64,000 nt of DNA from Gemmatimonadota bacterium (GTDB taxonomy: Bacteria > ARS69), in assembly GCA_030747075.1 (NCBI GenBank), contig JASLLL010000009.1, positions 21,992 to 85,991 of the forward strand, written 5' to 3'. The notes under the pieces were generated by a model. That model saw only the letters and a program-made list of their open reading frames with translations, was not told the origin of the DNA and ran no database searches. The position numbers were made by a program, and so were the translations under genes. Shown piece by piece: positions 1 to 64,000 of the stretch. The first letter of the stretch is position 1; each line of letters begins with the position of its first letter.

Positions 1-1
1 G

Positions 2-700
2 GAAGTGCAGACGGCGCTGGGGCGGATGCTGCGCCGCGCGGAGATCCCTGTCGCGTTCACGCAGGGGTATTCGCCGCATCTTCGTCTGGCGCTCTCCGAC
101 GCGCTTCCCGTCGGTATGGCCAGCGACGCGGAGTACGGGGATGTGCGCCTGCGTCGGTCCATGTCACCGGACCGCTTCGTGGAGCGCATGCAGGCCGCCG
201 CGTCTCCGGGGCTTGGCGTGTCGGCCGCGCGCACGGTGTCCGCCGACGCGCCGTCGCTCTCCTCCCGCATTGCCGCCGCCCGCTACCGTGTGGGCCTCGG
301 GCGGCTCGGCATCCCGGTCGACGACGCGATGGACAAGGTGGCGGCGTTTCTCGCCCGGGAAGAGGTGGTGGTCGAGAAGCTCGTCATTCGGAAGCGGCGT
401 GAGAAGATCGTCCGCGTGGACATTCGTCCGTTCACGCGGTCTCTGGTCGCCGGTGAGTCGGACGGCGAGGCCGTGCTGGATGTCGTGCTGGGCCGCCGGT
501 CCGGGAACCTCGTCCGGCCGAAGGAGATTCTGGCGGCACTTTTCGGGATCGACGGAGACCGGCTACTCGACGCACGGGTTCACAAGCGCGACTCTCTCGT
601 GGAGTTCGACGGGCGGCTCGTATCCGTCGGGCAGGGGTGGGCTGTGTCGGGCCGATACGACCCCTGGGAGAGGCTGCCGCAGGAAGGGGGCGTGGCGTGA
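2..700 (+). CDS. Radical SAM-linked DUF2344 (TIGR03936-type) protein, 5' end outside window
   Basis: The reading frame is open to the left edge, so the N-terminus is missing. The visible part opens with LGRMLRRAEIPVAFTQGYSP followed by LALSDALPVGMASDAEYGDV. This matches the family pattern in which an aromatic-Gly-(Y/F)-x-P stretch precedes an ALPVG(M/I)xSxxEY motif. Members are fused to, or encoded next to, a radical SAM/B12-binding protein, which would lie just off the left edge. No biochemical role is established. In many genomes the pair sits near ribosomal protein or ribonuclease genes, and some members are annotated as linked to tRNA/rRNA modification. The stop codon overlaps the GTG start of the next gene (GTGA), so the two are probably co-translated. 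The family assignment is fairly secure; the function is not. Confidence 0.75.
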   Translation, partial: EVQTALGRMLRRAEIPVAFTQGYSPHLRLALSDALPVGMASDAEYGDVRLRRSMSPDRFVERMQAAASPGLGVSAARTVSADAPSLSSRIAAARYRVGLGRLGIPVDDAMDKVAAFLAREEVVVEKLVIRKRREKIVRVDIRPFTRSLVAGESDGEAVLDVVLGRRSGNLVRPKEILAALFGIDGDRLLDARVHKRDSLVEFDGRLVSVGQGWAVSGRYDPWERLPQEGGVA

Positions 701-1650
701 GCCGTGCGCGTGTGCTGGGCTTTGACATTGGCGGGACGAATGCGAAGGCGGTGCTGGCGGACAGGACGGGTCGCGTTCTGGCGCGTTCCAGGCGGGAGAC
801 TTCCTCGCTCGGAGCGAAGGGGGTGGAGGTGGCGCCCGCGCTGGCCGAGTGGGCGCGCGAACTCACCGCCCGACACGGCATCCGGCCCCGGGCGGTCGGC
901 GTGGCGTGCGCGGGACTGGTGGACGCGCGTTCGGGGCGTGTGGAGTCTTCGCCGAACCTTCCCCACCTTCGGCGGCTTCGACTGGGCGATGCACTGGCCG
1001 GGGAACTCGGACGGCCGGTCCATCTTGAGAACGACGCGAACGCGCTGGCCTGGGCCGAGTTCCGCTTCGGTGCGGGAAGGGGCGCGCGGAATCTCGTGTG
1101 CCTCGCGCTCGGGACGGGCGTCGGCGGCGGGCTGGTGATGGACGGGCGGCTGCATCGGGGCGCGCACGGGCTCGGCGCGGAGCTTGGACACATGGTGGTA
1201 GAGCGGAATGGTCGCCGCTGTGCCTGCGGGCAGCGCGGGTGCCTGGAAGCGTACGCCGGGGCGTGGGCGATCACGCGGTCCGCCCGTCGTGCGCTGGCCC
1301 GGGGTGCTCCCGGGAGCCGGATGCTCGCCGTGCGCCTTCGCGGGGAGGACCCCACACCGGCGGCACTCTCCCGTGCCGCGCGTGACGGCAGCGCGCTGGC
1401 CACGGCGCTCTTCGCCGAAGCCGGGCGCGCGCTTGGTGTGGCGGTGGCGTCGCTCGTTCACATCTTCGACCCGGACCGCGTGTTGCTGGCAGGAGGCGTG
1501 TCGGCTGCCGGTCGGCTTCTTCTGGACCCGGCGCGGGAGGAAGCGCGAAGCCGCGTCATGGATCCGACGGTGCAAAAGCACGGACTGCGACTGCGGAAAC
1601 TCGGCGACGACGGGGCGGCACTCGGGGCGGCGCTTCTGGCGATGGAGTGA
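697..1650 (+). CDS. ROK-family sugar kinase (glucokinase-like)
   Basis: A 317-residue protein starting at a GTG that overlaps the previous stop by 4 bases. The N-terminal phosphate-binding motif GFDIGGTNAKAVLADRTGR and the later ALGTGVGGGLVMDGR motif form the ATP site of the actin-like kinase fold. ENDANALAWAE supplies the catalytic Asp, near residue 111. The ROK signature follows: ELGHMV with a zinc-binding CACGQRGCLEAYAG. These features support phosphorylation of a hexose such as glucose in the cytoplasm, not a DNA-binding ROK repressor, because no N-terminal helix-turn-helix is present. The exact sugar cannot be read from the sequence (N-acetyl-amino sugars are possible). Length is normal for ROK kinases. 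Confidence 0.88.
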   Translation: MSRARVLGFDIGGTNAKAVLADRTGRVLARSRRETSSLGAKGVEVAPALAEWARELTARHGIRPRAVGVACAGLVDARSGRVESSPNLPHLRRLRLGDALAGELGRPVHLENDANALAWAEFRFGAGRGARNLVCLALGTGVGGGLVMDGRLHRGAHGLGAELGHMVVERNGRRCACGQRGCLEAYAGAWAITRSARRALARGAPGSRMLAVRLRGEDPTPAALSRAARDGSALATALFAEAGRALGVAVASLVHIFDPDRVLLAGGVSAAGRLLLDPAREEARSRVMDPTVQKHGLRLRKLGDDGAALGAALLAME

Positions 1651-1678
1651 TCGCCCACGACAGGGCCCGGGGCCTGTG

Positions 1679-2404
1679 CTATCCGCCCGTGACAACCGGC
1701 GCGAGCAGCCGGAGCGCCATCAGTGCCAGCACCACGCGGAACATCTTGCGGAACAGCGCGTCCGGCATTCGCCCGAGAAGGCGTGTCCCGATCCATGTGC
1801 CCGCGATGACGCAGAGGAGAAGCGGCGCGATCCACTGCAGCCGCGGCACATAGTCGAAGCCCACGGAGAGGAACGCGGGGATCTTGAGCAGATGCCCGAA
1901 CGACTGGATGGCCGCCTTCGTGGCGACGATCTCCCGGCGCTCCAGATCGTCCCGCAGGAAGAACGCCGCCAGAAACGGACCGGTGGCGCCGAGTGTTACG
2001 GTCAGCAGCCCTCCGACAAGCCCGGCAGGCAGGAAGACCCACCGGGGGACCACGATGCGCTTGGGTTTGAAGCGGTCCCACAGGAGGAAGGCCAGCACGA
2101 AGGCGCCGATGGCGGGCTTGAACCCGGGCAGGCCTTCGCCGCCGGTGATCCGGATTCCCGCCACGACTCCAAGCACCATCCCCGGGGCGTAGAGTGCCAC
2201 GATCCGCCAGCACACGCGGGGAAGCAGCGCGAGCATCCGCGAGAAGTTGCTGGTCAGCTGCACCACGCCGTGAACCGGCACAACCTCCGCAACCGGCAGG
2301 ATGGATGCCATGACGGCCAGAAGGACCACGCCGCCACCCATGCCCAGCATGCCCGAAAGAGCGGAGGCGAGGAGGGCGGCAGGGATCAGAACGGGGAGGA
2401 TCAC
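1679..2404 (-). CDS. TauE/SafE-family membrane permease
   Basis: A 241-residue integral membrane protein with about seven or eight hydrophobic segments. It has the family's glycine-rich N-terminal pattern LSGMLGMGGGVVLLAVM and an internal repeat, GGLLTVTLGATGPFLAAFFL, marking the second half of the duplicated fold. TauE/SafE proteins export sulfite, sulfoacetate or related organic anions across the inner membrane. The substrate here cannot be deduced. The start is GTG, preceded at a good distance by GGAG on the minus strand. It stands alone, converging on the ROK kinase with about 30 bases between. Confidence 0.85.
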   Translation of the reverse strand: MILPVLIPAALLASALSGMLGMGGGVVLLAVMASILPVAEVVPVHGVVQLTSNFSRMLALLPRVCWRIVALYAPGMVLGVVAGIRITGGEGLPGFKPAIGAFVLAFLLWDRFKPKRIVVPRWVFLPAGLVGGLLTVTLGATGPFLAAFFLRDDLERREIVATKAAIQSFGHLLKIPAFLSVGFDYVPRLQWIAPLLLCVIAGTWIGTRLLGRMPDALFRKMFRVVLALMALRLLAPVVTGG

Positions 2405-2568
2405 GAGCGTCTCCAGTGCGTTTCCGTGCAGAATATGCGCATTTCGCCCCCTTCGGGAACCTCGGATTGGCTGCGGGGTATGGAAGCCGGGTCCATCGGG
2501 ATGCTTGACCCGACCGGTGGAGCTGCCGATACTCGGCAGGAATGTTGGTTTCTTGCGGGAGATGGCAA

Positions 2569-2973
2569 ATGCCCCTGATGGGAAAGGCCTTCATCTTCGT
2601 TCTGGTCGCCGGGCTGACGCTCCCGCTCGGACCGGGTGGAATCTGCTGCTGTCTCCTGGCCGATGACTGCCCCGATGCCGCCCCGAAGGCGGCCCCCGTG
2701 GAGTCGTGCTGCTCCTCCGGGGCCGGACCCGATGCGTCGGCCTCTTCCGCCCCGGCGGAGCGCGACTGCTGCGCCTGCCCCGAACTCCAGCCTGCACCAT
2801 CCTCTTCCGCGACGCTTGCCGTGGTGGCCGCCGCCGGGAGTCCCCTCGCCGCTCCGGAGAGTCAGGTCCGGCTTGCCACTCCGGCTCAGGGCACGGAGGG
2901 CTTTCGAGAAGAGACCCACCCGCCCCCTGTCCTCGGGGCGGTCTACCGCACCACCTGCTCCCTGCTCTGCTGA
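2569..2973 (+). CDS. Small Cys-rich exported protein heading the metal efflux cluster
   Basis: A protein of about 134 residues starting at the ATG preceded by GGGAGA. It has a short hydrophobic export-type N-terminus (AFIFVLVAGLTLPLGPG). Cysteines are clustered: GICCCLL, VESCCSSG and RDCCACPE, with a final CSLLC. The rest is Ala/Pro/Ser-rich low-complexity sequence. I recognise no named family. Its position 128 bases upstream of a TolC/CusB/CusA-like set, together with the thiol clusters, suggests a periplasmic metal-binding or metal-sensing peptide. That is inference. A lipoprotein reading is possible, because Cys follows the hydrophobic segment, but the lipobox is not canonical. Confidence 0.6.
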   Translation: MPLMGKAFIFVLVAGLTLPLGPGGICCCLLADDCPDAAPKAAPVESCCSSGAGPDASASSAPAERDCCACPELQPAPSSSATLAVVAAAGSPLAAPESQVRLATPAQGTEGFREETHPPPVLGAVYRTTCSLLC

Positions 2974-3101
2974 GATTCCCCGTCCGGGTTGAGTGACCCT
3001 GACGGCCGGGTATGCCTGTGCCCGGCGACCGGTGATGTCCGCGGCGGAGCGTCCGCGAGCGGCCTGTCCCCGGGGAATCCGCACCTGCAGGAGTGATCAT
3101 C

Positions 3102-4418
3102 ATGACAGCCCGCTTCCTTCCGGGAGTCCGGCGTGCGGCAGTTGTGGCCGCGCTCTGGATACCGGCCGCTCAGACCGGCGCTGCCTTCGCCACTTCCGAA
3201 CCCATGGCCCCGGGAGCCGTTCTGGACGAACTTCGGCGAGAGGTTCTTGCCGCCAATCCCCGGCTTGCGGCGGCTCGCCACCGATGGGAGGCCGCGGAGT
3301 TCCGCGCTTCCGTTCGCGGTTCCTTTCCGGACCCCCGCGTGAACTGGGTTCGCTTTCTGGAGAGCGTGGAGACGAAAACGGGTCCGCAGACCGACCGCAT
3401 TGGTGTGCGCCAGCGGATTCCCTGGCCGGGCCGTCTCGACGCCCGGGAGGCCGAAGCTTCGTCGCTTGCGTCCGTGCTTCGTGCCGGGGTCGATGACACG
3501 CGTGTCGGTCTCCTGCGCGACATCACTCACGCGTGGGCGGACCTCTATCTGCTGGATCGGGAAGTGGACATCACGCGGGAGAACCTCGACATCCTGATCG
3601 AACTCGAACGCGTCCTTCGGCAACGCTACCGCACGGGCACCGCGCGCCACGCGGATCTTGTGAAAGTGCAGGTGGAGCTGGGAGAACTGGAGGACCGCCT
3701 GCGAAGTCTGGAGGACCGGCGCCGCCCGGTGCTGGCGCGCATCAACGCGCTTCGCCGGAGTTCGCGTTCGGAGGGGGTTCCCTCCGCCGGAGAGCCGCGC
3801 GTCTTCCCGGGTGTCCCTTCGCTGGAAGAGGTGTCGGGAGCGCTTCTCGATCGAGCACCCCGCCTGCGCGCTCGAGACAGGGCCGTGGACGCCGCCGGAG
3901 AAGCCGAACGCCTTGCGCGCATGGAAGCGTACCCGGACCTCATCGCGGGCGTGGATTGGATTCGCACGGGTACCGAGTCCGCTTCGTCTGCCGGGGACGC
4001 CGGCCGGGACCCCGTGGCCGTGAGCTTCGCCGTGGATCTCCCCGTCTTTCGTGGGCGAATCCGGGACGGAGTCCATGCCGCGGAGGCATCGCTGGAGGAA
4101 GCGCGGGCCGCGCGCGTCGCGGAAGAGGACCGGCTCTTCGTGGACGCGGAAGACGCGCTCTATCGACTTCGGGATGCGGTGCGCCGCGAAGAACTCTACC
4201 GACAGGGGCTTCTTCCGAAGGCTCGTGAGTCGTGGATTGCATCTCTCACCGCATACGAAGCGGCTCGCGGCGGGTTTCTCGATCTGATGGATGCCCGCCG
4301 CACACTGCTCGCTTTCGAACTGGCGCATGCGCGCGCCCGGGCGGATCGTTGTCGCGGTCTTGCCGATCTGGAGGCCATCACCGGCGTTGACTGGGCCGGA
4401 CGGGAGGAGAACCGATGA
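3102..4418 (+). CDS. TolC/CusC-type outer-membrane efflux protein
   Basis: 438 residues from the ATG 8 bases after AGGAG; an in-frame GTG at 3093 overlaps that ribosome site and is less likely. A signal peptide covers about residues 1-30 (VVAALWIPAAQTGAAFA). The mature protein is a TolC-like tandem repeat of long helices: LDELRREVLAANPRLAAARH opens the first repeat and LEEVSGALLDRAPRLRARDR the second. The strongly heptad-rich, Glu/Arg/Leu-rich composition fits the periplasmic tunnel. It should form the trimeric outer-membrane exit duct for the pump encoded next. The stop overlaps the CusB-like start by 4 bases (ATGA). Confidence 0.87.
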   Translation: MTARFLPGVRRAAVVAALWIPAAQTGAAFATSEPMAPGAVLDELRREVLAANPRLAAARHRWEAAEFRASVRGSFPDPRVNWVRFLESVETKTGPQTDRIGVRQRIPWPGRLDAREAEASSLASVLRAGVDDTRVGLLRDITHAWADLYLLDREVDITRENLDILIELERVLRQRYRTGTARHADLVKVQVELGELEDRLRSLEDRRRPVLARINALRRSSRSEGVPSAGEPRVFPGVPSLEEVSGALLDRAPRLRARDRAVDAAGEAERLARMEAYPDLIAGVDWIRTGTESASSAGDAGRDPVAVSFAVDLPVFRGRIRDGVHAAEASLEEARAARVAEEDRLFVDAEDALYRLRDAVRREELYRQGLLPKARESWIASLTAYEAARGGFLDLMDARRTLLAFELAHARARADRCRGLADLEAITGVDWAGREENR

Positions 4419-6373
4419 ACGCGAAGAGAACTGGCGGCCGCCCGGTCGGCAAGCTTGTGGGGATTGCACTGGTGCTGTTCGTGGCGGGGATTCTCGTCGG
4501 GCGCGCGTGGCTCGCGCCGTCGTCTCCCGCGCCCGGGACGCACGAAGGACACGAGCAGGAGGAAGCCGCTGAGGTCTGGACCTGCTCCATGCACCCGCAG
4601 GTGCGGCTTCCCTCGCCGGGGAAGTGCCCGATCTGTCGCATGGACCTCGTGCAGGTGGAGTCGGGCGCGGCAGGAGAGGACGGCGACGCGCCGCGTCTGG
4701 AGATGAGCGAGGCCGCACGGGTTCTGGCGGAGATCGAAACGGCGCCCGTCGTGCGGGATCGCCCGCGACTGGAGATCCGCATGACCGGGAAAGCGGAAGT
4801 GGATGAAACGCGCGTCCACGCGCTTTCGGCACGCGTGGCGGGTCGGCTGGATCGGATGTTCGTGGACTACACGGGACTGCCCGTGCGTGCGGGAGATCAC
4901 CTGGCGGAGATCTACAGCCCCGAACTGCTGGCCGCGCAGGAGGAGTTGCTGCAAGTGGTGGCTTCCCGGGGAGCGCTGTCGGGCGAATCGACCGGGCTTC
5001 TTTCCGACACCGCCACCGCAACCGTGGAGGCCGCCCGCGAGAAGCTGCGCCTTTACGGACTCACCGAAGAACAGATCAAGGGAATCGAGCGTCGGGGAGA
5101 GACCGAAGACCATGTCACGCTCTTCGCCGACCACGGGGGCATTGTCATCGAGAAGAACGCGGTCGTGGGGGACTATGTCCGCACGGGGACGACTATCTAC
5201 CGCATCGCGGACTTGTCGCGACTATGGGTGGTGCTCGATGCGCACGAGTCCGATCTGGCGTGGCTTCGTTCCGGGCAGGAGGTGGAGTTTGACGCGGAGT
5301 CCCTTCCCGGGCGGATCTTCACCGGGCGCGTTTCGTTCATTGCGCCCGCGGTCGAGGAGGCGTCGCGTACGGTTCGCGTTCGAATCAATGTCGACAACTC
5401 CGACGGCTTGCTGAAGCCGGGGATGTTCGTCCGCGCAGTGGTGTATGCGGAAGTCGCGTCCGACGGGACCGTGGTCGCCAGCGAGTTTGCCGGACGCTGG
5501 GTCTGCCCGATGCACCCGGAAGTCGTGGGGGACGCCGCCGGATCCTGCGACGAGTGCGGGATGGACCTCGTGCCCGCGGAGGAGATGGGACTGGTGTCGG
5601 GAAGCCCGGATGGCGACGGGCCGCTTGTGGTGCCGGTGGAGTCGGTCCTTCGCACCGGGCGGCGCGCGATCGTCTATGTGGAAGTTCCCGATGCGCATCG
5701 TCCATCGTACGAGGGACGCGAAGTGGGACTCGGTCCGCGCGCGGGGGATGTGTACATCGTGCAGTGGGGCCTGGAGGAAGGGGAACGCGTGGTGTCTCGC
5801 GGGAACTTCAAGATCGACAGTGCGCTGCAGATTCAGGCGAAGCCTTCCATGATGAGTCCCGGGGATGGAACGGATGCGATGGAACCGGAAGGGCCCGTCG
5901 CGGACGATGCGCTTCTTCGGATTCTGTCGGATGTGTACTCGACCTACTTCGAACTCCAGATGGCGCTGGCCGGAGATGATGCGACCGTCGCCGCTGCGGC
6001 ATTCGCCCGGATCGGGACGCTGACGAACGGGAACTTCGACGACATCCGCCCCGGAATCCGACCCGACTGGAAGGAGCGGGCCGTGCGTCTCGGGGAAGCG
6101 GTTGCGGCCGCTGAGGGTGTGGACATCGCCGCGATGCGCGTCGCCTTCGAAGACGCATCGAAGGCGATGATCGACCTGGAGCGCACCTTCGGGCATGCCG
6201 GTGGCGAGCCGCACCATGTGACCTACTGTCCCATGGCGTTCGACTTCCGCGGGGCCTACTGGCTGCAGGATCACGAACGCATCGACAACCCGTACTTCGG
6301 TGCGTCGATGCTTCGGTGCGGGTCCGTCGAAGAGACCGTTCCGGGCGCCGCGTACGCAGGAGGGACGCGATGA
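4415..6373 (+). CDS. cusB: CusB-like RND periplasmic adaptor with two heavy-metal-binding modules
   Basis: 652 residues. A single N-terminal membrane anchor (about 13-30) is followed by a His-rich spacer. A heavy-metal-binding domain lies at 55-80 (WTCSMHP...CPICRMDL). A membrane-fusion core comes next, with a beta-barrel/lipoyl region at about 100-350 that includes ARVAGRLDRMFVDYTG and GTTIYRIADLSRLWVV. A second metal module of the same type follows at about 362-390 (WVCPMHP...CDECGMDL). The C-terminal part, about 500-640, looks like DUF3347 and ends in CPMAFDFRGAYWLQ and NPYFGASMLRCG. The adaptor links the inner-membrane pump to the TolC-like duct and presumably hands over Cu(I)/Ag(I) or another soft metal. 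It overlaps both neighbours by 4 bases. Confidence 0.9.
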   Translation: MNAKRTGGRPVGKLVGIALVLFVAGILVGRAWLAPSSPAPGTHEGHEQEEAAEVWTCSMHPQVRLPSPGKCPICRMDLVQVESGAAGEDGDAPRLEMSEAARVLAEIETAPVVRDRPRLEIRMTGKAEVDETRVHALSARVAGRLDRMFVDYTGLPVRAGDHLAEIYSPELLAAQEELLQVVASRGALSGESTGLLSDTATATVEAAREKLRLYGLTEEQIKGIERRGETEDHVTLFADHGGIVIEKNAVVGDYVRTGTTIYRIADLSRLWVVLDAHESDLAWLRSGQEVEFDAESLPGRIFTGRVSFIAPAVEEASRTVRVRINVDNSDGLLKPGMFVRAVVYAEVASDGTVVASEFAGRWVCPMHPEVVGDAAGSCDECGMDLVPAEEMGLVSGSPDGDGPLVVPVESVLRTGRRAIVYVEVPDAHRPSYEGREVGLGPRAGDVYIVQWGLEEGERVVSRGNFKIDSALQIQAKPSMMSPGDGTDAMEPEGPVADDALLRILSDVYSTYFELQMALAGDDATVAAAAFARIGTLTNGNFDDIRPGIRPDWKERAVRLGEAVAAAEGVDIAAMRVAFEDASKAMIDLERTFGHAGGEPHHVTYCPMAFDFRGAYWLQDHERIDNPYFGASMLRCGSVEETVPGAAYAGGTR

Positions 6374-9300
6374 ACCGGCGACCGCCATCCGGCGGCGACT
6401 CCCTGCTGGGGAAAGTCGTCGGGGCCTGTCTCACCAACCGCCTGCCACTGTTCCTTGCGGTCGCGGGGATCGTGCTGTGGGGATACTCGGCCGCGCCCTT
6501 CGACTGGAACCTGGGTGGAATCCCGCGTGACCCGGTTCCGGTGGACGCCATTCCCGACCTGGGGGAGAACCAGCAGATCGTCTTCACCGACTGGCCCGGG
6601 CGTTCCCCGCGCGATGTCGAGGACCAGGTCACCTATCCGCTGACCGTTTCACTCCTCGGGCTTCCCGGCGTGAAGACGGTGCGGAGTTTCTCCTTCTTCG
6701 GGTTCTCTTCCGTCTATGTCATCTTCGAGGAGGGCGTGGACTTCTACTGGTCCCGCTCCCGGATTCTGGAGAAGCTCGCCAGCCTGCCTCGCGGAACACT
6801 GCCCGAAGATGTTCGCCCCGCACTCGGCCCGGACGCGACCGGGCTTGGACAGGTCTACTGGTACACGCTGGAAGGCCGCGACGAGGAAGGCAACCCGGCG
6901 GGAGGCTGGGGGCTGGAGGAGTTGCGTTCGATCCAGGACTTCCTCGTGCGGTACGCGCTGGCCTCTGCCGACGGTGTCTCCGAGGTCGCGTCCGTCGGAG
7001 GCCATGTCCGCGAATACCAGATCGATGTGGACCCCGACGCCATGCGCTCGCGGGGGATTGCGCTTCAGGATGTGTTTCGTGCGGTGAAGCGGTCGAATGT
7101 GGATGTCGGTGCGCGGACGATCGAAGTGAATCGCGTCGAGTATGTGGTCCGGGGTACGGGCCTCCTGCAGGACATTCCCGAAATCGAATCCACGGTCGTC
7201 AAGTCGGTCGGGAATGTCCCCGTCACGATCGCCGACATCGCACGCGTGACGACCGGCCCGGCCATGCGTCGGGGTGCGCTCGACAAGAACGGTGCGGAGG
7301 CGGTCGGCGGGGTGGTGGTGGTTCGGACCGGCGAAAACCCGATGGAGGTCATCTCGAACATCCATCGGAAGGTCGAGGAGATCTCTCCGGGACTTCCATC
7401 GAAGACATTGCCCGACGGCACGGTCTCTCATGTGACGATCGTGCCCTTCTACGACCGCACGGGACTCATTCACGAAACGCTCGGCACGCTCGGGACCGCG
7501 CTCGAGGAAGAAGCACTGGTCACGATTGTCGTCGTTATGGTGATGGTCGCGCATCTGGCGACTTCGCTGCTGGTGTCGCTGGTGCTTCCGCTGGCGGTGC
7601 TTCTGGCATTCATCGCGATGAGAGTCGGCGGCGTGGACGCGAACATCGTGGCGCTCTCCGGGATTGCGATCGCCATCGGGACGATCGTGGATGTCGGGAT
7701 CGTCATTGCGGAGAACATTCTGCGGCGTCTCCGTGAAGCGGAGCCGGATGAGGACCGGGTTGCCGTCATTCGCTCGGCGACCAGTGAGGTCGGGAGTGCG
7801 GTTCTCACGGCGGTGTTCACTACCGTGGCCGGGTTCCTGCCCGTCTTCGCGATGGAAGGCCCGGAGGGGAAGCTCTTCCGGCCGCTTGCGTGGACGAAAA
7901 CCGCGACGCTGATCGCGTCCATTGTCGTGGCGTTGACGGTACTGCCGGCGATCGCGCGTACGCTTCATGCGAGAAGGAAACCGGTGCGCGGCGCGAAGTG
8001 GCTGCCCGCGGCGGCGGCGCTCCTCGCGGGAGTTCTTGTGGCGCGGGGAGTGTCCGTGACCGCCGGGTCGCTTCTGGTGCTTGCCGGCGGCGTGGGGCTG
8101 TTCAGGGACCGACTCCCCGCCCGCCTCCGGACCCGCGCGGGAGGGACCGTCAACGCGATGGTGGTGGCCGCGGTCGTCGTGCTTCTCGCGGGGCGATGGC
8201 TGCCGCTTGGACCCGAGCCGGGCTTCGCGCGGAATCTGGTGTTCGTGGCGGCGCTTCTCTTCGGCTGGCTTGGTCTTTTCCGCGCATTCGCACGGCACTA
8301 CGAGTCCGTCCTGCGGTGGTGTCTCGGCCACAAGGCGTACTTCCTGGCGGCGCCCGTGTTTCTGGTGCTGCTGGGCGCGACCATCTGGCGCGGCTGGGAA
8401 GGGACGGCGGGGATCATCCCGTCCGGGATGAACCGCCTTCACCTTCCGGGTGACACGCTTCGAGAAACCCGCCTCTGGCGATCCGCAATCGAGGCGTTCC
8501 CGGGGCTGGGCCGCGAGTTCATGCCCGACCTCGACGAGGGGTCCTTCCTCTACATGCCGACCACCATGCCGCACGCTTCGATCGGCGAAGCGATGGATGT
8601 GCTGGCGAAGCTCGATCTTGCGATCTCCGCCGTCCCGGAGGTGGAGTCCGCGGTGGGGAAGATCGGACGCGTGGAGAGCGCGCTGGATCCGGCGCCGGTG
8701 TCCATGGTGGAGATGGTCGTCAATCTGAAGTCGGAATACGCAACGGATGCCGCCGGAACGCGTCTTCGCTTTCGCTGGGATGACGAAGCAGCGGAGTTCG
8801 CGCGGGACGAGCGTGGAGAACTTGTGCCGGATCCACGCGGACGGGTCTTCCGCCAGTGGCGGGATGATACTCATTCCTCCGGCGACATCTGGGACGCCAT
8901 CGTCGCGGCCGGGCGGATTCCCGGGACGACCTCCGCGCCCCGGCTCCAGCCGATCGCCGCCCGGATTGTCATGTTGCAGAGCGGGATGCGCGCGCCCATG
9001 GGCATCAAGATTCGCGGCCCGGATCTGGAGACTCTGGAGCGTGTCGGGCTGGATCTTGAGCGCATCCTTCAGACAGTTCCCGGGGTGGAACCCGCCACCG
9101 TGCTGGCTGACCGGATGGTGGGGAAGCCGTATCTGGAGATCAATGTGGATCGCGAGGCCATCGCGAGGCACGGGATTCTCGTACGGGATGTCCAGGATGT
9201 GATCGAGGTCGCGGTCGGGGGACGACGCGCAACCACGATGATCGAGGGGCGCGAACGCTATGCGGTTCGGATCCGTTACCTGCGCGAACTTCGGGACACG

Positions 9301-10194
9301 ATCGAATCGCTGGGACGCATCCTTGTGCCGACACCGTCCGGGGCGCACATTCCGCTGGAGGAGCTCTCGGACATGGTCTATGTGCGCGGGCCACAGGTGA
9401 TCAAGAGCGAAGAGACTTTTCTGGTGGCCTATGTGACCTTTGACAAGAAGGCGGGTCTTGCGGAGATCGATGTGGTCGAGGAAGCGCGGACGCGTCTTGC
9501 GGTGGCGGTGGAATCGGGAGAACTCATCGTTCCGGCGGGCGTGAGCTGGACCTTCGCCGGGAACTATGAGAACCAGATCCGGTCGGAGAAGAAGCTCCGG
9601 GTAATCCTGCCGATTGCACTCGGGATCATCTTCCTGTTGCTCCATTTCCAGTTCCGCTCCATGGCGACGACAGCCCTGGTGTTCTCCGGAGTCCTGGTGG
9701 CGTGGTCCGGGGGCTTTCTGATGATCTGGCTCTACGGGCGGCCGGAGTTTCTGGACTTCTCCGTCTTCGGAGTCTCCATGCGCGATCTCTTCCAGATCCA
9801 CCCGATCAACCTGAGCGTCGCGGTGTGGGTGGGATTCCTGGCGCTGTTCGGGATCGCGACCGACGACGGCGTCATCATGTCCACCTACCTGACGAGCGAG
9901 TTCCGGAGGGAACCGCCGAAGACGCCCGAAGAGGTCCGTGACGCCACCGTGCGGGCCGGGTTGCGCCGCATTCGGCCCTGCCTCATGACGGCGGCGACGA
10001 CCATTCTCGCACTGCTCCCGGTTCTGACTTCGACGGGACGCGGCGCGGATGTCATGATCCCGATGGCGATCCCCTCGTTCGGAGGGATGACGGTTCAGCT
10101 GATCACGCTTCTGATCGTGCCGACGGTGTGGTGCTGGATGCACGAGCGAAAGCTGCGGCGTTCGTTCCCGGCGCCGGAAGGAGAGGTCGAGTGA
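6370..10194 (+). CDS. cusA: CusA/CzcA-type heavy-metal RND efflux pump
   Basis: 1274 residues from an ATG overlapping the upstream stop (ATGA). The usual RND layout is present. It includes a first TM near residue 30, [20 protein letters not shown], the proton-relay helix [20 protein letters not shown] with its Asp, porter-domain segments such as [19 protein letters not shown], the Met-rich [14 protein letters not shown], and a second half ending after [10 protein letters not shown]. It is about 200 residues longer than E. coli CusA. Most of the excess is a hydrophobic Ala/Val/Leu-rich insertion at about residues 535-690, which may hold four extra membrane spans before the second periplasmic domain. 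The role is proton-driven export of a soft-metal cation from the periplasm or cytoplasm; which metal is not certain. Confidence 0.92.
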   Translation: [1274 protein letters not shown]

Positions 10195-11012
10195 GAGCGC
10201 TCTTCGGATTGGACCGACCCCTGTTTGCCATGCTCCATGTTCCGCCGTGCCCGGGCGTTCCCGGGTTCCCGGGGGTGGAGGAAGCCGTGGAGGCGATGAC
10301 GCGTGATCTGGATGCGTGTCTCGCCGGAGGGATGGATGGGGTCGTGCTTGAGAACATGCACGACTTCCCCTGCGTGCGCGAGGCGGAGATGGGGCCGGAG
10401 GTGGCGGCGTACATGACCCGCCTGGCCGTGGCGGCGCGAGCGCGGACGGATGAACTGTCCGAAGGCGCCCGCCGCCCGCCGATCGGGATTCAGGTGCTCT
10501 TCGCGGCAAACCGCACGGCTCTGGCGGTGGCGCAGGCGGCGGGACTGGACTTCATCCGTGCGGAGGCGTGGACGCATGCGCACATCAGCGACAAGGGATG
10601 GATCGATGCGCAGGGAGGGCGCGTCGTGCGTTACCAACACGCGATCGGCGCGAGCGGCATCCGTGTTTTTGTGGATGTGAAGAAGAAACACGCCAGCCAC
10701 GCGCTGACCGCGGACCTGGCTCCGGGGGAGGTGGCCGCACTTCAGGAACTGCACCGTGCGGACGGCGTGATCGTGACCGGATCGGTCACGGGGGATGCGC
10801 CGGACGCCTCGGAACTCCGGGAGATTCGCGGTCAGACGAAGCTCCCGGTTCTTCTGGGAAGCGGGATCGACGCGTCCAACCTGGCGGAGTTCTTCCCCCT
10901 TGCGGACGGGTTCATCGTGGGGACGAGCCTGAAGGAAGGCGGGGAGTGGGATGCGCCGGTGGACAAGCGGCGCGTTCGGGAACTGGCGGAAGAGGCCCGG
11001 CGGTTGCGCTAG
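10191..11012 (+). CDS. BtpA/SgcQ-family TIM-barrel protein
   Basis: 273 residues from a GTG that overlaps the pump stop by 4 bases (GTGA), so it is translationally coupled to the efflux operon. Family motifs are clear: LFAMLHVPPCPGVPGFPG at the N-terminus, GMDGVVLENMHDFP, RAEAWTHAHISDKGWID, and GVIVTGSVTGDAP followed by LLGSGIDASN. The last is a phosphate-binding-type loop near the end of the barrel. BtpA is required for photosystem I stability in cyanobacteria, and SgcQ-type relatives occur in sugar operons. The general enzymatic activity is unknown. No photosynthesis genes are present here, so the role beside a metal pump is unexplained. Its last 4 bases overlap the end of the convergent gene. 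Confidence 0.82.
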   Translation: MRALFGLDRPLFAMLHVPPCPGVPGFPGVEEAVEAMTRDLDACLAGGMDGVVLENMHDFPCVREAEMGPEVAAYMTRLAVAARARTDELSEGARRPPIGIQVLFAANRTALAVAQAAGLDFIRAEAWTHAHISDKGWIDAQGGRVVRYQHAIGASGIRVFVDVKKKHASHALTADLAPGEVAALQELHRADGVIVTGSVTGDAPDASELREIRGQTKLPVLLGSGIDASNLAEFFPLADGFIVGTSLKEGGEWDAPVDKRRVRELAEEARRLR

Positions 11013-13243
11013 TGGATGCGGACGGACTTGACGGAGGCGCGTCGTCCTCCGCCCGTGATGTTCAGGAAGTAGACTCCCGCGGGAAGCAGGGTGCCGTCGT
11101 CTGCGCGTCCGTCCCAGGTCGTGGTCGAAGCGCCTTCCCGGAATGAGGGGGGCACGAGCGTTCGCACGCATCGCCCCGCGATGTCCATGACGCGCACGGT
11201 AAGGCGCGTGCCTTCCGTTCCCGAGAGGCACAGAGTCTGTGTCCGGGAAGCGGGCTGTGGCCGGATGCCGAGTACGGCCCACGCGGCAGGGCCGCCGGTC
11301 AGGGCTTCCACCGCCGTGGACGACCCCGGGTCATCTTCCCGCATCGTGTACAATCCGGGTGCCACGCCCTTCCAGACAGTCCGGGTTCCGGATGGCCAGT
11401 TCACCACGACCGAGTCCGCGCTTTCCGATTCTTCGATGCCGAGCATGACGCGAAGCGGGTTCATGAAGCCGCGCCACGAGTTCGCGAAGACGCGGCGATG
11501 CACCTCGTCATCATCGTGGTAGGCGACGACTTTCGCCCCGACAGCGGCGTGGCCGGAGAGCGTTCCAATCAGATCAAGCCGGATCGAGACTCCCCCGGCG
11601 CGGGCATTTCGGTAGTACCGGACCACTCCGTTTGCGCTGTAGGTCTGGGGTCCCGCTCCCTCGCTCAAGAACAACTCCGGAAGTCCGTCTCCGGTCAGGT
11701 CTCCCCAGACCGCGCCATCGGCCAGTCCGGTGCTTCCTCCGGGAAGGCCTTCGCTTGCGGTCACATCCGTCAGCGTTCCCCGCTGATTGCGGTAGAGGCG
11801 GTCGGGCGCGTTCGGTTGCGCCGAGGTGCCCATGTCCACGACATGGAGGTCAAGATCGCCGTCCGCGTCATAATCCACCCAGGTGATGTGTCGCGGATTG
11901 ACCATGGCTGACAGCCCCAGACTGCTGGTGACCTCCTGGAATGTCCCGCCGTCGTTGCGCCACACCCGAGGGCTCCCCGGGATGAATCCCGAATCTTCCA
12001 GATCGACTCCGGTCGCCTGCAGCGTACTTCCGCCAGCGGTGACCCACCCGTCGAAGGTGTCGAAGTTGATGTCGGGCGTGGAACAGCGGATCTGCCACGG
12101 GCCCGACGCAGACTCCCGCCACACCCAGGTTCCGCGCTCCACGCCCGGCTGGAAGTCCGGCTGGCCGATGAACTCGGGCGTCAGGAGAATGGTCTCTCCA
12201 TTGGGGGGGATCAGTTCGTCCGGCCCCAGAAAGATGCGATTGAGGTTCTGGTAGCCGCGCAGCCGGAACTGAGCGTGCAGCGTGTCGGCCGTCGTGGAGA
12301 CAGTCAGTCCGTCCAGTCCCAGGTCTCCGTATCGTGTATTGAAGAAGTAGGAGAGCGTATCCCCGATGGTATAGGCGTCAAACACGCCGACCATGCCATC
12401 GCAAACGGCCAGATCCAGGTCTCCGTCGTTGTCGTAGTCTCCCCAGTCGGCTCCGGAGATTGTGGGAATGGAAGGGGTGAACACCTCCGACGCATCGACA
12501 AAGACTCCGCCGTCGTTGCGGTAGAGTCTGGTCGGTCGCGGGAACTCCTCTCCGCCGACCAGGAGATCCGGGTCTCCGTCGTCGTCGTAGTCTCCCCAGA
12601 TTCCCCCGACGGTGCCGTCGAACTCCTCCAGTCCGCTCCCGTCCGACACATCCACAAACGAGAACCCTCCGCGATTCCGAAAGAGAGCGTTGCCGTAATT
12701 CTCGGACGGGGCGGCTCCAGTCCACAGGTCCGGAAGACCGTCGCCATCGTAGTCGGCGGCGGACACGGCCCGGGTCCGCGTGGGCGGGGAGTCCGCGCCT
12801 CCCGCGTCGGGAACCGGAGTGAAGGCTCCGTCGCCCTCGTTCACATACAGTTCGTTGGCCTCCGGGCTGCTTCCTCCGCCCCCTCCGTGGGTGTAGAAGA
12901 TGTCAGGCAGGGGGCTGCCGTCCAGAGGCAGAGCCACGGCGCCATGCCGGTCCATCGGGCCGACCCAGGGCAGTGGATGCAAGAGGCGGGAGAAGACGCC
13001 AGTACCGTCGTTCCAGTAGAGAATGGGGGAGTAGAAGTGGTGTCCGGCGCAGAGATCCAGGTCTCCGTCGAGATCGAGGTCCGAAAGGAAAGCTCCCCAG
13101 GTCGGCTGCGTCCAGTTCAGCCCGGACGAAACCGTCTCATCGAAAAAGACGGCCCCGGCCGGGCAGCCGCCGAGGGCGATCCATAGGGCCGCACCGACGG
13201 CCAGGAAGTGTGGAATGATTGAATGACGCAACGGATGCCCCAC
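11009..13243 (-). CDS. Secreted FG-GAP/UnbV repeat protein with FlgD-like C-terminal tail
   Basis: 744 residues with a signal peptide (FLAVGAALWIALGGCPAGA). Several calcium-loop-like FG-GAP/VCBS blades follow, recognisable as DYDGDGLPDLW, DYDDDGDPDLLVGG, DYDNDGDLDLAV, DYDADGDLDLHV and DLTGDGLPELFL, consistent with a beta-propeller. Near residue 540-640 is an ASPIC/UnbV-type segment (GAKVVAY ... VVNWPSGTRTVWKGVAPG). The final 70 residues form a FlgD-like Ig domain (VRVMDIAGRCVRTL ... LLPAGVYFLNI ... SVKSVRIH), the type used as a sorting signal for type IX-like secretion in FCB bacteria. It is probably a surface or secreted protein, possibly adhesive or carbohydrate-binding. The GTG start lacks an obvious ribosome site, so the true start could lie slightly downstream. 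Confidence 0.85.
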   Translation of the reverse strand: MGHPLRHSIIPHFLAVGAALWIALGGCPAGAVFFDETVSSGLNWTQPTWGAFLSDLDLDGDLDLCAGHHFYSPILYWNDGTGVFSRLLHPLPWVGPMDRHGAVALPLDGSPLPDIFYTHGGGGGSSPEANELYVNEGDGAFTPVPDAGGADSPPTRTRAVSAADYDGDGLPDLWTGAAPSENYGNALFRNRGGFSFVDVSDGSGLEEFDGTVGGIWGDYDDDGDPDLLVGGEEFPRPTRLYRNDGGVFVDASEVFTPSIPTISGADWGDYDNDGDLDLAVCDGMVGVFDAYTIGDTLSYFFNTRYGDLGLDGLTVSTTADTLHAQFRLRGYQNLNRIFLGPDELIPPNGETILLTPEFIGQPDFQPGVERGTWVWRESASGPWQIRCSTPDINFDTFDGWVTAGGSTLQATGVDLEDSGFIPGSPRVWRNDGGTFQEVTSSLGLSAMVNPRHITWVDYDADGDLDLHVVDMGTSAQPNAPDRLYRNQRGTLTDVTASEGLPGGSTGLADGAVWGDLTGDGLPELFLSEGAGPQTYSANGVVRYYRNARAGGVSIRLDLIGTLSGHAAVGAKVVAYHDDDEVHRRVFANSWRGFMNPLRVMLGIEESESADSVVVNWPSGTRTVWKGVAPGLYTMREDDPGSSTAVEALTGGPAAWAVLGIRPQPASRTQTLCLSGTEGTRLTVRVMDIAGRCVRTLVPPSFREGASTTTWDGRADDGTLLPAGVYFLNITGGGRRASVKSVRIH

Positions 13244-13263
13244 AGAGGAGAATGTTCACGGCG

Positions 13264-13293
13264 AGTTTATCAAATGTGGGGGTCGGACCTCAA
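13264..13293 (-). promoter_or_regulatory. Candidate housekeeping promoter for the FG-GAP protein gene
   Basis: On the minus strand, TTGAGG (13288-13293) and TAAACT (13264-13269) are separated by 18 bases, which fits a sigma-70-type promoter. The predicted transcription start is about 13-15 bases before the GTG at 13243, giving a very short leader. No experimental support can be read from the sequence. Confidence 0.45.
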
Positions 13294-13331
13294 GCGGCTC
13301 GGCGCGCGCCCGGGGGAGGCTCCGGCCGGAG

Positions 13332-13360
13332 TTGACAAGCCCTCCTGTGGGAAGTACCTT
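13332..13360 (+). promoter_or_regulatory. Candidate sigma-70 promoter of erpA
   Basis: TTGACA (13332-13337) is followed after exactly 17 bases by TACCTT (13355-13360), about 80 bases upstream of the ErpA start. The -35 box is a perfect match and the spacing is ideal. It is the best housekeeping-type promoter I found in the window. The leader between it and the start shows no strong secondary structure. Confidence 0.6.
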
Positions 13361-13442
13361 GCGTGGGCTGTAACCGATTGAAACTCAATGTGTTCCGGAC
13401 TCCGCACTCCGGAGTTCCGGTCGTTCCCGGAGAGGGCAGGTC

Positions 13443-13766
13443 ATGATTACCGTCACAGAGGTTGCGTCGGGAAAGATGAAGGAGATTCTCCAGGAGGAAG
13501 ATCAGGCTGAAAAGGGCATTCGGATCTTCGTGGAGGGCGGCGGGTGCTCCGGTTTCCAGTACGGATTTGCCTTCGACGACGCCAAGGAAGCGGATTTCAA
13601 GCTGGAAATGCCCGGCGGTTTCGAAGTGCTCGTGGATGCGTTCAGCATGAACTACCTGAAGGGTGCCACGGTGGATTATGTGGAGACGCTGGAGGCATCC
13701 GGCTTCAAGATCACCAACCCCAACGCCACCGGAACCTGCGGTTGCGGGCAGTCGTTCGACAGCTGA
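13443..13766 (+). CDS. erpA: Iron-sulfur cluster insertion protein ErpA/IscA type
   Basis: 107 residues, the usual size for A-type carriers. The three cluster-binding cysteines are present: GGGCSGFQYGF near residue 35 and the C-terminal GTCGCGQSF pair. Within the family, ErpA/IscA/SufA are hard to separate by sequence. The protein would take up a 2Fe-2S or 4Fe-4S cluster and deliver it to apo-enzymes. In this window those could be LipA, MqnE, MqnC, PreA and the Rrf2 regulator. It is a single-gene unit with its own promoter upstream and a strong terminator downstream; no isc/suf genes are adjacent. Confidence 0.9.
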   Translation: MITVTEVASGKMKEILQEEDQAEKGIRIFVEGGGCSGFQYGFAFDDAKEADFKLEMPGGFEVLVDAFSMNYLKGATVDYVETLEASGFKITNPNATGTCGCGQSFDS

Positions 13767-13817
13767 CGCAGGGCTTCGCGCCACGGGGCGCGGGACCGGG
13801 AGAGGCTACCCGGTAGA

Positions 13818-13851
13818 AAGGGCCCCCGCCTGATCGGCGGAGGCCCTTTTC
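13818..13851 (+). terminator. Rho-independent terminator after erpA
   Basis: An AAGGGCC-rich left arm (13818-13830) pairs with a right arm (13836-13848) through one mismatch. The loop is 5 bases and a run of T follows. It lies between erpA and the convergent WXXGXW gene. The A-rich left flank could give weak termination in the opposite direction as well. Confidence 0.8.
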
Positions 13852-13869
13852 TTGCGCGTGGCACCTTGT

Positions 13870-14130
13870 CTATCTCCATGCCCAGTGTCCGCGTACCCGG
13901 ATGCGGCACCCGGGGGCGACGCGCTTCCAGTGTCCCGGAACCCACACCCTGTGATGGCGCGGGGCTCTCGGTCCGGCGACGACCACGACCCGAGCCGGAG
14001 CCGGTCGAGGAGTCCGGATGACAAGCCTCCCCCGAACCCGTGCGGATGCGTCAGTCGGGGCGGCGAGTCCGGCGGAGAGAAGGGCGGCGGTGAGAAGTGC
14101 GGGAGCGATGAGTCCGGACAGCGTCTTCAT
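13870..14130 (-). CDS. Small exported WXXGXW-repeat protein
   Basis: 86 residues from an ATG placed 7 bases after AAGGAG on the minus strand. A signal peptide (TLSGLIAPALLTAALLSAGL, cleavage after about residue 30) is followed by a very basic, Arg/Pro/Val-rich mature part. That part contains RVWVPGHW and RVRGHWAW, the short WXXGXW/YXWXXGHW repeat found in small periplasmic or outer-membrane proteins of unknown function. Cytoplasmic function is unlikely. It has no operon partner. Its promoter region (14131-14366) is unusual, with a sigma-54-type box embedded in a long inverted repeat, described separately. Confidence 0.7.
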   Translation of the reverse strand: MKTLSGLIAPALLTAALLSAGLAAPTDASARVRGRLVIRTPRPAPARVVVVAGPRAPRHHRVWVPGHWKRVAPGCRIRVRGHWAWR

Positions 14131-14181
14131 GAGGGTCTCCTTATGGCCGAATCTCCGGCCTGTGTGGGTTGCCCGGCGATA

Positions 14182-14200
14182 CCGCAATGCGTGTGCCAAT
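14182..14200 (-). promoter_or_regulatory. Candidate sigma-54 (-24/-12) promoter of the WXXGXW gene
   Basis: Read on the minus strand, ATTGGCACACGCATTGCGG carries the invariant GG and GC of a sigma-54 promoter exactly 12 bases apart, in the context TGGCAC-N5-TTGC. The predicted start of transcription is near 14174, about 44 bases before the ATG at 14130. The match is close to consensus, but the box is also half of a 12-bp inverted repeat, so the signal could be coincidental. Confidence 0.5.
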
Positions 14201-14245
14201 TGCACGCATTGCGGCGTGATCACCCGCAAGTGTCTGTGTCGACAC
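14182..14245. repeat. Cluster of palindromes upstream of the WXXGXW gene
   Basis: A perfect 12-bp inverted repeat occupies 14182-14193 and 14203-14214 with a 9-base loop. An 8-bp palindrome GTGATCAC lies at 14216-14223 and a 10-bp palindrome GTGTCGACAC at 14236-14245. A TTGCGG/CCGCAA dyad at 14210-14230 also overlaps these. Together they suggest one or more dimeric regulators acting on the promoter, or a structured element. The rest of the 236-base gap up to the next gene shows nothing I can identify. Confidence 0.7.
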
Positions 14246-14366
14246 GGGTTCGGTCCCAGATGGCTGGCCCGTGCCGCCCTCCTTCCTGACGGACCTCTGC
14301 GTACATGTTGGACCCCTGCGGCCATGTCCGGCATGATCGACGACGACTGACTCCGGAGGATCGCCT

Positions 14367-15509
14367 GTGTCGCCCCCTGACTCGGAACAGACTCGCCGCT
14401 ACGCCCGGCACCTTGTCCTGCCGGAGGTGGGGCGCGAAGGGCAGGAGGCGCTGGGGCGTGCGCGGGTTCTCTGCGTGGGCGCGGGGGGATTGGGTTCGCC
14501 GCTTGCGCTTTATCTTGCCGCGGCCGGCATCGGGACGCTGGGGATCATCGATCACGATCGCGTGGACGAAACCAATCTCCAGCGGCAGGTGATTCACGGA
14601 ACGCCGGATATCGGGCTCCTCAAGACGGACTCCGCCGCATCTGCGATTGACCGCATCAACCCCGGCGTCCGGGTAGTTCGCTATCCGGAACGACTGGATG
14701 CATCCAATGTGCTGGAGATTCTTGCCGACTACGATCTGGTGGCGGACGGCACGGACAACTTCCCCACTCGGTATCTGGTGAACGATGCCTGCGTGCTCGC
14801 AGGCAAGGCGAATGTCTACGGTTCCGTGTTTCGATTCGAAGGCCAGGCGGCCGTCTTCTGCGACCCGGACGGCCCCTGCTACCGCTGCCTCTACCCGCAA
14901 CCGCCTCCGCCGGGAATGGTGCCCGACTGTGCGACGGGTGGGGTCCTCGGCGTGCTCCCCGGGCTGATCGGGATGATCCAGGCGACAGAGGTGGTCAAGC
15001 GCGTGATCGGAATCGGGGAGCCACTTGTGGGACGGCTCATTCTATACGACGCCCTCTCCATGACCTTTCGCGACATGAAGATTCGCCGGGACCCGGGTTG
15101 CCCCGTCTGCGGAAAGTCCCCACGGATCACCCGGGCGGAGGATCTGGCGGACGCCTGCGGGGCCGGCGCTGAATCCCCCTCGGCTGGACCGGACACGGAC
15201 CTGTCGGTGGAGGAAGTCTCCCGGAGGCTGGAGAGCGGGGAGGATCTGGTTCTGCTGGATGTCCGGATGCCGGAAGAGTGCGGCATCTGCTCGCTGCCGG
15301 GTGCGGTGGCCATTCCGCTTCCGCATCTCACGGAGAGGGTCGGGGAACTGGACCCCGCGCGTGAGGTGATCGTCTATTGCCATGTGGGAATCCGGTCCGC
15401 GCACGCCGCTGGAATCCTGCGAAGTGCCGGTTTCCGGAAGGTGTGGAATCTTGCCGGCGGGATCGATGCCTGGTCGGACCGGGTGGACGCGACGATCCCG
15501 CGCTACTGA
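14367..15509 (+). CDS. moeZ: MoeZ/MoeB-type adenylyltransferase-sulfurtransferase (ThiF + rhodanese)
   Basis: 380 residues from a GTG preceded by CGGAGGA. The N-terminal ThiF/MoeB/E1-like domain has the nucleotide loop GAGGLGSPLALYLAAAGIG, the IDHDRVDETNLQRQ motif, DGTDNFPTRYLVND, and the cysteine-bearing DCATGGVLG. Zinc ligands are CYRC and CPVC. After a linker at about 260-285, a rhodanese domain follows with LLDVRMPEE and the active-site Cys in VYCHVGIRSAH. Such fusions adenylate the C-terminal Gly of ubiquitin-like sulfur carriers (MoaD, ThiS, CysO) and transfer sulfur to them, for molybdopterin, thiamine, cysteine or tRNA thiolation. No carrier gene is adjacent, so the pathway is open. 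Confidence 0.9.
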   Translation: MSPPDSEQTRRYARHLVLPEVGREGQEALGRARVLCVGAGGLGSPLALYLAAAGIGTLGIIDHDRVDETNLQRQVIHGTPDIGLLKTDSAASAIDRINPGVRVVRYPERLDASNVLEILADYDLVADGTDNFPTRYLVNDACVLAGKANVYGSVFRFEGQAAVFCDPDGPCYRCLYPQPPPPGMVPDCATGGVLGVLPGLIGMIQATEVVKRVIGIGEPLVGRLILYDALSMTFRDMKIRRDPGCPVCGKSPRITRAEDLADACGAGAESPSAGPDTDLSVEEVSRRLESGEDLVLLDVRMPEECGICSLPGAVAIPLPHLTERVGELDPAREVIVYCHVGIRSAHAAGILRSAGFRKVWNLAGGIDAWSDRVDATIPRY

Positions 15510-15518
15510 GGGAGTGGG

Positions 15519-16322
15519 CTAGTCTTCCTGTTCGGAGCAGGGGTTTTCCCCGGTCGCGAAGTTGAGGCGGCACCGGCCACCCTCGTACGGAATCACTCCG
15601 GAACCGGACCCGTCGAGTTCCAGAGTGAAGGGGAGGATCGTCTCCCCGAACAGGAACGCTCCCATCTCCATCTCTCCCGACGGCCATTGGCCGACCGCGC
15701 CCGCGCTGTAGGAGAAGGTCAGATCGAGTTCGTGAATCCAGGAGTAGAGGAGGTTGGTGTCTTCCATCCGGAGAGTCCCTTGAGTCCGGATGCCCGTTCC
15801 CGTTTCGGAGGGTCGGCAGCGAATCCCCCCGGAGTCCCAGAGCGTGGGGTGCGCGGACATCGTAAAGGTGCGCCCGAGAGAATCAGGGAGCGTCAGAATG
15901 AGTTCCGGCACGGACAGAGTCCAGGAGGGGACCGGGGATGTCTCTTCCACCGTGTAGGACATGGATCCGTCCACGGTGTAGCGGATCCACTCTCCGCAGA
16001 GAAGCTTTGCATCTTCGAACGAGGCCTCTCCGGTGGACGGATGCAGCACCCAACTGCCAGCGGGCTCTTCGCAGGTGGTTCCCGTGATGGGGGCGGATGA
16101 TCCTTCCTCCATGCGGGAAAGAAGCGACTCAGCGAGCGAGTTCTGGAACTGCAGGAAGTCCAGGGCCACGCGGGACGCCAGGAAGATGTCGTCCGAATCC
16201 AGCCTGCCGGTCCCGGGATCCGCCAGCGATCCTCGATCGTCTTTGCAGGAAGCGAGCGGCAGCGCCACGAGAAGCACGGCGACTGGTGCGAAGCGACGGA
16301 AGAACTGGCGATCACGCGACAT
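15519..16322 (-). CDS. Lipoprotein of unknown function
   Basis: 267 residues. The N-terminus is RRFAPVAVLLVALPLASCKD, a clear lipobox with Cys near residue 26, so it should be a lipid-anchored envelope protein. The mature part is rich in Ser, Thr, Gly and beta-prone segments (ESLLSRMEEG, TVDGSMSYTVEETSPVPSW, LDLTFSYSAGAVGQW, LPFTLELDGSGSGVIPYEGG), suggesting a beta-sheet fold. I recognise no family. It converges on moeZ with 9 bases between stops, so it is not in that operon. No partner gene is evident. Confidence 0.7.
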   Translation of the reverse strand: MSRDRQFFRRFAPVAVLLVALPLASCKDDRGSLADPGTGRLDSDDIFLASRVALDFLQFQNSLAESLLSRMEEGSSAPITGTTCEEPAGSWVLHPSTGEASFEDAKLLCGEWIRYTVDGSMSYTVEETSPVPSWTLSVPELILTLPDSLGRTFTMSAHPTLWDSGGIRCRPSETGTGIRTQGTLRMEDTNLLYSWIHELDLTFSYSAGAVGQWPSGEMEMGAFLFGETILPFTLELDGSGSGVIPYEGGRCRLNFATGENPCSEQED

Positions 16323-16435
16323 TCTGGACCCCTCCAGAAAGAAGAATCGGCCGGGAGAGGGAATCTCCGGACCCGGTGACAGACCCGCCTACATCTAGCA
16401 GAAGGAGGGCGGAATGTCCAGCGTGAGCCCATCCA

Positions 16436-17245
16436 TCACGGGGCACGGAAGAAGAGCGTGCCTCCCAGATCGATCCACTTGATCGTGACTCGCCCCGCGA
16501 TCCCGGTCTCTTCACGAGCGCCGATGTTGAACATCTCCTCGAAGACCACCCCGCCCTTGAAAGTCCGATCCTCCGCGATCAGGAAGTCGAGGAACAGAAG
16601 GACCGAGGAGTCCTCATTCCCGACGAGGACATCCGCTCCGTCGGAATAGAGGACATAGGCGGCTTTCCCTTCGCGGCCCTTGCTGCGGATCACCTCAGGA
16701 AGGACCTTGTCCCTGCGAACATGGAACTCCGTGAGCGTCGTGGGAGATCCGATGAACCGGCGAAGCTTCCTGGTATTGGACGCCTCGGTCTCGCAGAGAT
16801 GGACATCGGAGAGGAACTCATCGAAAGGAACTTCCGCATGGCCCAGCAGTTCCGGAAGCCGGAGCTGCACTTTGGTTTCTTCGGAGAAGAGTTCGACGAC
16901 TTCCTTGCCGTTGTAGATCCGATCCAGGACGAGGTGCGTTCGCGGCTGCTTCCTCTTGCGGACACCCAGCATGGTGCCTCGCTTGACATGTTCGCGGAGG
17001 TTCTTCTTGAGGTCCGGTCCCATCATGACCAGGAAAATGTTGCCATCGCGGACGAGTGCCGTGTTCTTCCGGGCGGCGGCGATCTTGGGGACAGGAATGC
17101 GATAGGTGTGGGTGCTGCTTTGCACCTGGCCCTTCATCATCTCCTCAAGAGACGCTTCCTTGTACGGATCCTGAAAAGACTCACAGCCCACCAGGGCGAA
17201 GGCAACCAACAGGGACGGAATCAGGATACGCAGGGGCTTCATCAT
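16436..17245 (-). CDS. Lipoprotein of unknown function
   Basis: 269 residues from the ATG after GAGGTGG on the minus strand (a second ATG follows immediately). The signal sequence ends in LLVAFALVGCESF, a lipobox with Cys near residue 20. The mature part is charged and soluble-looking, with YRIPVPKIAAARKNTALVRD, LREHVKRGTMLGVRKRKQPR and DRIYNGKEVVELFSEETKVQ. There is no recognisable enzyme motif and no membrane span other than the anchor. It lies 113 bases upstream of the other lipoprotein on the same strand. The two could be co-transcribed, but they are not similar in sequence. Confidence 0.68.
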   Translation of the reverse strand: MMKPLRILIPSLLVAFALVGCESFQDPYKEASLEEMMKGQVQSSTHTYRIPVPKIAAARKNTALVRDGNIFLVMMGPDLKKNLREHVKRGTMLGVRKRKQPRTHLVLDRIYNGKEVVELFSEETKVQLRLPELLGHAEVPFDEFLSDVHLCETEASNTRKLRRFIGSPTTLTEFHVRRDKVLPEVIRSKGREGKAAYVLYSDGADVLVGNEDSSVLLFLDFLIAEDRTFKGGVVFEEMFNIGAREETGIAGRVTIKWIDLGGTLFFRAP

Positions 17246-17382
17246 GGGACCACCTCTCACCGACCGGAGTGAACTCGAAGGAGGGTCCGCTCCCTCCCGA
17301 CGACCAATGTTCCCTGTTCGCGGCTTTTCGGCAAGCCCTGCGTTGGGGTAGGATGGACTGGTTCACCCACCCGGAGGAATCC

Positions 17383-18726
17383 ATGCCTGATCTTACGACC
17401 GAGTTTGCCGGAGTGGTCTCCCCAAACCCCTTCTGGCTGGCATCTGCCCCGCCCACGAATATGGGGTCCATGGTGTCTCGCGCATTCGACCAGGGCTGGG
17501 GGGGGGCGGTCTGGAAGACCCTGGGAGACCCCATCGTGAATGTCTCGTCGCGGCTTGCGGCCAGCGACTACGGTCCGCTTCGCATGATGGCGCTGAACAA
17601 CATCGAACTCATCACGGACCGTTCGGTGGAGACGAATCTCCGGGAAATCGCCGAGGTGAAGAAGGCCTGGCCGGACCGGGCCGTCATCGTGTCGGTGATG
17701 GTCAATCCCGAGCGGGAAGCATGGCACGAGATGGTGGAGCGCGTGGGGGATACCGGGGCGGATGGCGTGGAACTCAACTTCGGCTGTCCGCACGGGATGA
17801 GCGAGCGCGGTATGGGCTCCGCGATCGGGCAGGTTCCCGAGTACACGAAAATGATCACCGAGTGGGTCGCGGAAAAGGCCGCGGATGTGAAGAAAGACCG
17901 GCCCTTTGCGGTGATCGTGAAGCTGACGCCGAATGTGACGGATGTTGTGCACATTGCGCGTGCGGCGCGCGAGGGGGGCGCGGATGCGGTGGCGCTCATC
18001 AACACCATCAACAGCATCATGAGTGTGGATCTGGACACGATGGTTCCCGCGCCGAATGTGAACGGCAAGGCGGCGCACGGTGGCCTCTGCGGTCCGGCGG
18101 TGAAGCCGATCGCGCTTCACATGGTCAGTTCCATCGCGCGGGATCCGGGCTGGGACTTGCCGATCTCCGGAATCGGGGGGATTGCTGACTGGCGGGACGC
18201 CGCCGAGTTCCTCGCGCTGGGCGCGACCAATGTTCAGGTCTGCACGGCAGTCATGCACTTCGGATACCGGATTGTCGAGGAGATGACTGAAGGGCTGGAG
18301 GACTATCTCACGGAAAAGGGACTCGCCTCCGTTTCAGAGATGGTCGGCGCCGCCAACGGGCAGGTCGTGGACTGGGGGGATCTGGATCTCGGCTATCAGA
18401 TTGTGGCGCGGGTTCATCCGGAGAAGTGCATCCGCTGCAACCTTTGCCATGTGGCCTGTCGCGACGGCGCCCATCAGAGTATCGAACTGGTGTCCGCGGA
18501 GACCGGGGCCATCGTCCGTGATCGTCAGGGGGTCGGAGAGGAACCCGCCCCGGATGCCCGGGTTTACCCGCGCGTCGTGGACGATGAGTGTGTGGGATGC
18601 AACCTGTGTTCGCTGGTGTGCCCGGAACCGGGGGCGATCACGATGGAGCGCGTGGACGACGGCTCCCGTTCGATCACCTGGCGGGAGTGGACGGAGCGCG
18701 GACTCCCGGTGGTGCCCAAGCCCTGA
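17383..18726 (+). CDS. preA: PreA: dihydropyrimidine dehydrogenase, Fe-S/FMN subunit
   Basis: 447 residues from the ATG after CCGGAGGAAT. The TIM-barrel FMN domain, about 1-330, shows VSPNPFWLASAPPTN and the catalytic-Cys loop ELNFGCPHGMSERGMG. It also shows VIVKLTPNVTD, GLCGPAVKPIAL and SGIGGIADWRDAAEFL. A ferredoxin-like tail (about 345-447) has two 4Fe-4S motifs, CIRCNLCHVACRD and CVGCNLCSLVCPEPG. PreA with PreT reduces uracil/thymine with NADH, or works in the reverse direction. No preT-like gene lies in this window, and neither a hydantoinase nor a beta-ureidopropionase is present. Here it stands alone, so its electron partner must be encoded elsewhere or differ. Confidence 0.9.
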   Translation: MPDLTTEFAGVVSPNPFWLASAPPTNMGSMVSRAFDQGWGGAVWKTLGDPIVNVSSRLAASDYGPLRMMALNNIELITDRSVETNLREIAEVKKAWPDRAVIVSVMVNPEREAWHEMVERVGDTGADGVELNFGCPHGMSERGMGSAIGQVPEYTKMITEWVAEKAADVKKDRPFAVIVKLTPNVTDVVHIARAAREGGADAVALINTINSIMSVDLDTMVPAPNVNGKAAHGGLCGPAVKPIALHMVSSIARDPGWDLPISGIGGIADWRDAAEFLALGATNVQVCTAVMHFGYRIVEEMTEGLEDYLTEKGLASVSEMVGAANGQVVDWGDLDLGYQIVARVHPEKCIRCNLCHVACRDGAHQSIELVSAETGAIVRDRQGVGEEPAPDARVYPRVVDDECVGCNLCSLVCPEPGAITMERVDDGSRSITWREWTERGLPVVPKP

Positions 18727-18728
18727 CG

Positions 18729-20924
18729 CTACTGGATGTATCCGAGTGCGCGGAGTTCCTCTCGGATTCTCTCGTCGGCGTCGGTCGCGATTCCTTCCGT
18801 CGTTGCGCTGTCCCGGGCGCCGTAGCTCTCCACCATGCGCACCCCGTGTTCCTCAGCCCAGGCTTCTGTGAAGAGATCGGTCAGCACCACGCCCTCCATG
18901 TCGGCGGCAGCTGGCGCGCCCAGGAGGTGGAGGATCGTCGGAGTCAGGTCGACCGCCCGCGCCCCGCGGACCCACCCGCCCTTTCGAAAGGGAGGCCCCG
19001 CCGCCAGCAGGAACCCGTCCATGGCGTGATCGCCGGAGTGCCCGCTCGGGACGATCGCGCTTCCCGCAGGGAGTCGCCCGTTGCCCAGAGAGAGGGCGGC
19101 CCCGGCCAGTCCCCGGTGGAATCGGGCCAGAAGGAATGGCCCGTCCTCATCGCGTCCTGTCGAGAGTCGGCGGAAAACCGCCCCCCCCGCATCGGTGCGT
19201 GCCTTGCTCAGCGTTCGCTTTGCCTCTTCCAGCGCCACTTTCCCGTTCGCGGCGGCCCTGCCCGGGCGCAACCGTCGCACGGGGTCGGTGAAACGGTCTG
19301 CGTTCGGATCGAAGACCCGGCTGGCCCGCTCATCCACGCTCCCCGGTTCTCCCGGCAGCGAAACAGCCAACCCGGCCGCCGCGAGCAGGTGGTTCATGTG
19401 GTAGGCGGTGTCGCGTTCGTTGTTTGCGAGGAATCCGTGATCGGACAGGATGACGATGCTGGTGCGCGGATCCACCATCGCGATCACCTCGCCCACGAGT
19501 TCATCGGCGAAGTCGTAGTACCGGTCGATGACCGGAGCGAGGGCACGGACTTCGTCGTCGGCCATGGTGCCGTAGAGCGTTTCGGAGAGCCCCCGCCGCC
19601 CGCGTTCCGCCATGCGGTACTTCCAGAAGAGGTGCTGCGTATTGTCGGTGCCGCGGAAGTAGAGTGCGGTCAGGTCCGGTTGTTCTTCGCGAAGGAGAAG
19701 CCGCGCGGACTCCAGCGTGAAGAGATCATGGCGCACCACCCGATCGAGCACATCCACGGCACGACGGGTCGGCCCCCATTGCTCGCGCCGGAACACCTCC
19801 AGCGAATCGCCGACTTGTGTGAACCTCCCGATGCCGCGCCACGGATGGGTGTCCAGCGTCTGGCGCACCGAATCCACCGCCGCCGTGAGGTGCGCGGGAT
19901 ACACGCGGTCCGACAGGCCGTCGAAGTCCGCCCGGTCGGAGACAATCGTGCCCGCCACCTCCTCCGCAGGCCACGACACATACCAGTTCACGAACGCCAC
20001 CGTGTAGTCCGCCGGCGCGGCGATGTTCCACAGCGCGGGAACTCGTCGCATCCGGCCTGACACCGGAATGGCCTCACCATCGCGCCGCGTGACAAAGTCC
20101 CGAATGCCGTGCGTGGTCGGGAGCATTCCCGTCACGACCGAGGTCCACACCACGGGCGACTTCGGCGTGCGGATGGAACGCAGCGGGCCGGTCGTTCCGT
20201 CGCGCAGGAGTCGCGCGAAGTTCGGCAGGCGCCCTTCGGCGATGCCCTCGTCGAGGAGGCCTCGCTCGATTCCGTCGATCGCGAGAATCAGGACGCGCTC
20301 GTCGCTGCCCGATCGGGCCGCGCTGGCGACGGTCTCCGCGTCCGGGCGGCGAGGTCCCGGAAGCGAGGTCGTCGCCATTCCCGCGAGAAGAAGGAGCGCC
20401 ATGGCGGGCAGGCCGAACGCAAGCGCGCGAAGAACCTGCGGGGGGGCCACGCGACTCACGCGGGCACTCACCCATGCGACGGCAAACGCCCCGCTCGCCG
20501 CCGCAAGAACGATCCACAGTCCGGGTGCCGCGGGCAGACCCCGGTGAAGCCAGAGCCGTCCGAACGCGGCGGCGTCGATGGCAGCCAGGACGCTCGCGAT
20601 CGCGGCGGCTCGCGCCAATCCCGCCCGGAGCTTCCCGCGAGCGAGAGTCGCCAGCGCCGCGCCCGCGGCGGCCCCGACCAGCGCATGCATGGCGACATAG
20701 GCAGCGGTACCCATGGCGGCGGTATCCAGATGCGTGAGTGTCGGCTCCGAGAGAAGAGGACGGAGTCTGCGGAATGCGAAGTTGAGCAGGTCCGCCCATA
20801 CATGGAGGTCGCGGGATCTCTCGGCCGCGGCGAATACGGCGCCGGCACCGATCCCCGCGAGGAATCCCTCGATCGCTGCACGCGCTCGGTCGATCTCCCG
20901 GGCGGGGAGGCGCGCGTCGCTCAA
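18729..20924 (-). CDS. Membrane-anchored alkaline-phosphatase-superfamily phosphodiesterase
   Basis: 731 residues. I place the start at a TTG overlapping the upstream stop by 4 bases (TTGA). The N-terminal 230 residues contain about four or five hydrophobic segments. A type I phosphodiesterase/nucleotide pyrophosphatase-like domain follows, with metal-site Asp in LILAIDGIERGLL and the nucleophile region SPVVWTSVVTGMLPTTHGI. Further ligands are the Asp in YYDFADELVGEV, the pair in VILSDHGF, and a late His in SGHSGDHAMDGF. All expected metal ligands appear present. It probably hydrolyses a phosphate ester outside the inner membrane; the substrate is unknown. It ends 2 bases from the convergent preA stop. 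A related protein is encoded at 27689-29671. Confidence 0.8.
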   Translation of the reverse strand: MSDARLPAREIDRARAAIEGFLAGIGAGAVFAAAERSRDLHVWADLLNFAFRRLRPLLSEPTLTHLDTAAMGTAAYVAMHALVGAAAGAALATLARGKLRAGLARAAAIASVLAAIDAAAFGRLWLHRGLPAAPGLWIVLAAASGAFAVAWVSARVSRVAPPQVLRALAFGLPAMALLLLAGMATTSLPGPRRPDAETVASAARSGSDERVLILAIDGIERGLLDEGIAEGRLPNFARLLRDGTTGPLRSIRTPKSPVVWTSVVTGMLPTTHGIRDFVTRRDGEAIPVSGRMRRVPALWNIAAPADYTVAFVNWYVSWPAEEVAGTIVSDRADFDGLSDRVYPAHLTAAVDSVRQTLDTHPWRGIGRFTQVGDSLEVFRREQWGPTRRAVDVLDRVVRHDLFTLESARLLLREEQPDLTALYFRGTDNTQHLFWKYRMAERGRRGLSETLYGTMADDEVRALAPVIDRYYDFADELVGEVIAMVDPRTSIVILSDHGFLANNERDTAYHMNHLLAAAGLAVSLPGEPGSVDERASRVFDPNADRFTDPVRRLRPGRAAANGKVALEEAKRTLSKARTDAGGAVFRRLSTGRDEDGPFLLARFHRGLAGAALSLGNGRLPAGSAIVPSGHSGDHAMDGFLLAAGPPFRKGGWVRGARAVDLTPTILHLLGAPAAADMEGVVLTDLFTEAWAEEHGVRMVESYGARDSATTEGIATDADERIREELRALGYIQ

Positions 20925-21622
20925 CGGCGCGTCTCGGGATGGGTCGATGCGCGCGTGTCCGCTCCAGTGCGACCCGCACCCTGAGATTCGCCCGGTTCGG
21001 TCAGAAGCAGGCGATGAATCTCCTCCACATCGGGCCGTGGAAGGCCGCAATCCATCGCGCGGAAGTCCCGTGGGAGGTTCTCGATGGCCTCTTCCAGCAT
21101 CGGCCGTCTGCGAACGGAGTGGGCGGACTCATGCGGCGTGCGTCCGGCCAGGTCCTTGTGCGGAAGGTAGACCCACGCTTCCTTGAGAAATCGGCGGGCG
21201 AAGTGCGCCGCGTCCAGATATGCGTCGCCCTCATCCTCCAGCGGATGGAGCAGCGCGCCGGGGCGGCGCAGCGCTTCCGCCAGCGGGACGATCCGCGTGG
21301 CGTCGGCCACCGTCTTTCCGGAACCGAGCGACTCCACTCTTCTGCGAAGCACCTGCATGCGGTCCTCCGACACCGTATCCAGCAGGATTCCGCGCGGCCA
21401 GAGGGTCACCAGCCCGAGAGGCGTTCGGGCGGGTTCCTCTTCGGCCGACCAGCGGATCCACTCCGCACGCATTCCCCGTCCGATGCGCACAGCGCGAAAG
21501 AGCGGGCTGGCACAGAGCGCATCGGCCAGGCCCTCGCCGGGCGGGGTGGCGGCCCACGCCTGATGGAAGCAGACGGGGGCGGCGGCCAGCGTCCGCGGAT
21601 CCGCGTGGCTCCCCGCGGTCAT
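20921..21622 (-). CDS. Unknown protein between M42 peptidase and phosphodiesterase
   Basis: 233 residues, with an ATG overlapping the peptidase stop (ATGA) and its own stop overlapping the next gene (TTGA). There is no signal peptide or membrane span. The middle has LWPRGILLDTVSEDRMQVLRR. The C-terminal part has LAGRTPHESAHSVRRRPMLEEAI, which resembles the GRTPxEA...R segment seen in DUF2384/SEC-C-adjacent proteins. That resemblance is weak and I do not assign toxin-antitoxin function. Strict coupling to both neighbours argues for a real gene with a role linked to one of them. Confidence 0.65.
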   Translation of the reverse strand: MTAGSHADPRTLAAAPVCFHQAWAATPPGEGLADALCASPLFRAVRIGRGMRAEWIRWSAEEEPARTPLGLVTLWPRGILLDTVSEDRMQVLRRRVESLGSGKTVADATRIVPLAEALRRPGALLHPLEDEGDAYLDAAHFARRFLKEAWVYLPHKDLAGRTPHESAHSVRRRPMLEEAIENLPRDFRAMDCGLPRPDVEEIHRLLLTEPGESQGAGRTGADTRASTHPETRR

Positions 21623-22677
21623 GCCTTCGTTCCCGTGAGGCACCGGTGGGCCTCGGGGATCCACGCGGACAGCAGGTTGACGGACGCCCGAATGTCCTTC
21701 TCGTGGCACATCTCGATGTGGGAGTGGACATACCTTGTCGGGATGGAGATGCAACCCGCCGGGATTCCGTGCCCGGCCCGCTGAATGCCAGCGGTGTCCG
21801 TGCCGCCTTGCGAGAGGATCTCCATCTGATGCGCAATCTTCTTCTTCTCCGCGACACCCCGCAGCGATCCCACGACGCCCGGATCGCAGATCACGCTGGA
21901 ATCCATGATCTTGATGGCCGCGCCCTTTCCGAACCGGCAGATCCGGTCCTGCGCGGGCGCTCCCGGGACATCGTTCGCCAGAGTGATGTCGATGGCGAGT
22001 CCCAGATCGGGATTCAACTGCCTCGCCACCACCTGCGCTCCACGAAGTCCCACTTCCTCCTGAGTGGTTGCGACGGCAATCAGTTCCACGGAGTGGTTCC
22101 GCAGCTTCCGGATGGCCTCGATCATCACAAAAAGGCCCATCCGGTTGTCGAGTGACTTCGAGGTGACCGCGTCTCCGATCCGGGCAAACTCCCGCTCACG
22201 GGTGATCATGTCGCCGACGGAAACCAGTTTCGTCACCTTCGATTTCGGAAGTCCCAGATCGATGAAGAAGTCCTTCAGCGCCGGCGGCTTCGCCCTTTCC
22301 TCGTCCGACATGATGTGGACCGGCTTCGATCCGATGAGACCGAGAAGATCCTTCTTGCCATGAACCAGGACGCGCTGCGCGGTGAGCGTCTTCGGGTCGA
22401 ATCCGCCGAGTGTCGTGAACCGGAGGAAGCCGTCGTCGTCGATGTGCGTGACCATCAGCGAGATCTCATCCATGTGCGCGGCCAGCATGAGGCGCAGCGG
22501 ATCCTTCGGGGCGCTCCGACCACGGGGGCTTCGGACCCCGATCAGGTTCCCCAGTCGATCCACTTTCGTGTGATCCACGAGAGGTTCCAGTTCGCGGGAC
22601 ACGACTTCGCGGATGCGCTCTTCGCGACCCGGTCCACCGGGCACGCGGCAGAGTTCGCTCAGCAGGTCGAGGTTCAT
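21619..22677 (-). CDS. M42-family metallo-aminopeptidase
   Basis: 352 residues from the ATG preceded by GGAGGAATC. Family signatures are visible: LMLAAHMDEISLMVTHID (first metal His and Asp), DAVTSKSLDNRMGLFVMIEA (bridging Asp), ATTQEEVGLRGAQVVA (general base and metal-ligand Glu pair), LAIDITLANDVPG, and the C-terminal GIPAGCISIPTRYVHSHIEM with the last His ligand. M42 enzymes form dodecameric tetrahedral cytoplasmic particles that trim short peptides (TET/glutamyl aminopeptidase). Some homologues are annotated as endoglucanase, which is historical. It is the first gene of a coupled three-gene unit and is divergent from the sigma-54 activator gene. Confidence 0.9.
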   Translation of the reverse strand: MNLDLLSELCRVPGGPGREERIREVVSRELEPLVDHTKVDRLGNLIGVRSPRGRSAPKDPLRLMLAAHMDEISLMVTHIDDDGFLRFTTLGGFDPKTLTAQRVLVHGKKDLLGLIGSKPVHIMSDEERAKPPALKDFFIDLGLPKSKVTKLVSVGDMITREREFARIGDAVTSKSLDNRMGLFVMIEAIRKLRNHSVELIAVATTQEEVGLRGAQVVARQLNPDLGLAIDITLANDVPGAPAQDRICRFGKGAAIKIMDSSVICDPGVVGSLRGVAEKKKIAHQMEILSQGGTDTAGIQRAGHGIPAGCISIPTRYVHSHIEMCHEKDIRASVNLLSAWIPEAHRCLTGTKA

Positions 22678-22717
22678 GATTCCTCCGAAGGAAATATCCG
22701 GGCCTCGGCGCGGGGGA

Positions 22718-22743
22718 TTTCCCCTCCGGGGCCGTAGGGGAAA
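22718..22743. promoter_or_regulatory. Inverted repeat in the divergent peptidase/activator intergenic region
   Basis: TTTCCCC (22718-22724) and GGGGAAA (22737-22743) form a perfect 7-bp inverted repeat with a 12-base spacer. It lies between the divergent starts at 22677 and 22857. It could be an operator for either gene. No clear -35/-10 pair stands out beside it. Confidence 0.4.
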
Positions 22744-22856
22744 GATGGTAACTTCGGGACAGTGACGACCCAAGGGATTTCCACGGACGCCGCCGGGTTC
22801 TTCCGTCTCGGGCGGGGAGACTGGCGTGTGGATGCGTTGCGGGAAGGGAGCTTGAG

Positions 22857-25800
22857 ATGGCCGGTACCGATCCTCTGGAGATCCGGGCACTCTCTGATGT
22901 TCTCCACGCTTCCGGCGAAACCTATCTGAAAGACGGGGATTATACGCGCGCGGCGGAGTTCTTCCGCAAGAGCCTGGACATTCGTGAGCGGATCGGCGAA
23001 CCGCGCCTGACCGCGGATACGCTTGCGGACCTCGGGCGCGTTCTCATGCTGCTCGGAGAGATGGAAGAGGCGGCGGAGCGCGTCCGGAGCGCGCTGAAGC
23101 ATCGGGAGGACGCCGGGGACTCCGCCGGGGTGGCCGACTGTCACGATATCCTGGGGAACATCGCCCGGGGGCAGGGGCGACCCGACGAAGCGGAGTCGCA
23201 CTACGGCCGGGCGCTTGCGTTCAAGCAGGAAGCCGGGGACGAGCGCGGGATGGCCACGACCCTCGCGCTGTACGGGATTCTCCACAACGAACGCGGGGAT
23301 TATCCGGCGGCTGAAGAGCGCTATCAGGCGGCGCTCGCCATCTTCGATCGTGTCGGGGATCGGGAACAGGTGGCGTCTCTCACCAACAACCTCGGCAATC
23401 TCTACCTGCGCAAGGGAGATCCTGGCGCCGCAGCCACGGAACTGGAGAAGGCGCGGGACCTGTTCGAGGAACTCGGCGACCCGCGCGGCGTCGGCAAGTG
23501 CCTGAACAACCTTGCGGCCATCTACCGCGCCTTGGGCAAGGACAGCCCGGCGGCGGATTCCTACCGGAAGGCGCTGGGCCTTTTCGAGGAGATCGGCGAC
23601 AAGCGCGGCGCTGCGATCTCGGCGAACAATCTCGCCGTGATCGAGCAGGACTTCGGGCGATATCGGGAGGCGTCCGAGTACCACGAGCGGAGTCTGGAAC
23701 TGAAGCGGGAGATGGGGGATCGCACGGGTGAAGCCGTGTCGCTGGGGAATCTCGCGGACATTGCCTTCTTCCGTGGGGAGTGGGAGCGGGCGGACCGCCT
23801 GCACCGGCAGGCCCTGGCGATTCAGGAAGAGGTAGGCAATCGAACGGGGGAGGCCCGGCTCAGGAACCGTCGCGCCCGATTGCGACTGGTGCGCGGGGGG
23901 CGCGAGGCCGCCGCCCGGGAAGCGGCGACGGCGCGCCGACTGGGGCGCGAAGTTCAGTCGCGCGAGATCCAGGCGGAGGCGCTGCTCATCGAGGTCCGCC
24001 TTGCATCGGCAGCGGGCGACACCGGCGGGGCTCGCCGTCTTCTGGAGGAGGCCGAGGAACTCGGCCGGGCCATGCGCAGCCGGGAGACGGAGGCCGCCAT
24101 CCGCGTGGCGCGCGGGGAGGTTCTGGCGTCGGAGGGAGAGGAAGAGGCGGCTTCCACCATCTTCGACGAAGCCTCCCGGGCCTACAAACGGCTGCGGCGC
24201 TCCTTCGATCTGGCGGGGGTGGAGCTGGCGCGCGGCGTCTCGCTGGCGCGGTTCGGGCGGGGGGATCGGTGCATCGAACCGTTCGCCCGGGCCGAGGAGA
24301 TCCTGGACGGCATGGGTTCCTCGGCGCACATGCTCGCGCCGTTGAGGCAGGCGCTGGAGATTCTCGCGAAGGAGCACCCCGGCGAGGGGGTGGAACTGGC
24401 GGAGATGGGGACCCGACTCGCCCATCGCCTGGGGGACTCGGATGCTGCCCGGGACTTTCAGGAGGCGCTCCAGACGCGTGAGAGTGGCGGCGGCGAGAAC
24501 CCGGCGGAGCATCGGCTGGCGGTTCTCTCGGAGGTGACCCGACACCTTCAGGAGACCCGGCAGGCCGAAGGCGTCGCGGGCTGGATTCTGGAGCGTGTGG
24601 TAGAGGAGGTCCGTGCGGATCGCGGCCTGCTGCTGTTGCAGGAACTGGCGGGCGACGGGTTTCAGGCGGCGGCGGTCCTTCGGCTGGAGGATCCCGCGTT
24701 GACGGATGCGGTCCGCGCTGCGGAGAGGGCCGGGGAGTCGGGGGAGACGATCCGGGACTTCCAGGGCGGAGGGAGCGCGGGGAGCAGATCGAGACTTGTC
24801 GTGCCCTTCGGGGTGCGGGGGGAGGAGGGCGTGGCGGGCGTCATGCATCTGGAGGCGTCGGTCGGTGCGCGCGGGTTCTCTCTGGCGGATGCGCGCTTTG
24901 TGAGCAGTTGTCTGGCCGCCTACGCGCTCTTTCTGCGGGGCGGATCCCCCCGGGAGTCCCGGGATCGCGTGGCGGTGGGGTCGGGAAACACCCCGGCGGC
25001 CTTCTCGACGATCGTGGGAGATTCGAAGCGCATCCGCGAAGTATTCCACGCGGCCACGCGGGTCGCGGCCGGGAACGCCACCGTGCTCATTCTCGGAGAG
25101 AGCGGGACCGGGAAGGAGCTTCTGGCGCGGGGGATTCACGACTCCTCTCCGCGCACGGCGGAGCCCTTTGTGGCGGTCAACTGCCCGTCGATCCCGCGGG
25201 ACCTGCTGGAGAGCGAGCTTTTCGGGTACGAGAAGGGCGCATTCACCGGCGCCGACTCCCCCAAGGCAGGCAGGCTGGAACTGGCCGACGGAGGGACGCT
25301 CTTCCTGGACGAGGTGGCGGACCTGTCGCCGCCCGCCCAGGCGAAAATCCTGCGCGTGCTTCAGGAGCGCACCTTTGAGCGACTCGGCGGGCTGGAGACG
25401 AAGGCGGTGGATGTTCGCATCCTCGCGGCCACCTCCACCGACCTGGCCGAAGCTGTCCGAGATCGGCGCTTCCGGGAAGATCTCTACTACCGGATCAATG
25501 TGGTTCCGCTCGTACTCCCCGCACTCCGCGATCGAAAGGAGGACATCCCCGCGCTGGTGGACCACTTCCTCGCGAAGTACGCGCGGCCCGAGCGGCCCGT
25601 CCGCTTCGTCACGCCGGAGGCACTCCGTCGACTGACCGTCTACCCGTGGCCCGGGAACATTCGGGAGTTGGAGAACGCCATTCAGTACGCGGTGAGCCTC
25701 ATGGACGGAGAGACCCTGGCACCGGGAGATCTCCCCCGGACCGTTCGGTCCCACGGCGGCGGCGATCTCCGGGGGATCGGGAGCCTCCGTTCGGAACTCG

Positions 25801-26006
25801 AACGCGTCGAGAAGGAGATCATTCTGGAGATTCTGGAAGAGACCGGATGGAACCGGAGCGAGGCCGCCCGCCGTCTGGGAACTCACGAGAGCAAGATCCG
25901 TCAACGCATCCGCAAGTATGGCCTGTCTTCCCCGAAGAAGAGCGAAGAATCCGCTCGCGGAACACGCTCAGACGACCAAGGATTCGTCGATTCTGACGAA
26001 CACTGA
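22857..26006 (+). CDS. Sigma-54-dependent activator with TPR array, GAF, AAA+ and Fis-type domains
   Basis: 1049 residues, much longer than typical activators (about 450-600). About the first 330 residues are TPR repeats spaced near 40 residues (e.g. GDYTRAAEFFRKSLDIRER and GDYPAAEERYQAALAIFDR), followed by a further helical region to about 550. A GAF-like domain lies near 560-700. The AAA+ domain has the Walker A motif GESGTGKE at 747-754, the sigma-54-contacting GAFTGA near 794, DGGTLFLDEVADL as Walker B, and an arginine-finger region. A Fis-type helix-turn-helix ends the protein (NRSEAARRLGTHESKIRQRI). No phospho-acceptor receiver domain is present, so the TPR/GAF part probably senses a protein or small-molecule signal. 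A sigma-54-type promoter lies just downstream, suggesting the target. Confidence 0.92.
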   Translation: MAGTDPLEIRALSDVLHASGETYLKDGDYTRAAEFFRKSLDIRERIGEPRLTADTLADLGRVLMLLGEMEEAAERVRSALKHREDAGDSAGVADCHDILGNIARGQGRPDEAESHYGRALAFKQEAGDERGMATTLALYGILHNERGDYPAAEERYQAALAIFDRVGDREQVASLTNNLGNLYLRKGDPGAAATELEKARDLFEELGDPRGVGKCLNNLAAIYRALGKDSPAADSYRKALGLFEEIGDKRGAAISANNLAVIEQDFGRYREASEYHERSLELKREMGDRTGEAVSLGNLADIAFFRGEWERADRLHRQALAIQEEVGNRTGEARLRNRRARLRLVRGGREAAAREAATARRLGREVQSREIQAEALLIEVRLASAAGDTGGARRLLEEAEELGRAMRSRETEAAIRVARGEVLASEGEEEAASTIFDEASRAYKRLRRSFDLAGVELARGVSLARFGRGDRCIEPFARAEEILDGMGSSAHMLAPLRQALEILAKEHPGEGVELAEMGTRLAHRLGDSDAARDFQEALQTRESGGGENPAEHRLAVLSEVTRHLQETRQAEGVAGWILERVVEEVRADRGLLLLQELAGDGFQAAAVLRLEDPALTDAVRAAERAGESGETIRDFQGGGSAGSRSRLVVPFGVRGEEGVAGVMHLEASVGARGFSLADARFVSSCLAAYALFLRGGSPRESRDRVAVGSGNTPAAFSTIVGDSKRIREVFHAATRVAAGNATVLILGESGTGKELLARGIHDSSPRTAEPFVAVNCPSIPRDLLESELFGYEKGAFTGADSPKAGRLELADGGTLFLDEVADLSPPAQAKILRVLQERTFERLGGLETKAVDVRILAATSTDLAEAVRDRRFREDLYYRINVVPLVLPALRDRKEDIPALVDHFLAKYARPERPVRFVTPEALRRLTVYPWPGNIRELENAIQYAVSLMDGETLAPGDLPRTVRSHGGGDLRGIGSLRSELERVEKEIILEILEETGWNRSEAARRLGTHESKIRQRIRKYGLSSPKKSEESARGTRSDDQGFVDSDEH

Positions 26007-26068
26007 TCCTGTGCGAAATCAAGGACTTACGGCCCGATTTCGACAAACTCGCGGATTTCGACGAACTC
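25989..26068 (+). repeat. Three degenerate 15-bp repeats upstream of a sigma-54 promoter
   Basis: GATTCTGACGAACAC (25989-26003), GATTTCGACAAACTC (26036-26050) and GATTTCGACGAACTC (26054-26068) fit a pattern GATTyyGACrAACwC. The first overlaps the 3' end of the activator gene. They lie 115-190 bases upstream of the -24/-12 box, the usual range for enhancer sites. An 11-base direct repeat CAAGGACTTAC also occurs at 26020-26030 and 26135-26145. Confidence 0.6.
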
Positions 26069-26088
26069 CGTCCGATCGGCGAGGTTTC

Positions 26089-26106
26089 CTGCGGGAATTG
26101 TCGCAG
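26089..26106. promoter_or_regulatory. 18-bp dyad, candidate activator binding site
   Basis: CTGCGGGAATTGTCGCAG has perfect two-fold symmetry except at two base pairs (CTGCG-NN-AATT-NN-CGCAG). Its centre is about 86 bases upstream of the -24 element at 26183, a typical enhancer distance for a dimeric Fis-type DNA-binding domain. Confidence 0.5.
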
Positions 26107-26180
26107 AATTGAGGCGCCGGAACAGACGCCGGGCCAAGGACTTACAGAGACACTCGCGAAAATCGCCGAACCTGCGAAAG

Positions 26181-26197
26181 TTGGCATCCGGATTGCA
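26181..26197 (+). promoter_or_regulatory. Candidate sigma-54 promoter downstream of the activator gene
   Basis: TTGGCATCCGGATTGCA has the invariant GG (26183-26184) and GC (26195-26196) exactly 12 bases apart, in the form TGGCAT-N5-TTGCA. Transcription would begin near 26208 and read into the small exported protein and perhaps the lamin-tail gene. The 246-base gap containing it looks less GC-rich by eye than the flanking genes, as expected for a regulatory region. Confidence 0.68.
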
Positions 26198-26252
26198 GTA
26201 GTCCCTCCCCGTACGCCGGGAACGAGTCCCGGCGGTGGAGAGGAAAGCCGAG

Positions 26253-26561
26253 ATGCAAACTCCAGGAAACACACCCCGAGAGCGAATCACACAGGCTCCG
26301 GAGAGCCGAGGAAATCATGGGCGGCACCCATTCCTCGCTACGCTCTCCGTTCTGGCCCTGGTGATCGCTCTGGGGATCCTGGGGGGTTCGAGCCGGGTCA
26401 CTCCGGTCGCGGCGGAAGCGAATGCCCCGTCCCGAACTCTTCGCGGAGACACCTCCATTCTCCACCGCCAGGACGCTGTTTCCGGCGGAGACCGGTATGA
26501 GCGACCCGCATGCCCCGTTCCGTCTCGCGTCGCGGGGAGCGTGCGGGTTCGTATTCCGTAA
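26253..26561 (+). CDS. Small exported protein under the sigma-54-type promoter
   Basis: About 102 residues from the ATG that follows AGAGGAAA at 8 bases; an in-frame GTG at 26235 would place the ribosome site inside the gene. A basic N-terminus of about 30 residues precedes one hydrophobic segment (LATLSVLALVIALGILGG), then a polar tail without cysteines. This could be a long signal peptide ending near VAAEA or a single-span membrane protein with a periplasmic tail. I recognise no family. Its support as a real gene comes from the ribosome site, the hydrophobic segment and its place directly behind the promoter; coding evidence is otherwise limited. Confidence 0.5.
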   Translation: MQTPGNTPRERITQAPESRGNHGRHPFLATLSVLALVIALGILGGSSRVTPVAAEANAPSRTLRGDTSILHRQDAVSGGDRYERPACPVPSRVAGSVRVRIP

Positions 26562-26651
26562 GTGTTCGAGAGGAGAGCAATCCGCCTCTCAAATGCGGTA
26601 GAATGGTGGCAGTGTTACCCCCCTTCGATGCGGGACAGGAGGACTTTCGAA

Positions 26652-27662
26652 ATGCAACTCAAAATGCGCTCACACTTTGCGTCGGCGACTCGGATCGCGT
26701 CGCTTCTTCTGCTTGCGGGTTCTCTTGCGCTCCCGGCAGAGGCCGCGGTGATGATCAATGAGTTCGAACGCGCGTCGGGTTCGGACTATGTGGAGCTCTA
26801 CAACGACGGGACGGTCTCGGTGGATCTCTCCGGTTGGACACTGGAGAGCAAGCTGGGCGTGGTCATTCCTCTGTCCGGTGTCATTTCCGGAGGCGGATAC
26901 ACCACGCACAGCACATCCAATGTCGTGCTCGACGGGGGGGAGATCGAACTTTACGACGGCAGTTACCTCAAGCGTGACGAAGTCGCTTTCGGATCCGCCG
27001 GGGGGGCGCCCGCCGTACCGCCGATCGGTTCATACTCCTGCGGTCGCGCCCCGAACGGTACAGACACCGGGAACGACGCCGCCGACTGGAACCTGGCGAC
27101 CAGCAACTCACTCGGTTTTGCAAATACGCACCCGGTCGCGAATCTGAACGGCTGGGTGGCCATGAACGAAGTGGGCTTCCAGAGGTTCCGCTCCTCCGCG
27201 GGGTGTGAACTCGGAGCGACCGTGGTGGAACTGTTCAACTCCACCGGAACCTATGTGGATCTCTACGGGTGGTGGGTGACCAACGGCCGCAAGGTGACCG
27301 TTCTCTTCGGGATGATTGCCCCGAACGGATTTGCCGTATTCAATGACCTTGCCACGGGGTTCTGCTTTGACGAGACCGAAGTGATCTATCTCTTCGGACC
27401 CACCGGTCGACGCTTCGATCAGTTCGGTACGAAAGGCGCCCGGCTCCCCGACGAGAGCTTTACCTTCCAGCGTGTTCCGGACGGCACGGGCGGACAGGGT
27501 CCCTTCGACGGGTTCGACTATGTATCGAGCGGCGGGTCGAGGGTGCTGTTCATGCTCCCGCAAACCTGGAACGACACGAACGATCAGGCCACGCCGATGG
27601 CGGCGGACGACCCCGCGATCGAGGCCGGAAGCTGGGGGAGGGTCAAGGCCCTCTACCGCTAG
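26652..27662 (+). CDS. Secreted lamin-tail-domain protein with C-terminal WGxVKxLYR tail
   Basis: 336 residues from the ATG 9 bases after AGGAGG. A signal peptide ends near AGSLALPAEA. Two lamin-tail domains follow: AVMINEFERASGSDYVELYN with VDLSGWTLES, and a second with WVAMNEVGFQRFRSSAGC and VDLYGWWVTNG. In bacteria these Ig-like domains occur in secreted or surface proteins, often beside nucleases or phosphatases; no enzyme domain is present here. The last 11 residues, GSWGRVKALYR, match the end of an unrelated secreted protein at 36875-37393, suggesting a sorting tag. It lies 90 bases after the small exported protein and may share its promoter. An imperfect GAGAGG/CCTCTC hairpin lies in the gap. 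Confidence 0.8.
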   Translation: MQLKMRSHFASATRIASLLLLAGSLALPAEAAVMINEFERASGSDYVELYNDGTVSVDLSGWTLESKLGVVIPLSGVISGGGYTTHSTSNVVLDGGEIELYDGSYLKRDEVAFGSAGGAPAVPPIGSYSCGRAPNGTDTGNDAADWNLATSNSLGFANTHPVANLNGWVAMNEVGFQRFRSSAGCELGATVVELFNSTGTYVDLYGWWVTNGRKVTVLFGMIAPNGFAVFNDLATGFCFDETEVIYLFGPTGRRFDQFGTKGARLPDESFTFQRVPDGTGGQGPFDGFDYVSSGGSRVLFMLPQTWNDTNDQATPMAADDPAIEAGSWGRVKALYR

Positions 27663-27688
27663 GTTGGTGCGGCTGCGGGCGGGCTTCT

Positions 27689-29671
27689 CTAAGGTGTGGC
27701 GGGTTCGTAGGTTGCGACGACGCCCGGGATTCTGTGGCGCAGCGCTTCTTCCAGCGACTCCTGAATCACATCGCCGGCGAGGTCCGCAGCGAGATCCATC
27801 TCATTCAGGGCCAGCATGGTGGGCATGAGGTCGAGCAGGTCCGCGTTCTCGAAGTGGGTGCCCGGAGCGACGCGTCTTCCGCTGAGCACGAGCGCGCCCG
27901 TTTCCACCGTGCGGGAACTCTCCTGGAACTCCATGGAGCGAACGAGGTCATCCAGCGGACACCGGCCGCCCTGGAACAGGACGACATCTTCGCTTCCCGG
28001 CACGACATCCGGGTGGATCGTGACGACCATATTTCCCCACTCATCCAGACGCGTGACGAACGGCTGAATGTCCGCACGCGCCAGTCGAGCCGTCTGGAAA
28101 AGGCGGCGCACGCCGTCCAGGTCCGGTTCGTGGCCATCCCTCATCCGCACATAAGTGCGCAGCCCGAGGTTGGTTGCTTCCACCGCGTTCTTGAGGCGCA
28201 TCTCCCGCAAGAGCGGCTCCGGCCGGAGCGTCAGGTTCCGGTGGGAGTCCCCGGGGACCGCTTCGGCGCCATGATCCGACACGACGACGACCAGCTCGTC
28301 CTCCGCCGCATCGGCGAGGATCTTGCCGATGAACGCATCCGCGAGGCGGTAGGCGTCGTGTACGCTGCCGCCGTAGCGCTCGATGTCCTCCCGGGAGACA
28401 TCTCCGAAGGAGTCGGGTTCGTGGTACTTCCAGAAGTGCGACTGGGCCACATGGATGATGTTCGTGTGATAGGCGGCGAAGTCCGGTTCAAACTTCCGGC
28501 GAAGCTCCACGAAGAAGTCCGAGTTCAGCTTCGCCCGGAGCTTTCGCTTCGTGAAGATCTGCGCCGAGTTCAGCGTTCGCCCGTGGAGGGGGTCGGAGAG
28601 AATTTCACCCGCGGCTTCGGAGAGCGTACCGAGCCGCACCCCGTAGCGGATCCCGAGAAATGCGTACCGGCAGTACCTTCCCCAGGTGCGTCTTCGGCGG
28701 GTCTTCTCGTTCATGGCGAGTTCGCGGATGAAGCCCAGCCGGGGCGGCCAGGTGTCCGGGCCGGGGTCGGATACGGAGGGAACCACGAAGCCGTCCGTGG
28801 CGGTCGGCGGCCATGTGACAGGCCATCCGAAGATGCCCACCGACCATGCGCGTTCGGCGAAGATGTCCCAGATCCGCCGCGTCTGTACATCCTGAGTCGT
28901 GGATGCGGCCACGCCGAGGATCCCGTGCTCCCTGGCGGGCCTGCCGGTCGCGACGGAGGTCCAGACGGCGGAGGTGGTGTAGGGCTGAACGGAGTGGACA
29001 TCTCCCCAGGCGCCTCCCCGGCGGAGCACTTCGAGGTTCGGCATCTCCCCTCGCTCGATCAGTTCCTCCGCGACGGTCCACGACATTCCCGGGAAGGCCA
29101 GTATCAGCGCCCGCGAACCCGGTGCCAGCCCACGGCCGGAGGGGGTTGCTCCCGCGAGAATCGCCACCACGGGCAGCGCCGCAAGAAGGGGCCAGACCCA
29201 GATTCTGCGGTGAGCGCAGACATAGCGCGCGGTGATGGAGGCTAGCCATCCGAGCCCCATGGCGATCAGGGGTCCGACGCCGTAACGCAGCATCTCCGAC
29301 GAATGGAAAAGGCTGAGGAGCGGCGGAAGGAAGGGGAGCGTCGCGGCGAAGACTGCGATCCCGGCCACCGACGCCCAGAGGAGTTCATACGCGCGAGGGA
29401 CATCTTCGCTGGAGCCGATTCCGGCGAGCCAGCGGAGGATCCGGCCGAGCACAAGCCCCAACACCCCCCCCCCGAGGACGGGGAGCACCAGGTAGAAGGT
29501 CACGCCCAGGCCCGCCCGGTCCACAAAGCGTGGATTCAGTGCGAACGCTACCGTCGCGACGATGGAGATCCAGAAGAGGGAAACGGCCACACCGGTCCGC
29601 GGCCCGGAGGAGAGAAGTCCTCGCGGGTCGGGAGGCGTGTGCCGTCTGGGGGTCGATGGCCTCGTGGTCAT
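27689..29671 (-). CDS. Membrane alkaline-phosphatase-fold protein lacking one metal ligand
   Basis: About 660 residues; the start could instead be a GTG at 29695, as neither has a clear ribosome site. The first 190 residues contain about five hydrophobic spans. The C-terminal domain resembles type I phosphodiesterases, with SAVWTSVATGRPAREHGI around the nucleophile, VHDAYRLADAFIGKIL, and VVVVSDHGAEAV. A late GTHFENADLLDL supplies a His. The first metal-binding motif, normally AIDGxx as in its relative at 18729-20924, reads LILAFPGMSW. The Asp is therefore replaced, so activity may be altered or lost. The natural substrate is unknown. It converges on the lamin-tail gene with about 26 bases between. 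Confidence 0.75.
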   Translation of the reverse strand: MTTRPSTPRRHTPPDPRGLLSSGPRTGVAVSLFWISIVATVAFALNPRFVDRAGLGVTFYLVLPVLGGGVLGLVLGRILRWLAGIGSSEDVPRAYELLWASVAGIAVFAATLPFLPPLLSLFHSSEMLRYGVGPLIAMGLGWLASITARYVCAHRRIWVWPLLAALPVVAILAGATPSGRGLAPGSRALILAFPGMSWTVAEELIERGEMPNLEVLRRGGAWGDVHSVQPYTTSAVWTSVATGRPAREHGILGVAASTTQDVQTRRIWDIFAERAWSVGIFGWPVTWPPTATDGFVVPSVSDPGPDTWPPRLGFIRELAMNEKTRRRRTWGRYCRYAFLGIRYGVRLGTLSEAAGEILSDPLHGRTLNSAQIFTKRKLRAKLNSDFFVELRRKFEPDFAAYHTNIIHVAQSHFWKYHEPDSFGDVSREDIERYGGSVHDAYRLADAFIGKILADAAEDELVVVVSDHGAEAVPGDSHRNLTLRPEPLLREMRLKNAVEATNLGLRTYVRMRDGHEPDLDGVRRLFQTARLARADIQPFVTRLDEWGNMVVTIHPDVVPGSEDVVLFQGGRCPLDDLVRSMEFQESSRTVETGALVLSGRRVAPGTHFENADLLDLMPTMLALNEMDLAADLAGDVIQESLEEALRHRIPGVVATYEPATP

Positions 29672-29853
29672 ACTTCCCGAATCGGATGGATCCACCTGAA
29701 AGTTCAGCGATAAGCGACGAAGAGCGGGGGAAGCCTCCGGGTTTCACTCTATTGGATGTGCTCCGAGCGGGTCAAGGACCGCTCACAGCGAGGGGAGCGG
29801 ACATGGGGAATCCTCCCGGATTCTTGCGGTTCCTGACACGCTCCCCGCGCTCT

Positions 29854-31572
29854 TTACCGAATGCGAAGGGGTTCCCACGCCCACCGGACCGTCTCGGGTG
29901 CGACGCTCCTCTGGAGGGCCTGCCCCGCCTCCTGAATGATGGACGCCTTCCCCAGTTCCAGGATCTCGCCCGAGAGAACCATGTCCGCCAACGACTTCCG
30001 CTTCGGGAAGTGCGTCAGCGCGGCTCCTTCCGCCGGGTCCGCTTCCGCGAGCTCCAGCGCCACTTCCACCGCGCGGTCGAATCCGCCCAGATCGTCCACC
30101 AGCCCCAGACCCAGCGCCTGACGCCCCGTCCAGACGCGCCCGCGGCCGATCTTGTCCACATCGTCAAAGGACATCCCGCGTGCCTTCGCAATCTCCTCCA
30201 CCCAGCGGCGATAGGATTCCCAGTGCGTCTTCTTGACGATTTCCCACTCGCTGTCCGTGAAATCGTGGAGCCCGGAGTAGAGGAAGGCGTTCGGCCCGAA
30301 GGAAATGTGGTCGTGGCGGACTCCGAGCTTCTCCCAGAACCCGGAGGTGTTGAACTTCCCGGTAATCGACCCGATGGATCCCGTGATCCCCTTTGCGGGG
30401 CAGATGATCCGGTCCGCGTTCTGGCTCATCATGTACCCGGCCGACGCCGCGACATCGCCCACGGAGACGACGACGGGCTTCTCCGCTTTCGCGCGTGCCA
30501 CCGCCCGGGCGATCTTCTCCCCGCCGATCGAAGCCCCGCCGCCCGTGTCCCAGCGGAGGATAATGGCGACGATGTCATCGTCCTCCGCCGCCTCCCGGAG
30601 ATTGTCCACAATGCGATCCGGCCCGAGGGTCATCCCCAGGACCGGGTCGTAACCATCCTCTCCGCCCGCAGCCACAAACCCCTGCGCGTGGATCACCGCC
30701 ACGCCGTGTTCGCCCGCGATCCCCGCGTCCCGGGGCGGGATGTCGGCGTACTCGGCAGAGGAGACGGTCGGGAGTTCGTCCTCGCCGCCCAGCAGTGTCT
30801 CCAGCTCTTCGCGGTCCACGAGCGCATCCACGAGTCCTGCCGTCAGCGCATCCGAGGCCAGAAAGACGGACTCTTTCCGCATCTCATCCAGCGCACCCTC
30901 CGGGAGATCCAGGTCGCGCGTCATCTCTTCGTCCACCGCATCCGAGATCTCCTCCACGAGCCACCGGAGGTTCTCGATGGCCTCGCTGGAGGACCGTTCC
31001 CGTGTCATCATCTCCGCGGCGCTCTTGTACTTTCCGATCTGGTGGATCTGATCGTTCACATCCAGCTTGCGGAGCGCACCCTTCACATGCAGGATCGATG
31101 CGCCCCGCCCGTGCAGGACGACTTCGCCCTTCGGGAAGAGGAATGTGGAGTCGCACACTCCCGAGACATAGAGACCGCCGCCGGTGAGCATCTCCGCGTG
31201 CGCGTGGACGGGCTTGCCGGTTTCACGGACACGAAGGATTCCGCTCCGGAGTTCATCCAGCTTCCCGGGTCCGGCGGAGAAGGAACCGATCTCGAAGAGC
31301 ACGCCGGCGATTCTCTCGTCCACGGCCGCCTTGTCGAGATTCTCCAGGATCTCCGTAAGGCACGGCGCCGCCTCTCCCGTCACCGATCTGAGCGTGGGGG
31401 GCGGATAGTATTCGGGCAGGTCACCGGACAGAGAGATGGTGAGCCAGGAGCCCTCCTCCAGCCCGCCGCCGAAATCCATGGACGAGACCGCAAGGAGCAG
31501 CAGAACCGGCAGAATCGCCAGGAATGCCGCAGCCAGAATCACGCCGAGAAAAGTCTGGGCAATGGTCTTCAT
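29854..31572 (-). CDS. sppA: Signal peptide peptidase SppA (67K type)
   Basis: 572 residues from the ATG after AAGGAGGACTCC. One N-terminal membrane span lies at about 5-30. Two ClpP-like halves follow, as in the long E. coli-type enzyme. The general-base Lys is in IGKYKSAAEMMTRE (Lys183). The nucleophile Ser is in SVGDVAASAGYMMSQNADRI (Ser377), with GITGSIGSITGKFN after it. SppA tetramers sit on the periplasmic side of the inner membrane and degrade cleaved signal peptides. Both catalytic residues are intact. Many predicted signal peptides in this window fit a need for it. Downstream on the same strand is the membrane phosphatase-fold gene, but a 182-base gap separates them and shows no feature I can identify. 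Confidence 0.92.
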   Translation of the reverse strand: MKTIAQTFLGVILAAAFLAILPVLLLLAVSSMDFGGGLEEGSWLTISLSGDLPEYYPPPTLRSVTGEAAPCLTEILENLDKAAVDERIAGVLFEIGSFSAGPGKLDELRSGILRVRETGKPVHAHAEMLTGGGLYVSGVCDSTFLFPKGEVVLHGRGASILHVKGALRKLDVNDQIHQIGKYKSAAEMMTRERSSSEAIENLRWLVEEISDAVDEEMTRDLDLPEGALDEMRKESVFLASDALTAGLVDALVDREELETLLGGEDELPTVSSAEYADIPPRDAGIAGEHGVAVIHAQGFVAAGGEDGYDPVLGMTLGPDRIVDNLREAAEDDDIVAIILRWDTGGGASIGGEKIARAVARAKAEKPVVVSVGDVAASAGYMMSQNADRIICPAKGITGSIGSITGKFNTSGFWEKLGVRHDHISFGPNAFLYSGLHDFTDSEWEIVKKTHWESYRRWVEEIAKARGMSFDDVDKIGRGRVWTGRQALGLGLVDDLGGFDRAVEVALELAEADPAEGAALTHFPKRKSLADMVLSGEILELGKASIIQEAGQALQRSVAPETVRWAWEPLRIR

Positions 31573-31626
31573 GGAGTCCTCCTTTTGCCCGGGCGGGGCG
31601 ATGGTTGTGTTCCGGCTGAGATCGCG

Positions 31627-32628
31627 TCAACCGGACGCGGGGACCTCGGCCGTCCGGAAGTGCAGGAGGTGGATCTCCACCCCGACTCCGTGGATCGTGA
31701 GTTCCAGATTGCGGGTTCCGAAAGAGGCGGACCCGGTGACCTCATATACGCGCCCGTCGTCCACCGGGATGCGTGCGATTTCATCCTCGGGGAGCAGATC
31801 GGCCCCGGCGTCCTGCGGGCCGGGGGGTGCCCCGTTCAGCGTGACATGGACGGAGGCGTGTTCCCTGGCGGCCGCCACGATGTGAACCCCCGCCGAGGAG
31901 TGCACCACCGCCAGTCCCGTCTCTTCAGAGGCAGTGGTGATCGACTCCGCGCCGACATCCCACGACCCGCGAAGGTAGGCGCGGCCTTCCTCCCGGAGTT
32001 CCGGCCAGTCTTCGAAGTGGTGCTGTCCGAGGGTCGATTCCTCCGGCCGGGTGGATGCGCCGTCGTCCCCTGCGTCGGCCCGAAACCGGATCTCCGGTGT
32101 GGCGCGCCACCGCAGCACTCCGGGACGAATGAGCCCGGGGGGGAAAACGACCGCGGGCGGAAGGTCCGTCTCCCCGGCCTCCCGCAGCAGGGTCCGCACT
32201 CCGGCTTCCACCTCCGGGAGTCCGCCCGCGCCGTGGTGCCAGCCACGGATGGCGCCGCCCGAGTCCAGCAGGAAGCGCGCGGGGAGGTTCCGGTTCTCAT
32301 AGGCGCGCCATGTGTCGAAGCTCCCGTCATGGGCGATCGGCCACGGGATTCCCCGTCGGAGGACCTCCAGCCGGGCGTCCTCCACGCTTCGCTCGAAGGG
32401 GTACGCGGGGATGTGGACCCCCACGACGGACAGCCCGACTCCGGCGTAGCCCTTGGCCAGACTCTCCAGCGCGGGGAGTTCAGCCATTCCTGCCGGGTCC
32501 CCGTAGGAAAAGAAGTCCAGCAGGACCACCTGGCCCCGCAGTGCCCCCAGATGGGCGGGTTCGTCGCTCAGCCACGCAGTCGGCGTGAGTTCCGGAGCGG
32601 AATAACGGCTTTCTCGAAAGAGTTCCAA
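31627..32628 (-). CDS. TlpA/DipZ-like thioredoxin-fold protein without CXXC
   Basis: 333 residues if started at the TTG 7 bases after AGGAGG; an ATG at 32655 is in frame but has no ribosome site. The N-terminal half matches redoxin/DipZ C-terminal modules: LRGQVVLLDFFSYGDPAGMA, GLSVVGVHIPAYPFERSVED, WRAYENRNLPARFLLDSGG and the cis-Pro region. The expected CXXC position reads SYGDPAG, so the redox cysteines are gone. The C-terminal part resembles the beta-sandwich found after thioredoxin in DipZ proteins (HVTLNGAPPG). There is no signal peptide, unlike secreted TlpA. A binding or scaffold role is possible. It is 54 bases upstream of sppA on the same strand. Confidence 0.72.
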   Translation of the reverse strand: MELFRESRYSAPELTPTAWLSDEPAHLGALRGQVVLLDFFSYGDPAGMAELPALESLAKGYAGVGLSVVGVHIPAYPFERSVEDARLEVLRRGIPWPIAHDGSFDTWRAYENRNLPARFLLDSGGAIRGWHHGAGGLPEVEAGVRTLLREAGETDLPPAVVFPPGLIRPGVLRWRATPEIRFRADAGDDGASTRPEESTLGQHHFEDWPELREEGRAYLRGSWDVGAESITTASEETGLAVVHSSAGVHIVAAAREHASVHVTLNGAPPGPQDAGADLLPEDEIARIPVDDGRVYEVTGSASFGTRNLELTIHGVGVEIHLLHFRTAEVPASG

Positions 32629-32776
32629 GGGTCTTCCTCCTGAATGGACCCCCATGCATGGACCCTGGCGCCTTCGGAGTCAAGAACAGGGAAGGATTGG
32701 TCGATGTTGACAGAGGACGGGGTCGCGATCCGGCCCCGGTCCCAGGGGAAGTTCATGCCAGAGGGGGAGGGGTGTC

Positions 32777-33433
32777 ATGCATCGATTCGAGTCGTCCACG
32801 CGTCGTACCATTCACGGGCCCGGCGTGGCACGGTATCTCCTGGTCATTGCGGCTCTCGTGGCCGTCGTTCTGGCGCTGGTTCCCACGCTCCGTTCCTCTG
32901 CGGAGAAGTCACGGCTGTCCCGCGCGGGCGTGGATGCTCAGAATCTCGCGCATGCGCTGGCCGCCGTTCGCGAAGACACCGGACAGTGGCCTTTTACGAT
33001 GGCCGGACACCCCTCCGAAGGCAGGCCCGTAGACCGCCTTGTGAGTTCCCCCGCCGTCCCGACGAGGGCCGGTGCCGCCGCCGGGGCAGGCGCGGCAAAC
33101 TGGGGGTCCTTCGGAGCTTCCATGCAACTGGGAAGCGTGCTTCGCCCTGACGACCGTCTTCAGCGCACGCAGGAAGGCCGCTGGCTCGGCCCGTACACCG
33201 ATTCGGTGGAGACCACCGATCCGTGGGGAAACGCGTATGTCGTGAATGTGCGTTACCTGCCCGGCGGGGGTTACTCCGGCAAGACGCCGCATCGGGTGCT
33301 CGTCCTCAGCGCGGGGCCGGACGGCGTCTGGCAGACTTCCTATCGGGACGACACCACCGAAGCGATTCTGGGTGACGACATCGGGTATGAGGTGCCGATG
33401 CCTCGTGAGTCCGGCGTCCTCATCCCGCGCTAG
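32777..33433 (+). CDS. GspG-like pseudopilin-type protein
   Basis: 218 residues from the ATG after GGGGGAGGGG. One hydrophobic helix lies near residues 19-38 (YLLVIAALVAVVLALVPTL), then an amphipathic continuation (LSRAGVDAQNLAHALAAVRE) as in type II secretion and type IV pilin stems. The globular end has the GspG-like WLGPYTD, TTDPWGNAYVVNVRY and VLSAGPDGVWQTS. The classical prepilin cleavage motif (G-F-T-L-x-E) is absent, so processing by the prepilin peptidase is doubtful. No other secretion genes are nearby. The end overlaps the convergent ABC permease gene by 4 bases. Confidence 0.65.
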   Translation: MHRFESSTRRTIHGPGVARYLLVIAALVAVVLALVPTLRSSAEKSRLSRAGVDAQNLAHALAAVREDTGQWPFTMAGHPSEGRPVDRLVSSPAVPTRAGAAAGAGAANWGSFGASMQLGSVLRPDDRLQRTQEGRWLGPYTDSVETTDPWGNAYVVNVRYLPGGGYSGKTPHRVLVLSAGPDGVWQTSYRDDTTEAILGDDIGYEVPMPRESGVLIPR

Positions 33434-34659
33434 CGTTCCCTCGCCCAGCGCAGCGCCTCCGGAAGTGACGGGCGCTTTCCGTACATCAGGATGCCCACGC
33501 GGAAAACACGCGCCGCCACAAAGAACATGCCCGCCGCCGCCGCCACCAACACTGTCCACGCGGCGGCGATCTCCGCAGCCGGAAGCGGCCGGATGGAGTG
33601 GCGGAAGAGGATCATGCCCGGGGTGAGCGGCGGGAAGAACGAAAGGACCCGGACCAGTATGTGCCCCGGATCTTCCGCGATGAACACGCCCAGCATCACC
33701 GGCAGCACAAGCATGAGCGAGATGGGGCTCAGGAAGGGCTGCGTTTCGCGTTCGCTGTTGCAGACCGACCCGATGGCCCCCAGCACTCCCGCGAAGAGGA
33801 AATACCCCGGAAGGAAAAACAGGACGAAGAGTCCTGCCGTGCCGGGGTCGAGAGGAAGCGTTCCCATGCGAAGCGAAAGGAGTCCCGCGCAGGCCGCCCA
33901 GGTTCCGATCATCGTCAGGCCGACCGCTCCGAGCCCGAGGATCTTCCCGAGCATGAGTTCCAGCGGACTCACGCTGGAGAGCAGTACTTCGATCACCCGG
34001 TTGGATTTCTCCTCGATGACGGAACGCATGAGGATCTGACTGGTGGGCAGCAGGGCGAACAGGAGCATCATGACCACGGCGACGGCCCGCAGATAGACGG
34101 CGGTGAAGTCGGCTTCGCGGCCCCCGGTGTTCCCGATGAGAAATGTGCGGGATCGGACGGGTTCCAGCAGCGACTCGATCTCCGCGCGGGACATCCCGCG
34201 CCCCGCGGCCTTGTGCACGGCCAGCGCGCGCTGGAATCGCCGTTCCACCCGGTGCAGGACCTCCGGATCCGACAGCGTTGCGGCATGATGCTCCACGGTG
34301 CCGTCGGCCGCGAACTCCGGCGGCACGAAGATCCATCCCCGAATCTCCTCCCGGCGAACGCGCTCATCCAGTTCTTCGGCGTTCGCCTCGCCGGCAGTCT
34401 CCTCAAAGGCGAACGAGATGCGGGGCGTTTCGTCCGCGTCCGGCGCCTCTCTCGCAAGAAGCGGCGCGATCTCCCCCGTGCCGTCCACCACGAGAAACTT
34501 GTGCTCGGTGGGACCGGCCATTCGTGTTCCGAAAACCGGAAGGAAGATCAAGAGCATCATGATGGCCGGCGTGGCCACCAGTCCGAAGAGAAACGACTTC
34601 TTCCGGACGCTCTCCAGATACTCGCGGCGGAAAACGAGGAGGATCTTCGCTCGGTTCAT
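33430..34659 (-). CDS. ABC-2-type (NatB-like) export permease
   Basis: 409 residues. The N-terminal span begins LLVFRREYLESVRKKSFLFGL, the typical start of the NatB/ABC-2 family. A large extracytoplasmic domain (about 45-185) and then five or six membrane spans follow (VVMMLLFALLPTSQILM, IIGLGAVGL-type helices, SLMLVLPVMLGVFI). It works with the ATPase encoded just upstream, whose stop overlaps this start by 4 bases. NatAB-type systems export sodium or hydrophobic compounds. The substrate is not predictable here. No regulator is adjacent. Confidence 0.85.
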   Translation of the reverse strand: MNRAKILLVFRREYLESVRKKSFLFGLVATPAIMMLLIFLPVFGTRMAGPTEHKFLVVDGTGEIAPLLAREAPDADETPRISFAFEETAGEANAEELDERVRREEIRGWIFVPPEFAADGTVEHHAATLSDPEVLHRVERRFQRALAVHKAAGRGMSRAEIESLLEPVRSRTFLIGNTGGREADFTAVYLRAVAVVMMLLFALLPTSQILMRSVIEEKSNRVIEVLLSSVSPLELMLGKILGLGAVGLTMIGTWAACAGLLSLRMGTLPLDPGTAGLFVLFFLPGYFLFAGVLGAIGSVCNSERETQPFLSPISLMLVLPVMLGVFIAEDPGHILVRVLSFFPPLTPGMILFRHSIRPLPAAEIAAAWTVLVAAAAGMFFVAARVFRVGILMYGKRPSLPEALRWARER

Positions 34660-35627
34660 CGGTCCGCCCTCCCCGCGGCCGGAAGGGGAGAGACCTCCGG
34701 TTCGTCCCTCTCCGGCGCGCGCTGTCCCGACACAAGCCGAACGAAGATCCGGTGGAGGCTCGGGCGCCGCATCTCAAACCGCGTCACCGCAAGGCGCGGC
34801 GCGATCTCCGCCAGAATGCCGGAGGCCGAAGCTCCCGGCGCGGGTTCGATCTCCAGAGCGCTGCCGGAAAGTGTAGCGGTCCGGACGGAATCCAGATCCG
34901 GCACGAACGAAGCGTCGCCCGTGAACTCCATGCGGATGGAGTCTGTGCCGTATCGCTGCTTCACTTCGGAGAGTTCCCCTTCGATCAGCATGGATCCGGA
35001 GTCGAGCAGGGAAAGGTGCGTGCACATTCTCTCGACTTCGTCCATCAGGTGGGTGGACAGGAGAATCGTGACCCCGTCGCCCGCGAGCTCCGTGAGGATC
35101 TCGCGGAGAAGATCCTGATTCACCGGGTCCAGTCCGGAGAATGGCTCGTCGAGCGCGATCAGTTCCGGGTTGTGAATCACGGCGGAGATGAACTGCACCT
35201 TCTGCTGATTCCCGCGGGAGAGTTCCTGCAGGCGAAGCGAGGATGACGCGGCGATTCCCAGCCGTTCCAGCCAGCGTTGCCCGCTCTCCCGGGCGGCGGT
35301 CGCAGAGAGTCCCTTGAGACCTCCGAAGTAGACGAGGTTGTCGAGCACCCGCATGGACCGGTACAGCCCTCTCTCTTCGGGGAGGTAGCCGGTTCGTGCC
35401 GTGAGCGATCCGCCCGGCGTCTGTCCGAGGACGCGGATCTCCCCTTCGTCGGGACGGAGGATTCCCATGAGCATGCGAATCGAGGTGGTCTTGCCCGCGC
35501 CGTTCGGGCCGAGGAGTCCGTAGATGGAGCCTTGCGGGACACTCAGCGAAAGGCCGTCCACGGCCGGGCGGTCGCCGAAGGTCTTGCGAACGCGGTCGAA
35601 GTGGACGGCGGGATCGGGCGCGAGCAC
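34656..35627 (-). CDS. ABC exporter ATPase (NatA-like)
   Basis: 323 residues starting at GTG. The nucleotide-binding domain is complete: Walker A GPNGAGKTTS, the Q-loop region, signature LSRGNQQKV, Walker B ELIALDEPFSGLD and the switch His in STHLMDE. The signature variant LSRGNQQKVQF and the C-terminal extension (DUF4162-like, about 225-300) are typical of NatA-like ATPases that pair with ABC-2 permeases. It drives the permease encoded next (ATGA overlap). It is divergent from the UbiA-type gene, with about 130 bases between and no obvious promoter. Confidence 0.9.
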   Translation of the reverse strand: MLAPDPAVHFDRVRKTFGDRPAVDGLSLSVPQGSIYGLLGPNGAGKTTSIRMLMGILRPDEGEIRVLGQTPGGSLTARTGYLPEERGLYRSMRVLDNLVYFGGLKGLSATAARESGQRWLERLGIAASSSLRLQELSRGNQQKVQFISAVIHNPELIALDEPFSGLDPVNQDLLREILTELAGDGVTILLSTHLMDEVERMCTHLSLLDSGSMLIEGELSEVKQRYGTDSIRMEFTGDASFVPDLDSVRTATLSGSALEIEPAPGASASGILAEIAPRLAVTRFEMRRPSLHRIFVRLVSGQRAPERDEPEVSPLPAAGRADR

Positions 35628-35758
35628 GGCGACGCTCCTTGCATGAGTACGCGCAGGCTACCAGAGAAGGCGCGTGCCGGGCGTCTCTTTCTTGCGCGGG
35701 GCTTGCGTCGGTGCCAGCTTCCCCGCATTCTCTGCGGCGACCGTCGGGAGGGGATCGC

Positions 35759-36601
35759 ATGGCCGGGGTTCGGACGCTTCTGTCCTTCGTGAAGTTCGAG
35801 CACACGCTCTTTTCATTGCCGGTGATCGTGGCCGGTGCGGTGCTCGCGTCCGGCGGGGTGCCGGAAGGGGCCGTGCTTGCGTGGGTTCTGGTTGCCGGGA
35901 CAGGAGCGAGGACGGTCGCGATGGCGCTCAACCGGCTCATCGACCGGGAGATTGACGCACGGAATCCGCGTACTGCATCCCGTGAGATCCCGGCGGGCAG
36001 GATGTCCACGCTTGGCGGCTGGGGCGTGGCGATCGCCGGGTTGGTGCTGTACTTCGGGGCGCTGGCGTTTCTCCCGCCGCTGTGCCTTGCGCTGTCCCCC
36101 GTCCCGCTGATGGTGTTCGTGATCTATCCGCTCATGAAGCGATTCACTCCGCTCGCGCACTTCGGCGTGGGAGCCGGGCTTGCGCTGGGACCTCTCGGGG
36201 CGTGGGTCGCGGTCACGGGTACGCTGGTTCCCTGGGGGCCGGCGCATACGCTGGCGGTCTTCACGCTCCTGTGGGTGGCCGGATTCGATGTGATCTACGC
36301 CACGCTGGATGAAGATTTCGACCGCGCGGAGGGACTCCGCTCGCTGCCCGCGTCATTGGGACGGACGCGCGCGCTTCGAGCGGCACGCGGGGTCCATGTC
36401 GCCGCGTTCGTCGCCCTTGCGCTGGTCGCGGCACCCGCGATGCCGGGCGCGGGGTCGTGGTTTCTGCTGGCCGCGGTCGGAGCGATGCTCGTGGCTGAAC
36501 ATGTCCTCGCGGCTCGCGTGGACCTCTCGTTTTTCCGGATCAATGCGGCGCTCGGGTTTGTCGTGCTGGCATTCGTCTGGAGCATCCTTCCCGCAGGCTG
36601 A
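35759..36601 (+). CDS. UbiA-family prenyltransferase, probably menaquinone (MqnP-like)
   Basis: 280 residues from the ATG after GGGAGGGG. About eight membrane spans. The first Asp-rich motif is NRLIDREIDARNPRT, which binds Mg and the prenyl diphosphate. The second is DVIYATLDEDFDRAEGLRSL. Because UbiX-, UbiD-, MqnE-, MqnA- and MqnC-type genes follow within 6 kb, this enzyme most likely attaches the polyprenyl chain to the 1,4-dihydroxy-6-naphthoate ring in the futalosine pathway rather than making ubiquinone. That assignment rests on context. It is followed 22 bases later by a small membrane protein gene. Confidence 0.85.
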   Translation: MAGVRTLLSFVKFEHTLFSLPVIVAGAVLASGGVPEGAVLAWVLVAGTGARTVAMALNRLIDREIDARNPRTASREIPAGRMSTLGGWGVAIAGLVLYFGALAFLPPLCLALSPVPLMVFVIYPLMKRFTPLAHFGVGAGLALGPLGAWVAVTGTLVPWGPAHTLAVFTLLWVAGFDVIYATLDEDFDRAEGLRSLPASLGRTRALRAARGVHVAAFVALALVAAPAMPGAGSWFLLAAVGAMLVAEHVLAARVDLSFFRINAALGFVVLAFVWSILPAG

Positions 36602-36623
36602 ATCCGTCGAGGGGAGAGGGATC

Positions 36624-36884
36624 ATGACGACACAACTCTGGCTGCTCGCGGGAGCGATCCTCGTGGTCAATCTTCCCTTCGGATACTGGCGCGCCGCGTG
36701 CCGGAGGCGGAGTGCGGCCTGGTTTCTGGCGATCCACATTCCCGTTCTCCTTGTGATCGGGATGCGCGCGCTCCTCGGCGTATCGCTCCACTACACGACC
36801 CTTCCCGTGACCGTGGGAGCGTTTGCCGCCGGGCAGTTTCTCGGCAGCCGTCTTCGCGGGCGCGGCTCCCCGCCTCAGCGGTAG
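36624..36884 (+). CDS. Small two- or three-span membrane protein
   Basis: 86 residues from the ATG preceded by GGGGAGAGGG. Hydrophobic stretches are LWLLAGAILVVNLPFGYWRA, AAWFLAIHIPVLLVIGMRAL and LPVTVGAFAAGQFLGSRL, with basic residues between and at the end. No named family is recognised. It lies 22 bases downstream of the UbiA-type gene and is probably co-transcribed. A role in quinone synthesis or membrane organisation is only inferred from position. Its 3' end overlaps the convergent cytochrome-like gene by 10 bases. Confidence 0.7.
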   Translation: MTTQLWLLAGAILVVNLPFGYWRAACRRRSAAWFLAIHIPVLLVIGMRALLGVSLHYTTLPVTVGAFAAGQFLGSRLRGRGSPPQR

Positions 36885-37393
36885 AGCGACTTGACCTGTC
36901 CCCAGGAACCCGGGGGGCAGCAGTCTTCCGGCGCGGAGACATCCGGCGACTCCAGCGCCCCGGTGTCGATCCACTCGCGAATCACATCGATCACCGGCTG
37001 ACTCAAGGGCTGTGCGCCGCGAGGCATCCGCGAACCGACCATCCCCTGACAGAACTCCAGCTTGCAGATGAGGTAGCTGTTGTCCGCGGAGAACGGCTCG
37101 ACCCGCAGCCACGAGGGAGCCTGCGAACTCCCGATGCCCACGAGCGAAGCCCAGGAGTTGCCGTCGCGAAGATCCAGTGAGGCCTGGGCCGCGCTTCCAT
37201 GACAGAAGGAGGCGGCGCAACCCGGCGTGAAGACATTCGCCTGGATGGCGGGCAACTCGGGAGGAAAGAACTCCCCGCGGGAAGGCGGGGCTTTGGCATG
37301 GGGTTCCGCCCCGGGTTGGGCGGCAGGACCGGCGGACGCGGCGACGGGCAGCAGAGCGACGAACGCGAGGATGGCGAGGATCACGAGGCGCAC
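36875..37393 (-). CDS. Secreted cytochrome-like protein with C-terminal WGxVKxLYR tail
   Basis: 172 residues if started at the GTG after GGGAAGAG; longer in-frame versions have no better start. A signal peptide ends near AFVALLPVAASA. The mature part has VFTPGCAASFCHGSAAQASL, a CX4CH motif instead of CXXCH. It also has SWLRVEPFSADNSYLICKLE, GSRMPRGAQPLS and VIREWIDTGA, the layout of short c-type-cytochrome-like domains of myxobacteria and planctomycetes. Heme attachment through CX4CH is known but uncommon, so heme content is uncertain. The last 11 residues, GSWGQVKSLYR, match the tail of the lamin-tail protein at 26652. It sits on the opposite strand between UbiA- and UbiX-type genes. Confidence 0.72.
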   Translation of the reverse strand: MRLVILAILAFVALLPVAASAGPAAQPGAEPHAKAPPSRGEFFPPELPAIQANVFTPGCAASFCHGSAAQASLDLRDGNSWASLVGIGSSQAPSWLRVEPFSADNSYLICKLEFCQGMVGSRMPRGAQPLSQPVIDVIREWIDTGALESPDVSAPEDCCPPGSWGQVKSLYR

Positions 37394-37549
37394 GCGTCTC
37401 TTCCCGGGTTGGGCGTTTCGGACTCTCCGGAGTCGATCTTCGGGAGCGGGGATAGCAGAGATACGGGACTTTACCCCCGGAGCGTAGCTTACTCCGTGGC
37501 CGGAAGCCAGCCGTTGGGGAGAGGCCCGGGAACGGGGCTTTCCGTCGCG

Positions 37550-37578
37550 TTGACGCACTTCCGGGAGCAAGCTAGCCT
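37550..37578 (+). promoter_or_regulatory. Candidate promoter of the ubiX-ubiD pair
   Basis: TTGACG (37550-37555), 17 bases, then TAGCCT (37573-37578), ending about 50 bases before the ubiX start. Its form is close to the erpA promoter (TTGACA-N17-TACCTT). The 235-base gap also holds an imperfect CGGAG/CTCCG inverted repeat near 37480 of unknown meaning. Confidence 0.5.
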
Positions 37579-37628
37579 GCACGCTTCATCCGGCCGCCCT
37601 GCAGGCGTCCCCTTTCGGGAGAGAGACC

Positions 37629-38183
37629 TTGCGCACCGTCGTGGTTGTCACCGGAGCCTCCGGGTCCATCTTTGCGGTCGAGTTGCTGCGGCGGCTTCCC
37701 GGCGAGAAGTTCCTGATAACGACGAAGTGGGGGAAGGTCGTCCTGCGGGAGGAGACGGGGCTTGCGGAGGCGGACCTTGGCGAACTGGCGGACGCGGTCT
37801 TCCCGGATGACGATCTTGCCTCGCCGCTGTCGTCCGGATCCAATCCGTTCGATGCGGTCGTCGTCCTGCCGGGGAGCGCGGGCTTCCTCGCGAAGGTGGC
37901 AAACGGAATGGGCGACACGCTGGGCACTCGCGTCTGTCACATCGCGCTCAAGGAACGGCGGCGCCTCGTCTACTGCCTTCGCGAGAGTCCGCTGACGGCC
38001 ATCGCGCTGGACAACGCCGCGCGACTTTCCCGGGAGGGCGCGGTACTGATGCCGGTGTCCCCGTTCTTCTACGGCAAGCCGGACTCGCTGGAGCGTCTTG
38101 TCGGCGACTTCGTGGATCGCGTCGTGCAGGTGGCCGCGGGCATTCCGCCCGCGGACGGATGGCGTCGCGAGGATCTTTCGTGA
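37629..38183 (+). CDS. ubiX: UbiX-type flavin prenyltransferase
   Basis: 184 residues from a TTG after GGGAGAGAG. The FMN-binding start VVVVTGASGSIFAVELLRRL, the ITTKWGKVV strand and PGSAGFLAKVANGMGDTL are typical. So are LVYCLRESPLTAIALDNAARL and VLMPVSPFFYGKP near the C-terminus. UbiX makes prenylated FMN from FMN and dimethylallyl phosphate, the cofactor used by UbiD-type decarboxylases. The UbiD-type gene follows with a GTGA overlap, so production of enzyme and cofactor is coupled. In this setting the pair probably decarboxylates 1,4-dihydroxy-6-naphthoate or its prenylated form on the way to menaquinone. Confidence 0.9.
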   Translation: MRTVVVVTGASGSIFAVELLRRLPGEKFLITTKWGKVVLREETGLAEADLGELADAVFPDDDLASPLSSGSNPFDAVVVLPGSAGFLAKVANGMGDTLGTRVCHIALKERRRLVYCLRESPLTAIALDNAARLSREGAVLMPVSPFFYGKPDSLERLVGDFVDRVVQVAAGIPPADGWRREDLS

Positions 38184-39991
38184 GGGCGCCGGACCTGCGT
38201 TCGTTCCTCGCGGAAGTGGATCGCGCGGGGGAGCTGCGGCGCGTGACCGCGCGGGTGGATTCGCATCTCGAAATCACGGAGATCTGCCAGCGAATCGTTC
38301 GGGAGGAAGGCCCCGCGTTGCTCTTCGAGAATGTGGAGGGGGCGGACTTTCCGCTGGCCATCAATCTGTTCGGGTCTCGGCGCAGGATTGCGATTGCCCT
38401 TGGCGGGAAGGAACCGGCGGAGGCAGGCGGGGAGCTTCTTGCGATGGCGGGGGCGTTCATGCCGCCTGAGCCGGGGAAGATCCTCCGCGCCGCTCCGCAA
38501 CTCGTGCGCGCCCTGGGGATGCGGACTCGCGTGCGTCGCGGGGGGGCTGTGCGGGAGGTGGAGGAAGCGCCGGACCTCACGCGCCTGCCGGTATTGACCT
38601 GCTGGCCGGAAGACGGCGGACCGTTCGTGACCTTCCCGCTGGTCGTCACGCGCAGCCTGCGCGACGGAACTCCGAATGTCGGCATCTACCGTATGCAGGT
38701 GTTCGGGCCCGATGAGACGGGGATGCACTGGCAGATCGGCAAGGGCGGCGGGTATCACTTCCACGACGCGGAAGGACTCGGGCGCCCGCTGCCTGTCACG
38801 GTCGCGCTGGGCGGGGATCCGCTGGTGATGATGGCGGCGATGATGCCGCTTCCGGAGGGGCTGTCCGAGTACGCGTTCGCCGGACTGTTGCGCGGGAAAC
38901 CCGTGATCCTCAGCCGCAGCGGGGGGCGTGCGCCGGATGTTCCGGCCGGTGCGGAGTTTGCGCTGGAGGGCGTCGTGGAGCCGGGTGTGCGCCGCACGGA
39001 AGGTCCATTCGGCGATCACTTCGGGCACTACTCTGCCGCCGCGTCCTTCCCCGTGTTTCGTGTGACGCGAATGACGCGCCGCCGCGACGCCATCTATCCG
39101 GCGATCGTGGTCGGGAAGCCGCCACAGGAGGACGGCTTCCTCGGGAATGCCGTGCAGGAGCTCCTCGGTCCGCTCATCCGCATCCCGCACCCGGAGATCC
39201 GCGATCTCTGGAGCTGGGAAGCCACCGGGTTCCACCACCTCCTGGTGGCGTCGGCGGAGCAGCGGTTCACGCGCGAGGCCATGCGTTCGGCGTTCGGCCT
39301 TCTGGGGCAGGGGCAACTGGGTCTGACGAAGGTGCTCTTGATGGTGGGCCCGGGGGTCGATCCCCGAAACCTCGACGATGTGCTGGAAGCCATCGCCACC
39401 GACTTCGACCCGTCGCGGGACTTCATGCTTCTGCCCCGGGTTCCTTTCGACACGCTGGACTTCACCAGCACGACGATGAACCTCGGCAGCAAGATGATCC
39501 TGGACGCCACCCCGGGTCCGGGGGATGCGGACGAAGCGCGTCCGGCTCCCACGCCGGACGGACTGGCGCTCGTGCCGGATCTGACCGGCGTGGACCGGCG
39601 GATTGTCGGGCAGGCGCTTCTCGGCCGGGCGATCCTCGTGGTGCGCGTGGAGGGGGAGAACCCGCGGGAAGTTCTTGCGAAGGTGCTGGACGCGCTGCGC
39701 GGGAGCGAATCGGATGCCGACCTCGTGACTCCGCCGAAGATCGTCGCGGCCGTATCTCCCGACATTCCCGAGAACAACCGGGATCTTCTCCTGTGGGGGA
39801 TCTTCACGCGCTTTGATCCCGCGCGGGATGTCTTCTTCGAAGAATCTTCGCTGCGCGGCGCGTGGCCGGTTCATCGCGGGCGGATGGCGATCGACGCGAC
39901 ATTCAAGACCGGCTACCCGAACCCGCTGGAAATGTCCCCGGAGGTCGTGGCGAAGGTGGATCGCCGCTGGAGGGAGTACTTTCCAGCGTAG
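38180..39991 (+). CDS. ubiD: UbiD-family prenyl-FMN decarboxylase, probably menaquinone pathway
   Basis: 603 residues from the GTG that overlaps the ubiX stop by 4 bases and follows GAGGA; an ATG at 38159 is the alternative. Motifs: LRSFLAEVDRAGELRRVTAR at the N-terminus, TLGGKEP-like RIAIALGGKEPAE, GIYRMQVFGPDETGMHWQIG, EGPFGDHFGHYS (metal/prenyl-FMN region with Glu-x-Pro) and YPAIVVGKPPQEDGFLG. It is about 100 residues longer than E. coli UbiD, as in the larger UbiD group found with futalosine genes. The protein should be cytoplasmic, Mn- and prenyl-FMN-dependent. Its exact substrate (naphthoate before or after prenylation) is inferred from neighbours. Confidence 0.88.
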   Translation: MRAPDLRSFLAEVDRAGELRRVTARVDSHLEITEICQRIVREEGPALLFENVEGADFPLAINLFGSRRRIAIALGGKEPAEAGGELLAMAGAFMPPEPGKILRAAPQLVRALGMRTRVRRGGAVREVEEAPDLTRLPVLTCWPEDGGPFVTFPLVVTRSLRDGTPNVGIYRMQVFGPDETGMHWQIGKGGGYHFHDAEGLGRPLPVTVALGGDPLVMMAAMMPLPEGLSEYAFAGLLRGKPVILSRSGGRAPDVPAGAEFALEGVVEPGVRRTEGPFGDHFGHYSAAASFPVFRVTRMTRRRDAIYPAIVVGKPPQEDGFLGNAVQELLGPLIRIPHPEIRDLWSWEATGFHHLLVASAEQRFTREAMRSAFGLLGQGQLGLTKVLLMVGPGVDPRNLDDVLEAIATDFDPSRDFMLLPRVPFDTLDFTSTTMNLGSKMILDATPGPGDADEARPAPTPDGLALVPDLTGVDRRIVGQALLGRAILVVRVEGENPREVLAKVLDALRGSESDADLVTPPKIVAAVSPDIPENNRDLLLWGIFTRFDPARDVFFEESSLRGAWPVHRGRMAIDATFKTGYPNPLEMSPEVVAKVDRRWREYFPA

Positions 39992-40069
39992 GCCTGCACC
40001 GGAACCGCATCGACTCCGGCAGGCCTGCGCGGTACCCTGTGACCTTCCCGCACCAGGAGAGAAGGGCCC

Positions 40070-41203
40070 ATGGTTTCCGACATCCAGGCTGATCGCTTCC
40101 AGGACCCGGCGCTGGCACGCGTTGCGGAAAAGGTGGCGTGCGGGGAGCGTCTTGATGAAGCCGACGGCCTGGCGTGTCTCACTACCGCGGACCTCTTCGG
40201 GCTGGGGAGAATCGCGGACGCGGCGAAGCGCGCGAAGACCGGAGAGCGCGTCTACTATGTTCTCAATCGCCAGCTGAATCCGACGAATCTCTGCATCCTG
40301 ACCTGTCGGTTCTGTGACTTTGCCGCGCGCCCCGGCGACGACCATGCCTACGAACTCAGCATGGAGGAGATCCTGGCGCACGGCGGCGACGACATCGACG
40401 AGATCCATATCGTCGGCGGGCTTCATCCGAAGTGGAAGTTCGACCGGTATGTCGAGATCACGCGCGGGATTCATGAACGATGGCCGCGGCTGCCCATCAA
40501 GGCGTGGACGGCGGTGGAGATCGACTGGTTTGCGAAGATCTCGAAGAAGCCGGTCGAGGACATCCTCCGCGAACTGAAGGCCGCGGGGCTTTCCACCATG
40601 CCCGGCGGCGGCGCGGAGGTCTTCTCCGAGAGGATTCGCGCGGAGCTTTATCCCCGGAAGATGGGACACGAACGGTGGTTCGAGATTCATCGCGTCGCGC
40701 ATTCGATGGGCATCCGCTCCAATGCCACGCTTCTGTACGGACACATCGAAACGCTTCCGGAACGCGTCTCGCATATGCTGCAACTCCGTAGCCTTCAGGA
40801 CGAGACGCACGGGTTCCACTCCTTCATCCCGCTGGAGTATCAGGTCGGGAACTCGAAGCTTGTCGAGCGGGGCGCGTCCGCACCGGACGGCCTCCGCACC
40901 ATCGCCACCGCACGGCTCCTGCTGGACAACATCGACCATGTGAAGGCGTACTGGGTCATGCTCGGTGAGGAGACGGCGTCCGCCGCGCTGAACTTCGGCG
41001 CCGACGACATGGACGGGACCATCGACGAGGAACGCGTCGCCCACTCTGCGCTTGCGGACTCGCCGGTCGGACTCACGGAGCTGCGAATCCGGCAACTGAT
41101 CCGGGAAGCCGGAAAGATCCCCACGAGGAGGAATGCACACTACGATGTCCTCGAAACCAAGGACCAGACTGACGCTGGCGCTCATTCCGTATCTCAACTG
41201 TGA
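40070..41203 (+). CDS. mqnE: Aminofutalosine synthase MqnE
   Basis: 377 residues from an ATG after AGGAGAGAAGGGCCC. Radical SAM protein with CILTCRFCDFAARPGDDHAYE (CX3CX2C cluster motif), EIHIVGGLHPKWKFDRYVEI, AAGLSTMPGGGAEVFSERIR and LLYGHIETLPERVSHM. MqnE joins the enolpyruvyl product of MqnA to the adenosyl part of SAM to give aminofutalosine. MqnC is encoded separately downstream and differs in the same motifs, which supports both calls. The end overlaps the MqnA start by 71 bases. A possible promoter (TCGACT-N17-TACCCT at 40010-40038) and a GCAGGCCTGC palindrome lie in the 78-base gap upstream. Confidence 0.92.
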   Translation: MVSDIQADRFQDPALARVAEKVACGERLDEADGLACLTTADLFGLGRIADAAKRAKTGERVYYVLNRQLNPTNLCILTCRFCDFAARPGDDHAYELSMEEILAHGGDDIDEIHIVGGLHPKWKFDRYVEITRGIHERWPRLPIKAWTAVEIDWFAKISKKPVEDILRELKAAGLSTMPGGGAEVFSERIRAELYPRKMGHERWFEIHRVAHSMGIRSNATLLYGHIETLPERVSHMLQLRSLQDETHGFHSFIPLEYQVGNSKLVERGASAPDGLRTIATARLLLDNIDHVKAYWVMLGEETASAALNFGADDMDGTIDEERVAHSALADSPVGLTELRIRQLIREAGKIPTRRNAHYDVLETKDQTDAGAHSVSQL

Positions 41204-41933
41204 ACCCTTCTACGGGGGGATCGGTGAACTCGGATACGACATCGTGAGGGAACCTCCCCGCGAACTCGGGCGAATGGCTCGCGAGGAGGATCTCACCTGC
41301 GGCCCGATGGCGGTCGCGGATCTGTTTCGTCTGGAAAGTCGCTACGAACCGCTCGGAGACTTCGGGATCTCCTGCGAAGGCCCCGCGCATTCGGTGCTGC
41401 TCTTCTCGCGCACGGAGATCGGAGACCTCTCCGGTGCCCGCATCGGCCTCACTGCGGAGAGTTCCACTTCGGTGCAACTCCTCCGGCTCGTCCTGGAGTG
41501 CAAGTACGAACTGACGGACATCGACTTCATTCGCGGCAAGTCCGAGGACGATGTCGCCCGGCTGCTGATCGGGGACGAAGCTCTCGTGGCAGCATGCGAC
41601 GGTGGTTCGGAGTTCCCGTTCGTCTACGATCTCGGAGAGGAGTGGCACGGCTGGCAGGCGCTTCCCTTCGTGTTCGCGCGGTGGGCGGTTTCCCGCAAGG
41701 TGGCGGAGGAAGACCGGCGGAGAGTGACGGACAGCCTGGAGGAATCGCTGGCCGGGTGGAAGCTCCGCATTCCGGAAATCGCGGCGCGTTGCGGCGCGGC
41801 GTTTGGACTGAACGCGGCGGGGGTTCTGCGTTATCTGGAGACCTTCCGTTATCGACTCGGGCCCGTGGAGAGCCTCGGCGAGAACCAGTTTCGCGAGATG
41901 CTGAGCGGCCTCCCGGTCGGCGGCCCGGGATAG
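41133..41933 (+). CDS. mqnA: Chorismate dehydratase MqnA
   Basis: 266 residues; a second ATG at 41145 is also possible, since AGGAGG sits only a few bases before the first. The periplasmic-binding-protein-like fold opens with LTLALIPYLNCEPFYGGI and continues with ELGRMAREEDLTCGPMAVAD. SVLLFSRTEIGDLSGARIGLT and LLIGDEALVAACDGG follow, then LGEEWHGWQALPFVFARWA, all typical of MqnA. The enzyme removes water from chorismate to make 3-enolpyruvylbenzoate, the first step of the futalosine pathway. It overlaps mqnE by 71 bases and lies 4 bases before mqnC, so tight translational coupling is likely. Confidence 0.92.
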   Translation: MHTTMSSKPRTRLTLALIPYLNCEPFYGGIGELGYDIVREPPRELGRMAREEDLTCGPMAVADLFRLESRYEPLGDFGISCEGPAHSVLLFSRTEIGDLSGARIGLTAESSTSVQLLRLVLECKYELTDIDFIRGKSEDDVARLLIGDEALVAACDGGSEFPFVYDLGEEWHGWQALPFVFARWAVSRKVAEEDRRRVTDSLEESLAGWKLRIPEIAARCGAAFGLNAAGVLRYLETFRYRLGPVESLGENQFREMLSGLPVGGPG

Positions 41934-41937
41934 AGCG

Positions 41938-43062
41938 ATGAGCAGCACTCTCCGACAGAAGACGCACATCCCGCGCGGCGACTCCGTGCGCTTCGCCGAA
42001 GTGGAGAGGCGCGTTCTTGCTGGAGACCGGCTGGACGCGGCGTCCGCGCTTTTCCTCTTGCGCGACGCGCGCCTCGGGGATCTTGGATCGCTGGCGCACG
42101 AGATGCGCGGCCGTCGCGTTCCCGGGAACGCGGTCACCTTCGTCATCGACACGAACCCGAACTACACGAACGCGTGCGAGACCGACTGCCTCTTCTGTGC
42201 GTTCTATCGGAAACCGGGACACGAGGAAGCGTATCGGCACCCGGTGGAGCGAATCGTGGAGAGGGTGGGGCGCGCGGTTGAGCGCGGCGCCACCACGGCC
42301 CTTCTGCAGGGTGGGCACAATCCGGAGATTCCGTACGAGTACTACCCGGAAGTCGTACGCGCTTTGACGGACGCGTACCCCGGGTTGTGTACGCATCTGT
42401 GGAGTCCTTCGGAGATCACGATGATGGCGAAGGTCTCGGGGCACACTGTACGGCGGGTTCTGGAGGATCTCTGGGAGGCCGGGCAGCGCACCATCCCCGG
42501 AGGGGGCGCGGAGATTCTTGTGGAGCGGGTGCGGAAGCGCATCAGTCCTAAAAAGCCCACCTCGGACAGCTGGCTGGGCGTCATGCGAGAGGCGCACCAC
42601 ATCGGTTACCGAACCACCGCGACGATGATGTACGGCCATGTCGAGACGGACGAGGAGATCATCGAACACCTGTTGAAGCTGCGGGACCTTCAACACGAGA
42701 CGGGCGGGTTCACCGCGTTCATTCCGTGGAGCTTCAAGCCGGGGAATACGCTGCTTCGCAAGTGGGTGCCGGAGGGAGCGGGGCCTGTCCGGTATCTTCG
42801 GATCATCGCGGTCGCGCGTCTCGTCCTGGACAACTTCGACCACATTCAGGCGAGCTGGTTCTCCGAAGGGCAGAAGGTGGGGCAGATCGCGCTGCACTGC
42901 GGCGGCGACGATTTCGGCGGTACCCTCATCGAGGAGAATGTGCTGCGGCTGGCGGATCATCACAACAGGGCGACCACACCCGACTGCGTGGAGCTCATCC
43001 GGGACGCGGGCTTCGATCCCGTGCAGAGAACCACGCTGTACGAGCGCGTGAAGGACTGGTAG
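41938..43062 (+). CDS. mqnC: Dehypoxanthine futalosine cyclase MqnC
   Basis: 374 residues. Radical SAM motif TNACETDCLFCAFYRKPGHE (CX3CX2C), TTALLQGGHNPEIPYEYYPE, HLWSPSEITMMAKVSG, RTIPGGGAEILVERVRKRIS, TATMMYGHVETDEEIIEH and FIPWSFKPGNT. MqnC cyclises dehypoxanthine futalosine to cyclic dehypoxanthine futalosine. The hydrolase MqnB that must act before it and MqnD that acts after it are not in this window. A phosphopantetheinyl transferase gene follows 2 bases after the stop. Confidence 0.93.
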   Translation: MSSTLRQKTHIPRGDSVRFAEVERRVLAGDRLDAASALFLLRDARLGDLGSLAHEMRGRRVPGNAVTFVIDTNPNYTNACETDCLFCAFYRKPGHEEAYRHPVERIVERVGRAVERGATTALLQGGHNPEIPYEYYPEVVRALTDAYPGLCTHLWSPSEITMMAKVSGHTVRRVLEDLWEAGQRTIPGGGAEILVERVRKRISPKKPTSDSWLGVMREAHHIGYRTTATMMYGHVETDEEIIEHLLKLRDLQHETGGFTAFIPWSFKPGNTLLRKWVPEGAGPVRYLRIIAVARLVLDNFDHIQASWFSEGQKVGQIALHCGGDDFGGTLIEENVLRLADHHNRATTPDCVELIRDAGFDPVQRTTLYERVKDW

Positions 43063-43064
43063 CC

Positions 43065-43781
43065 GTGCCGCGCAAAGGGGCGACGCCTCCAGAGAACCGG
43101 GTGACGGTCTGGTGCGCGGATCTGGACGGAGAAGCTGCGCGGAGGGTGTCCGGCGCCGGGCTTCTCTCGGCAGAGGAACGCCGGCGGGCGGGGCGGTTTG
43201 CCGGTGTGAAGGGGCGTCGGCGGTGGATCGCCGCGCGGTCGATTCTGCGTGCCATTCTGGGCGAGCGACTCGAAGTGGACCCGGCGGACCTCCGTCTGGA
43301 ATCGGGGACGCACGGGCGACCATTTCTGGCGGACTCGCCCGACCCCGCGCTCGACTTCAACCTCTCGCATTCGGGTTCCCTTCTGTTGGTGGCGCTGGGG
43401 CGGCCCGGTCCGATTGGTGTGGACATCGAACGCGTACGGTCGGGAAGCGCGGCGGAGCGGGTCGCCCGGCGGCACTTTCCCGAGGCGGAGGCGGTGGCAC
43501 TCTCCGCCCTCCCCGAGGCCCGGAGGGCGCGTGCGTTCCACCGTGCATGGGCGGCCCGTGAGGCGTGGGTGAAGGCACGCGGGGAGCGGATCCTCCGCCA
43601 TCTTTCACGCGTGGAAGTCCGTGTGGACCCGGACGCGTCCCCGGCATTCCTCTCGGTGGACGGGTGCCCGAATGCTGCCGCCGGGTGGCATCTGGAGGAA
43701 GTGCCGGTCGGAGAAGAGTATGCGGCGGTCGTCGCTCGGGAGGGGCTTCCGCCCGCGTCCTTCGTCATCGAGTGGGCGTGA
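43065..43781 (+). CDS. Sfp-type 4'-phosphopantetheinyl transferase
   Basis: 238 residues from the GTG 2 bases after the mqnC stop. Conserved segments: AEERRRAGRFAGVKGRRRWI, HGRPFLADSPDPALDFNLSHSG, PIGVDIERVRSG with the metal-binding Asp and Glu, and the helix AFHRAWAAREAWVKARG carrying Glu and Lys. These fit the AcpT/Sfp group that moves phosphopantetheine from CoA to carrier proteins. No carrier protein, fatty acid synthase or NRPS/PKS gene is near, so its place at the end of the menaquinone gene run is probably an operon convenience. The 171 bases after it hold no feature I can identify. Confidence 0.88.
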   Translation: MPRKGATPPENRVTVWCADLDGEAARRVSGAGLLSAEERRRAGRFAGVKGRRRWIAARSILRAILGERLEVDPADLRLESGTHGRPFLADSPDPALDFNLSHSGSLLLVALGRPGPIGVDIERVRSGSAAERVARRHFPEAEAVALSALPEARRARAFHRAWAAREAWVKARGERILRHLSRVEVRVDPDASPAFLSVDGCPNAAAGWHLEEVPVGEEYAAVVAREGLPPASFVIEWA

Positions 43782-43952
43782 CCCGCGACCGCCATCACGC
43801 AAAGAGGCCCGCCGTCAAACACGCCCCCCGGACGCGCCCGTGCCGATGACCCGGCTCATTCCGAAGTTGACGGGAGAGCCGTCAGTTCCGTGACTCACGC
43901 CCCAAAAGACACGGCGCGGGACCGGGTCAAAGACCGACGACGGATGGGTCCT

Positions 43953-46184
43953 CTACTCGCCCGCGATCCGGATCCTGGCGTCCACGATCCGGCAGGAATC
44001 CGCTTCCGGGGAGACCAGAAACGGGTTCAGGTCGATCTCGGCCACTTCCGGAAGGTCCCCCACCAGCGCCGACAGGCGAAGCAGCGCGTCGTGAAGCACC
44101 GGCAGCGCAACGGATTCCTCGCCTCGAACGCCGGTCAGCAATGCATAGCCGCGGATTGACTCCACCATTTCCCCCGCCTCCACATCGGTGATGGGGTGGA
44201 CGCGGAGTGTGACATCCTGCATGACCTCGACATACTTTCCGCCCAGGCCGAACAGGAGCACCGGGCCGATCGCGGGGTCCGTGCTCATCCCCAGAATGAC
44301 CTCTCGTGACGCCGTCTCCTGATGCTGCACGAGGCACCCTTCCTCCGCGGGGTCCAGCCCCAGCTCTTCCATGGCACGGCGAATGCGCGCGAAGGCGCCT
44401 TCCATCTCCAGCGGGTTGCGGATGCCGAGGACCACTCCCCCGACATCCGACTTGTGGACGATCTTGCGGCCAGCCACCTTGAGAACCGCCGGATAGCCGA
44501 GTTCGTTGGAGGCGGTGACGGCTTCCTCTACCGTGGTGACGCGCCGCCACGGCGACAGTGGGAACCCGTATGCGCCAAGCAGCCGGAAGGCGGCGTCCGG
44601 ATCCAGATACTCACCGGGCGTCCCTTCTTCTTCCACGATGCGCCTTGCCGCGCCGCGATCCGCGTCGATCACGGGGATGCGGCCGGGATCACGACGCGTC
44701 CACTTCACATGGTTCCACATTTCCGCGGCGGTGCGCGCGGCTTCTTCCGGGTATCGATAGAGGGGGGGCGCGTCGGGGATCTCGCCCGGAATCCGGCGGT
44801 AGTAGTGCTCCTCCGCCATCAGCACCATGAAGATGGGCTTCTTCGAACCGCGCGCCGACTCCGCGATGTGCCTCATCACTTCCATGGGGTTGATCATGAC
44901 CGGCGGCACAAAGCCGACAATGATCTGGTCCACCTCATCGCATTCGATCAGTACCTTGAGGCAGTGCCCGTAGTTCTCCGCCGTGGCGCCGGCGATCATA
45001 TCCACGGGGTTGGTGGTCGTCGCTTCCGGCGGCAGCTTCTCCCGAAGCTGCGCCTGCGTCTCTTCGGGCAGCGCCGCCACCGAGAGGCCGTGGCCGATGA
45101 GGGCATCGGTCGCCATGATGCCGGGTCCGCCCGCGTTCGTGAGGATGGCGACACGCGGTCCCTCCGGCAGCGGACACTTCGTGAAGCCGAGAATCATGGC
45201 CAGCATGTCCCCGATGGCTCGCGCGCGGATGACGCCGGTCTGCCGCAGGAGCGCGTCGGTCGCGTTGTCGAGTCCGGCGAGCGCGCCTGTGTGCGACGAC
45301 GCCGCCCGCGCTCCGGCGGCGGTTCTCCCCGACTTCACCATGATGATCGGCTTCTGTCGGGTCACTCGCCGCGCGAGTCCGAGGAAGCGTCGCGGATCCC
45401 CGAAGCTCTCGATGTACAGCCCGATGACCTGCGTTGCGGGATCGTCCTCCCAGTATTCGATGAGCGCATTCCCCGCGACATCCACCTTGTTCCCGATGGA
45501 CGCGAACTGCGAGAACCCGACGCCCAGGTTCTGCATCTCCGTCCAGATGGCGATCCCCAGCGCACCACTTTGCGAGACGAAACCGACCTTCCCGTTCCCG
45601 GGAATCCCGGGCGCAAAGGTGGCGTTGAGGGAGACGGCCGGATCCGCGTTGAACACGCCCAGGCAGTTCGGGCCGACGAGGCGCATCTTGTACCGGAGGG
45701 CGATCTTGCGAAGCGCTTCCTCTCTCGCCAGGCCTTCTTCACCGGTCTCACGGAAGCCCGCGGTGACGACCACCAGTCCCTTCACGCCCTTCCGGCCGCA
45801 CTCGTCCGCGACTGCGTTGACGGCGGCTGCCGGGATGACAAGGATGGCCAGGTCTACCGGGTCCGGGATGTCGAGAATGGACGGGTACGCCTTGATCGAG
45901 TGGATGAACTCCGCCTTCGGGTTCACCGGGAAGAGCTTCCCCCGAAAGTCCCCGACGATCAGGTTGTGGACCATCTCCCGCCCGATGGACCCGGGGCGCG
46001 TCGAGGCACCGATGACAGCGACCGACCGGGGCCGGAAGATGGCGTCCAGCGTGGAGGGGTCAGGCCTCTCCCGGTCGGCTGGCTGCGCCGTCTGCGTGGC
46101 GTCGGGCGTGGTAGCTGCTTCGGACGAGCGGTCCGGATTCGACGAAGCGGAATCCAAGGTCTTCTGCCTCCTCGCGGATTTCAT
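43953..46184 (-). CDS. ADP-forming acetate/acyl-CoA ligase (fused alpha-beta)
   Basis: 743 residues. The CoA-binding/ligase part has FRPRSVAVIGASTRPGSIG, VGPNCLGVFN, GFVSQSGALGIAIW and the phospho-His loop ASSHTGALAG near residue 300. The ATP-grasp beta part has GYPAVLKVAGRKIVHKSDVG and LLFGLGGKYVEVMQDV. Such enzymes convert acyl-CoA, ADP and phosphate to acid, CoA and ATP. As the last gene of a pyruvate dehydrogenase operon it probably turns acetyl-CoA into acetate with ATP gain, or the reverse. The ATG start lies 125 bases inside lipA; a TTG at 46157 with AGGAGG upstream is an alternative. Protein acetyltransferases share this fold, but no GNAT domain is fused here. Confidence 0.88.
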   Translation of the reverse strand: MKSARRQKTLDSASSNPDRSSEAATTPDATQTAQPADRERPDPSTLDAIFRPRSVAVIGASTRPGSIGREMVHNLIVGDFRGKLFPVNPKAEFIHSIKAYPSILDIPDPVDLAILVIPAAAVNAVADECGRKGVKGLVVVTAGFRETGEEGLAREEALRKIALRYKMRLVGPNCLGVFNADPAVSLNATFAPGIPGNGKVGFVSQSGALGIAIWTEMQNLGVGFSQFASIGNKVDVAGNALIEYWEDDPATQVIGLYIESFGDPRRFLGLARRVTRQKPIIMVKSGRTAAGARAASSHTGALAGLDNATDALLRQTGVIRARAIGDMLAMILGFTKCPLPEGPRVAILTNAGGPGIMATDALIGHGLSVAALPEETQAQLREKLPPEATTTNPVDMIAGATAENYGHCLKVLIECDEVDQIIVGFVPPVMINPMEVMRHIAESARGSKKPIFMVLMAEEHYYRRIPGEIPDAPPLYRYPEEAARTAAEMWNHVKWTRRDPGRIPVIDADRGAARRIVEEEGTPGEYLDPDAAFRLLGAYGFPLSPWRRVTTVEEAVTASNELGYPAVLKVAGRKIVHKSDVGGVVLGIRNPLEMEGAFARIRRAMEELGLDPAEEGCLVQHQETASREVILGMSTDPAIGPVLLFGLGGKYVEVMQDVTLRVHPITDVEAGEMVESIRGYALLTGVRGEESVALPVLHDALLRLSALVGDLPEVAEIDLNPFLVSPEADSCRIVDARIRIAGE

Positions 46185-47034
46185 CGAACTCCGCAGGCGT
46201 GTAGTACTTCTCGACCCCGAGGTGCTCCGGGGAGGGACTCAGATACTGACCTATCGTCACAATGTCAACGCCCGAGGAGCGGAGATCCGCCAAGGCGTGC
46301 AGGAGCTCGCCTGTGGTTTCACCCAGGCCGACCATCATGCCGGACTTGGTGAGCAACCCGCTCTCCCGGTGTTGCCCCGCGCGGGCCAGCAGGTCCAGTG
46401 AACGCCGATAGATCGCACGCGGGCGCACGCGCCGGTAGAGTCGCTCGACGGTCTCCAGGTTGTGATTGAGGATGTCGGGGTTCGCATCGAGGACGATGTC
46501 GAGTGCATTTTGATTTCCGTCGAAGTCCGGGATCAGCACCTCCGTCCGGCACTCGGGGTTTCGCTGCCGGATGAGGCGAATGGTCTCCGCGAAGTGCGCG
46601 GCACCTCCGTCCGGCAAGTCGTCGCGGTTGACGCTGGTGATGACGGCGTGCGCCAGTTCGAGATGGGCCACCGCTGCGGCGACATTCCCGGGTTCCTCCG
46701 CGTCCGGCCGCTGAGGATCGCCCTTTCCGACGGCGCAAAACGAACAGTACCGCGTGCAGATATCGCCCAGGACCATGAAGGTGGCCGTGCGATCCTCCCA
46801 GCACTCGTAGATGTTGGGGCAGCGCGCCTCCTGACACACCGTGTGGAGATGGAGTCCGTCGACGAGCTTTCGTACATCTCGAAACTCCCGTCCCGTGGCC
46901 ATCCGCACCTTGAGCCATTCCGGCCGTCGCGGTTCATCCCGGCGTCGGCCGCGCACCCGGGGGAGCGTGCCGGTCTGTCCGCCGTCCGCGAGCGGGAAGG
47001 GTCCGGGCGTTCCCGCGGGAGGCTTGCGCGTCAC
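46060..47034 (-). CDS. lipA: Lipoyl synthase LipA
   Basis: 324 residues from the GTG overlapping the lipB stop (GTGA). The auxiliary cluster motif CQEARCPNIYEC and the radical SAM motif CTRYCSFCAV are both complete. RRPEWLKVRMATG before them and TKSGMMVGLGET plus DIVTIGQYLSPSPEHLGV after them are standard. The C-terminal RSSY motif, needed for activity, is present as LVRSSYHARR. LipA inserts two sulfurs into the octanoyl group on the E2 lipoyl domain. It lies directly beside the pyruvate dehydrogenase genes that need it. The last 125 bases overlap the start of the acyl-CoA ligase. Confidence 0.95.
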   Translation of the reverse strand: MTRKPPAGTPGPFPLADGGQTGTLPRVRGRRRDEPRRPEWLKVRMATGREFRDVRKLVDGLHLHTVCQEARCPNIYECWEDRTATFMVLGDICTRYCSFCAVGKGDPQRPDAEEPGNVAAAVAHLELAHAVITSVNRDDLPDGGAAHFAETIRLIRQRNPECRTEVLIPDFDGNQNALDIVLDANPDILNHNLETVERLYRRVRPRAIYRRSLDLLARAGQHRESGLLTKSGMMVGLGETTGELLHALADLRSSGVDIVTIGQYLSPSPEHLGVEKYYTPAEFDEIREEAEDLGFRFVESGPLVRSSYHARRHADGAASRPGEA

Positions 47035-47747
47035 GAGAGAACCTCCCTGGCGGCGGGGGCGTTCCACGAAAGCGAGGGCGGGGGGGCGGTCCGGCAGACG
47101 GCGTCGCGGTCGAGGACTTCCGCCAGTTCCCGTGCGAGGACATCGCGGACTTCCCGGACGGCGACCTCTCGCTCCAGCACACGGGAGAGGCTGGTGACGC
47201 CGCGATGGCGAATGCCGCACGGCACGATGTGATCGTACGGGCGCAGATCCGTGGCCACATTGAACGCGAGTCCGTGCGTCGTGACCCATCGCGAAATCCT
47301 AACGCCGATGGCTGCAATCTTGAGATCCCCGACCCAGACCCCCGTGAGTCCCGGAATGCGTCCCGCCGTCACGCCCAACCCGGCCAGCGTGCGCAGGACG
47401 GCCTCTTCCAGGTCGCGGACGAAGCGTCGCACATCGCGCCGGTCGGGATGGAGGTTCACCACCGGGTACGCGACGACCTGCCCGGGACCGTGGTAGGTGA
47501 CATCCCCGCCGCGGCCCGTCCGGTGGAACGCAATGCCGTGTTCCCGAAGGCCCTCCGGCGTGGCGAGCAGATGCTTCTCCACGCGCGCGTTCCGGCCCGC
47601 TGTCACGACAGGCGGATGCTCCAGCACGAAGAGCTGATCGGGGACGCTTCCGGCAAGGACCGCGTGTCGCGCGGAGTCCATGAGATCCAACCCGTCCTTG
47701 TAGGGAACGAGTCCCAGTTGCGTGATCTCCAGCGTCCGTCGGTCCAT
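47031..47747 (-). CDS. lipB: Lipoate-protein octanoyltransferase LipB
   Basis: 238 residues. Core motifs are the substrate loop RTGRGGDVTYHGPGQVVAYP, the Lys in VGDLKIAAIGVRISRWVTTH, and the catalytic Cys in HIVPCGIRHRGVTSL. Together these show an intact active site. LipB moves octanoate from acyl-carrier protein to the lipoyl-domain lysine; LipA completes lipoate. It follows the E2 gene after 13 bases and overlaps lipA by 4. An Ala/Pro-rich C-terminal extension of about 25 residues is of no known meaning. Confidence 0.95.
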   Translation of the reverse strand: MDRRTLEITQLGLVPYKDGLDLMDSARHAVLAGSVPDQLFVLEHPPVVTAGRNARVEKHLLATPEGLREHGIAFHRTGRGGDVTYHGPGQVVAYPVVNLHPDRRDVRRFVRDLEEAVLRTLAGLGVTAGRIPGLTGVWVGDLKIAAIGVRISRWVTTHGLAFNVATDLRPYDHIVPCGIRHRGVTSLSRVLEREVAVREVRDVLARELAEVLDRDAVCRTAPPPSLSWNAPAAREVLS

Positions 47748-47760
47748 TGCGTCTCCGGCG

Positions 47761-49044
47761 CTACAGCGCCGCCTCCGTCATGGCCGCGAGACTGTCTCGC
47801 GCCGCTCCCATGAACTGCTCGGCCACCGCACCGTCGATCAGCCGGTGGTCGAACGACAGTCCGAGGTAACACATCGGGCGAATGGCGATGGCATCGTCTA
47901 TGACGACGGGGCGTTTCTCAATCGCGCCCACGCCGAGAATCCCGGACTGCGGCTGGTTGATGACCGGGCAGCCGAAGAGCCCGCCGTAGATGCCGGGGTT
48001 TGTGATGGTGAAGGTGCCGCCGGAGACCTCGTCCGGGGAGAGCTTCTTCGACCGGGCGCGTCCGGAGAGGTCCGCGATGCTCTTCGCGAGTCCGGAGACA
48101 TTCATGTCTCCGGCGTGACGCACGACCGGGACGATGAGCCCCCAATCCAGCGATACGGCAATCCCGAGGTGGATGGCGCCGTGGTAGTGGATCTCCTCAC
48201 CCGAGAGGGAGGCGTTCAGGATGGGTACGGCTTTGAGCGCGTCGCAAACCGCCTTCGCGATGAACGCCGTGTACGAGAGCTTCACCCCGTTGCGTGAAAG
48301 GAATGCGCTGCCGTGCCGTTCGCGAATCGCGACCAGATTGGACACATCCACTTCCCGGAATGTCTGCACATGCGGACTGATCCTCTTGGAGTCGACCATG
48401 TGGTCCGCGATCACCTTCCGCATGGTGGACATGGGTTCCACGCGGTCGCCGAGTTGCGGCGCTGGCGCGGCGGCCGTCGCCGGTGTGGTCGGGACGGCTG
48501 CGGGTGCGGCGGGTGCGGGCGGCGACGACACCCCGGATTCGAGGTGCGCCAGCAGGTCGCGCTTCGTGACGCGGCCGTGGATTCCCGTGCCCGAAACGAG
48601 CGAGAGGTCCACGCCGTGTTCGGCCGCCATCTTTCGTACGAGCGGCGAAGAGAAGACGCGCACGCGTTCCCACTCGGTCGCTTCCGGGGCACCCGCGGGG
48701 ATCGGCTGCGGGGCCGGTGCCTCGGTCGGTGCGGCGGGATGTGCGGCGTCCGGTTCCGTCGACTTCGGTTCTGTCGGCGCGGGCGCGGGTTCGACCCGGA
48801 CGCTCGCATCCGTCTCGATTCGAGCAACGACCGTGTTCACCTCGACGGTGTTGCCTTCGTCCACGATGATCTCCGCAATCACCCCCGCCGCGGGCGAGGG
48901 GATCTCCGCGTCCACCTTGTCGGTGGAGATCTCGAAGAGAGGATCGTCCTTCGCGACGGGTTCCCCGGCCTTCTTCAACCACTTCGTAATGGTGCCTTCG
49001 GCGATGCTCTCGCCCATCTGGGGCATGATGACATCGATCTTCAT
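47761..49044 (-). CDS. pdhC: Dihydrolipoamide acyltransferase E2 of a 2-oxo acid dehydrogenase
   Basis: 427 residues from the ATG after GGAGGAACG. One lipoyl domain at 1-75 has the modified Lys in FEISTDKVDAEIPSP. A long Ala/Pro/Glu linker follows (about 85-120). The peripheral-subunit-binding domain near 128-165 contains SSPLVRKMAAEHGVDLSLVSGTGIHG. The catalytic domain carries AIHLGIAVSLDWGLIVPVVR and the active-site HxxxD motif in LSFDHRLIDGAVAEQFM. The E1 components next door are of the alpha/beta type. Pyruvate is the likely substrate, but branched-chain oxo-acids cannot be excluded from sequence alone. Confidence 0.9.
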   Translation of the reverse strand: MKIDVIMPQMGESIAEGTITKWLKKAGEPVAKDDPLFEISTDKVDAEIPSPAAGVIAEIIVDEGNTVEVNTVVARIETDASVRVEPAPAPTEPKSTEPDAAHPAAPTEAPAPQPIPAGAPEATEWERVRVFSSPLVRKMAAEHGVDLSLVSGTGIHGRVTKRDLLAHLESGVSSPPAPAAPAAVPTTPATAAAPAPQLGDRVEPMSTMRKVIADHMVDSKRISPHVQTFREVDVSNLVAIRERHGSAFLSRNGVKLSYTAFIAKAVCDALKAVPILNASLSGEEIHYHGAIHLGIAVSLDWGLIVPVVRHAGDMNVSGLAKSIADLSGRARSKKLSPDEVSGGTFTITNPGIYGGLFGCPVINQPQSGILGVGAIEKRPVVIDDAIAIRPMCYLGLSFDHRLIDGAVAEQFMGAARDSLAAMTEAAL

Positions 49045-49052
49045 CGTTCCTC

Positions 49053-50027
49053 CTAGTACGCGGCCAGTTGCCGGGCGGCCTCCACGAGGTCCGCGACTCC
49101 CGGAAGGTACGCCTCTTCCAGAGGTGGGCTGAAGGGGACCGGCGTGTCCGGCGCGGTGACGCGCACCACCGGTCCGTCGAGACTGTCGAAGCACCTCTCC
49201 GCGAGGATTGCCGAGAGTTCCCCCCCGATCCCGCCGGTGCGTTGCGCTTCGTGGTAGATGATCACCTTGTTCGTGCGCCTCGCCGTGGCGAGAAGCGCAT
49301 CTTCGTCGATGGGAAGAAGCGTTCGCAGATCCACGACCTCAATGGAGATTCCCTCCGCGGCGAGCAGGTCGGCCGCTTCGAGCGCGTGGTGGACGCACGC
49401 TCCGAAGGTCACGACGGACAGGTCCGTTCCGTCGCGGTGAATGCGTGCCTTTCCGATCGGAACGGTGAACTCTCCGGCCGGGATTTCGTCACGGACTCTC
49501 CGGTAGAGGTACTTGTGTTCGAAGAACAGAACCGGATCCGGATCCCGGATGGCGGCCCGCATGAGGCCGTAGGCATCCAGCGCCGTGGCGGGTTCCACGA
49601 TCTTCAGTCCCGGCGTGGACAGATAGTGGCTCTCCACATTCTGAGAGTGGAACGGTCCCCCGTGCACGCCGCCCCCGCATGGACCGCGCACCACAATGGG
49701 CACTCCGGCGTTCCAGCGGTATCGGGCCTTCGCGGCCATGTTCACCACCTGATTGAACGCGCACGACAGGAAGTCGATGAACTGCATCTCCGCAACCGGG
49801 CGCAGGCCGTTCATGGCCGCGCCGACCGCCGCCCCCACGATGGCCGACTCGGAGATGGGCGTGTCCACGATCCGCTCCGGTCCGAACTCGTCGAGGAAGC
49901 CGCGCGTCGCCCGGAAAGCGCCGCCGTAGGTGCCCACATCTTCGCCGATCACGAAGACCGAGGGGTCGGCGAGGAGTTCCGCGCGGATGCCTTCGCGGAC
50001 CGCATCGACGAAGGTCAGCGTGGGCAT
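49053..50027 (-). CDS. pdhB: 2-Oxo acid (pyruvate) dehydrogenase E1 beta subunit
   Basis: 324 residues. Typical E1-beta motifs are VFVIGEDVGTYGGAFRATRG with the thiamine-contacting Glu, RIVDTPISESAIVGAAVGAA, FIDFLSCAFNQVVNMAAKAR, HGGPFHSQNVESHYL, and the C-terminal VIIYHEAQRTGGIGGEL. It forms the alpha2beta2 thiamine-diphosphate enzyme with the gene upstream and overlaps it by 13 bases. The protein is of normal length with no gaps in key motifs. Confidence 0.92.
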   Translation of the reverse strand: MPTLTFVDAVREGIRAELLADPSVFVIGEDVGTYGGAFRATRGFLDEFGPERIVDTPISESAIVGAAVGAAMNGLRPVAEMQFIDFLSCAFNQVVNMAAKARYRWNAGVPIVVRGPCGGGVHGGPFHSQNVESHYLSTPGLKIVEPATALDAYGLMRAAIRDPDPVLFFEHKYLYRRVRDEIPAGEFTVPIGKARIHRDGTDLSVVTFGACVHHALEAADLLAAEGISIEVVDLRTLLPIDEDALLATARRTNKVIIYHEAQRTGGIGGELSAILAERCFDSLDGPVVRVTAPDTPVPFSPPLEEAYLPGVADLVEAARQLAAY

Positions 50028-51067
50028 GGTTCGCTCCCTTCGATTCCCCCGTCATCGGCGGTGACCCGCCCGGCGGCATACGACGCTTCCGGCATGGGGG
50101 AGGCGACGGCAAAGTCCGCGTCCGCATCGATCTCTTCGCGGAGCGCGGCCGTTCGGTTCTCCCGTTCCTCTGAAGTGAGGATTCCCTCCGACTCCAGAAG
50201 CGCGTCGTATCGGAGCAACGGATCCTGAACGCGCCACTCGACCAGGAGCTCGGGCGGGACATACTTCGCGTCGTCGTGTTCGGCGTGTCCCTTCATGCGA
50301 AAGGTCTTCATCTCCAGCAGCACGGGGCCGTGGCCGGAACGCGCATGCGCGAGGGCGCGTCTTGTCGCGTCGTACACAGCGAGCACATCGTTTCCGTCCA
50401 CCATTTCACCGGGGATTCCATACGACTCCGCCTTCACGACAAAACCCGCCGCCTTTGTCTGCCGGGAGGTGGGCGTGGAGTAGGCGTAGCCGTTGTTCTC
50501 CACAATGACGACCAGCGGGACTTCCAGTACCGCGGCCATGTTGACGCCTTCGTGGAAGTCTCCGGTGGAGGTGCCACCGTCGCCGATATAGGTCATCGCG
50601 GCCAGGTCCTCGCCACGCATTTTTCCGGCCAGCGCGATCCCCGCCATGACCGGAATCACGGCACCGAGGTGCGAGATCGGCGCGACGATCCTCCGGTCCA
50701 GATCGCCGAAGTGCGTGTTTCCGTCGCGGCCTCCGGTGGGACCGGTGGCGCGTGCGAGATACTGCGCGAAGACTTCCCGCGGGCGTACGCCCCGCACGAG
50801 AAGCGTCCCCAGATTCCGGATGAGCGGCCCCACCCAGTCTTTCTCCTCCAGCGCATAGGCCGTGCCGACGGAGATGGCCTCCTGCCCGAGCGAACTGAAG
50901 AGCCCTCCGACCACCTTCCCGGTCCGGTAGAGCAACCCGAGGCGCTCGTCCACCATGCGATTCCGCTGGAGGTGCTGCCAGATTTCGAGCTTCGCCGAAG
51001 GGCTGAGGGCGGCGGCCTCGATTCCGGGCGGCGGGCTAGATGTGGAGGGGATTCCCGTCGACGCCAT
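50015..51067 (-). CDS. pdhA: 2-Oxo acid (pyruvate) dehydrogenase E1 alpha subunit
   Basis: 350 residues from the ATG 6 bases after AGGAGG; this start lies 32 bases inside the end of lpdA. The thiamine-diphosphate motif is AAMTYIGDGGTSTGDFHEGVN (GDG...N type) followed by VVIVENNGYAYSTPTSRQT. LFSSLGQEAISVGTAYALEE and GHAEHDDAKYVPPEL are also typical. It decarboxylates the 2-oxo acid and passes the acyl group to the lipoyl arm of E2. The Pro/Ser-rich N-terminal 20 residues are variable in the family. Confidence 0.92.
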   Translation of the reverse strand: MASTGIPSTSSPPPGIEAAALSPSAKLEIWQHLQRNRMVDERLGLLYRTGKVVGGLFSSLGQEAISVGTAYALEEKDWVGPLIRNLGTLLVRGVRPREVFAQYLARATGPTGGRDGNTHFGDLDRRIVAPISHLGAVIPVMAGIALAGKMRGEDLAAMTYIGDGGTSTGDFHEGVNMAAVLEVPLVVIVENNGYAYSTPTSRQTKAAGFVVKAESYGIPGEMVDGNDVLAVYDATRRALAHARSGHGPVLLEMKTFRMKGHAEHDDAKYVPPELLVEWRVQDPLLRYDALLESEGILTSEERENRTAALREEIDADADFAVASPMPEASYAAGRVTADDGGIEGSEPCPR

Positions 51068-52436
51068 GCGCCGCCTCCTGGATGGCTTCGGAAAGAGTGG
51101 GATGCGGATGCATGGTCCGGACGATTTCCTCCGCGGTACACTCGGTACGCAGGAGAATCCCGGCTTCCGCGATGAGTTCGGTCGCGTGAGGCCCCATGAT
51201 GTGGACGCCGAGCACCTCTCCGTGCGGTTTCCCGGCGACAATCTTCACGAAGCCGTCTGTCGCGCCGAGGATTCGCGCCTTTCCGCTCGCGGAGAAGGGG
51301 AACCGTCCGACGGAGACTTCGTGCCCCGCGTCGCGTGCAGCCGCCTCCGTGAGGCCGACCGAGGCCACTTCGGGGTCCGCGTAAGTGCAGGAGGGCGTGG
51401 TCGCGTAATCGACCGGATGCGTCTCGGCCCCGGCGATGTGCTCGACGGCGGCGATCGCTTCCGCGCTGGCAACATGGGCCAGCGCAGGCGTGTCGATCAC
51501 ATCGCCGATGGCGCGAATGCCCGGGACGGTCGTGCGATAGTGGTCATCCACCTTCACGAAGCCGCGATCATCCAGACACACACCCGCCTTCACGGCGCCG
51601 AGGCCCTCCGTGAACGGGGCACGACCCACCGCCGAGAGAAGCATGGACGCGGACAGGTTCTTTGTGCCGCCGTCTCCATCTTCCACGGCGCAGACGACTC
51701 CGTCCTCCGTGGCGGTCACGCGCCCCATCCTCGTGCCGCAGTAGGTGCGGATGCCGCGTTTGCCCAGAGCCTTTGCGAAGGCGTCGGAGATCTCCTCGTC
51801 CTCGAAGGGGAGGAGCCTCGGGAGCAGCTCCACGATCGTCACCACCGACCCGAGCCGGGAGAAGACCGACGCGAACTCCACACCGACCGCGCCTCCACCC
51901 AGAACGAGAAGGCTCGGCGGAATCTCCTTCAGTTCCAGCATTTCGTTGGAAGTCAGAATGTGCCGCCCGTCCGGCTCGATTCCGGGAACCCCGCGAGGAA
52001 CGGAACCCGTGGCGATCAGGACTTCCCGGGCTTCGAGACAGACCTCCTCCTGATCGGGCAGCGAGACGGAGACGCTCCCCGGCCCGTCGATGCGGGCGGT
52101 TCCGTTCACGACCTCCACGCCGTTTTTCTTCATCAGGTAACGAACGCCGGCGGCCGAGCGGTCCACGACCTTCTTCTTGTTTCGCATGATGCCGGGGAAG
52201 TCCACCGTGATGCCCTCCGCCCGGATGCCGTGGGCGTCGGCCCCGCGCATCTCCTGAAGAAGGTCCGCCGAGTGCAGGAGCGCCTTGGTCGGGATGCATC
52301 CGCGGAGCAGACAGGTGCCGCCGAGCTGGCGTTCCCGCTCCACCAGCGTGACGGACAGCCCCAGCCGGGAGGCACGGATGGCACCGACATATCCGCCGGG
52401 ACCGCCCCCGATGATCACGAGATCCTGCTTCGCCAC
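51036..52436 (-). CDS. lpdA: Dihydrolipoyl dehydrogenase (E3)
   Basis: 466 residues from the GTG 9 bases after AGGAGG. FAD-binding DLVIIGGGPGGYVGAIRASR, redox-active disulfide in GGTCLLRGCIPTKALL, NAD-binding LLVLGGGAVGVEFASVFSRL, FAD loop GIRAIGDVIDTPALAHVA and the His-Glu pair in MHPHPTLSEAIQEAAH are all intact. It reoxidises the dihydrolipoyl group and makes NADH. It is the first gene of the operon lpdA-pdhA-pdhB-pdhC-lipB-lipA-acyl-CoA ligase. A weak promoter and a 28-bp palindrome lie upstream. Confidence 0.95.
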   Translation of the reverse strand: MAKQDLVIIGGGPGGYVGAIRASRLGLSVTLVERERQLGGTCLLRGCIPTKALLHSADLLQEMRGADAHGIRAEGITVDFPGIMRNKKKVVDRSAAGVRYLMKKNGVEVVNGTARIDGPGSVSVSLPDQEEVCLEAREVLIATGSVPRGVPGIEPDGRHILTSNEMLELKEIPPSLLVLGGGAVGVEFASVFSRLGSVVTIVELLPRLLPFEDEEISDAFAKALGKRGIRTYCGTRMGRVTATEDGVVCAVEDGDGGTKNLSASMLLSAVGRAPFTEGLGAVKAGVCLDDRGFVKVDDHYRTTVPGIRAIGDVIDTPALAHVASAEAIAAVEHIAGAETHPVDYATTPSCTYADPEVASVGLTEAAARDAGHEVSVGRFPFSASGKARILGATDGFVKIVAGKPHGEVLGVHIMGPHATELIAEAGILLRTECTAEEIVRTMHPHPTLSEAIQEAAHGVDGNPLHI

Positions 52437-52494
52437 GGTCTGCCGCCTCCTGTGTCCTTCGGTCCCATCCCGCCACACTCTTGACGCGGCGCGG

Positions 52495-52523
52495 AGTGTA
52501 ACGCTCCCCGGGCGGGTGGGGAA
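52495..52523 (-). promoter_or_regulatory. Weak candidate promoter of the lpdA-pdh operon
   Basis: On the minus strand TTCCCC (52518-52523), 17 bases, then TACACT (52495-52500). The -10 is fair and the -35 poor, which is common for activator-dependent or regulated promoters. The leader to the GTG at 52436 would be about 50 bases. Confidence 0.35.
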
Positions 52524-52536
52524 GACGGCAGTCCGA

Positions 52537-52564
52537 GGCAATGCGAACGATCGTTCGCTTTGCC
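52537..52564. promoter_or_regulatory. 28-bp near-perfect palindrome between lpdA and the Rrf2 gene
   Basis: A 16-bp perfect palindrome, GCGAACGATCGTTCGC (52543-52558), is flanked by GGCAA and TTGCC arms, with one non-pairing position on each side. The core fits GAAC-N4-GTTC, the form of the LexA box in Bacillus and actinobacteria, and also many TetR-type operators. It lies about 40 bases upstream of the possible lpdA promoter and about 90 bases upstream of the Rrf2 promoter. The remaining parts of this 310-base gap hold a hairpin (52631-52650) and a promoter (52655-52682). Confidence 0.65.
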
Positions 52565-52630
52565 GGTCCCTCCCCGGCGATCTCCTCCGGGGCGCTGGCT
52601 CGCTCTCAATAGGCCTTCAGTCGAGGCGGG

Positions 52631-52650
52631 CGCCACTTTTGTGGCGTTTT
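52631..52650 (+). terminator. Hairpin with T-run, terminator-like or operator
   Basis: CGCCAC-TTTT-GTGGCG followed by TTTT. This has the shape of a short rho-independent terminator, yet no gene on the plus strand ends upstream of it. It could block read-through into the Rrf2 gene or serve as a dimeric protein site next to the promoter. Confidence 0.4.
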
Positions 52651-52654
52651 GCGA

Positions 52655-52682
52655 TTGACGAGTTTGCAATCAACAATAAAAT
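52655..52682 (+). promoter_or_regulatory. Candidate promoter and operator of the Rrf2 gene
   Basis: TTGACG (52655-52660), 16 bases, then TAAAAT (52677-52682), 65 bases before the start codon. An inverted repeat GATTG (52653-52657) and CAATC (52667-52671) overlaps the -35 box and could be an autoregulatory site for the Rrf2 protein. This stretch is clearly more AT-rich than its surroundings. Confidence 0.55.
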
Positions 52683-52746
52683 GGAGGTCTGGATCCGGGT
52701 TGTCTTGGACGCGGGTTCCCATTGTCCCGAACGAGAGAGGCAGGTC

Positions 52747-53238
52747 ATGTTCTCCCAGACCATGGAATACGCGTTGCGGGCGGTTGTCTGCCTGGCGACC
52801 TCGACAGATCAGTCGATCACGACGCACCAGATCGCGAGAGACACGAAGATCCCGGCCAGCTACCTCTCCAAGGTGCTTCAGACGCTGGGTCGGGCGGGAA
52901 TCGTCCGGTCACGCCGGGGGCTTCACGGGGGATTCCTCCTGGCGAAGGCTCCGGAGGACCTGACCATTCTGGATGTGGTGAACGCGGTGGATCCCATCCA
53001 GCGGGTGGGGCGCTGTCCGCTGGAACTGGAAGAGCACAGCGCGGAACTCTGCCCGTTGCACCGGCGCCTGGATGAGGCGCTGGCCGAGATCGAGAAGGGC
53101 ATGGAACGATCGACCGTCGCGGAGTTGATTCTGGAGGGCAAGGCTCATTCCAGCCGGTGCTGCCTGGACCCGGAACTCCCCGATGGCGGGGACAGTGGTC
53201 CGGACACGACGAACGGACAGGATCCCGGGGACCGTTGA
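52747..53238 (+). CDS. Rrf2-family (IscR/NsrR-like) transcription regulator
   Basis: 163 residues from the ATG after GAGAGAGGCAGGTC. The winged helix is typical: MEYALRAVVCLA, IARDTKIPASYLSKVLQTLG and SRRGLHGGFLLAK. In the sensing region Cys90 (VGRCPLEL) and Cys102 (ELCPLH, with His105) match the spacing of IscR Cys92, Cys104 and His107. The middle cysteine is replaced by Glu. A CC pair lies near the C-terminus (SSRCCLD). An iron-sulfur cluster with changed ligands, sensing NO or redox state, is plausible. The cytochrome and NnrS-like genes directly downstream point to an NO-related regulon. Gap to the next gene is 103 bases. Confidence 0.87.
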   Translation: MFSQTMEYALRAVVCLATSTDQSITTHQIARDTKIPASYLSKVLQTLGRAGIVRSRRGLHGGFLLAKAPEDLTILDVVNAVDPIQRVGRCPLELEEHSAELCPLHRRLDEALAEIEKGMERSTVAELILEGKAHSSRCCLDPELPDGGDSGPDTTNGQDPGDR

Positions 53239-53341
53239 GGGACCGTCCCGGCGATTCCCACTCCCACACGCGAGCGGTTCTGCGGTAGCATACGCGCTCT
53301 TGTGACCGGAAATGGTGGCGTGGATGCCTCGGAGGAAGACC

Positions 53342-54409
53342 ATGAACCTGAAACTCTCGCGGGCGCTCGTTCTCGCCGCGCTCGTTCTTCCGCTGGCGGG
53401 TCTCTTCGTCGTGGGAGCCGTGTTCCGTTTCGTTGAGCCGGAGATGTTTGCGTGGGCGACGCGCCTCATGAGTCACGAGACGGCGTTTTTCGGCGTGATT
53501 CTGCTGGCGGTGGCCGCAGGAGCGGCCGGGCTGGCCTCGCGGGCGGTCCGCGTCGGGGCGGACTCCCGGGCGGTCGGGTACCTTCTTCTGGCGCTCGCGG
53601 CGGGCGGGGGCTTTCTGGCGGTTTTCGGTGCGGAGCGACAGGCGCTGGAGTCGCGCGGCCTGATCGGCGGACACTTCTTCGACCCCGCGCCCGAGTTTGT
53701 AGCGGCTCGCTTTGGCGTGGATCTTCCGGAGGATGCGGGATCGGCGGGACCCTCCGAGCCGGAGATTGCGCTGGAACCCGGAGACGCGGCGGCGGGCGCC
53801 GGTCTCTACCTCTCCACCTGCATGGCGTGTCACGGGATGAACGCCGAGGGCGTGCCGGGTCTGGGGCCGGGCATGCGCGAGAACGCGTTCGTGTCCGGGC
53901 TGGATGATCGGGCCTTCGTGGAGTTTCTCAAAGTCGGCCGGGCGGCGGATGATCCGGCGAACACCACGGGAATCCCCATGATGCCCCGGGGCGGGAATCC
54001 CGCGCTGACGGATCAGGATCTCGCGCACATCGTGGCGCACATCCGCACGCTGGAGGATGCCGGAGGGGCGGCACCTCCTCCGGCAGCGACCGGCGGACTT
54101 CTCATTCATGCGTCGGTGCTTCCGTCTTCGGCAGCAGGTCCCGCAGGGCTGGCGGCGACTCCCGGTCCGGATGATGTCCCGCGGACGCCCGCACACGCGA
54201 GCCGGTTCTTCCGATTTCACTGGGTGGTGACCGGACTGCTTGCGCTGTTCACGGTTCTCGCGATGGCCACGCTGCTCCGGACGCTCGCGCGCGCTCTGGC
54301 CGGGCATACCGCGCCTCGCGATGATACCGTCGTGCGCCTTTGCGGCGCTTGCTGGGGCGTGATGGCCGCCGGATGGCTTGTGCTGTTTCCCCTGTTCTAC
54401 CTGCACTAG
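53342..54409 (+). CDS. Membrane protein with internal c-type cytochrome domain
   Basis: 355 residues from the ATG after CGGAGGAAGACC. Three N-terminal membrane spans (about 8-28, 47-66, 78-96) include VEPEMFAWATRLMSHETAFF, loosely like heme-copper oxidase subunit III/NorE segments. A periplasmic cytochrome c domain has CMACHG at 160-165 and a likely Met ligand in GIPMMPRGGN. An Ala/Pro-rich linker is followed by two C-terminal spans (about 282-305, 325-350). I do not know this exact architecture as a named family. It should pass electrons at the periplasmic face of the inner membrane, perhaps to an NO- or oxygen-reducing enzyme. The NnrS-like gene follows after 18 bases. Confidence 0.75.
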   Translation: MNLKLSRALVLAALVLPLAGLFVVGAVFRFVEPEMFAWATRLMSHETAFFGVILLAVAAGAAGLASRAVRVGADSRAVGYLLLALAAGGGFLAVFGAERQALESRGLIGGHFFDPAPEFVAARFGVDLPEDAGSAGPSEPEIALEPGDAAAGAGLYLSTCMACHGMNAEGVPGLGPGMRENAFVSGLDDRAFVEFLKVGRAADDPANTTGIPMMPRGGNPALTDQDLAHIVAHIRTLEDAGGAAPPPAATGGLLIHASVLPSSAAGPAGLAATPGPDDVPRTPAHASRFFRFHWVVTGLLALFTVLAMATLLRTLARALAGHTAPRDDTVVRLCGACWGVMAAGWLVLFPLFYLH

Positions 54410-54427
54410 ACCGGAAAGGGGAACACC

Positions 54428-55531
54428 ATGGCCAGCGGGCCTTCCTTACGCTTCCTGCCTCTGATGCTGGCGGGGGTCGCGGCGCTTCTGTCCGGCATGT
54501 ACGCCGGACTGGTGCGCATGGGGTGGATGCTTCCGGGCCTCGGTCCGGGACTGGCCGCGCTCCATGGTCCGCTGATGGTCTGCGGGTTTGTGGGAACGCT
54601 GGTGTGCGTGGAACGGACCGTCGGGATGCGGCAGCGCGTCGCGATACTCATTCCCATTCTGGCCGCTCTCGGGATGATCGGGATTCTCGCCGGAGTGCCC
54701 GCACCCTGGCCCGCGGTGATCGTGAGTCTGGCCAGCGCAGGACTGATCGTCGCCTATGCCACGGCCATGCGACTCCACGGGGGCGTCCCGCTGACCGTCA
54801 TGGCGCTGGGTGGTGTCGCGTGGCTCGTGGGGAACCTTCACTGGCTGGCGGGCGTTGCGCTCCACCTGCCGGTTGGCTGGTGGATGGGCTTCCTCGTGCT
54901 CACCGTGGCGGGGGAACGCCTGGAACTCAGCCGCATGGCCAACCCGCCGCCTTCCGCGAGGCGTCTATTCACGGCGTGCGTGGTGCTGTTCTGCGGCGGC
55001 CTCACCGCGGGGTCCGTCTTCCCCGGGCATGGGCACATTCCCGTGGGGATCGCGCTGGCGGCGCTGGCGCTCTGGCTCTTCCGGTTTGATATTGCCCGCC
55101 GCACCATCCGGTCCACGGGCCTTCCGCGGTTTGTCGCGGCAAGCCTTCTCTCCGGCTACGCGTGGTTGTTGCTCGGCGGGGCGGTCATGGCCGGAACCGG
55201 AGGAGTCGCCTCGGGCATGACCTGGGACATCATCGTGCATTCCGTGTTCGTGGGCTTCGTCTTCTCGATGATCTTCGGGCACGCCCCCATCATTTTCCCG
55301 GCGGTACTGGGGGTCCCGGTTCACTATCGCCCGCTGCTCTATGCGCCGCTCGCGCTGCTTCATCTGTCGCTGATTGTGCGCGTCGCGGGGGATCTTGCGG
55401 GAAACCCCGTCGTGCGCCGCGCGGGGGGGCTTCTTGATGCGGCGGCCATCATTCTCTATCTGGCGATGATTCTCGGGTCCGCGCTCGCGGGGCGGGGCCG
55501 AGCCGCGGACGAAACCTCCGCCCGCGGCTGA
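54428..55531 (+). CDS. NnrS-like multi-span membrane protein
   Basis: 367 residues, about 11-12 membrane spans, starting at an ATG after AAAGGGGAACACC. The segments GPLMVCGFVGTLVCVERTVG, LVGNLHWLAGVALHLPVGWW and IIVHSVFVGFVFSMIFGHAP, with His-x-n-Met/His patterns inside helices, resemble NnrS, a heme/copper membrane protein made under NO stress. The overall identity to classical NnrS is probably low, so the call is tentative. Its position after an Rrf2 regulator and a cytochrome supports an NO-linked or respiratory role. It converges on the cytochrome c gene with 25 bases between. Confidence 0.65.
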   Translation: MASGPSLRFLPLMLAGVAALLSGMYAGLVRMGWMLPGLGPGLAALHGPLMVCGFVGTLVCVERTVGMRQRVAILIPILAALGMIGILAGVPAPWPAVIVSLASAGLIVAYATAMRLHGGVPLTVMALGGVAWLVGNLHWLAGVALHLPVGWWMGFLVLTVAGERLELSRMANPPPSARRLFTACVVLFCGGLTAGSVFPGHGHIPVGIALAALALWLFRFDIARRTIRSTGLPRFVAASLLSGYAWLLLGGAVMAGTGGVASGMTWDIIVHSVFVGFVFSMIFGHAPIIFPAVLGVPVHYRPLLYAPLALLHLSLIVRVAGDLAGNPVVRRAGGLLDAAAIILYLAMILGSALAGRGRAADETSARG

Positions 55532-55556
55532 TTCACCCTGTCGGTGTGCGCGCCGG

Positions 55557-55994
55557 CTACTTCTCCGTCAGATTCCGGATGTGTTCGCGCAGTGCGGCCA
55601 CGATCACCGGCTTCTTCACGAGGTCCGGGTTCGGCGGCATCAGAGGACTCAGGCCGACCGCCGGGCCTCCTTTGAGGATGATCGTCTCGATCTCTTCATC
55701 CTTGGCGGTCTTCTGCCACTCCGCATCGAGAAACGAGCGCGGCTTCGGGTTGAGTGCCACCGCCGCAAGCCCGTCACCGGCTCCGGTCGCGCCGTGGCAC
55801 GCCCCGCAACGGGTGGTGAAGATCTGTGCGGCCTCCTTGCGGGCCTCGTCCGTGATCTCCAGGGCCGTCTTTTCGACCCCCTTGATCTCCTGAACCGTCT
55901 CCGCGGCCTTGACCTTTCCGGTTTCGGCCGGGACGAACGACGGCAGTGCAAGGGTCGCGACCACCGCGAAAGCAGGAAGGAACTTCCGAGTCAT
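55557..55994 (-). CDS. Periplasmic monoheme cytochrome c
   Basis: 145 residues from the ATG after AAGGAGAAATC. A signal peptide ends at about SFVPA. A single class I heme motif lies at FTTRCGACHGATGAGDGLAA. An axial Met is likely in GLSPLMPPNPDLVKKP, and the C-terminal helix is VAALREHIRNLTEK. The GDGLAAVALNPKPRSFLD stretch is common in cytochromes that donate to terminal oxidases and reductases. It is a small soluble electron carrier. It lies beside, but on the opposite strand to, the Rrf2/cytochrome/NnrS-like genes. Its promoter would lie in the 76-base gap before the DUF3604 gene stop; none is obvious. Confidence 0.88.
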   Translation of the reverse strand: MTRKFLPAFAVVATLALPSFVPAETGKVKAAETVQEIKGVEKTALEITDEARKEAAQIFTTRCGACHGATGAGDGLAAVALNPKPRSFLDAEWQKTAKDEEIETIILKGGPAVGLSPLMPPNPDLVKKPVIVAALREHIRNLTEK

Positions 55995-56070
55995 GATTTC
56001 TCCTTGGGATGCGAGTTGTTGAAACGGGGGGGGATTATGGGAGAGTGACCCACGCATTTCCAGCACCGAT

Positions 56071-57555
56071 TCAGCGCGATTCAGACATTTCGTCCGCGAT
56101 CCACACCGGCGACACCCAGAACCGTTCTCCATCGACCGATTCACCCCGGAGCCACACGGCGGTTCCGTCAGGGAGTGGTCCAATCTCCACCGCGAAGTCG
56201 ATTTCCGGGTGGCCGTCAGCCTGGAACTGTCGGATGGGCTTTCCACCCGCCATCAACTCCACACGCCGCAGCGCGTGCTCGGCGGCCACGAATCCGCGAA
56301 CGGGGTACTTCGCGCCCGGTTTCGAGGAGAGCGTCTCGCCCGGGAGGCGGTCCCCGACGCGGAAGTCGAGGAGAAACCGCTCGCCGGAAGTGGCGTAGGT
56401 CCGCCCGTCGCGGAGTGCCTCGAAGAGATCCGCACGACCCGAAGACTTCGCGATGACCGCGGTCAACCCGCCGGGGTAGGTGGCGTCGCGGATCGGCGGC
56501 GGGGAGGGATTCCCCGGTGTGGAGAGATGCGTATCGCTGAATGCGGCGAAGGAGAGCCGAAGCCCCCGGCGGAGCGCATCGACCGCGGTTCGGCCTTCCG
56601 CCGGGTCGGAGGTGGGGCGGAAGTCCGGGTCGCCGTCCATGGTCCCGTGCCCGGAGTAGATCTCAATCAGGCGATCGAATCCACCGACGACCGAATCCCA
56701 CTGAATCGTGGGGGTCAGGCGCGACCCCACCGGATGCGCGATCACCGAGAACGCGCCGGTTCCGCGGAGCGCTTCTGCCAGTGCCGCGGGCGTGTCGGCT
56801 TCCTGATACGAGACGAACCGGCTCCGGTCATCCGGGAAGAAGATCACGCGGTGCCCATGGACCCGAGAGGACCATTCCCAGCCGAGAAAGGTGGTGAATC
56901 CGTCGCACCGGGCGGCGCGTGCCTGCGCGGCGATCCGATCCCAGCCGTCCGGGGAGGTGTCGAGTCCTCGGGAAATGAACTGCTGAAAGTCGTGTTCGGA
57001 GAGGCAGGTGTAGTTGAGATGCGCGATCTCCCGCGCGTACCAGAAGTAGCGCCGGGGCGGATTGACACCGTCCCCGATGTCGGAGTGGCCGTGCGCGTCT
57101 CCCCAGTAGACCCGAAGCGCCGCGCCTCCGCTTCTGGCACGGAGATCCTCCTCTGACGCCACCACGCGCACCGGCCCCACGGATGCGGGGGCCTCGCCCG
57201 TGTCGCAGGTGACCGTTCCGCGATGAATCCCCGGCGTATGGAATGTGACCAGGACCGCGGGCTTGCGCGGTTTCGCGGCGGCCTCCGGGGCTGTCAGCTC
57301 CGCTCTGGGGTCATCGACCCGGAGAATGGCCTGTCCGGTCCATTCGGGCCCGGGAAGCCCCCTCTCGTCGATCGCGGAGACGAGCAGCGGAACCGGCACC
57401 CCCGCCAGTACCACCGAGGGGAGTGTCGCGTGCAGGCGAAACGGGCTTGAGGGGGGCGGCTCGCTCTCCTCCTTGCCGCATCCCGCGAGAAGAAGGAGCG
57501 TGATCGGGACGAAGAGGGCGCAGATTCCGGGCTTCGGGAGATTCACGGCGCGCAT
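56071..57555 (-). CDS. DUF3604 / PHP-like lipoprotein
   Basis: 494 residues. Lipobox ALFVPITLLLLAGCGK, Cys near 26. An N-terminal Ig-like part (about 40-135, FRLHATLPSVVLAGVPVPLL) precedes the DUF3604 core. The core begins with VYWGDAHGHSDIGDGVNPPR and continues with YTCLSEHDFQQF, FTTFLGWEWSSRVHGH, VIAHPVGSR and AFSDTHLSTPGN. These His/Asp clusters are those of PHP-type metal-dependent phosphoesterases. A C-terminal beta domain (about 400-494) follows. It should be an outer-membrane or periplasmic metal-dependent hydrolase of unknown substrate. An in-frame GTG at 57546 is an alternative start. Confidence 0.83.
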   Translation of the reverse strand: MRAVNLPKPGICALFVPITLLLLAGCGKEESEPPPSSPFRLHATLPSVVLAGVPVPLLVSAIDERGLPGPEWTGQAILRVDDPRAELTAPEAAAKPRKPAVLVTFHTPGIHRGTVTCDTGEAPASVGPVRVVASEEDLRARSGGAALRVYWGDAHGHSDIGDGVNPPRRYFWYAREIAHLNYTCLSEHDFQQFISRGLDTSPDGWDRIAAQARAARCDGFTTFLGWEWSSRVHGHRVIFFPDDRSRFVSYQEADTPAALAEALRGTGAFSVIAHPVGSRLTPTIQWDSVVGGFDRLIEIYSGHGTMDGDPDFRPTSDPAEGRTAVDALRRGLRLSFAAFSDTHLSTPGNPSPPPIRDATYPGGLTAVIAKSSGRADLFEALRDGRTYATSGERFLLDFRVGDRLPGETLSSKPGAKYPVRGFVAAEHALRRVELMAGGKPIRQFQADGHPEIDFAVEIGPLPDGTAVWLRGESVDGERFWVSPVWIADEMSESR

Positions 57556-57680
57556 CCGGTGGAGAGTCGGTGGATCATCGCATCAGCGCGCCCCAGAATA
57601 CTCCGATTTCACCGGCACGCCCTCGAAAATCGGGAGAATCGCGCCGCCGGACTCTCGGTTGCCCGCGGTCGCCCGGGCGC

Positions 57681-57720
57681 GTACCCTCCCGGGGCGCGCG
57701 CCCGGACTATTGGAGGGTAC
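57681..57720 (+). promoter_or_regulatory. Hairpin sequestering the ribosome binding site of the EIIA gene
   Basis: GTACCCTCC (57681-57689) pairs perfectly over 9 bp with GGAGGGTAC (57712-57720). The right arm contains the ribosome binding site, and the TTG start is only 2 bases further on. The 22-base loop has a second GC-rich self-complementary part. In the folded RNA the site is closed, so translation should need unfolding by a ligand, protein, heat or ribosome. There is no T-run, so it is not a terminator. Confidence 0.7.
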
Positions 57721-57722
57721 TC

Positions 57723-58226
57723 TTGCGAATCTCCCGGCTTCTGCGTTCCGGGTTTCTGGATCTGGACTTCCAGCCCGAGTTGCCCGAACCTCCGCCGGAC
57801 GAGGACTCCGCGCCGTCCCGGCGTTATCTTCGCGACTGCCGGGAGCAGATCCTGCGCGGACTCGTGGAGCGGCTGGAGCCGGGCGGGGGGATCGCGCACC
57901 CGCGGCGCCTGCTGCGGGAGTTGGTGGCCCGGGAGCGGCAGTTTTGCTCGGCCGTCGGCGACGAGGTGGCCATTCCGCACCTGCGGACACTTCAGGTGCG
58001 GAAGATGCGGCTCGGCCTTGCCCGATCGCCGATGGGGCTGCCGTTTGGAGAGGGAGGAGAGCCGGTCCGTCTCTTTCTGCTCCTGGTGGGGCCTTCCGGA
58101 GAAGAGGCCGCCTACCTCCGGGTCTTTCGCGCACTCGCGGGGACGCTCCGGATTCCGGAAGAGCGGCAGCGACTCATGGAGATGGACGAAGAGTGGGAGA
58201 TCATGAGGCTTCTTGATGTCGGATGA
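57723..58226 (+). CDS. PTS EIIA(Ntr/Fru)-like phosphocarrier protein
   Basis: 167 residues from a TTG 5 bases after GGAGGG. After a Pro/Asp-rich start, the domain shows EQILRGLVERLEPGGGI, LLRELVARERQFCSAVGDEV and the phosphorylatable His86 in VAIPHLRTLQVRKMRLGLAR. RLFLLLVGPSGEEAAYLRVF and LAGTLRIPEERQRLM follow. This matches the EIIA-Fru/EIIA-Ntr fold. No EIIB or EIIC is present, so a regulatory role (PTS-Ntr type, possibly linked to sigma-54 or potassium control) is more likely than sugar uptake. The end overlaps the YihY gene by 11 bases. Confidence 0.82.
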   Translation: MRISRLLRSGFLDLDFQPELPEPPPDEDSAPSRRYLRDCREQILRGLVERLEPGGGIAHPRRLLRELVARERQFCSAVGDEVAIPHLRTLQVRKMRLGLARSPMGLPFGEGGEPVRLFLLLVGPSGEEAAYLRVFRALAGTLRIPEERQRLMEMDEEWEIMRLLDVG

Positions 58227-59187
58227 ACGCCGGTCGCCGTCCGCCCGGCGACTCGAGGAACTGAAGCGGCTTCCGGAAACGGTCCGGCGCGGTCCGGTGC
58301 GTCCGTGGAAGCGCGCTCCGCTGGAGATCCTCCGTGCGTTTCGTCGCGACCAGTGTTACTTCCTGGCCGCCGGGATCAGCTTCTACTTCATGCTCTCGCT
58401 CATCCCCATGCTGATGATCCTTCTTGCGCTCATCGGGAACTTCCTCCGCGGGTCCACTTCCGTCGCAGAGGATCTCCTGGCCGCTGTTCACGCCTACATC
58501 CCCTTTCTGACGCAGGAGATCATCGCGAACATCGAAGCCGTCATCGCCAACCCCGCACTTCTCGGGTGGATCGGCGGCGCCGCGCTGTTCCTTTCGACCG
58601 ACCTGGTCTTCGTGGCGGTGCAGTTTTCGCTCGATCGGATCTTCATCCCCGGGCGGCGCAGTTTCCTTCGCTCGAAGATGCTCTCCGTGCTCCTGGCCGT
58701 CATGGTCTTCCTGGTTGTGCTCGGGACGATTGCCGTGAATGCCGTGGACCGAAGCCTTGCCGTGATCGAAATGAACGCGTTTGGCGGGCCGGGGATCGAG
58801 GTGGGACTTCACCTGTCCACCTGGGTGATCGGGATTCTCCTGATCGCGTGTTTCACGCTGGCGATCCGGGTTCTTCCCCACGCGATCATTCCCCTTCGGT
58901 ACGCGTTCTGGGGGGGGATCGCGGGGTCCGTCCTGTGGCTGATGGTGAAGTTCTACTATGTCTGGTATCTGGAGAATGTCTCGAAGGTGGGGCCGCTGTT
59001 CGGGTCGCTGTCGGCGGTGATCATGACGCTGCTGTGGGTCTACATGTCCGCGCTTGTCTTCCTGCTGGGGGCGGAGTTCACGGCGTGGCTGGTGAGGACT
59101 GATCCGCGAAAGAAGTTTGCGGAGTCCGGTCCCGGAGACGATTCCCGGCACTCCGATCGAGTGGAAACCGGAGAGACGGCCGCGTAG
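58216..59187 (+). CDS. YihY/UPF0761-family (BrkB-like) inner-membrane protein
   Basis: 323 residues from the ATG 7 bases after GAGG, starting 11 bases inside the EIIA gene. About six spans: CYFLAAGISFYFMLSLIPML, the ALLGWIGGAALFLSTDLVFV region, SVLLAVMVFLVVLGTIAV, IGILLIACFTLAIRVLPH, RYAFWGGIAGSVLWLMVKF and LLWVYMSALVFLLGAEFTA. These are the conserved stretches of the YihY/BrkB family (once misnamed ribonuclease BN). Function is still debated, with envelope or transport roles suggested. The C-terminal tail is hydrophilic. It converges on the GYF/TPR gene; the 67 bases between show no terminator. Confidence 0.87.
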   Translation: MSDERRSPSARRLEELKRLPETVRRGPVRPWKRAPLEILRAFRRDQCYFLAAGISFYFMLSLIPMLMILLALIGNFLRGSTSVAEDLLAAVHAYIPFLTQEIIANIEAVIANPALLGWIGGAALFLSTDLVFVAVQFSLDRIFIPGRRSFLRSKMLSVLLAVMVFLVVLGTIAVNAVDRSLAVIEMNAFGGPGIEVGLHLSTWVIGILLIACFTLAIRVLPHAIIPLRYAFWGGIAGSVLWLMVKFYYVWYLENVSKVGPLFGSLSAVIMTLLWVYMSALVFLLGAEFTAWLVRTDPRKKFAESGPGDDSRHSDRVETGETAA

Positions 59188-59254
59188 AGATCGGCCCCGG
59201 GAGCGCAACATACCGGCCCGCGCCGTCCAGAGGACAACGCGGGCTTGCGTGCGG

Positions 59255-60484
59255 TCAGTCCAGCCGCGCCAGTTCCGCTCTGGCCAGATGGAACGGGAAC
59301 TCCCGCCCCTGGGTGGCATCGACAGACCGCGTGTAGTGTCCGCGGGCGATGTCCTCCATCGACTCCATCAGTGCGGCAAAGCCCAGGAAGAAGTGCATGT
59401 CGTTTTCGAATCCTTCGAGGAACGCGACATCCTCCAGGTACTTCTCCACCAGAAGATCTCCGGCCAGGTACTCGGCCGACCGTACCGCGACACGCGCCAC
59501 CGGGTCCGGGTCTTCGCCCGCCCGGCGTGGAATGTCCCGCCAGGTCCGGATGGCCATGTCCCGCATCCCCAGATTCGCGAGCGCAACGCCTTCCCAGAGC
59601 TGCGCGACCGCATACTGAGCGCGATTCCCGGAAGCGGGAACGCGGTCGAACGCGCGGACGGCCGCCTTGGGGTCGCCCATCGCCAGGTGCGAGAACCCGC
59701 GCCACCCGGAAGGCGACACGGGAACGGGTCCGACGACATCGAAGGAAGTGCCCCCCGGCAGCGTCTCGAACTTGCCGAGGGCGTCTTCAAAGCGCCCCTC
59801 TTCGTAATCGATGATCCCGGCCTGAAGCGTGAAGACACGGGAGAAGTCCGGATCATGCCCCAGCGCGCGGTTCGACTCCCGGAGAAGGTAGCGTGCGTCG
59901 TCGTAGTCGCGCACTTCCAGCGCCCGGCGAACATCTTCCAGACGGGCGGCGACCCGCTCCTGTGCCGTAATGCGCGGTGCGGGCGCGGGCGCGGAGAGTC
60001 TGTCGTTCCGTGCGGTGGTGTGAGTGGCCGGGCGAAGGGCGCCCTCCAGTGTCGGGAGGGAACTTCCCGGGTGCGACACAGCGGCGGTCGTCATGGAAGG
60101 CCCGCCCACCGGCGTTTCGGAGGATGTCGTCGTGTGCAGTACCAGCGCGAAGACCGGCAGGAGAAGGGCCGTCGCCGCGATGGCCACGGTTCGGACCGGC
60201 ATGGATTCCTTGTCGCGAGTGTATCGCGGGATGTACTCGAGTTGCTGCGTGGAGGCAGCGGCGTGCGGTGCCGGAGTCGGCGGGGCGGGAGGTGCGGTCT
60301 GCGGGCGCTGGGCCTGGACCGTGGTCACCTGGTGCAGCCCGATCCACGACTGCCCCCCGACCTCGCAGACGCGGGCCGTTTCCGCGATCGCCTGTGCAGC
60401 CACTCCCTCGAGGGCCTGTGCCAGAGTCATCGGGCCGAGAACCCGCCCGTCCTGTCCTTCGACATAATAGAGCTTGTCGTTCAT
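59255..60484 (-). CDS. GYF_2 (DUF4339) and TPR membrane protein
   Basis: 409 residues from the ATG after GAGGTCCCTG. The first 55 residues form a GYF_2-like domain (KLYYVEGQDGRVLGPMTLAQ, with ARVCEVGGQSWIGL). A Pro/Ala/Gln linker and one membrane span near 97-116 (TVAIAATALLLPVFALVL) follow. The rest is a periplasmic TPR-like helical repeat region (VRRALEVRDYDDARYLLRES, YEEGRFEDALGKFETL, LAMGDPKAAVRAFDRV). GYF_2 domains bind proline-rich partners or act in membrane-protein scaffolds. No enzyme motif is visible. The 218-base gap upstream, before the response-regulator fragment, holds no feature I can identify. Confidence 0.75.
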   Translation of the reverse strand: MNDKLYYVEGQDGRVLGPMTLAQALEGVAAQAIAETARVCEVGGQSWIGLHQVTTVQAQRPQTAPPAPPTPAPHAAASTQQLEYIPRYTRDKESMPVRTVAIAATALLLPVFALVLHTTTSSETPVGGPSMTTAAVSHPGSSLPTLEGALRPATHTTARNDRLSAPAPAPRITAQERVAARLEDVRRALEVRDYDDARYLLRESNRALGHDPDFSRVFTLQAGIIDYEEGRFEDALGKFETLPGGTSFDVVGPVPVSPSGWRGFSHLAMGDPKAAVRAFDRVPASGNRAQYAVAQLWEGVALANLGMRDMAIRTWRDIPRRAGEDPDPVARVAVRSAEYLAGDLLVEKYLEDVAFLEGFENDMHFFLGFAALMESMEDIARGHYTRSVDATQGREFPFHLARAELARLD

Positions 60485-60702
60485 CAGGGACCTCTCAACG
60501 GTTGCGCGTGGGTGGGCCGGGGTTGAGCGCCGGTCAGGCGGGATCCCGGGTTTCCCTTCTGTCGAGTGGAATCGGTCGTCTCGAGGCCGGACTTGAGCGT
60601 GGGCCTCGTGCCGGGCCCGGCGCCACATATCGAGGCTGGAAAGGACGCGTTGTTTCGGCGATTCTCTCCCCCGGTGACAATCGCCCGACGCTCCGCACTT
60701 CG

Positions 60703-60815
60703 ATGGACCCTGCCGTGCCGCACGCCAGGGTCCTGGTGGTCGAGGATGAGCCGGACATTCTGGAAGGGATTCGGTACAACCTGGAGAGGGAGGGATACGA
60801 GGTCCTGTGCGCTTG
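60703..60815 (+). pseudogene. Truncated PhoB-like response regulator fragment
   Basis: From the ATG, the first 38 residues read as the start of a receiver domain: ARVLVVEDEPDILEGIRYNL then EREGYEVLCA, with the acidic pair and the first helix of PhoB/KdpE-type regulators. After that homology stops abruptly. The frame runs on to 60948 with Ser/Arg-rich sequence that looks non-coding, and overlaps the porin start. The phospho-acceptor Asp and the DNA-binding domain are missing, so it cannot work as a regulator. It is likely the remnant of a deletion or rearrangement next to the porin gene. Confidence 0.7.
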
Positions 60816-60944
60816 CCAGCGCCCATCGGACTTCCGTGGTTCCTTCCCGGAAACTTCACACTCCGGAGGCCATTCCCGCAGCGAACGCGGGTCTTGGCCA
60901 TCGGGCCTGTTCACTCACTACCGAAGGAAAGGAGAGACAGAATC

Positions 60945-61919
60945 ATGATGAAAGGGGTCTTGATCGGGGCACTGGCCGGGGTGGCCGTCGCGGCTTGCCT
61001 TGCACCCGCATTCGCGGGCGAGTCTGCGGTGCAGACGGGCGCCACCTTCTACTTCGACTACTTCGCGTCGCTGTCGGACGCGGACTCCTCGGAGGCGGAG
61101 CGCGGGTTCCGGGTGCGCCGGAGCTATCTGACGGTGAAGAAGTCGTGGGACGATCTGATGTTCCGGTTCACCACGGATGTGGACACGAAGTACGGCACGG
61201 ACAACCTGAATGTGTTTGTGAAGTACGCCTACCTCCAGTGGAAAGGGCTCATTCCCGGCGCGACGGTGCTCATCGGGCAGCACAGCCCGGGGACGAACGC
61301 ATGGACGGAGAAGCGTTGGGGCCTTCGGTCCGTGTCCATGGCGATGTCGGATGAACGGAAGTGGACGCACTCCGCGGTATTGGGGGTCGGCGCAAAGGGT
61401 GAGTGCGGAGAGAGCGGACTCTCCTACGCCGTCAGCATCAACAACGGGAACGGATACAAGAGTCCGCTTGCACGGGACGGTCAGGGATTCGCCGGGCGGA
61501 TTGCCTGGGCAGGGAACTCCGGACTCATCGTTTCCGGCATGGCATCGTCGAACAACCCGGGTGACGCGGACGACGCGAACCTCTACTTCGAAGGAAGCGG
61601 GGGGTTCACGCAGGGGACCGCATCATGTCTCGTACAGTACGGCCGGTTTGAGGATGGTCCGAGCGGCGTGGTGGCGACCGGCATCTCCGCGTTCGCGCGA
61701 GTGGGCGCCGGGGATCTCGGGCAGCTCTTCGCACGAATCGACATCGTGGACGAGGACACCGACACCGCAAGTGACGGAGAGACTGTCCTGACGGGCGGAT
61801 TCGACATCGAACTCAGCCCGGGCTTTCATCTGCAACCGAATGTGCGCGTGGTGAATCACGAGGATGGCAACGAGGACTCCGAGACCGAAGCGCGGTTGAC
61901 CTTCTTCGCGGGGATCTAG
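60945..61919 (+). CDS. Porin-like outer-membrane beta-barrel protein
   Basis: 324 residues from the ATG about 10 bases after AAGGAG. A signal peptide (MMKGVLIGALAGVAVAACLA, cleavage after APAFA) leads into alternating polar/aromatic strands: TGATFYFDYFAS, RGFRVRRSYLTVKKSWDDLM, FRFTTDVDTKYGTDNLNVFV and YAYLQWKGLIPGATVLIGQH, ending EARLTFFAGI with a near-C-terminal aromatic. This is like phosphate-selective OprO/OprP-type porins and other 16-strand barrels. A truncated PhoB-like fragment just upstream makes a phosphate link tempting, but the solute is not proved by sequence. Confidence 0.75.
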   Translation: MMKGVLIGALAGVAVAACLAPAFAGESAVQTGATFYFDYFASLSDADSSEAERGFRVRRSYLTVKKSWDDLMFRFTTDVDTKYGTDNLNVFVKYAYLQWKGLIPGATVLIGQHSPGTNAWTEKRWGLRSVSMAMSDERKWTHSAVLGVGAKGECGESGLSYAVSINNGNGYKSPLARDGQGFAGRIAWAGNSGLIVSGMASSNNPGDADDANLYFEGSGGFTQGTASCLVQYGRFEDGPSGVVATGISAFARVGAGDLGQLFARIDIVDEDTDTASDGETVLTGGFDIELSPGFHLQPNVRVVNHEDGNEDSETEARLTFFAGI

Positions 61920-61952
61920 AACGGGAGGGTGGCGGAGTGACCGCCGCTTCCC

Positions 61953-62771
61953 CTACGGGACGGTGTGCTCCGAGAGCGGGTTCACGGCCAGGAGGTCGCT
62001 GAAGCGGCGTTCGGTCACTCGTCGCAGGTAGACCCCCCGCTTCTCGGGAAAGGCGGCGAGCGCTTCCCGGAGAAGGAAGCGGGTGGCGTTTTCCGCAAGC
62101 GGTCCCAGGCTCCACGGTTCCGCGCCGGGTTCCGGGTCGTCCCAGGTCAGCACCTCCAGGTAGAGGATCTCCGGGAGTTCCTCGATTCCGTACACATGGC
62201 GCTGCCACAACGCCGGGTCGATGGTCGAAGATGCGCCCAGTCTTCGGAGCAGCCGACCCATGGCGGGGACATCCAGCGTGTGGAGCGGTGTGCCGGAGAG
62301 CGGGTAGGCGGACAGGTCGAGCGCATCCGCGATGGTCTCCGTCCCTTCAGGCCAGGTGTTTCTCCCAAGCGATCGGTGCAATACACGAAAGGAATCGTTC
62401 TCGCCCAGATACACCGCCCCGATGGCGTCTTTCCCCAGCGATTGCGCGTCCATTCGCCCTTCCCAGTCGCGTGGGAGAAGCCACAGCTTGATGAAGGGGT
62501 GGTAGGAGAAGCCGCGAGTCTCGTGGAAGAAACTCACGGACGCGTCCTCCAGCCGGATGAGGACGCAGGTGGAGTCTCCATGCCACGAGGCGGGGACGGT
62601 GCCTCGTCGGACCTCTTCGATTTTCCAGGTGCCCGGCAGGACGGATTCCACGGTACGCGTGGCGTCATCGATCACGGACGGGCCGGGAGCGTCGTGGTGC
62701 GGGGACGCGTGCGCCCCGATCGCGAGTGCCGCTGTCAGAAGGAGAATCGGCCAGCCGCTGTGGACACGCAT
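61953..62771 (-). CDS. Exported protein of unknown function
   Basis: 272 residues from the ATG after GGGAGGGTCCC. A signal peptide (RVHSGWPILLLTAALAIGAH, cleavage near AHA) is followed by a mostly soluble mature protein: TRTVESVLPGTWKIEEVRRG, CVLIRLEDASVSFFHETRGF and LGENDSFRVLHRSLGRNTWP. No metal-binding or catalytic pattern stands out, and I recognise no family. It converges on the porin gene with 33 bases between and is divergent from the epimerase gene (133-base gap). Confidence 0.7.
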   Translation of the reverse strand: MRVHSGWPILLLTAALAIGAHASPHHDAPGPSVIDDATRTVESVLPGTWKIEEVRRGTVPASWHGDSTCVLIRLEDASVSFFHETRGFSYHPFIKLWLLPRDWEGRMDAQSLGKDAIGAVYLGENDSFRVLHRSLGRNTWPEGTETIADALDLSAYPLSGTPLHTLDVPAMGRLLRRLGASSTIDPALWQRHVYGIEELPEILYLEVLTWDDPEPGAEPWSLGPLAENATRFLLREALAAFPEKRGVYLRRVTERRFSDLLAVNPLSEHTVP

Positions 62772-62904
62772 GGGACCCTCCCGCGTTCGGTGGTGGCCGC
62801 TGTCTCCGACGCATGGACACCCCACTGTAGCCCACCATGCGCCGTCCCCGCCACCCGCGCGATTCCTGATGCATCCGCGTTCGGCTTGGGATAGCCTCTC
62901 GCGC

Positions 62905-63933
62905 ATGAGACGCTCCGCAATCCTGATTACCGGCGCCAACGGTGAGATCGGCCACGATCTGATCGGGAGGCTCTCCCGTGCGGGGAGTCCCGGCATCGTG
63001 GGGCTGGATCTCAATCCGCTGGATCCGGAACTGGCGCGACACTGTTCGGATACGGTCCAGGGATCGGTGCTGGACCGGGCTCTCCTGGACAGACTGGTGT
63101 CCGAGTACGAGTTCACCGCCGTCTTTCACCTTGCGGCCATGCTCTCCACGCGCGCCGAGTACACGCCCGTTGCCGCACACGATGTCAATGTTCAGGGGAC
63201 GCTGAATCTTCTCGACCTTGCGGCCCGCCAGGCGGAGTCGTCCGGACGCCGGGTCAAGTTCATGTTCCCGAGCTCGATCGCGGTCTACGGCCTCCCCGAT
63301 CTGGAGTCGAAGGACACGACCGGCCGGATTCGCGAGAAGACATGGAATCTGCCGACCACCATGTACGGCTGCAACAAGGTCTATTGCGAGCAACTCGGTC
63401 GGTACTTCGCCTCGCACTACCGGCAACTGGAGACGACACGGGATGTTCGCGGCGTGGACTTTCGAGCCATTCGGTTCCCCGGTCTCATCAGTGCCGTGAC
63501 GGTGCCGTCGGGCGGGACTTCGGATTTCATCCCGGAGATGATCCATGCGGCTGCGGACGGCGTGCCCTATGAGTGCTTTGTGCGCGAGGACACGCGCATC
63601 CCGTTCATGACCATGCCGGATGCGGTTCGCGCACTCCTCCTGCTGGAGAAGGCGCCGGAAGAAGCACTCTCGTGGCGCGTCTACAATGTCACCAGCTTCA
63701 ATCCGTCCGCGGGGGAGTTCCGGGAGACCGTGCGTACCCATTGGCCTTCGGCGGAGATCTCGTTCGTGCCGGATGCCCGGCGGCAGGCCATCGTGGACAC
63801 CTGGCCCGCCGATGTGAACGACGATGACGCCCGGAGTGAGTGGGGCTGGGCGCCGGAGTTCGACCTGGGCAGTGCCATGCACGACTACCTGGTGCCGGGG
63901 ATTGCCGGTGAGCGCCCGGAGGGAGCCGCATGA
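62905..63933 (+). CDS. NAD-dependent epimerase, L-threonine 3-dehydrogenase-like
   Basis: 342 residues. The extended SDR fold starts with AILITGANGEIGHDLIGRLS and has AVFHLAAMLSTRAEYTPVAA and VKFMFPSSIAVYGLPD. The catalytic Tyr-x3-Lys is in TTMYGCNKVYCEQLG. FRAIRFPGLISAVTVPSGGT and EDTRIPFMTMPDAVRALLLL are the hallmark of SDR-type L-threonine 3-dehydrogenases, which give 2-amino-3-ketobutyrate. No kbl-like ligase is in view, and other sugar-nucleotide epimerases share part of these motifs. The stop overlaps the start of the next gene (ATGA), suggesting a joint operon with an ArsR-type regulator. Confidence 0.78.
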   Translation: MRRSAILITGANGEIGHDLIGRLSRAGSPGIVGLDLNPLDPELARHCSDTVQGSVLDRALLDRLVSEYEFTAVFHLAAMLSTRAEYTPVAAHDVNVQGTLNLLDLAARQAESSGRRVKFMFPSSIAVYGLPDLESKDTTGRIREKTWNLPTTMYGCNKVYCEQLGRYFASHYRQLETTRDVRGVDFRAIRFPGLISAVTVPSGGTSDFIPEMIHAAADGVPYECFVREDTRIPFMTMPDAVRALLLLEKAPEEALSWRVYNVTSFNPSAGEFRETVRTHWPSAEISFVPDARRQAIVDTWPADVNDDDARSEWGWAPEFDLGSAMHDYLVPGIAGERPEGAA

Positions 63934-64000
63934 CGCCCACCGGAGACGCACCCGCGTTCTTTCAGGCGCTGGGAGATCCCACCCGGCTGGCACTTCTGGC
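63930..64000 (+). CDS. ArsR-family regulator, N-terminus only (cut by window end)
   Basis: The ATG overlaps the epimerase stop. The 23 visible residues contain AFFQALGDPTRLALL, the first helix of the ArsR/SmtB winged helix (normally FKALxDPTRLxIL). The sensing part lies outside the window, so ligand and targets cannot be judged. Confidence 0.7.
   Translation, partial: MTPTGDAPAFFQALGDPTRLALL

Follow-up and report, generated by a model that had tools for sequence, protein, structure and literature searches.

A short C-terminal tail on unrelated exported proteins in genomes that encode a type IX secretion system

Within the window, the whole 64,000-nucleotide stretch of a Gemmatimonadota bacterium contig analysed here, two genes encode otherwise dissimilar exported proteins that end in nearly the same eleven residues, raising the question of whether this ending is a sorting tag and, if so, what reads it. 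The first protein, 336 residues encoded at 26652..27662 on the plus strand, has an N-terminal signal peptide and a body that is a Lamin Tail Domain (PF00932, 3.7e-15), as an earlier note on this DNA had proposed. It ends GSWGRVKALYR, and this tail with its stop codon occupies 27627..27662, beginning at 27627 rather than at the 27630 given previously. The second, 172 residues from a GTG start (36875..37393, minus strand), also begins with a signal peptide, both being recognized by a heuristic, and ends GSWGQVKSLYR (36875..36910, minus strand, stop codon included). It has no Pfam match, and its description as cytochrome-like has as its sole basis the heme-like C and CH residues seen by eye in CAASFCH. 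As had been claimed, the two tails are identical at 9 of 11 residues and both are flush with their stop codons, and similarity does not extend further: BLASTP aligns essentially only the last 34 residues (E 2e-5). As a DNA pattern, WGx[VIM]Kxx[YF]R-stop matches these two sites in the window and none in 100 shuffles. Directly upstream of the lamin-tail gene, at 22857-26006 on the plus strand, is a gene for a sigma-54 activator fused to a long TPR array, and the second tagged gene is surrounded by UbiA, UbiX-like flavoprotein and UbiD genes (35639-39991).

A third protein of the window, with FG-GAP and UnbV_ASPIC domains (PF13517, PF07593), provides the contrast. It is encoded at 11009..13243, on what proves to be the minus strand, and ends SVKSVRIH in a FlgD-Ig domain (PF13860, 3.3e-8), as the FlgD-like label had it, with weak similarity to the Por_Secre_tail of the type IX secretion system (T9SS; PF18962, E 0.02). 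From this longer ending beside the short tail, the earlier note had supposed that the organism may run two sorting systems. A separate second system is not supported: the FlgD-like ending groups with the C-terminal domains of T9SS, for which the short tail may serve as another signal.

The tail is not confined to the window. The 2.67 Mb genome from which the window comes has 12 strict matches, including that of the lamin-tail protein, and none to a reversed-pattern control; all 12 terminate an open reading frame. A simple heuristic recognizes a signal peptide at the start of all these frames except one; L010, among the 12, is too incomplete at its 5′-end in the stretch read to be judged in this respect. 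Near-variants in the same genome include WGSVKGLYK, WGVVKSEYR and, extended by a further one or seven residues, WGGVKALYR and WGSVKAFFR. Seven additional residues follow the tail of one small exported protein, cupredoxin-like by eye (L209, G000:C10; SWGSVKAFFRYALPKK), in which it may have decayed or shifted. A survey of 386 genomes, 381 of them from outside the phylum, found a match in 43, and the absence of any match to the reversed control in all 386 led us to reject a chance origin of the tail. Copy number is bimodal, with 8-54 copies in each of 17 genomes belonging to eight families and one or two in the other 26. All five genomes of the same phylum that were examined have 11-24 copies; beyond the phylum, 12 genomes from seven further families have 8-54 copies each. 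A narrower, high-GC form of the pattern, used to scan named genomes, found tail-bearing records mostly in Eisenbacteria and also in Krumholzibacteriia, Latescibacterota, Effluviviaceae, Poribacteria, UBP1, Planctomycetota (one record) and 'Gemmatimonadota' bacterium DHS20C21, in which the tagged contigs have the same coordinates as those of genome G001 of the phylum. A match in Nocardia, in the short, atypical ORF KRRWRRWGMIKKVYR, is evidently due to chance.

In the 17 genomes with 8-54 copies, the motif occurs 429 times and is followed directly by a stop-like codon in 378 (88%), against the approximately 6%, or 1 in 16, expected by chance. With this and the signal-peptide enrichment given below, it passes the test that the earlier note had named as able to refute the tag. 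The strict consensus is [ST]-W-G-x-[IV]-K-[AS]-[LM]-Y-R-stop, shortened below to SWGxIKxLYR, and alignment of 195 distinct tails extends it to [VTS]-[PSA]-[VT]-E-x-x-[ST]-W-G-x-[IV]-K-[ASG]-[LM]-Y-R. In these consensus sequences W, G, K and R were fixed by the search pattern, and the I/V/M and Y/F positions limited by it, with the remaining positions free to vary. The position table of the 195 aligned tails has no hydrophobic stretch and nothing after the motif. In predicted structures, the bodies of tagged proteins are folded; the tail forms a loose helix at a pLDDT of about 55 or is disordered, at about 40.

The same heuristic rule, applied to simple gene calls, predicts a signal peptide for 99 of 120 intact tagged ORFs versus 137 of 353 untagged neighbours (p 2e-17), consistent with the proposed enrichment on signal-peptide proteins. 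Once trimmed of their signal peptides and tails, 139 tagged proteins fall into 60 clusters, and the domains seen in them, such as beta-helix, NHL, FG-GAP, LTD and laminin G, are of the surface type. At least four cysteines are present in 82% of the 139, a share that could reflect disulfide-rich cargo or the general background. Tagged proteins are shorter than proteins with long T9SS tails, with medians of 261 and 534 residues, respectively, the second value coming from a set of 36 that a rough pattern had picked out. No ORF was found that has both a short and a long tail, and in three homologous pairs one member has the short tail and the other a long T9SS tail (L175, within one contig; L045/L121; L003/L144). 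When the genes in short flanks at 115 named loci were all compared with one another, no clearly recurrent untagged family emerged beside the tagged genes, and dedicated machinery adjoining them was rejected on this range; the largest untagged groups, one of them PorV-like in appearance, span 4-6 of the 115 loci, a rate near chance.

Among the known sorting signals closest to the tail is the T9SS type A domain (TIGR04183/PF18962). This is likewise C-terminal, preceded by a short linker, ends in hydrophobic residues followed by a terminal basic residue, and is present in the same genomes on Sec-exported, often surface or secreted, proteins. In 52 long tails identified by a rough pattern, R/K is at position -1 in 83%, L at -3 in 55% and R/K at -6 in 83%. 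The type A domain is, however, an Ig-like beta-sandwich of about 75 residues, whereas the short tail has about 10-18 residues and no fold of its own, matches no profile and has a W-G-x-[IV]-K core for which the long domains showed no counterpart. Type B (TIGR04131) and type C domains are alternative T9SS signals, recognized differently from type A (PMC10202324, PMC12618676), but require about 100-235 residues and are described from Bacteroidota. An NCBIfam scan of 10 tagged proteins found no type A, B or C domain and, up to E 10, no tail model on any C-terminus, and the T9SS tail is absent from the 139 tagged proteins among the Pfam families listed, 25 of 32. Tagged proteins thus mostly have the Sec signal peptide of T9SS substrates and occur in genomes with SprA, PorV and PorU, but none in these scans had a known type A, B or C domain. 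The tails of LPXTG, PEP-CTERM and other sortase or exosortase substrates are also short C-terminal motifs on unrelated exported proteins, but the motif is followed by a membrane-spanning segment and a basic cluster; the tail described here ends at its motif and has neither, nor a match to a curated tail model. As no Pfam or NCBIfam tail model matched in these scans, the known sorting tails were rejected as the identity of the tag.

The association with T9SS shows at the level of the genome. SprA is encoded in 42 of the 43 tail genomes versus 60 of the 343 tail-free genomes (Fisher p 1e-26, a value inflated by shared ancestry), and the one exception, G106, has long T9SS tails and PorV. The earlier note had advised looking for a co-occurring peptidase or transporter gene, and SprA, PorV and PorU are found in tail genomes. 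In the genome of the window, SprA scores 578.7 bits (TIGR04189, cut-off 200), PorU 542 bits (NF033707, cut-off 420) and the PorV family 195.5 bits (NF033709, cut-off 90; PF19572 was also passed). These genes lie outside the window on other contigs (C7, C14), and the genome has 33 long T9SS tails. Long T9SS tails are present in all 32 tail genomes tested, with 22 or more in each, PorV-family proteins and C25 peptidases in all 30 tested, and PorU adjoins PorV in nearly all of the tail-genome loci read. The SprA neighbourhood includes LptF/LptG, RimP, NusA and IF-2, recognized by inspection and synteny, and an M28 peptidase (Pfam); no tagged gene is located beside SprA. At G000:C7 (L192) and at most of L193-L205, SprA is positioned between LptF/LptG-like permease genes and the NusA/IF-2 translation cluster, an order conserved in the multi-copy lineages. 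At G000:C14 (L240:4885-13981), PorU and PorV form a conserved cluster with a large M6-like protein, whose best match, NF052323, falls below its cut-off; an NHL protein is beside the cluster and, in other genomes, barrel-like proteins. The M6-like T9SS-dependent protein and the barrel-like proteins beside PorU-PorV are missing in G034, the sole tail-free genome viewed and too small a sample for comparison.

Even with a looser pattern, 60 SprA genomes, including those with the strongest SprA matches (G207, G337), have background matches alone. T9SS evidently does not, therefore, need the tail, and a reader beyond SprA, a receptor specific to the tail genomes, is to be expected; none was found. 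A SprA tree groups the multi-copy genomes in a single large clade, with no more than four label changes, and the single-copy genomes associated with PorD are mainly in another, with tail-free genomes, including G207 and G337, nested there. Given this clustering, the genomes are not independent, and the tail is either old or has arisen more than once.

The single-copy genomes provide a more local link. At nine loci, the lone tagged gene encodes an FN3-like exported protein of ~140 residues that ends TWG[SA]IKA[MLI]FR. These proteins are 31-42% identical to the first of them, and 9 of their 13 invariant columns are within the last ten residues. The adjoining gene in G005, G055 and G328 is porD (PF16119), which in G298 is one gene away. 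PorD, which belongs to the extended T9SS translocon (PMC10994853), is present in all 8 tested genomes with the FN3-like tagged protein and in none of 22 further genomes that bear the tail. It was not detected in the multi-copy tail genomes and so was rejected as the tail receptor there.

Plainly observed, then, are a strongly conserved tail flush with the stop codon, its presence on exported bodies of 60 unrelated kinds and its near-restriction to SprA genomes. Almost certainly it is a genuine tag, C-terminal and under selection, carried by exported proteins; the flush position, the signal-peptide enrichment and the co-occurring T9SS genes support the earlier note in its claim of such a tag at the C-terminus of exported proteins. 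One alternative, duplication of one gene family with retention of its C-terminus, is very improbable: tandem paralogues do exist among the tagged genes (for example L019, L030 and L049), but the 60 clusters have no detectable similarity outside the tail and quite different folds. Gene-family expansion was rejected for the tail as a whole and holds only inside clusters. That the tail is instead a quality control or assembly element, resisting or recruiting a periplasmic protease or docking a chaperone, would fit its placement flush with the carboxyl end, its basic and aromatic character and its predicted loosely helical or disordered state, but such a general signal would be expected more widely, rather than almost wholly in SprA lineages and on surface-type cargo, and we consider this explanation improbable.

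What reads the tag is less certain. A short linear C-terminal sorting signal recognized by T9SS is the reading that we consider probable, with due reserve. It has a possible, if rather doubtful, competitor in a sorting or anchoring tag for a separate receptor or enzyme, such as a periplasmic or outer-membrane anchor, in lineages where T9SS is merely ancestral; this would be a non-T9SS C-terminal tag system with its own receptor, common to several candidate phyla around Bacteroidota, and as such we regard it as equally tentative. The 60 tail-free SprA genomes, the absence of PorD from multi-copy genomes, the lack of any T9SS domain model that matches the tail and the smaller size of the tagged proteins all favour a separate receptor. 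Against it are the presence of SprA in all but one of the tail genomes, the adjacency of porD to the tagged gene in several genomes, the short or long tails on homologous bodies and, within the short flanks alone, the absence of any other common gene beside the tagged genes.

If T9SS does read the tail, tagged proteins would be exported by Sec, judging by their signal peptides, and would fold in the periplasm, where a flexible linker, typically V-E-x-x, would present SWGxIKxLYR at the free C-terminus. Recognition of this end by the T9SS components of the outer membrane, SprA together with a PorV-family carrier, would then presumably bring the protein to the cell surface or keep it there, as the C-terminal domains of ~75 residues do for other proteins of the genome; PorU might remove the tail later. 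We suggest, by analogy only, that the short tail could imitate the last strand of the long domain, which is reasonable because one T9SS domain needs no more than its final 22 residues to direct secretion (PMC10202324).

The tail is previously unmodelled: none of the Pfam or NCBIfam models, nor any paper found, describes it. Literature searches also yielded nothing on T9SS in Eisenbacteria, Krumholzibacter or Latescibacter, or on C-terminal sorting or secretion in Eisenbacteria. The T9SS signals known so far are folded domains, roughly 75-235 residues long, and one recent review describes domains of this kind as restricted to Bacteroidota (PMC10202324). Here, a genuine-looking T9SS is present outside named Bacteroidota, in genomes in which dozens of exported proteins end in a ten-residue peptide. 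If this system reads the tail, its minimal recognition element would be a peptide that can be synthesized and tested directly, and the tail offers a route to those exported proteins that escape the present tail models in several uncultured phyla.
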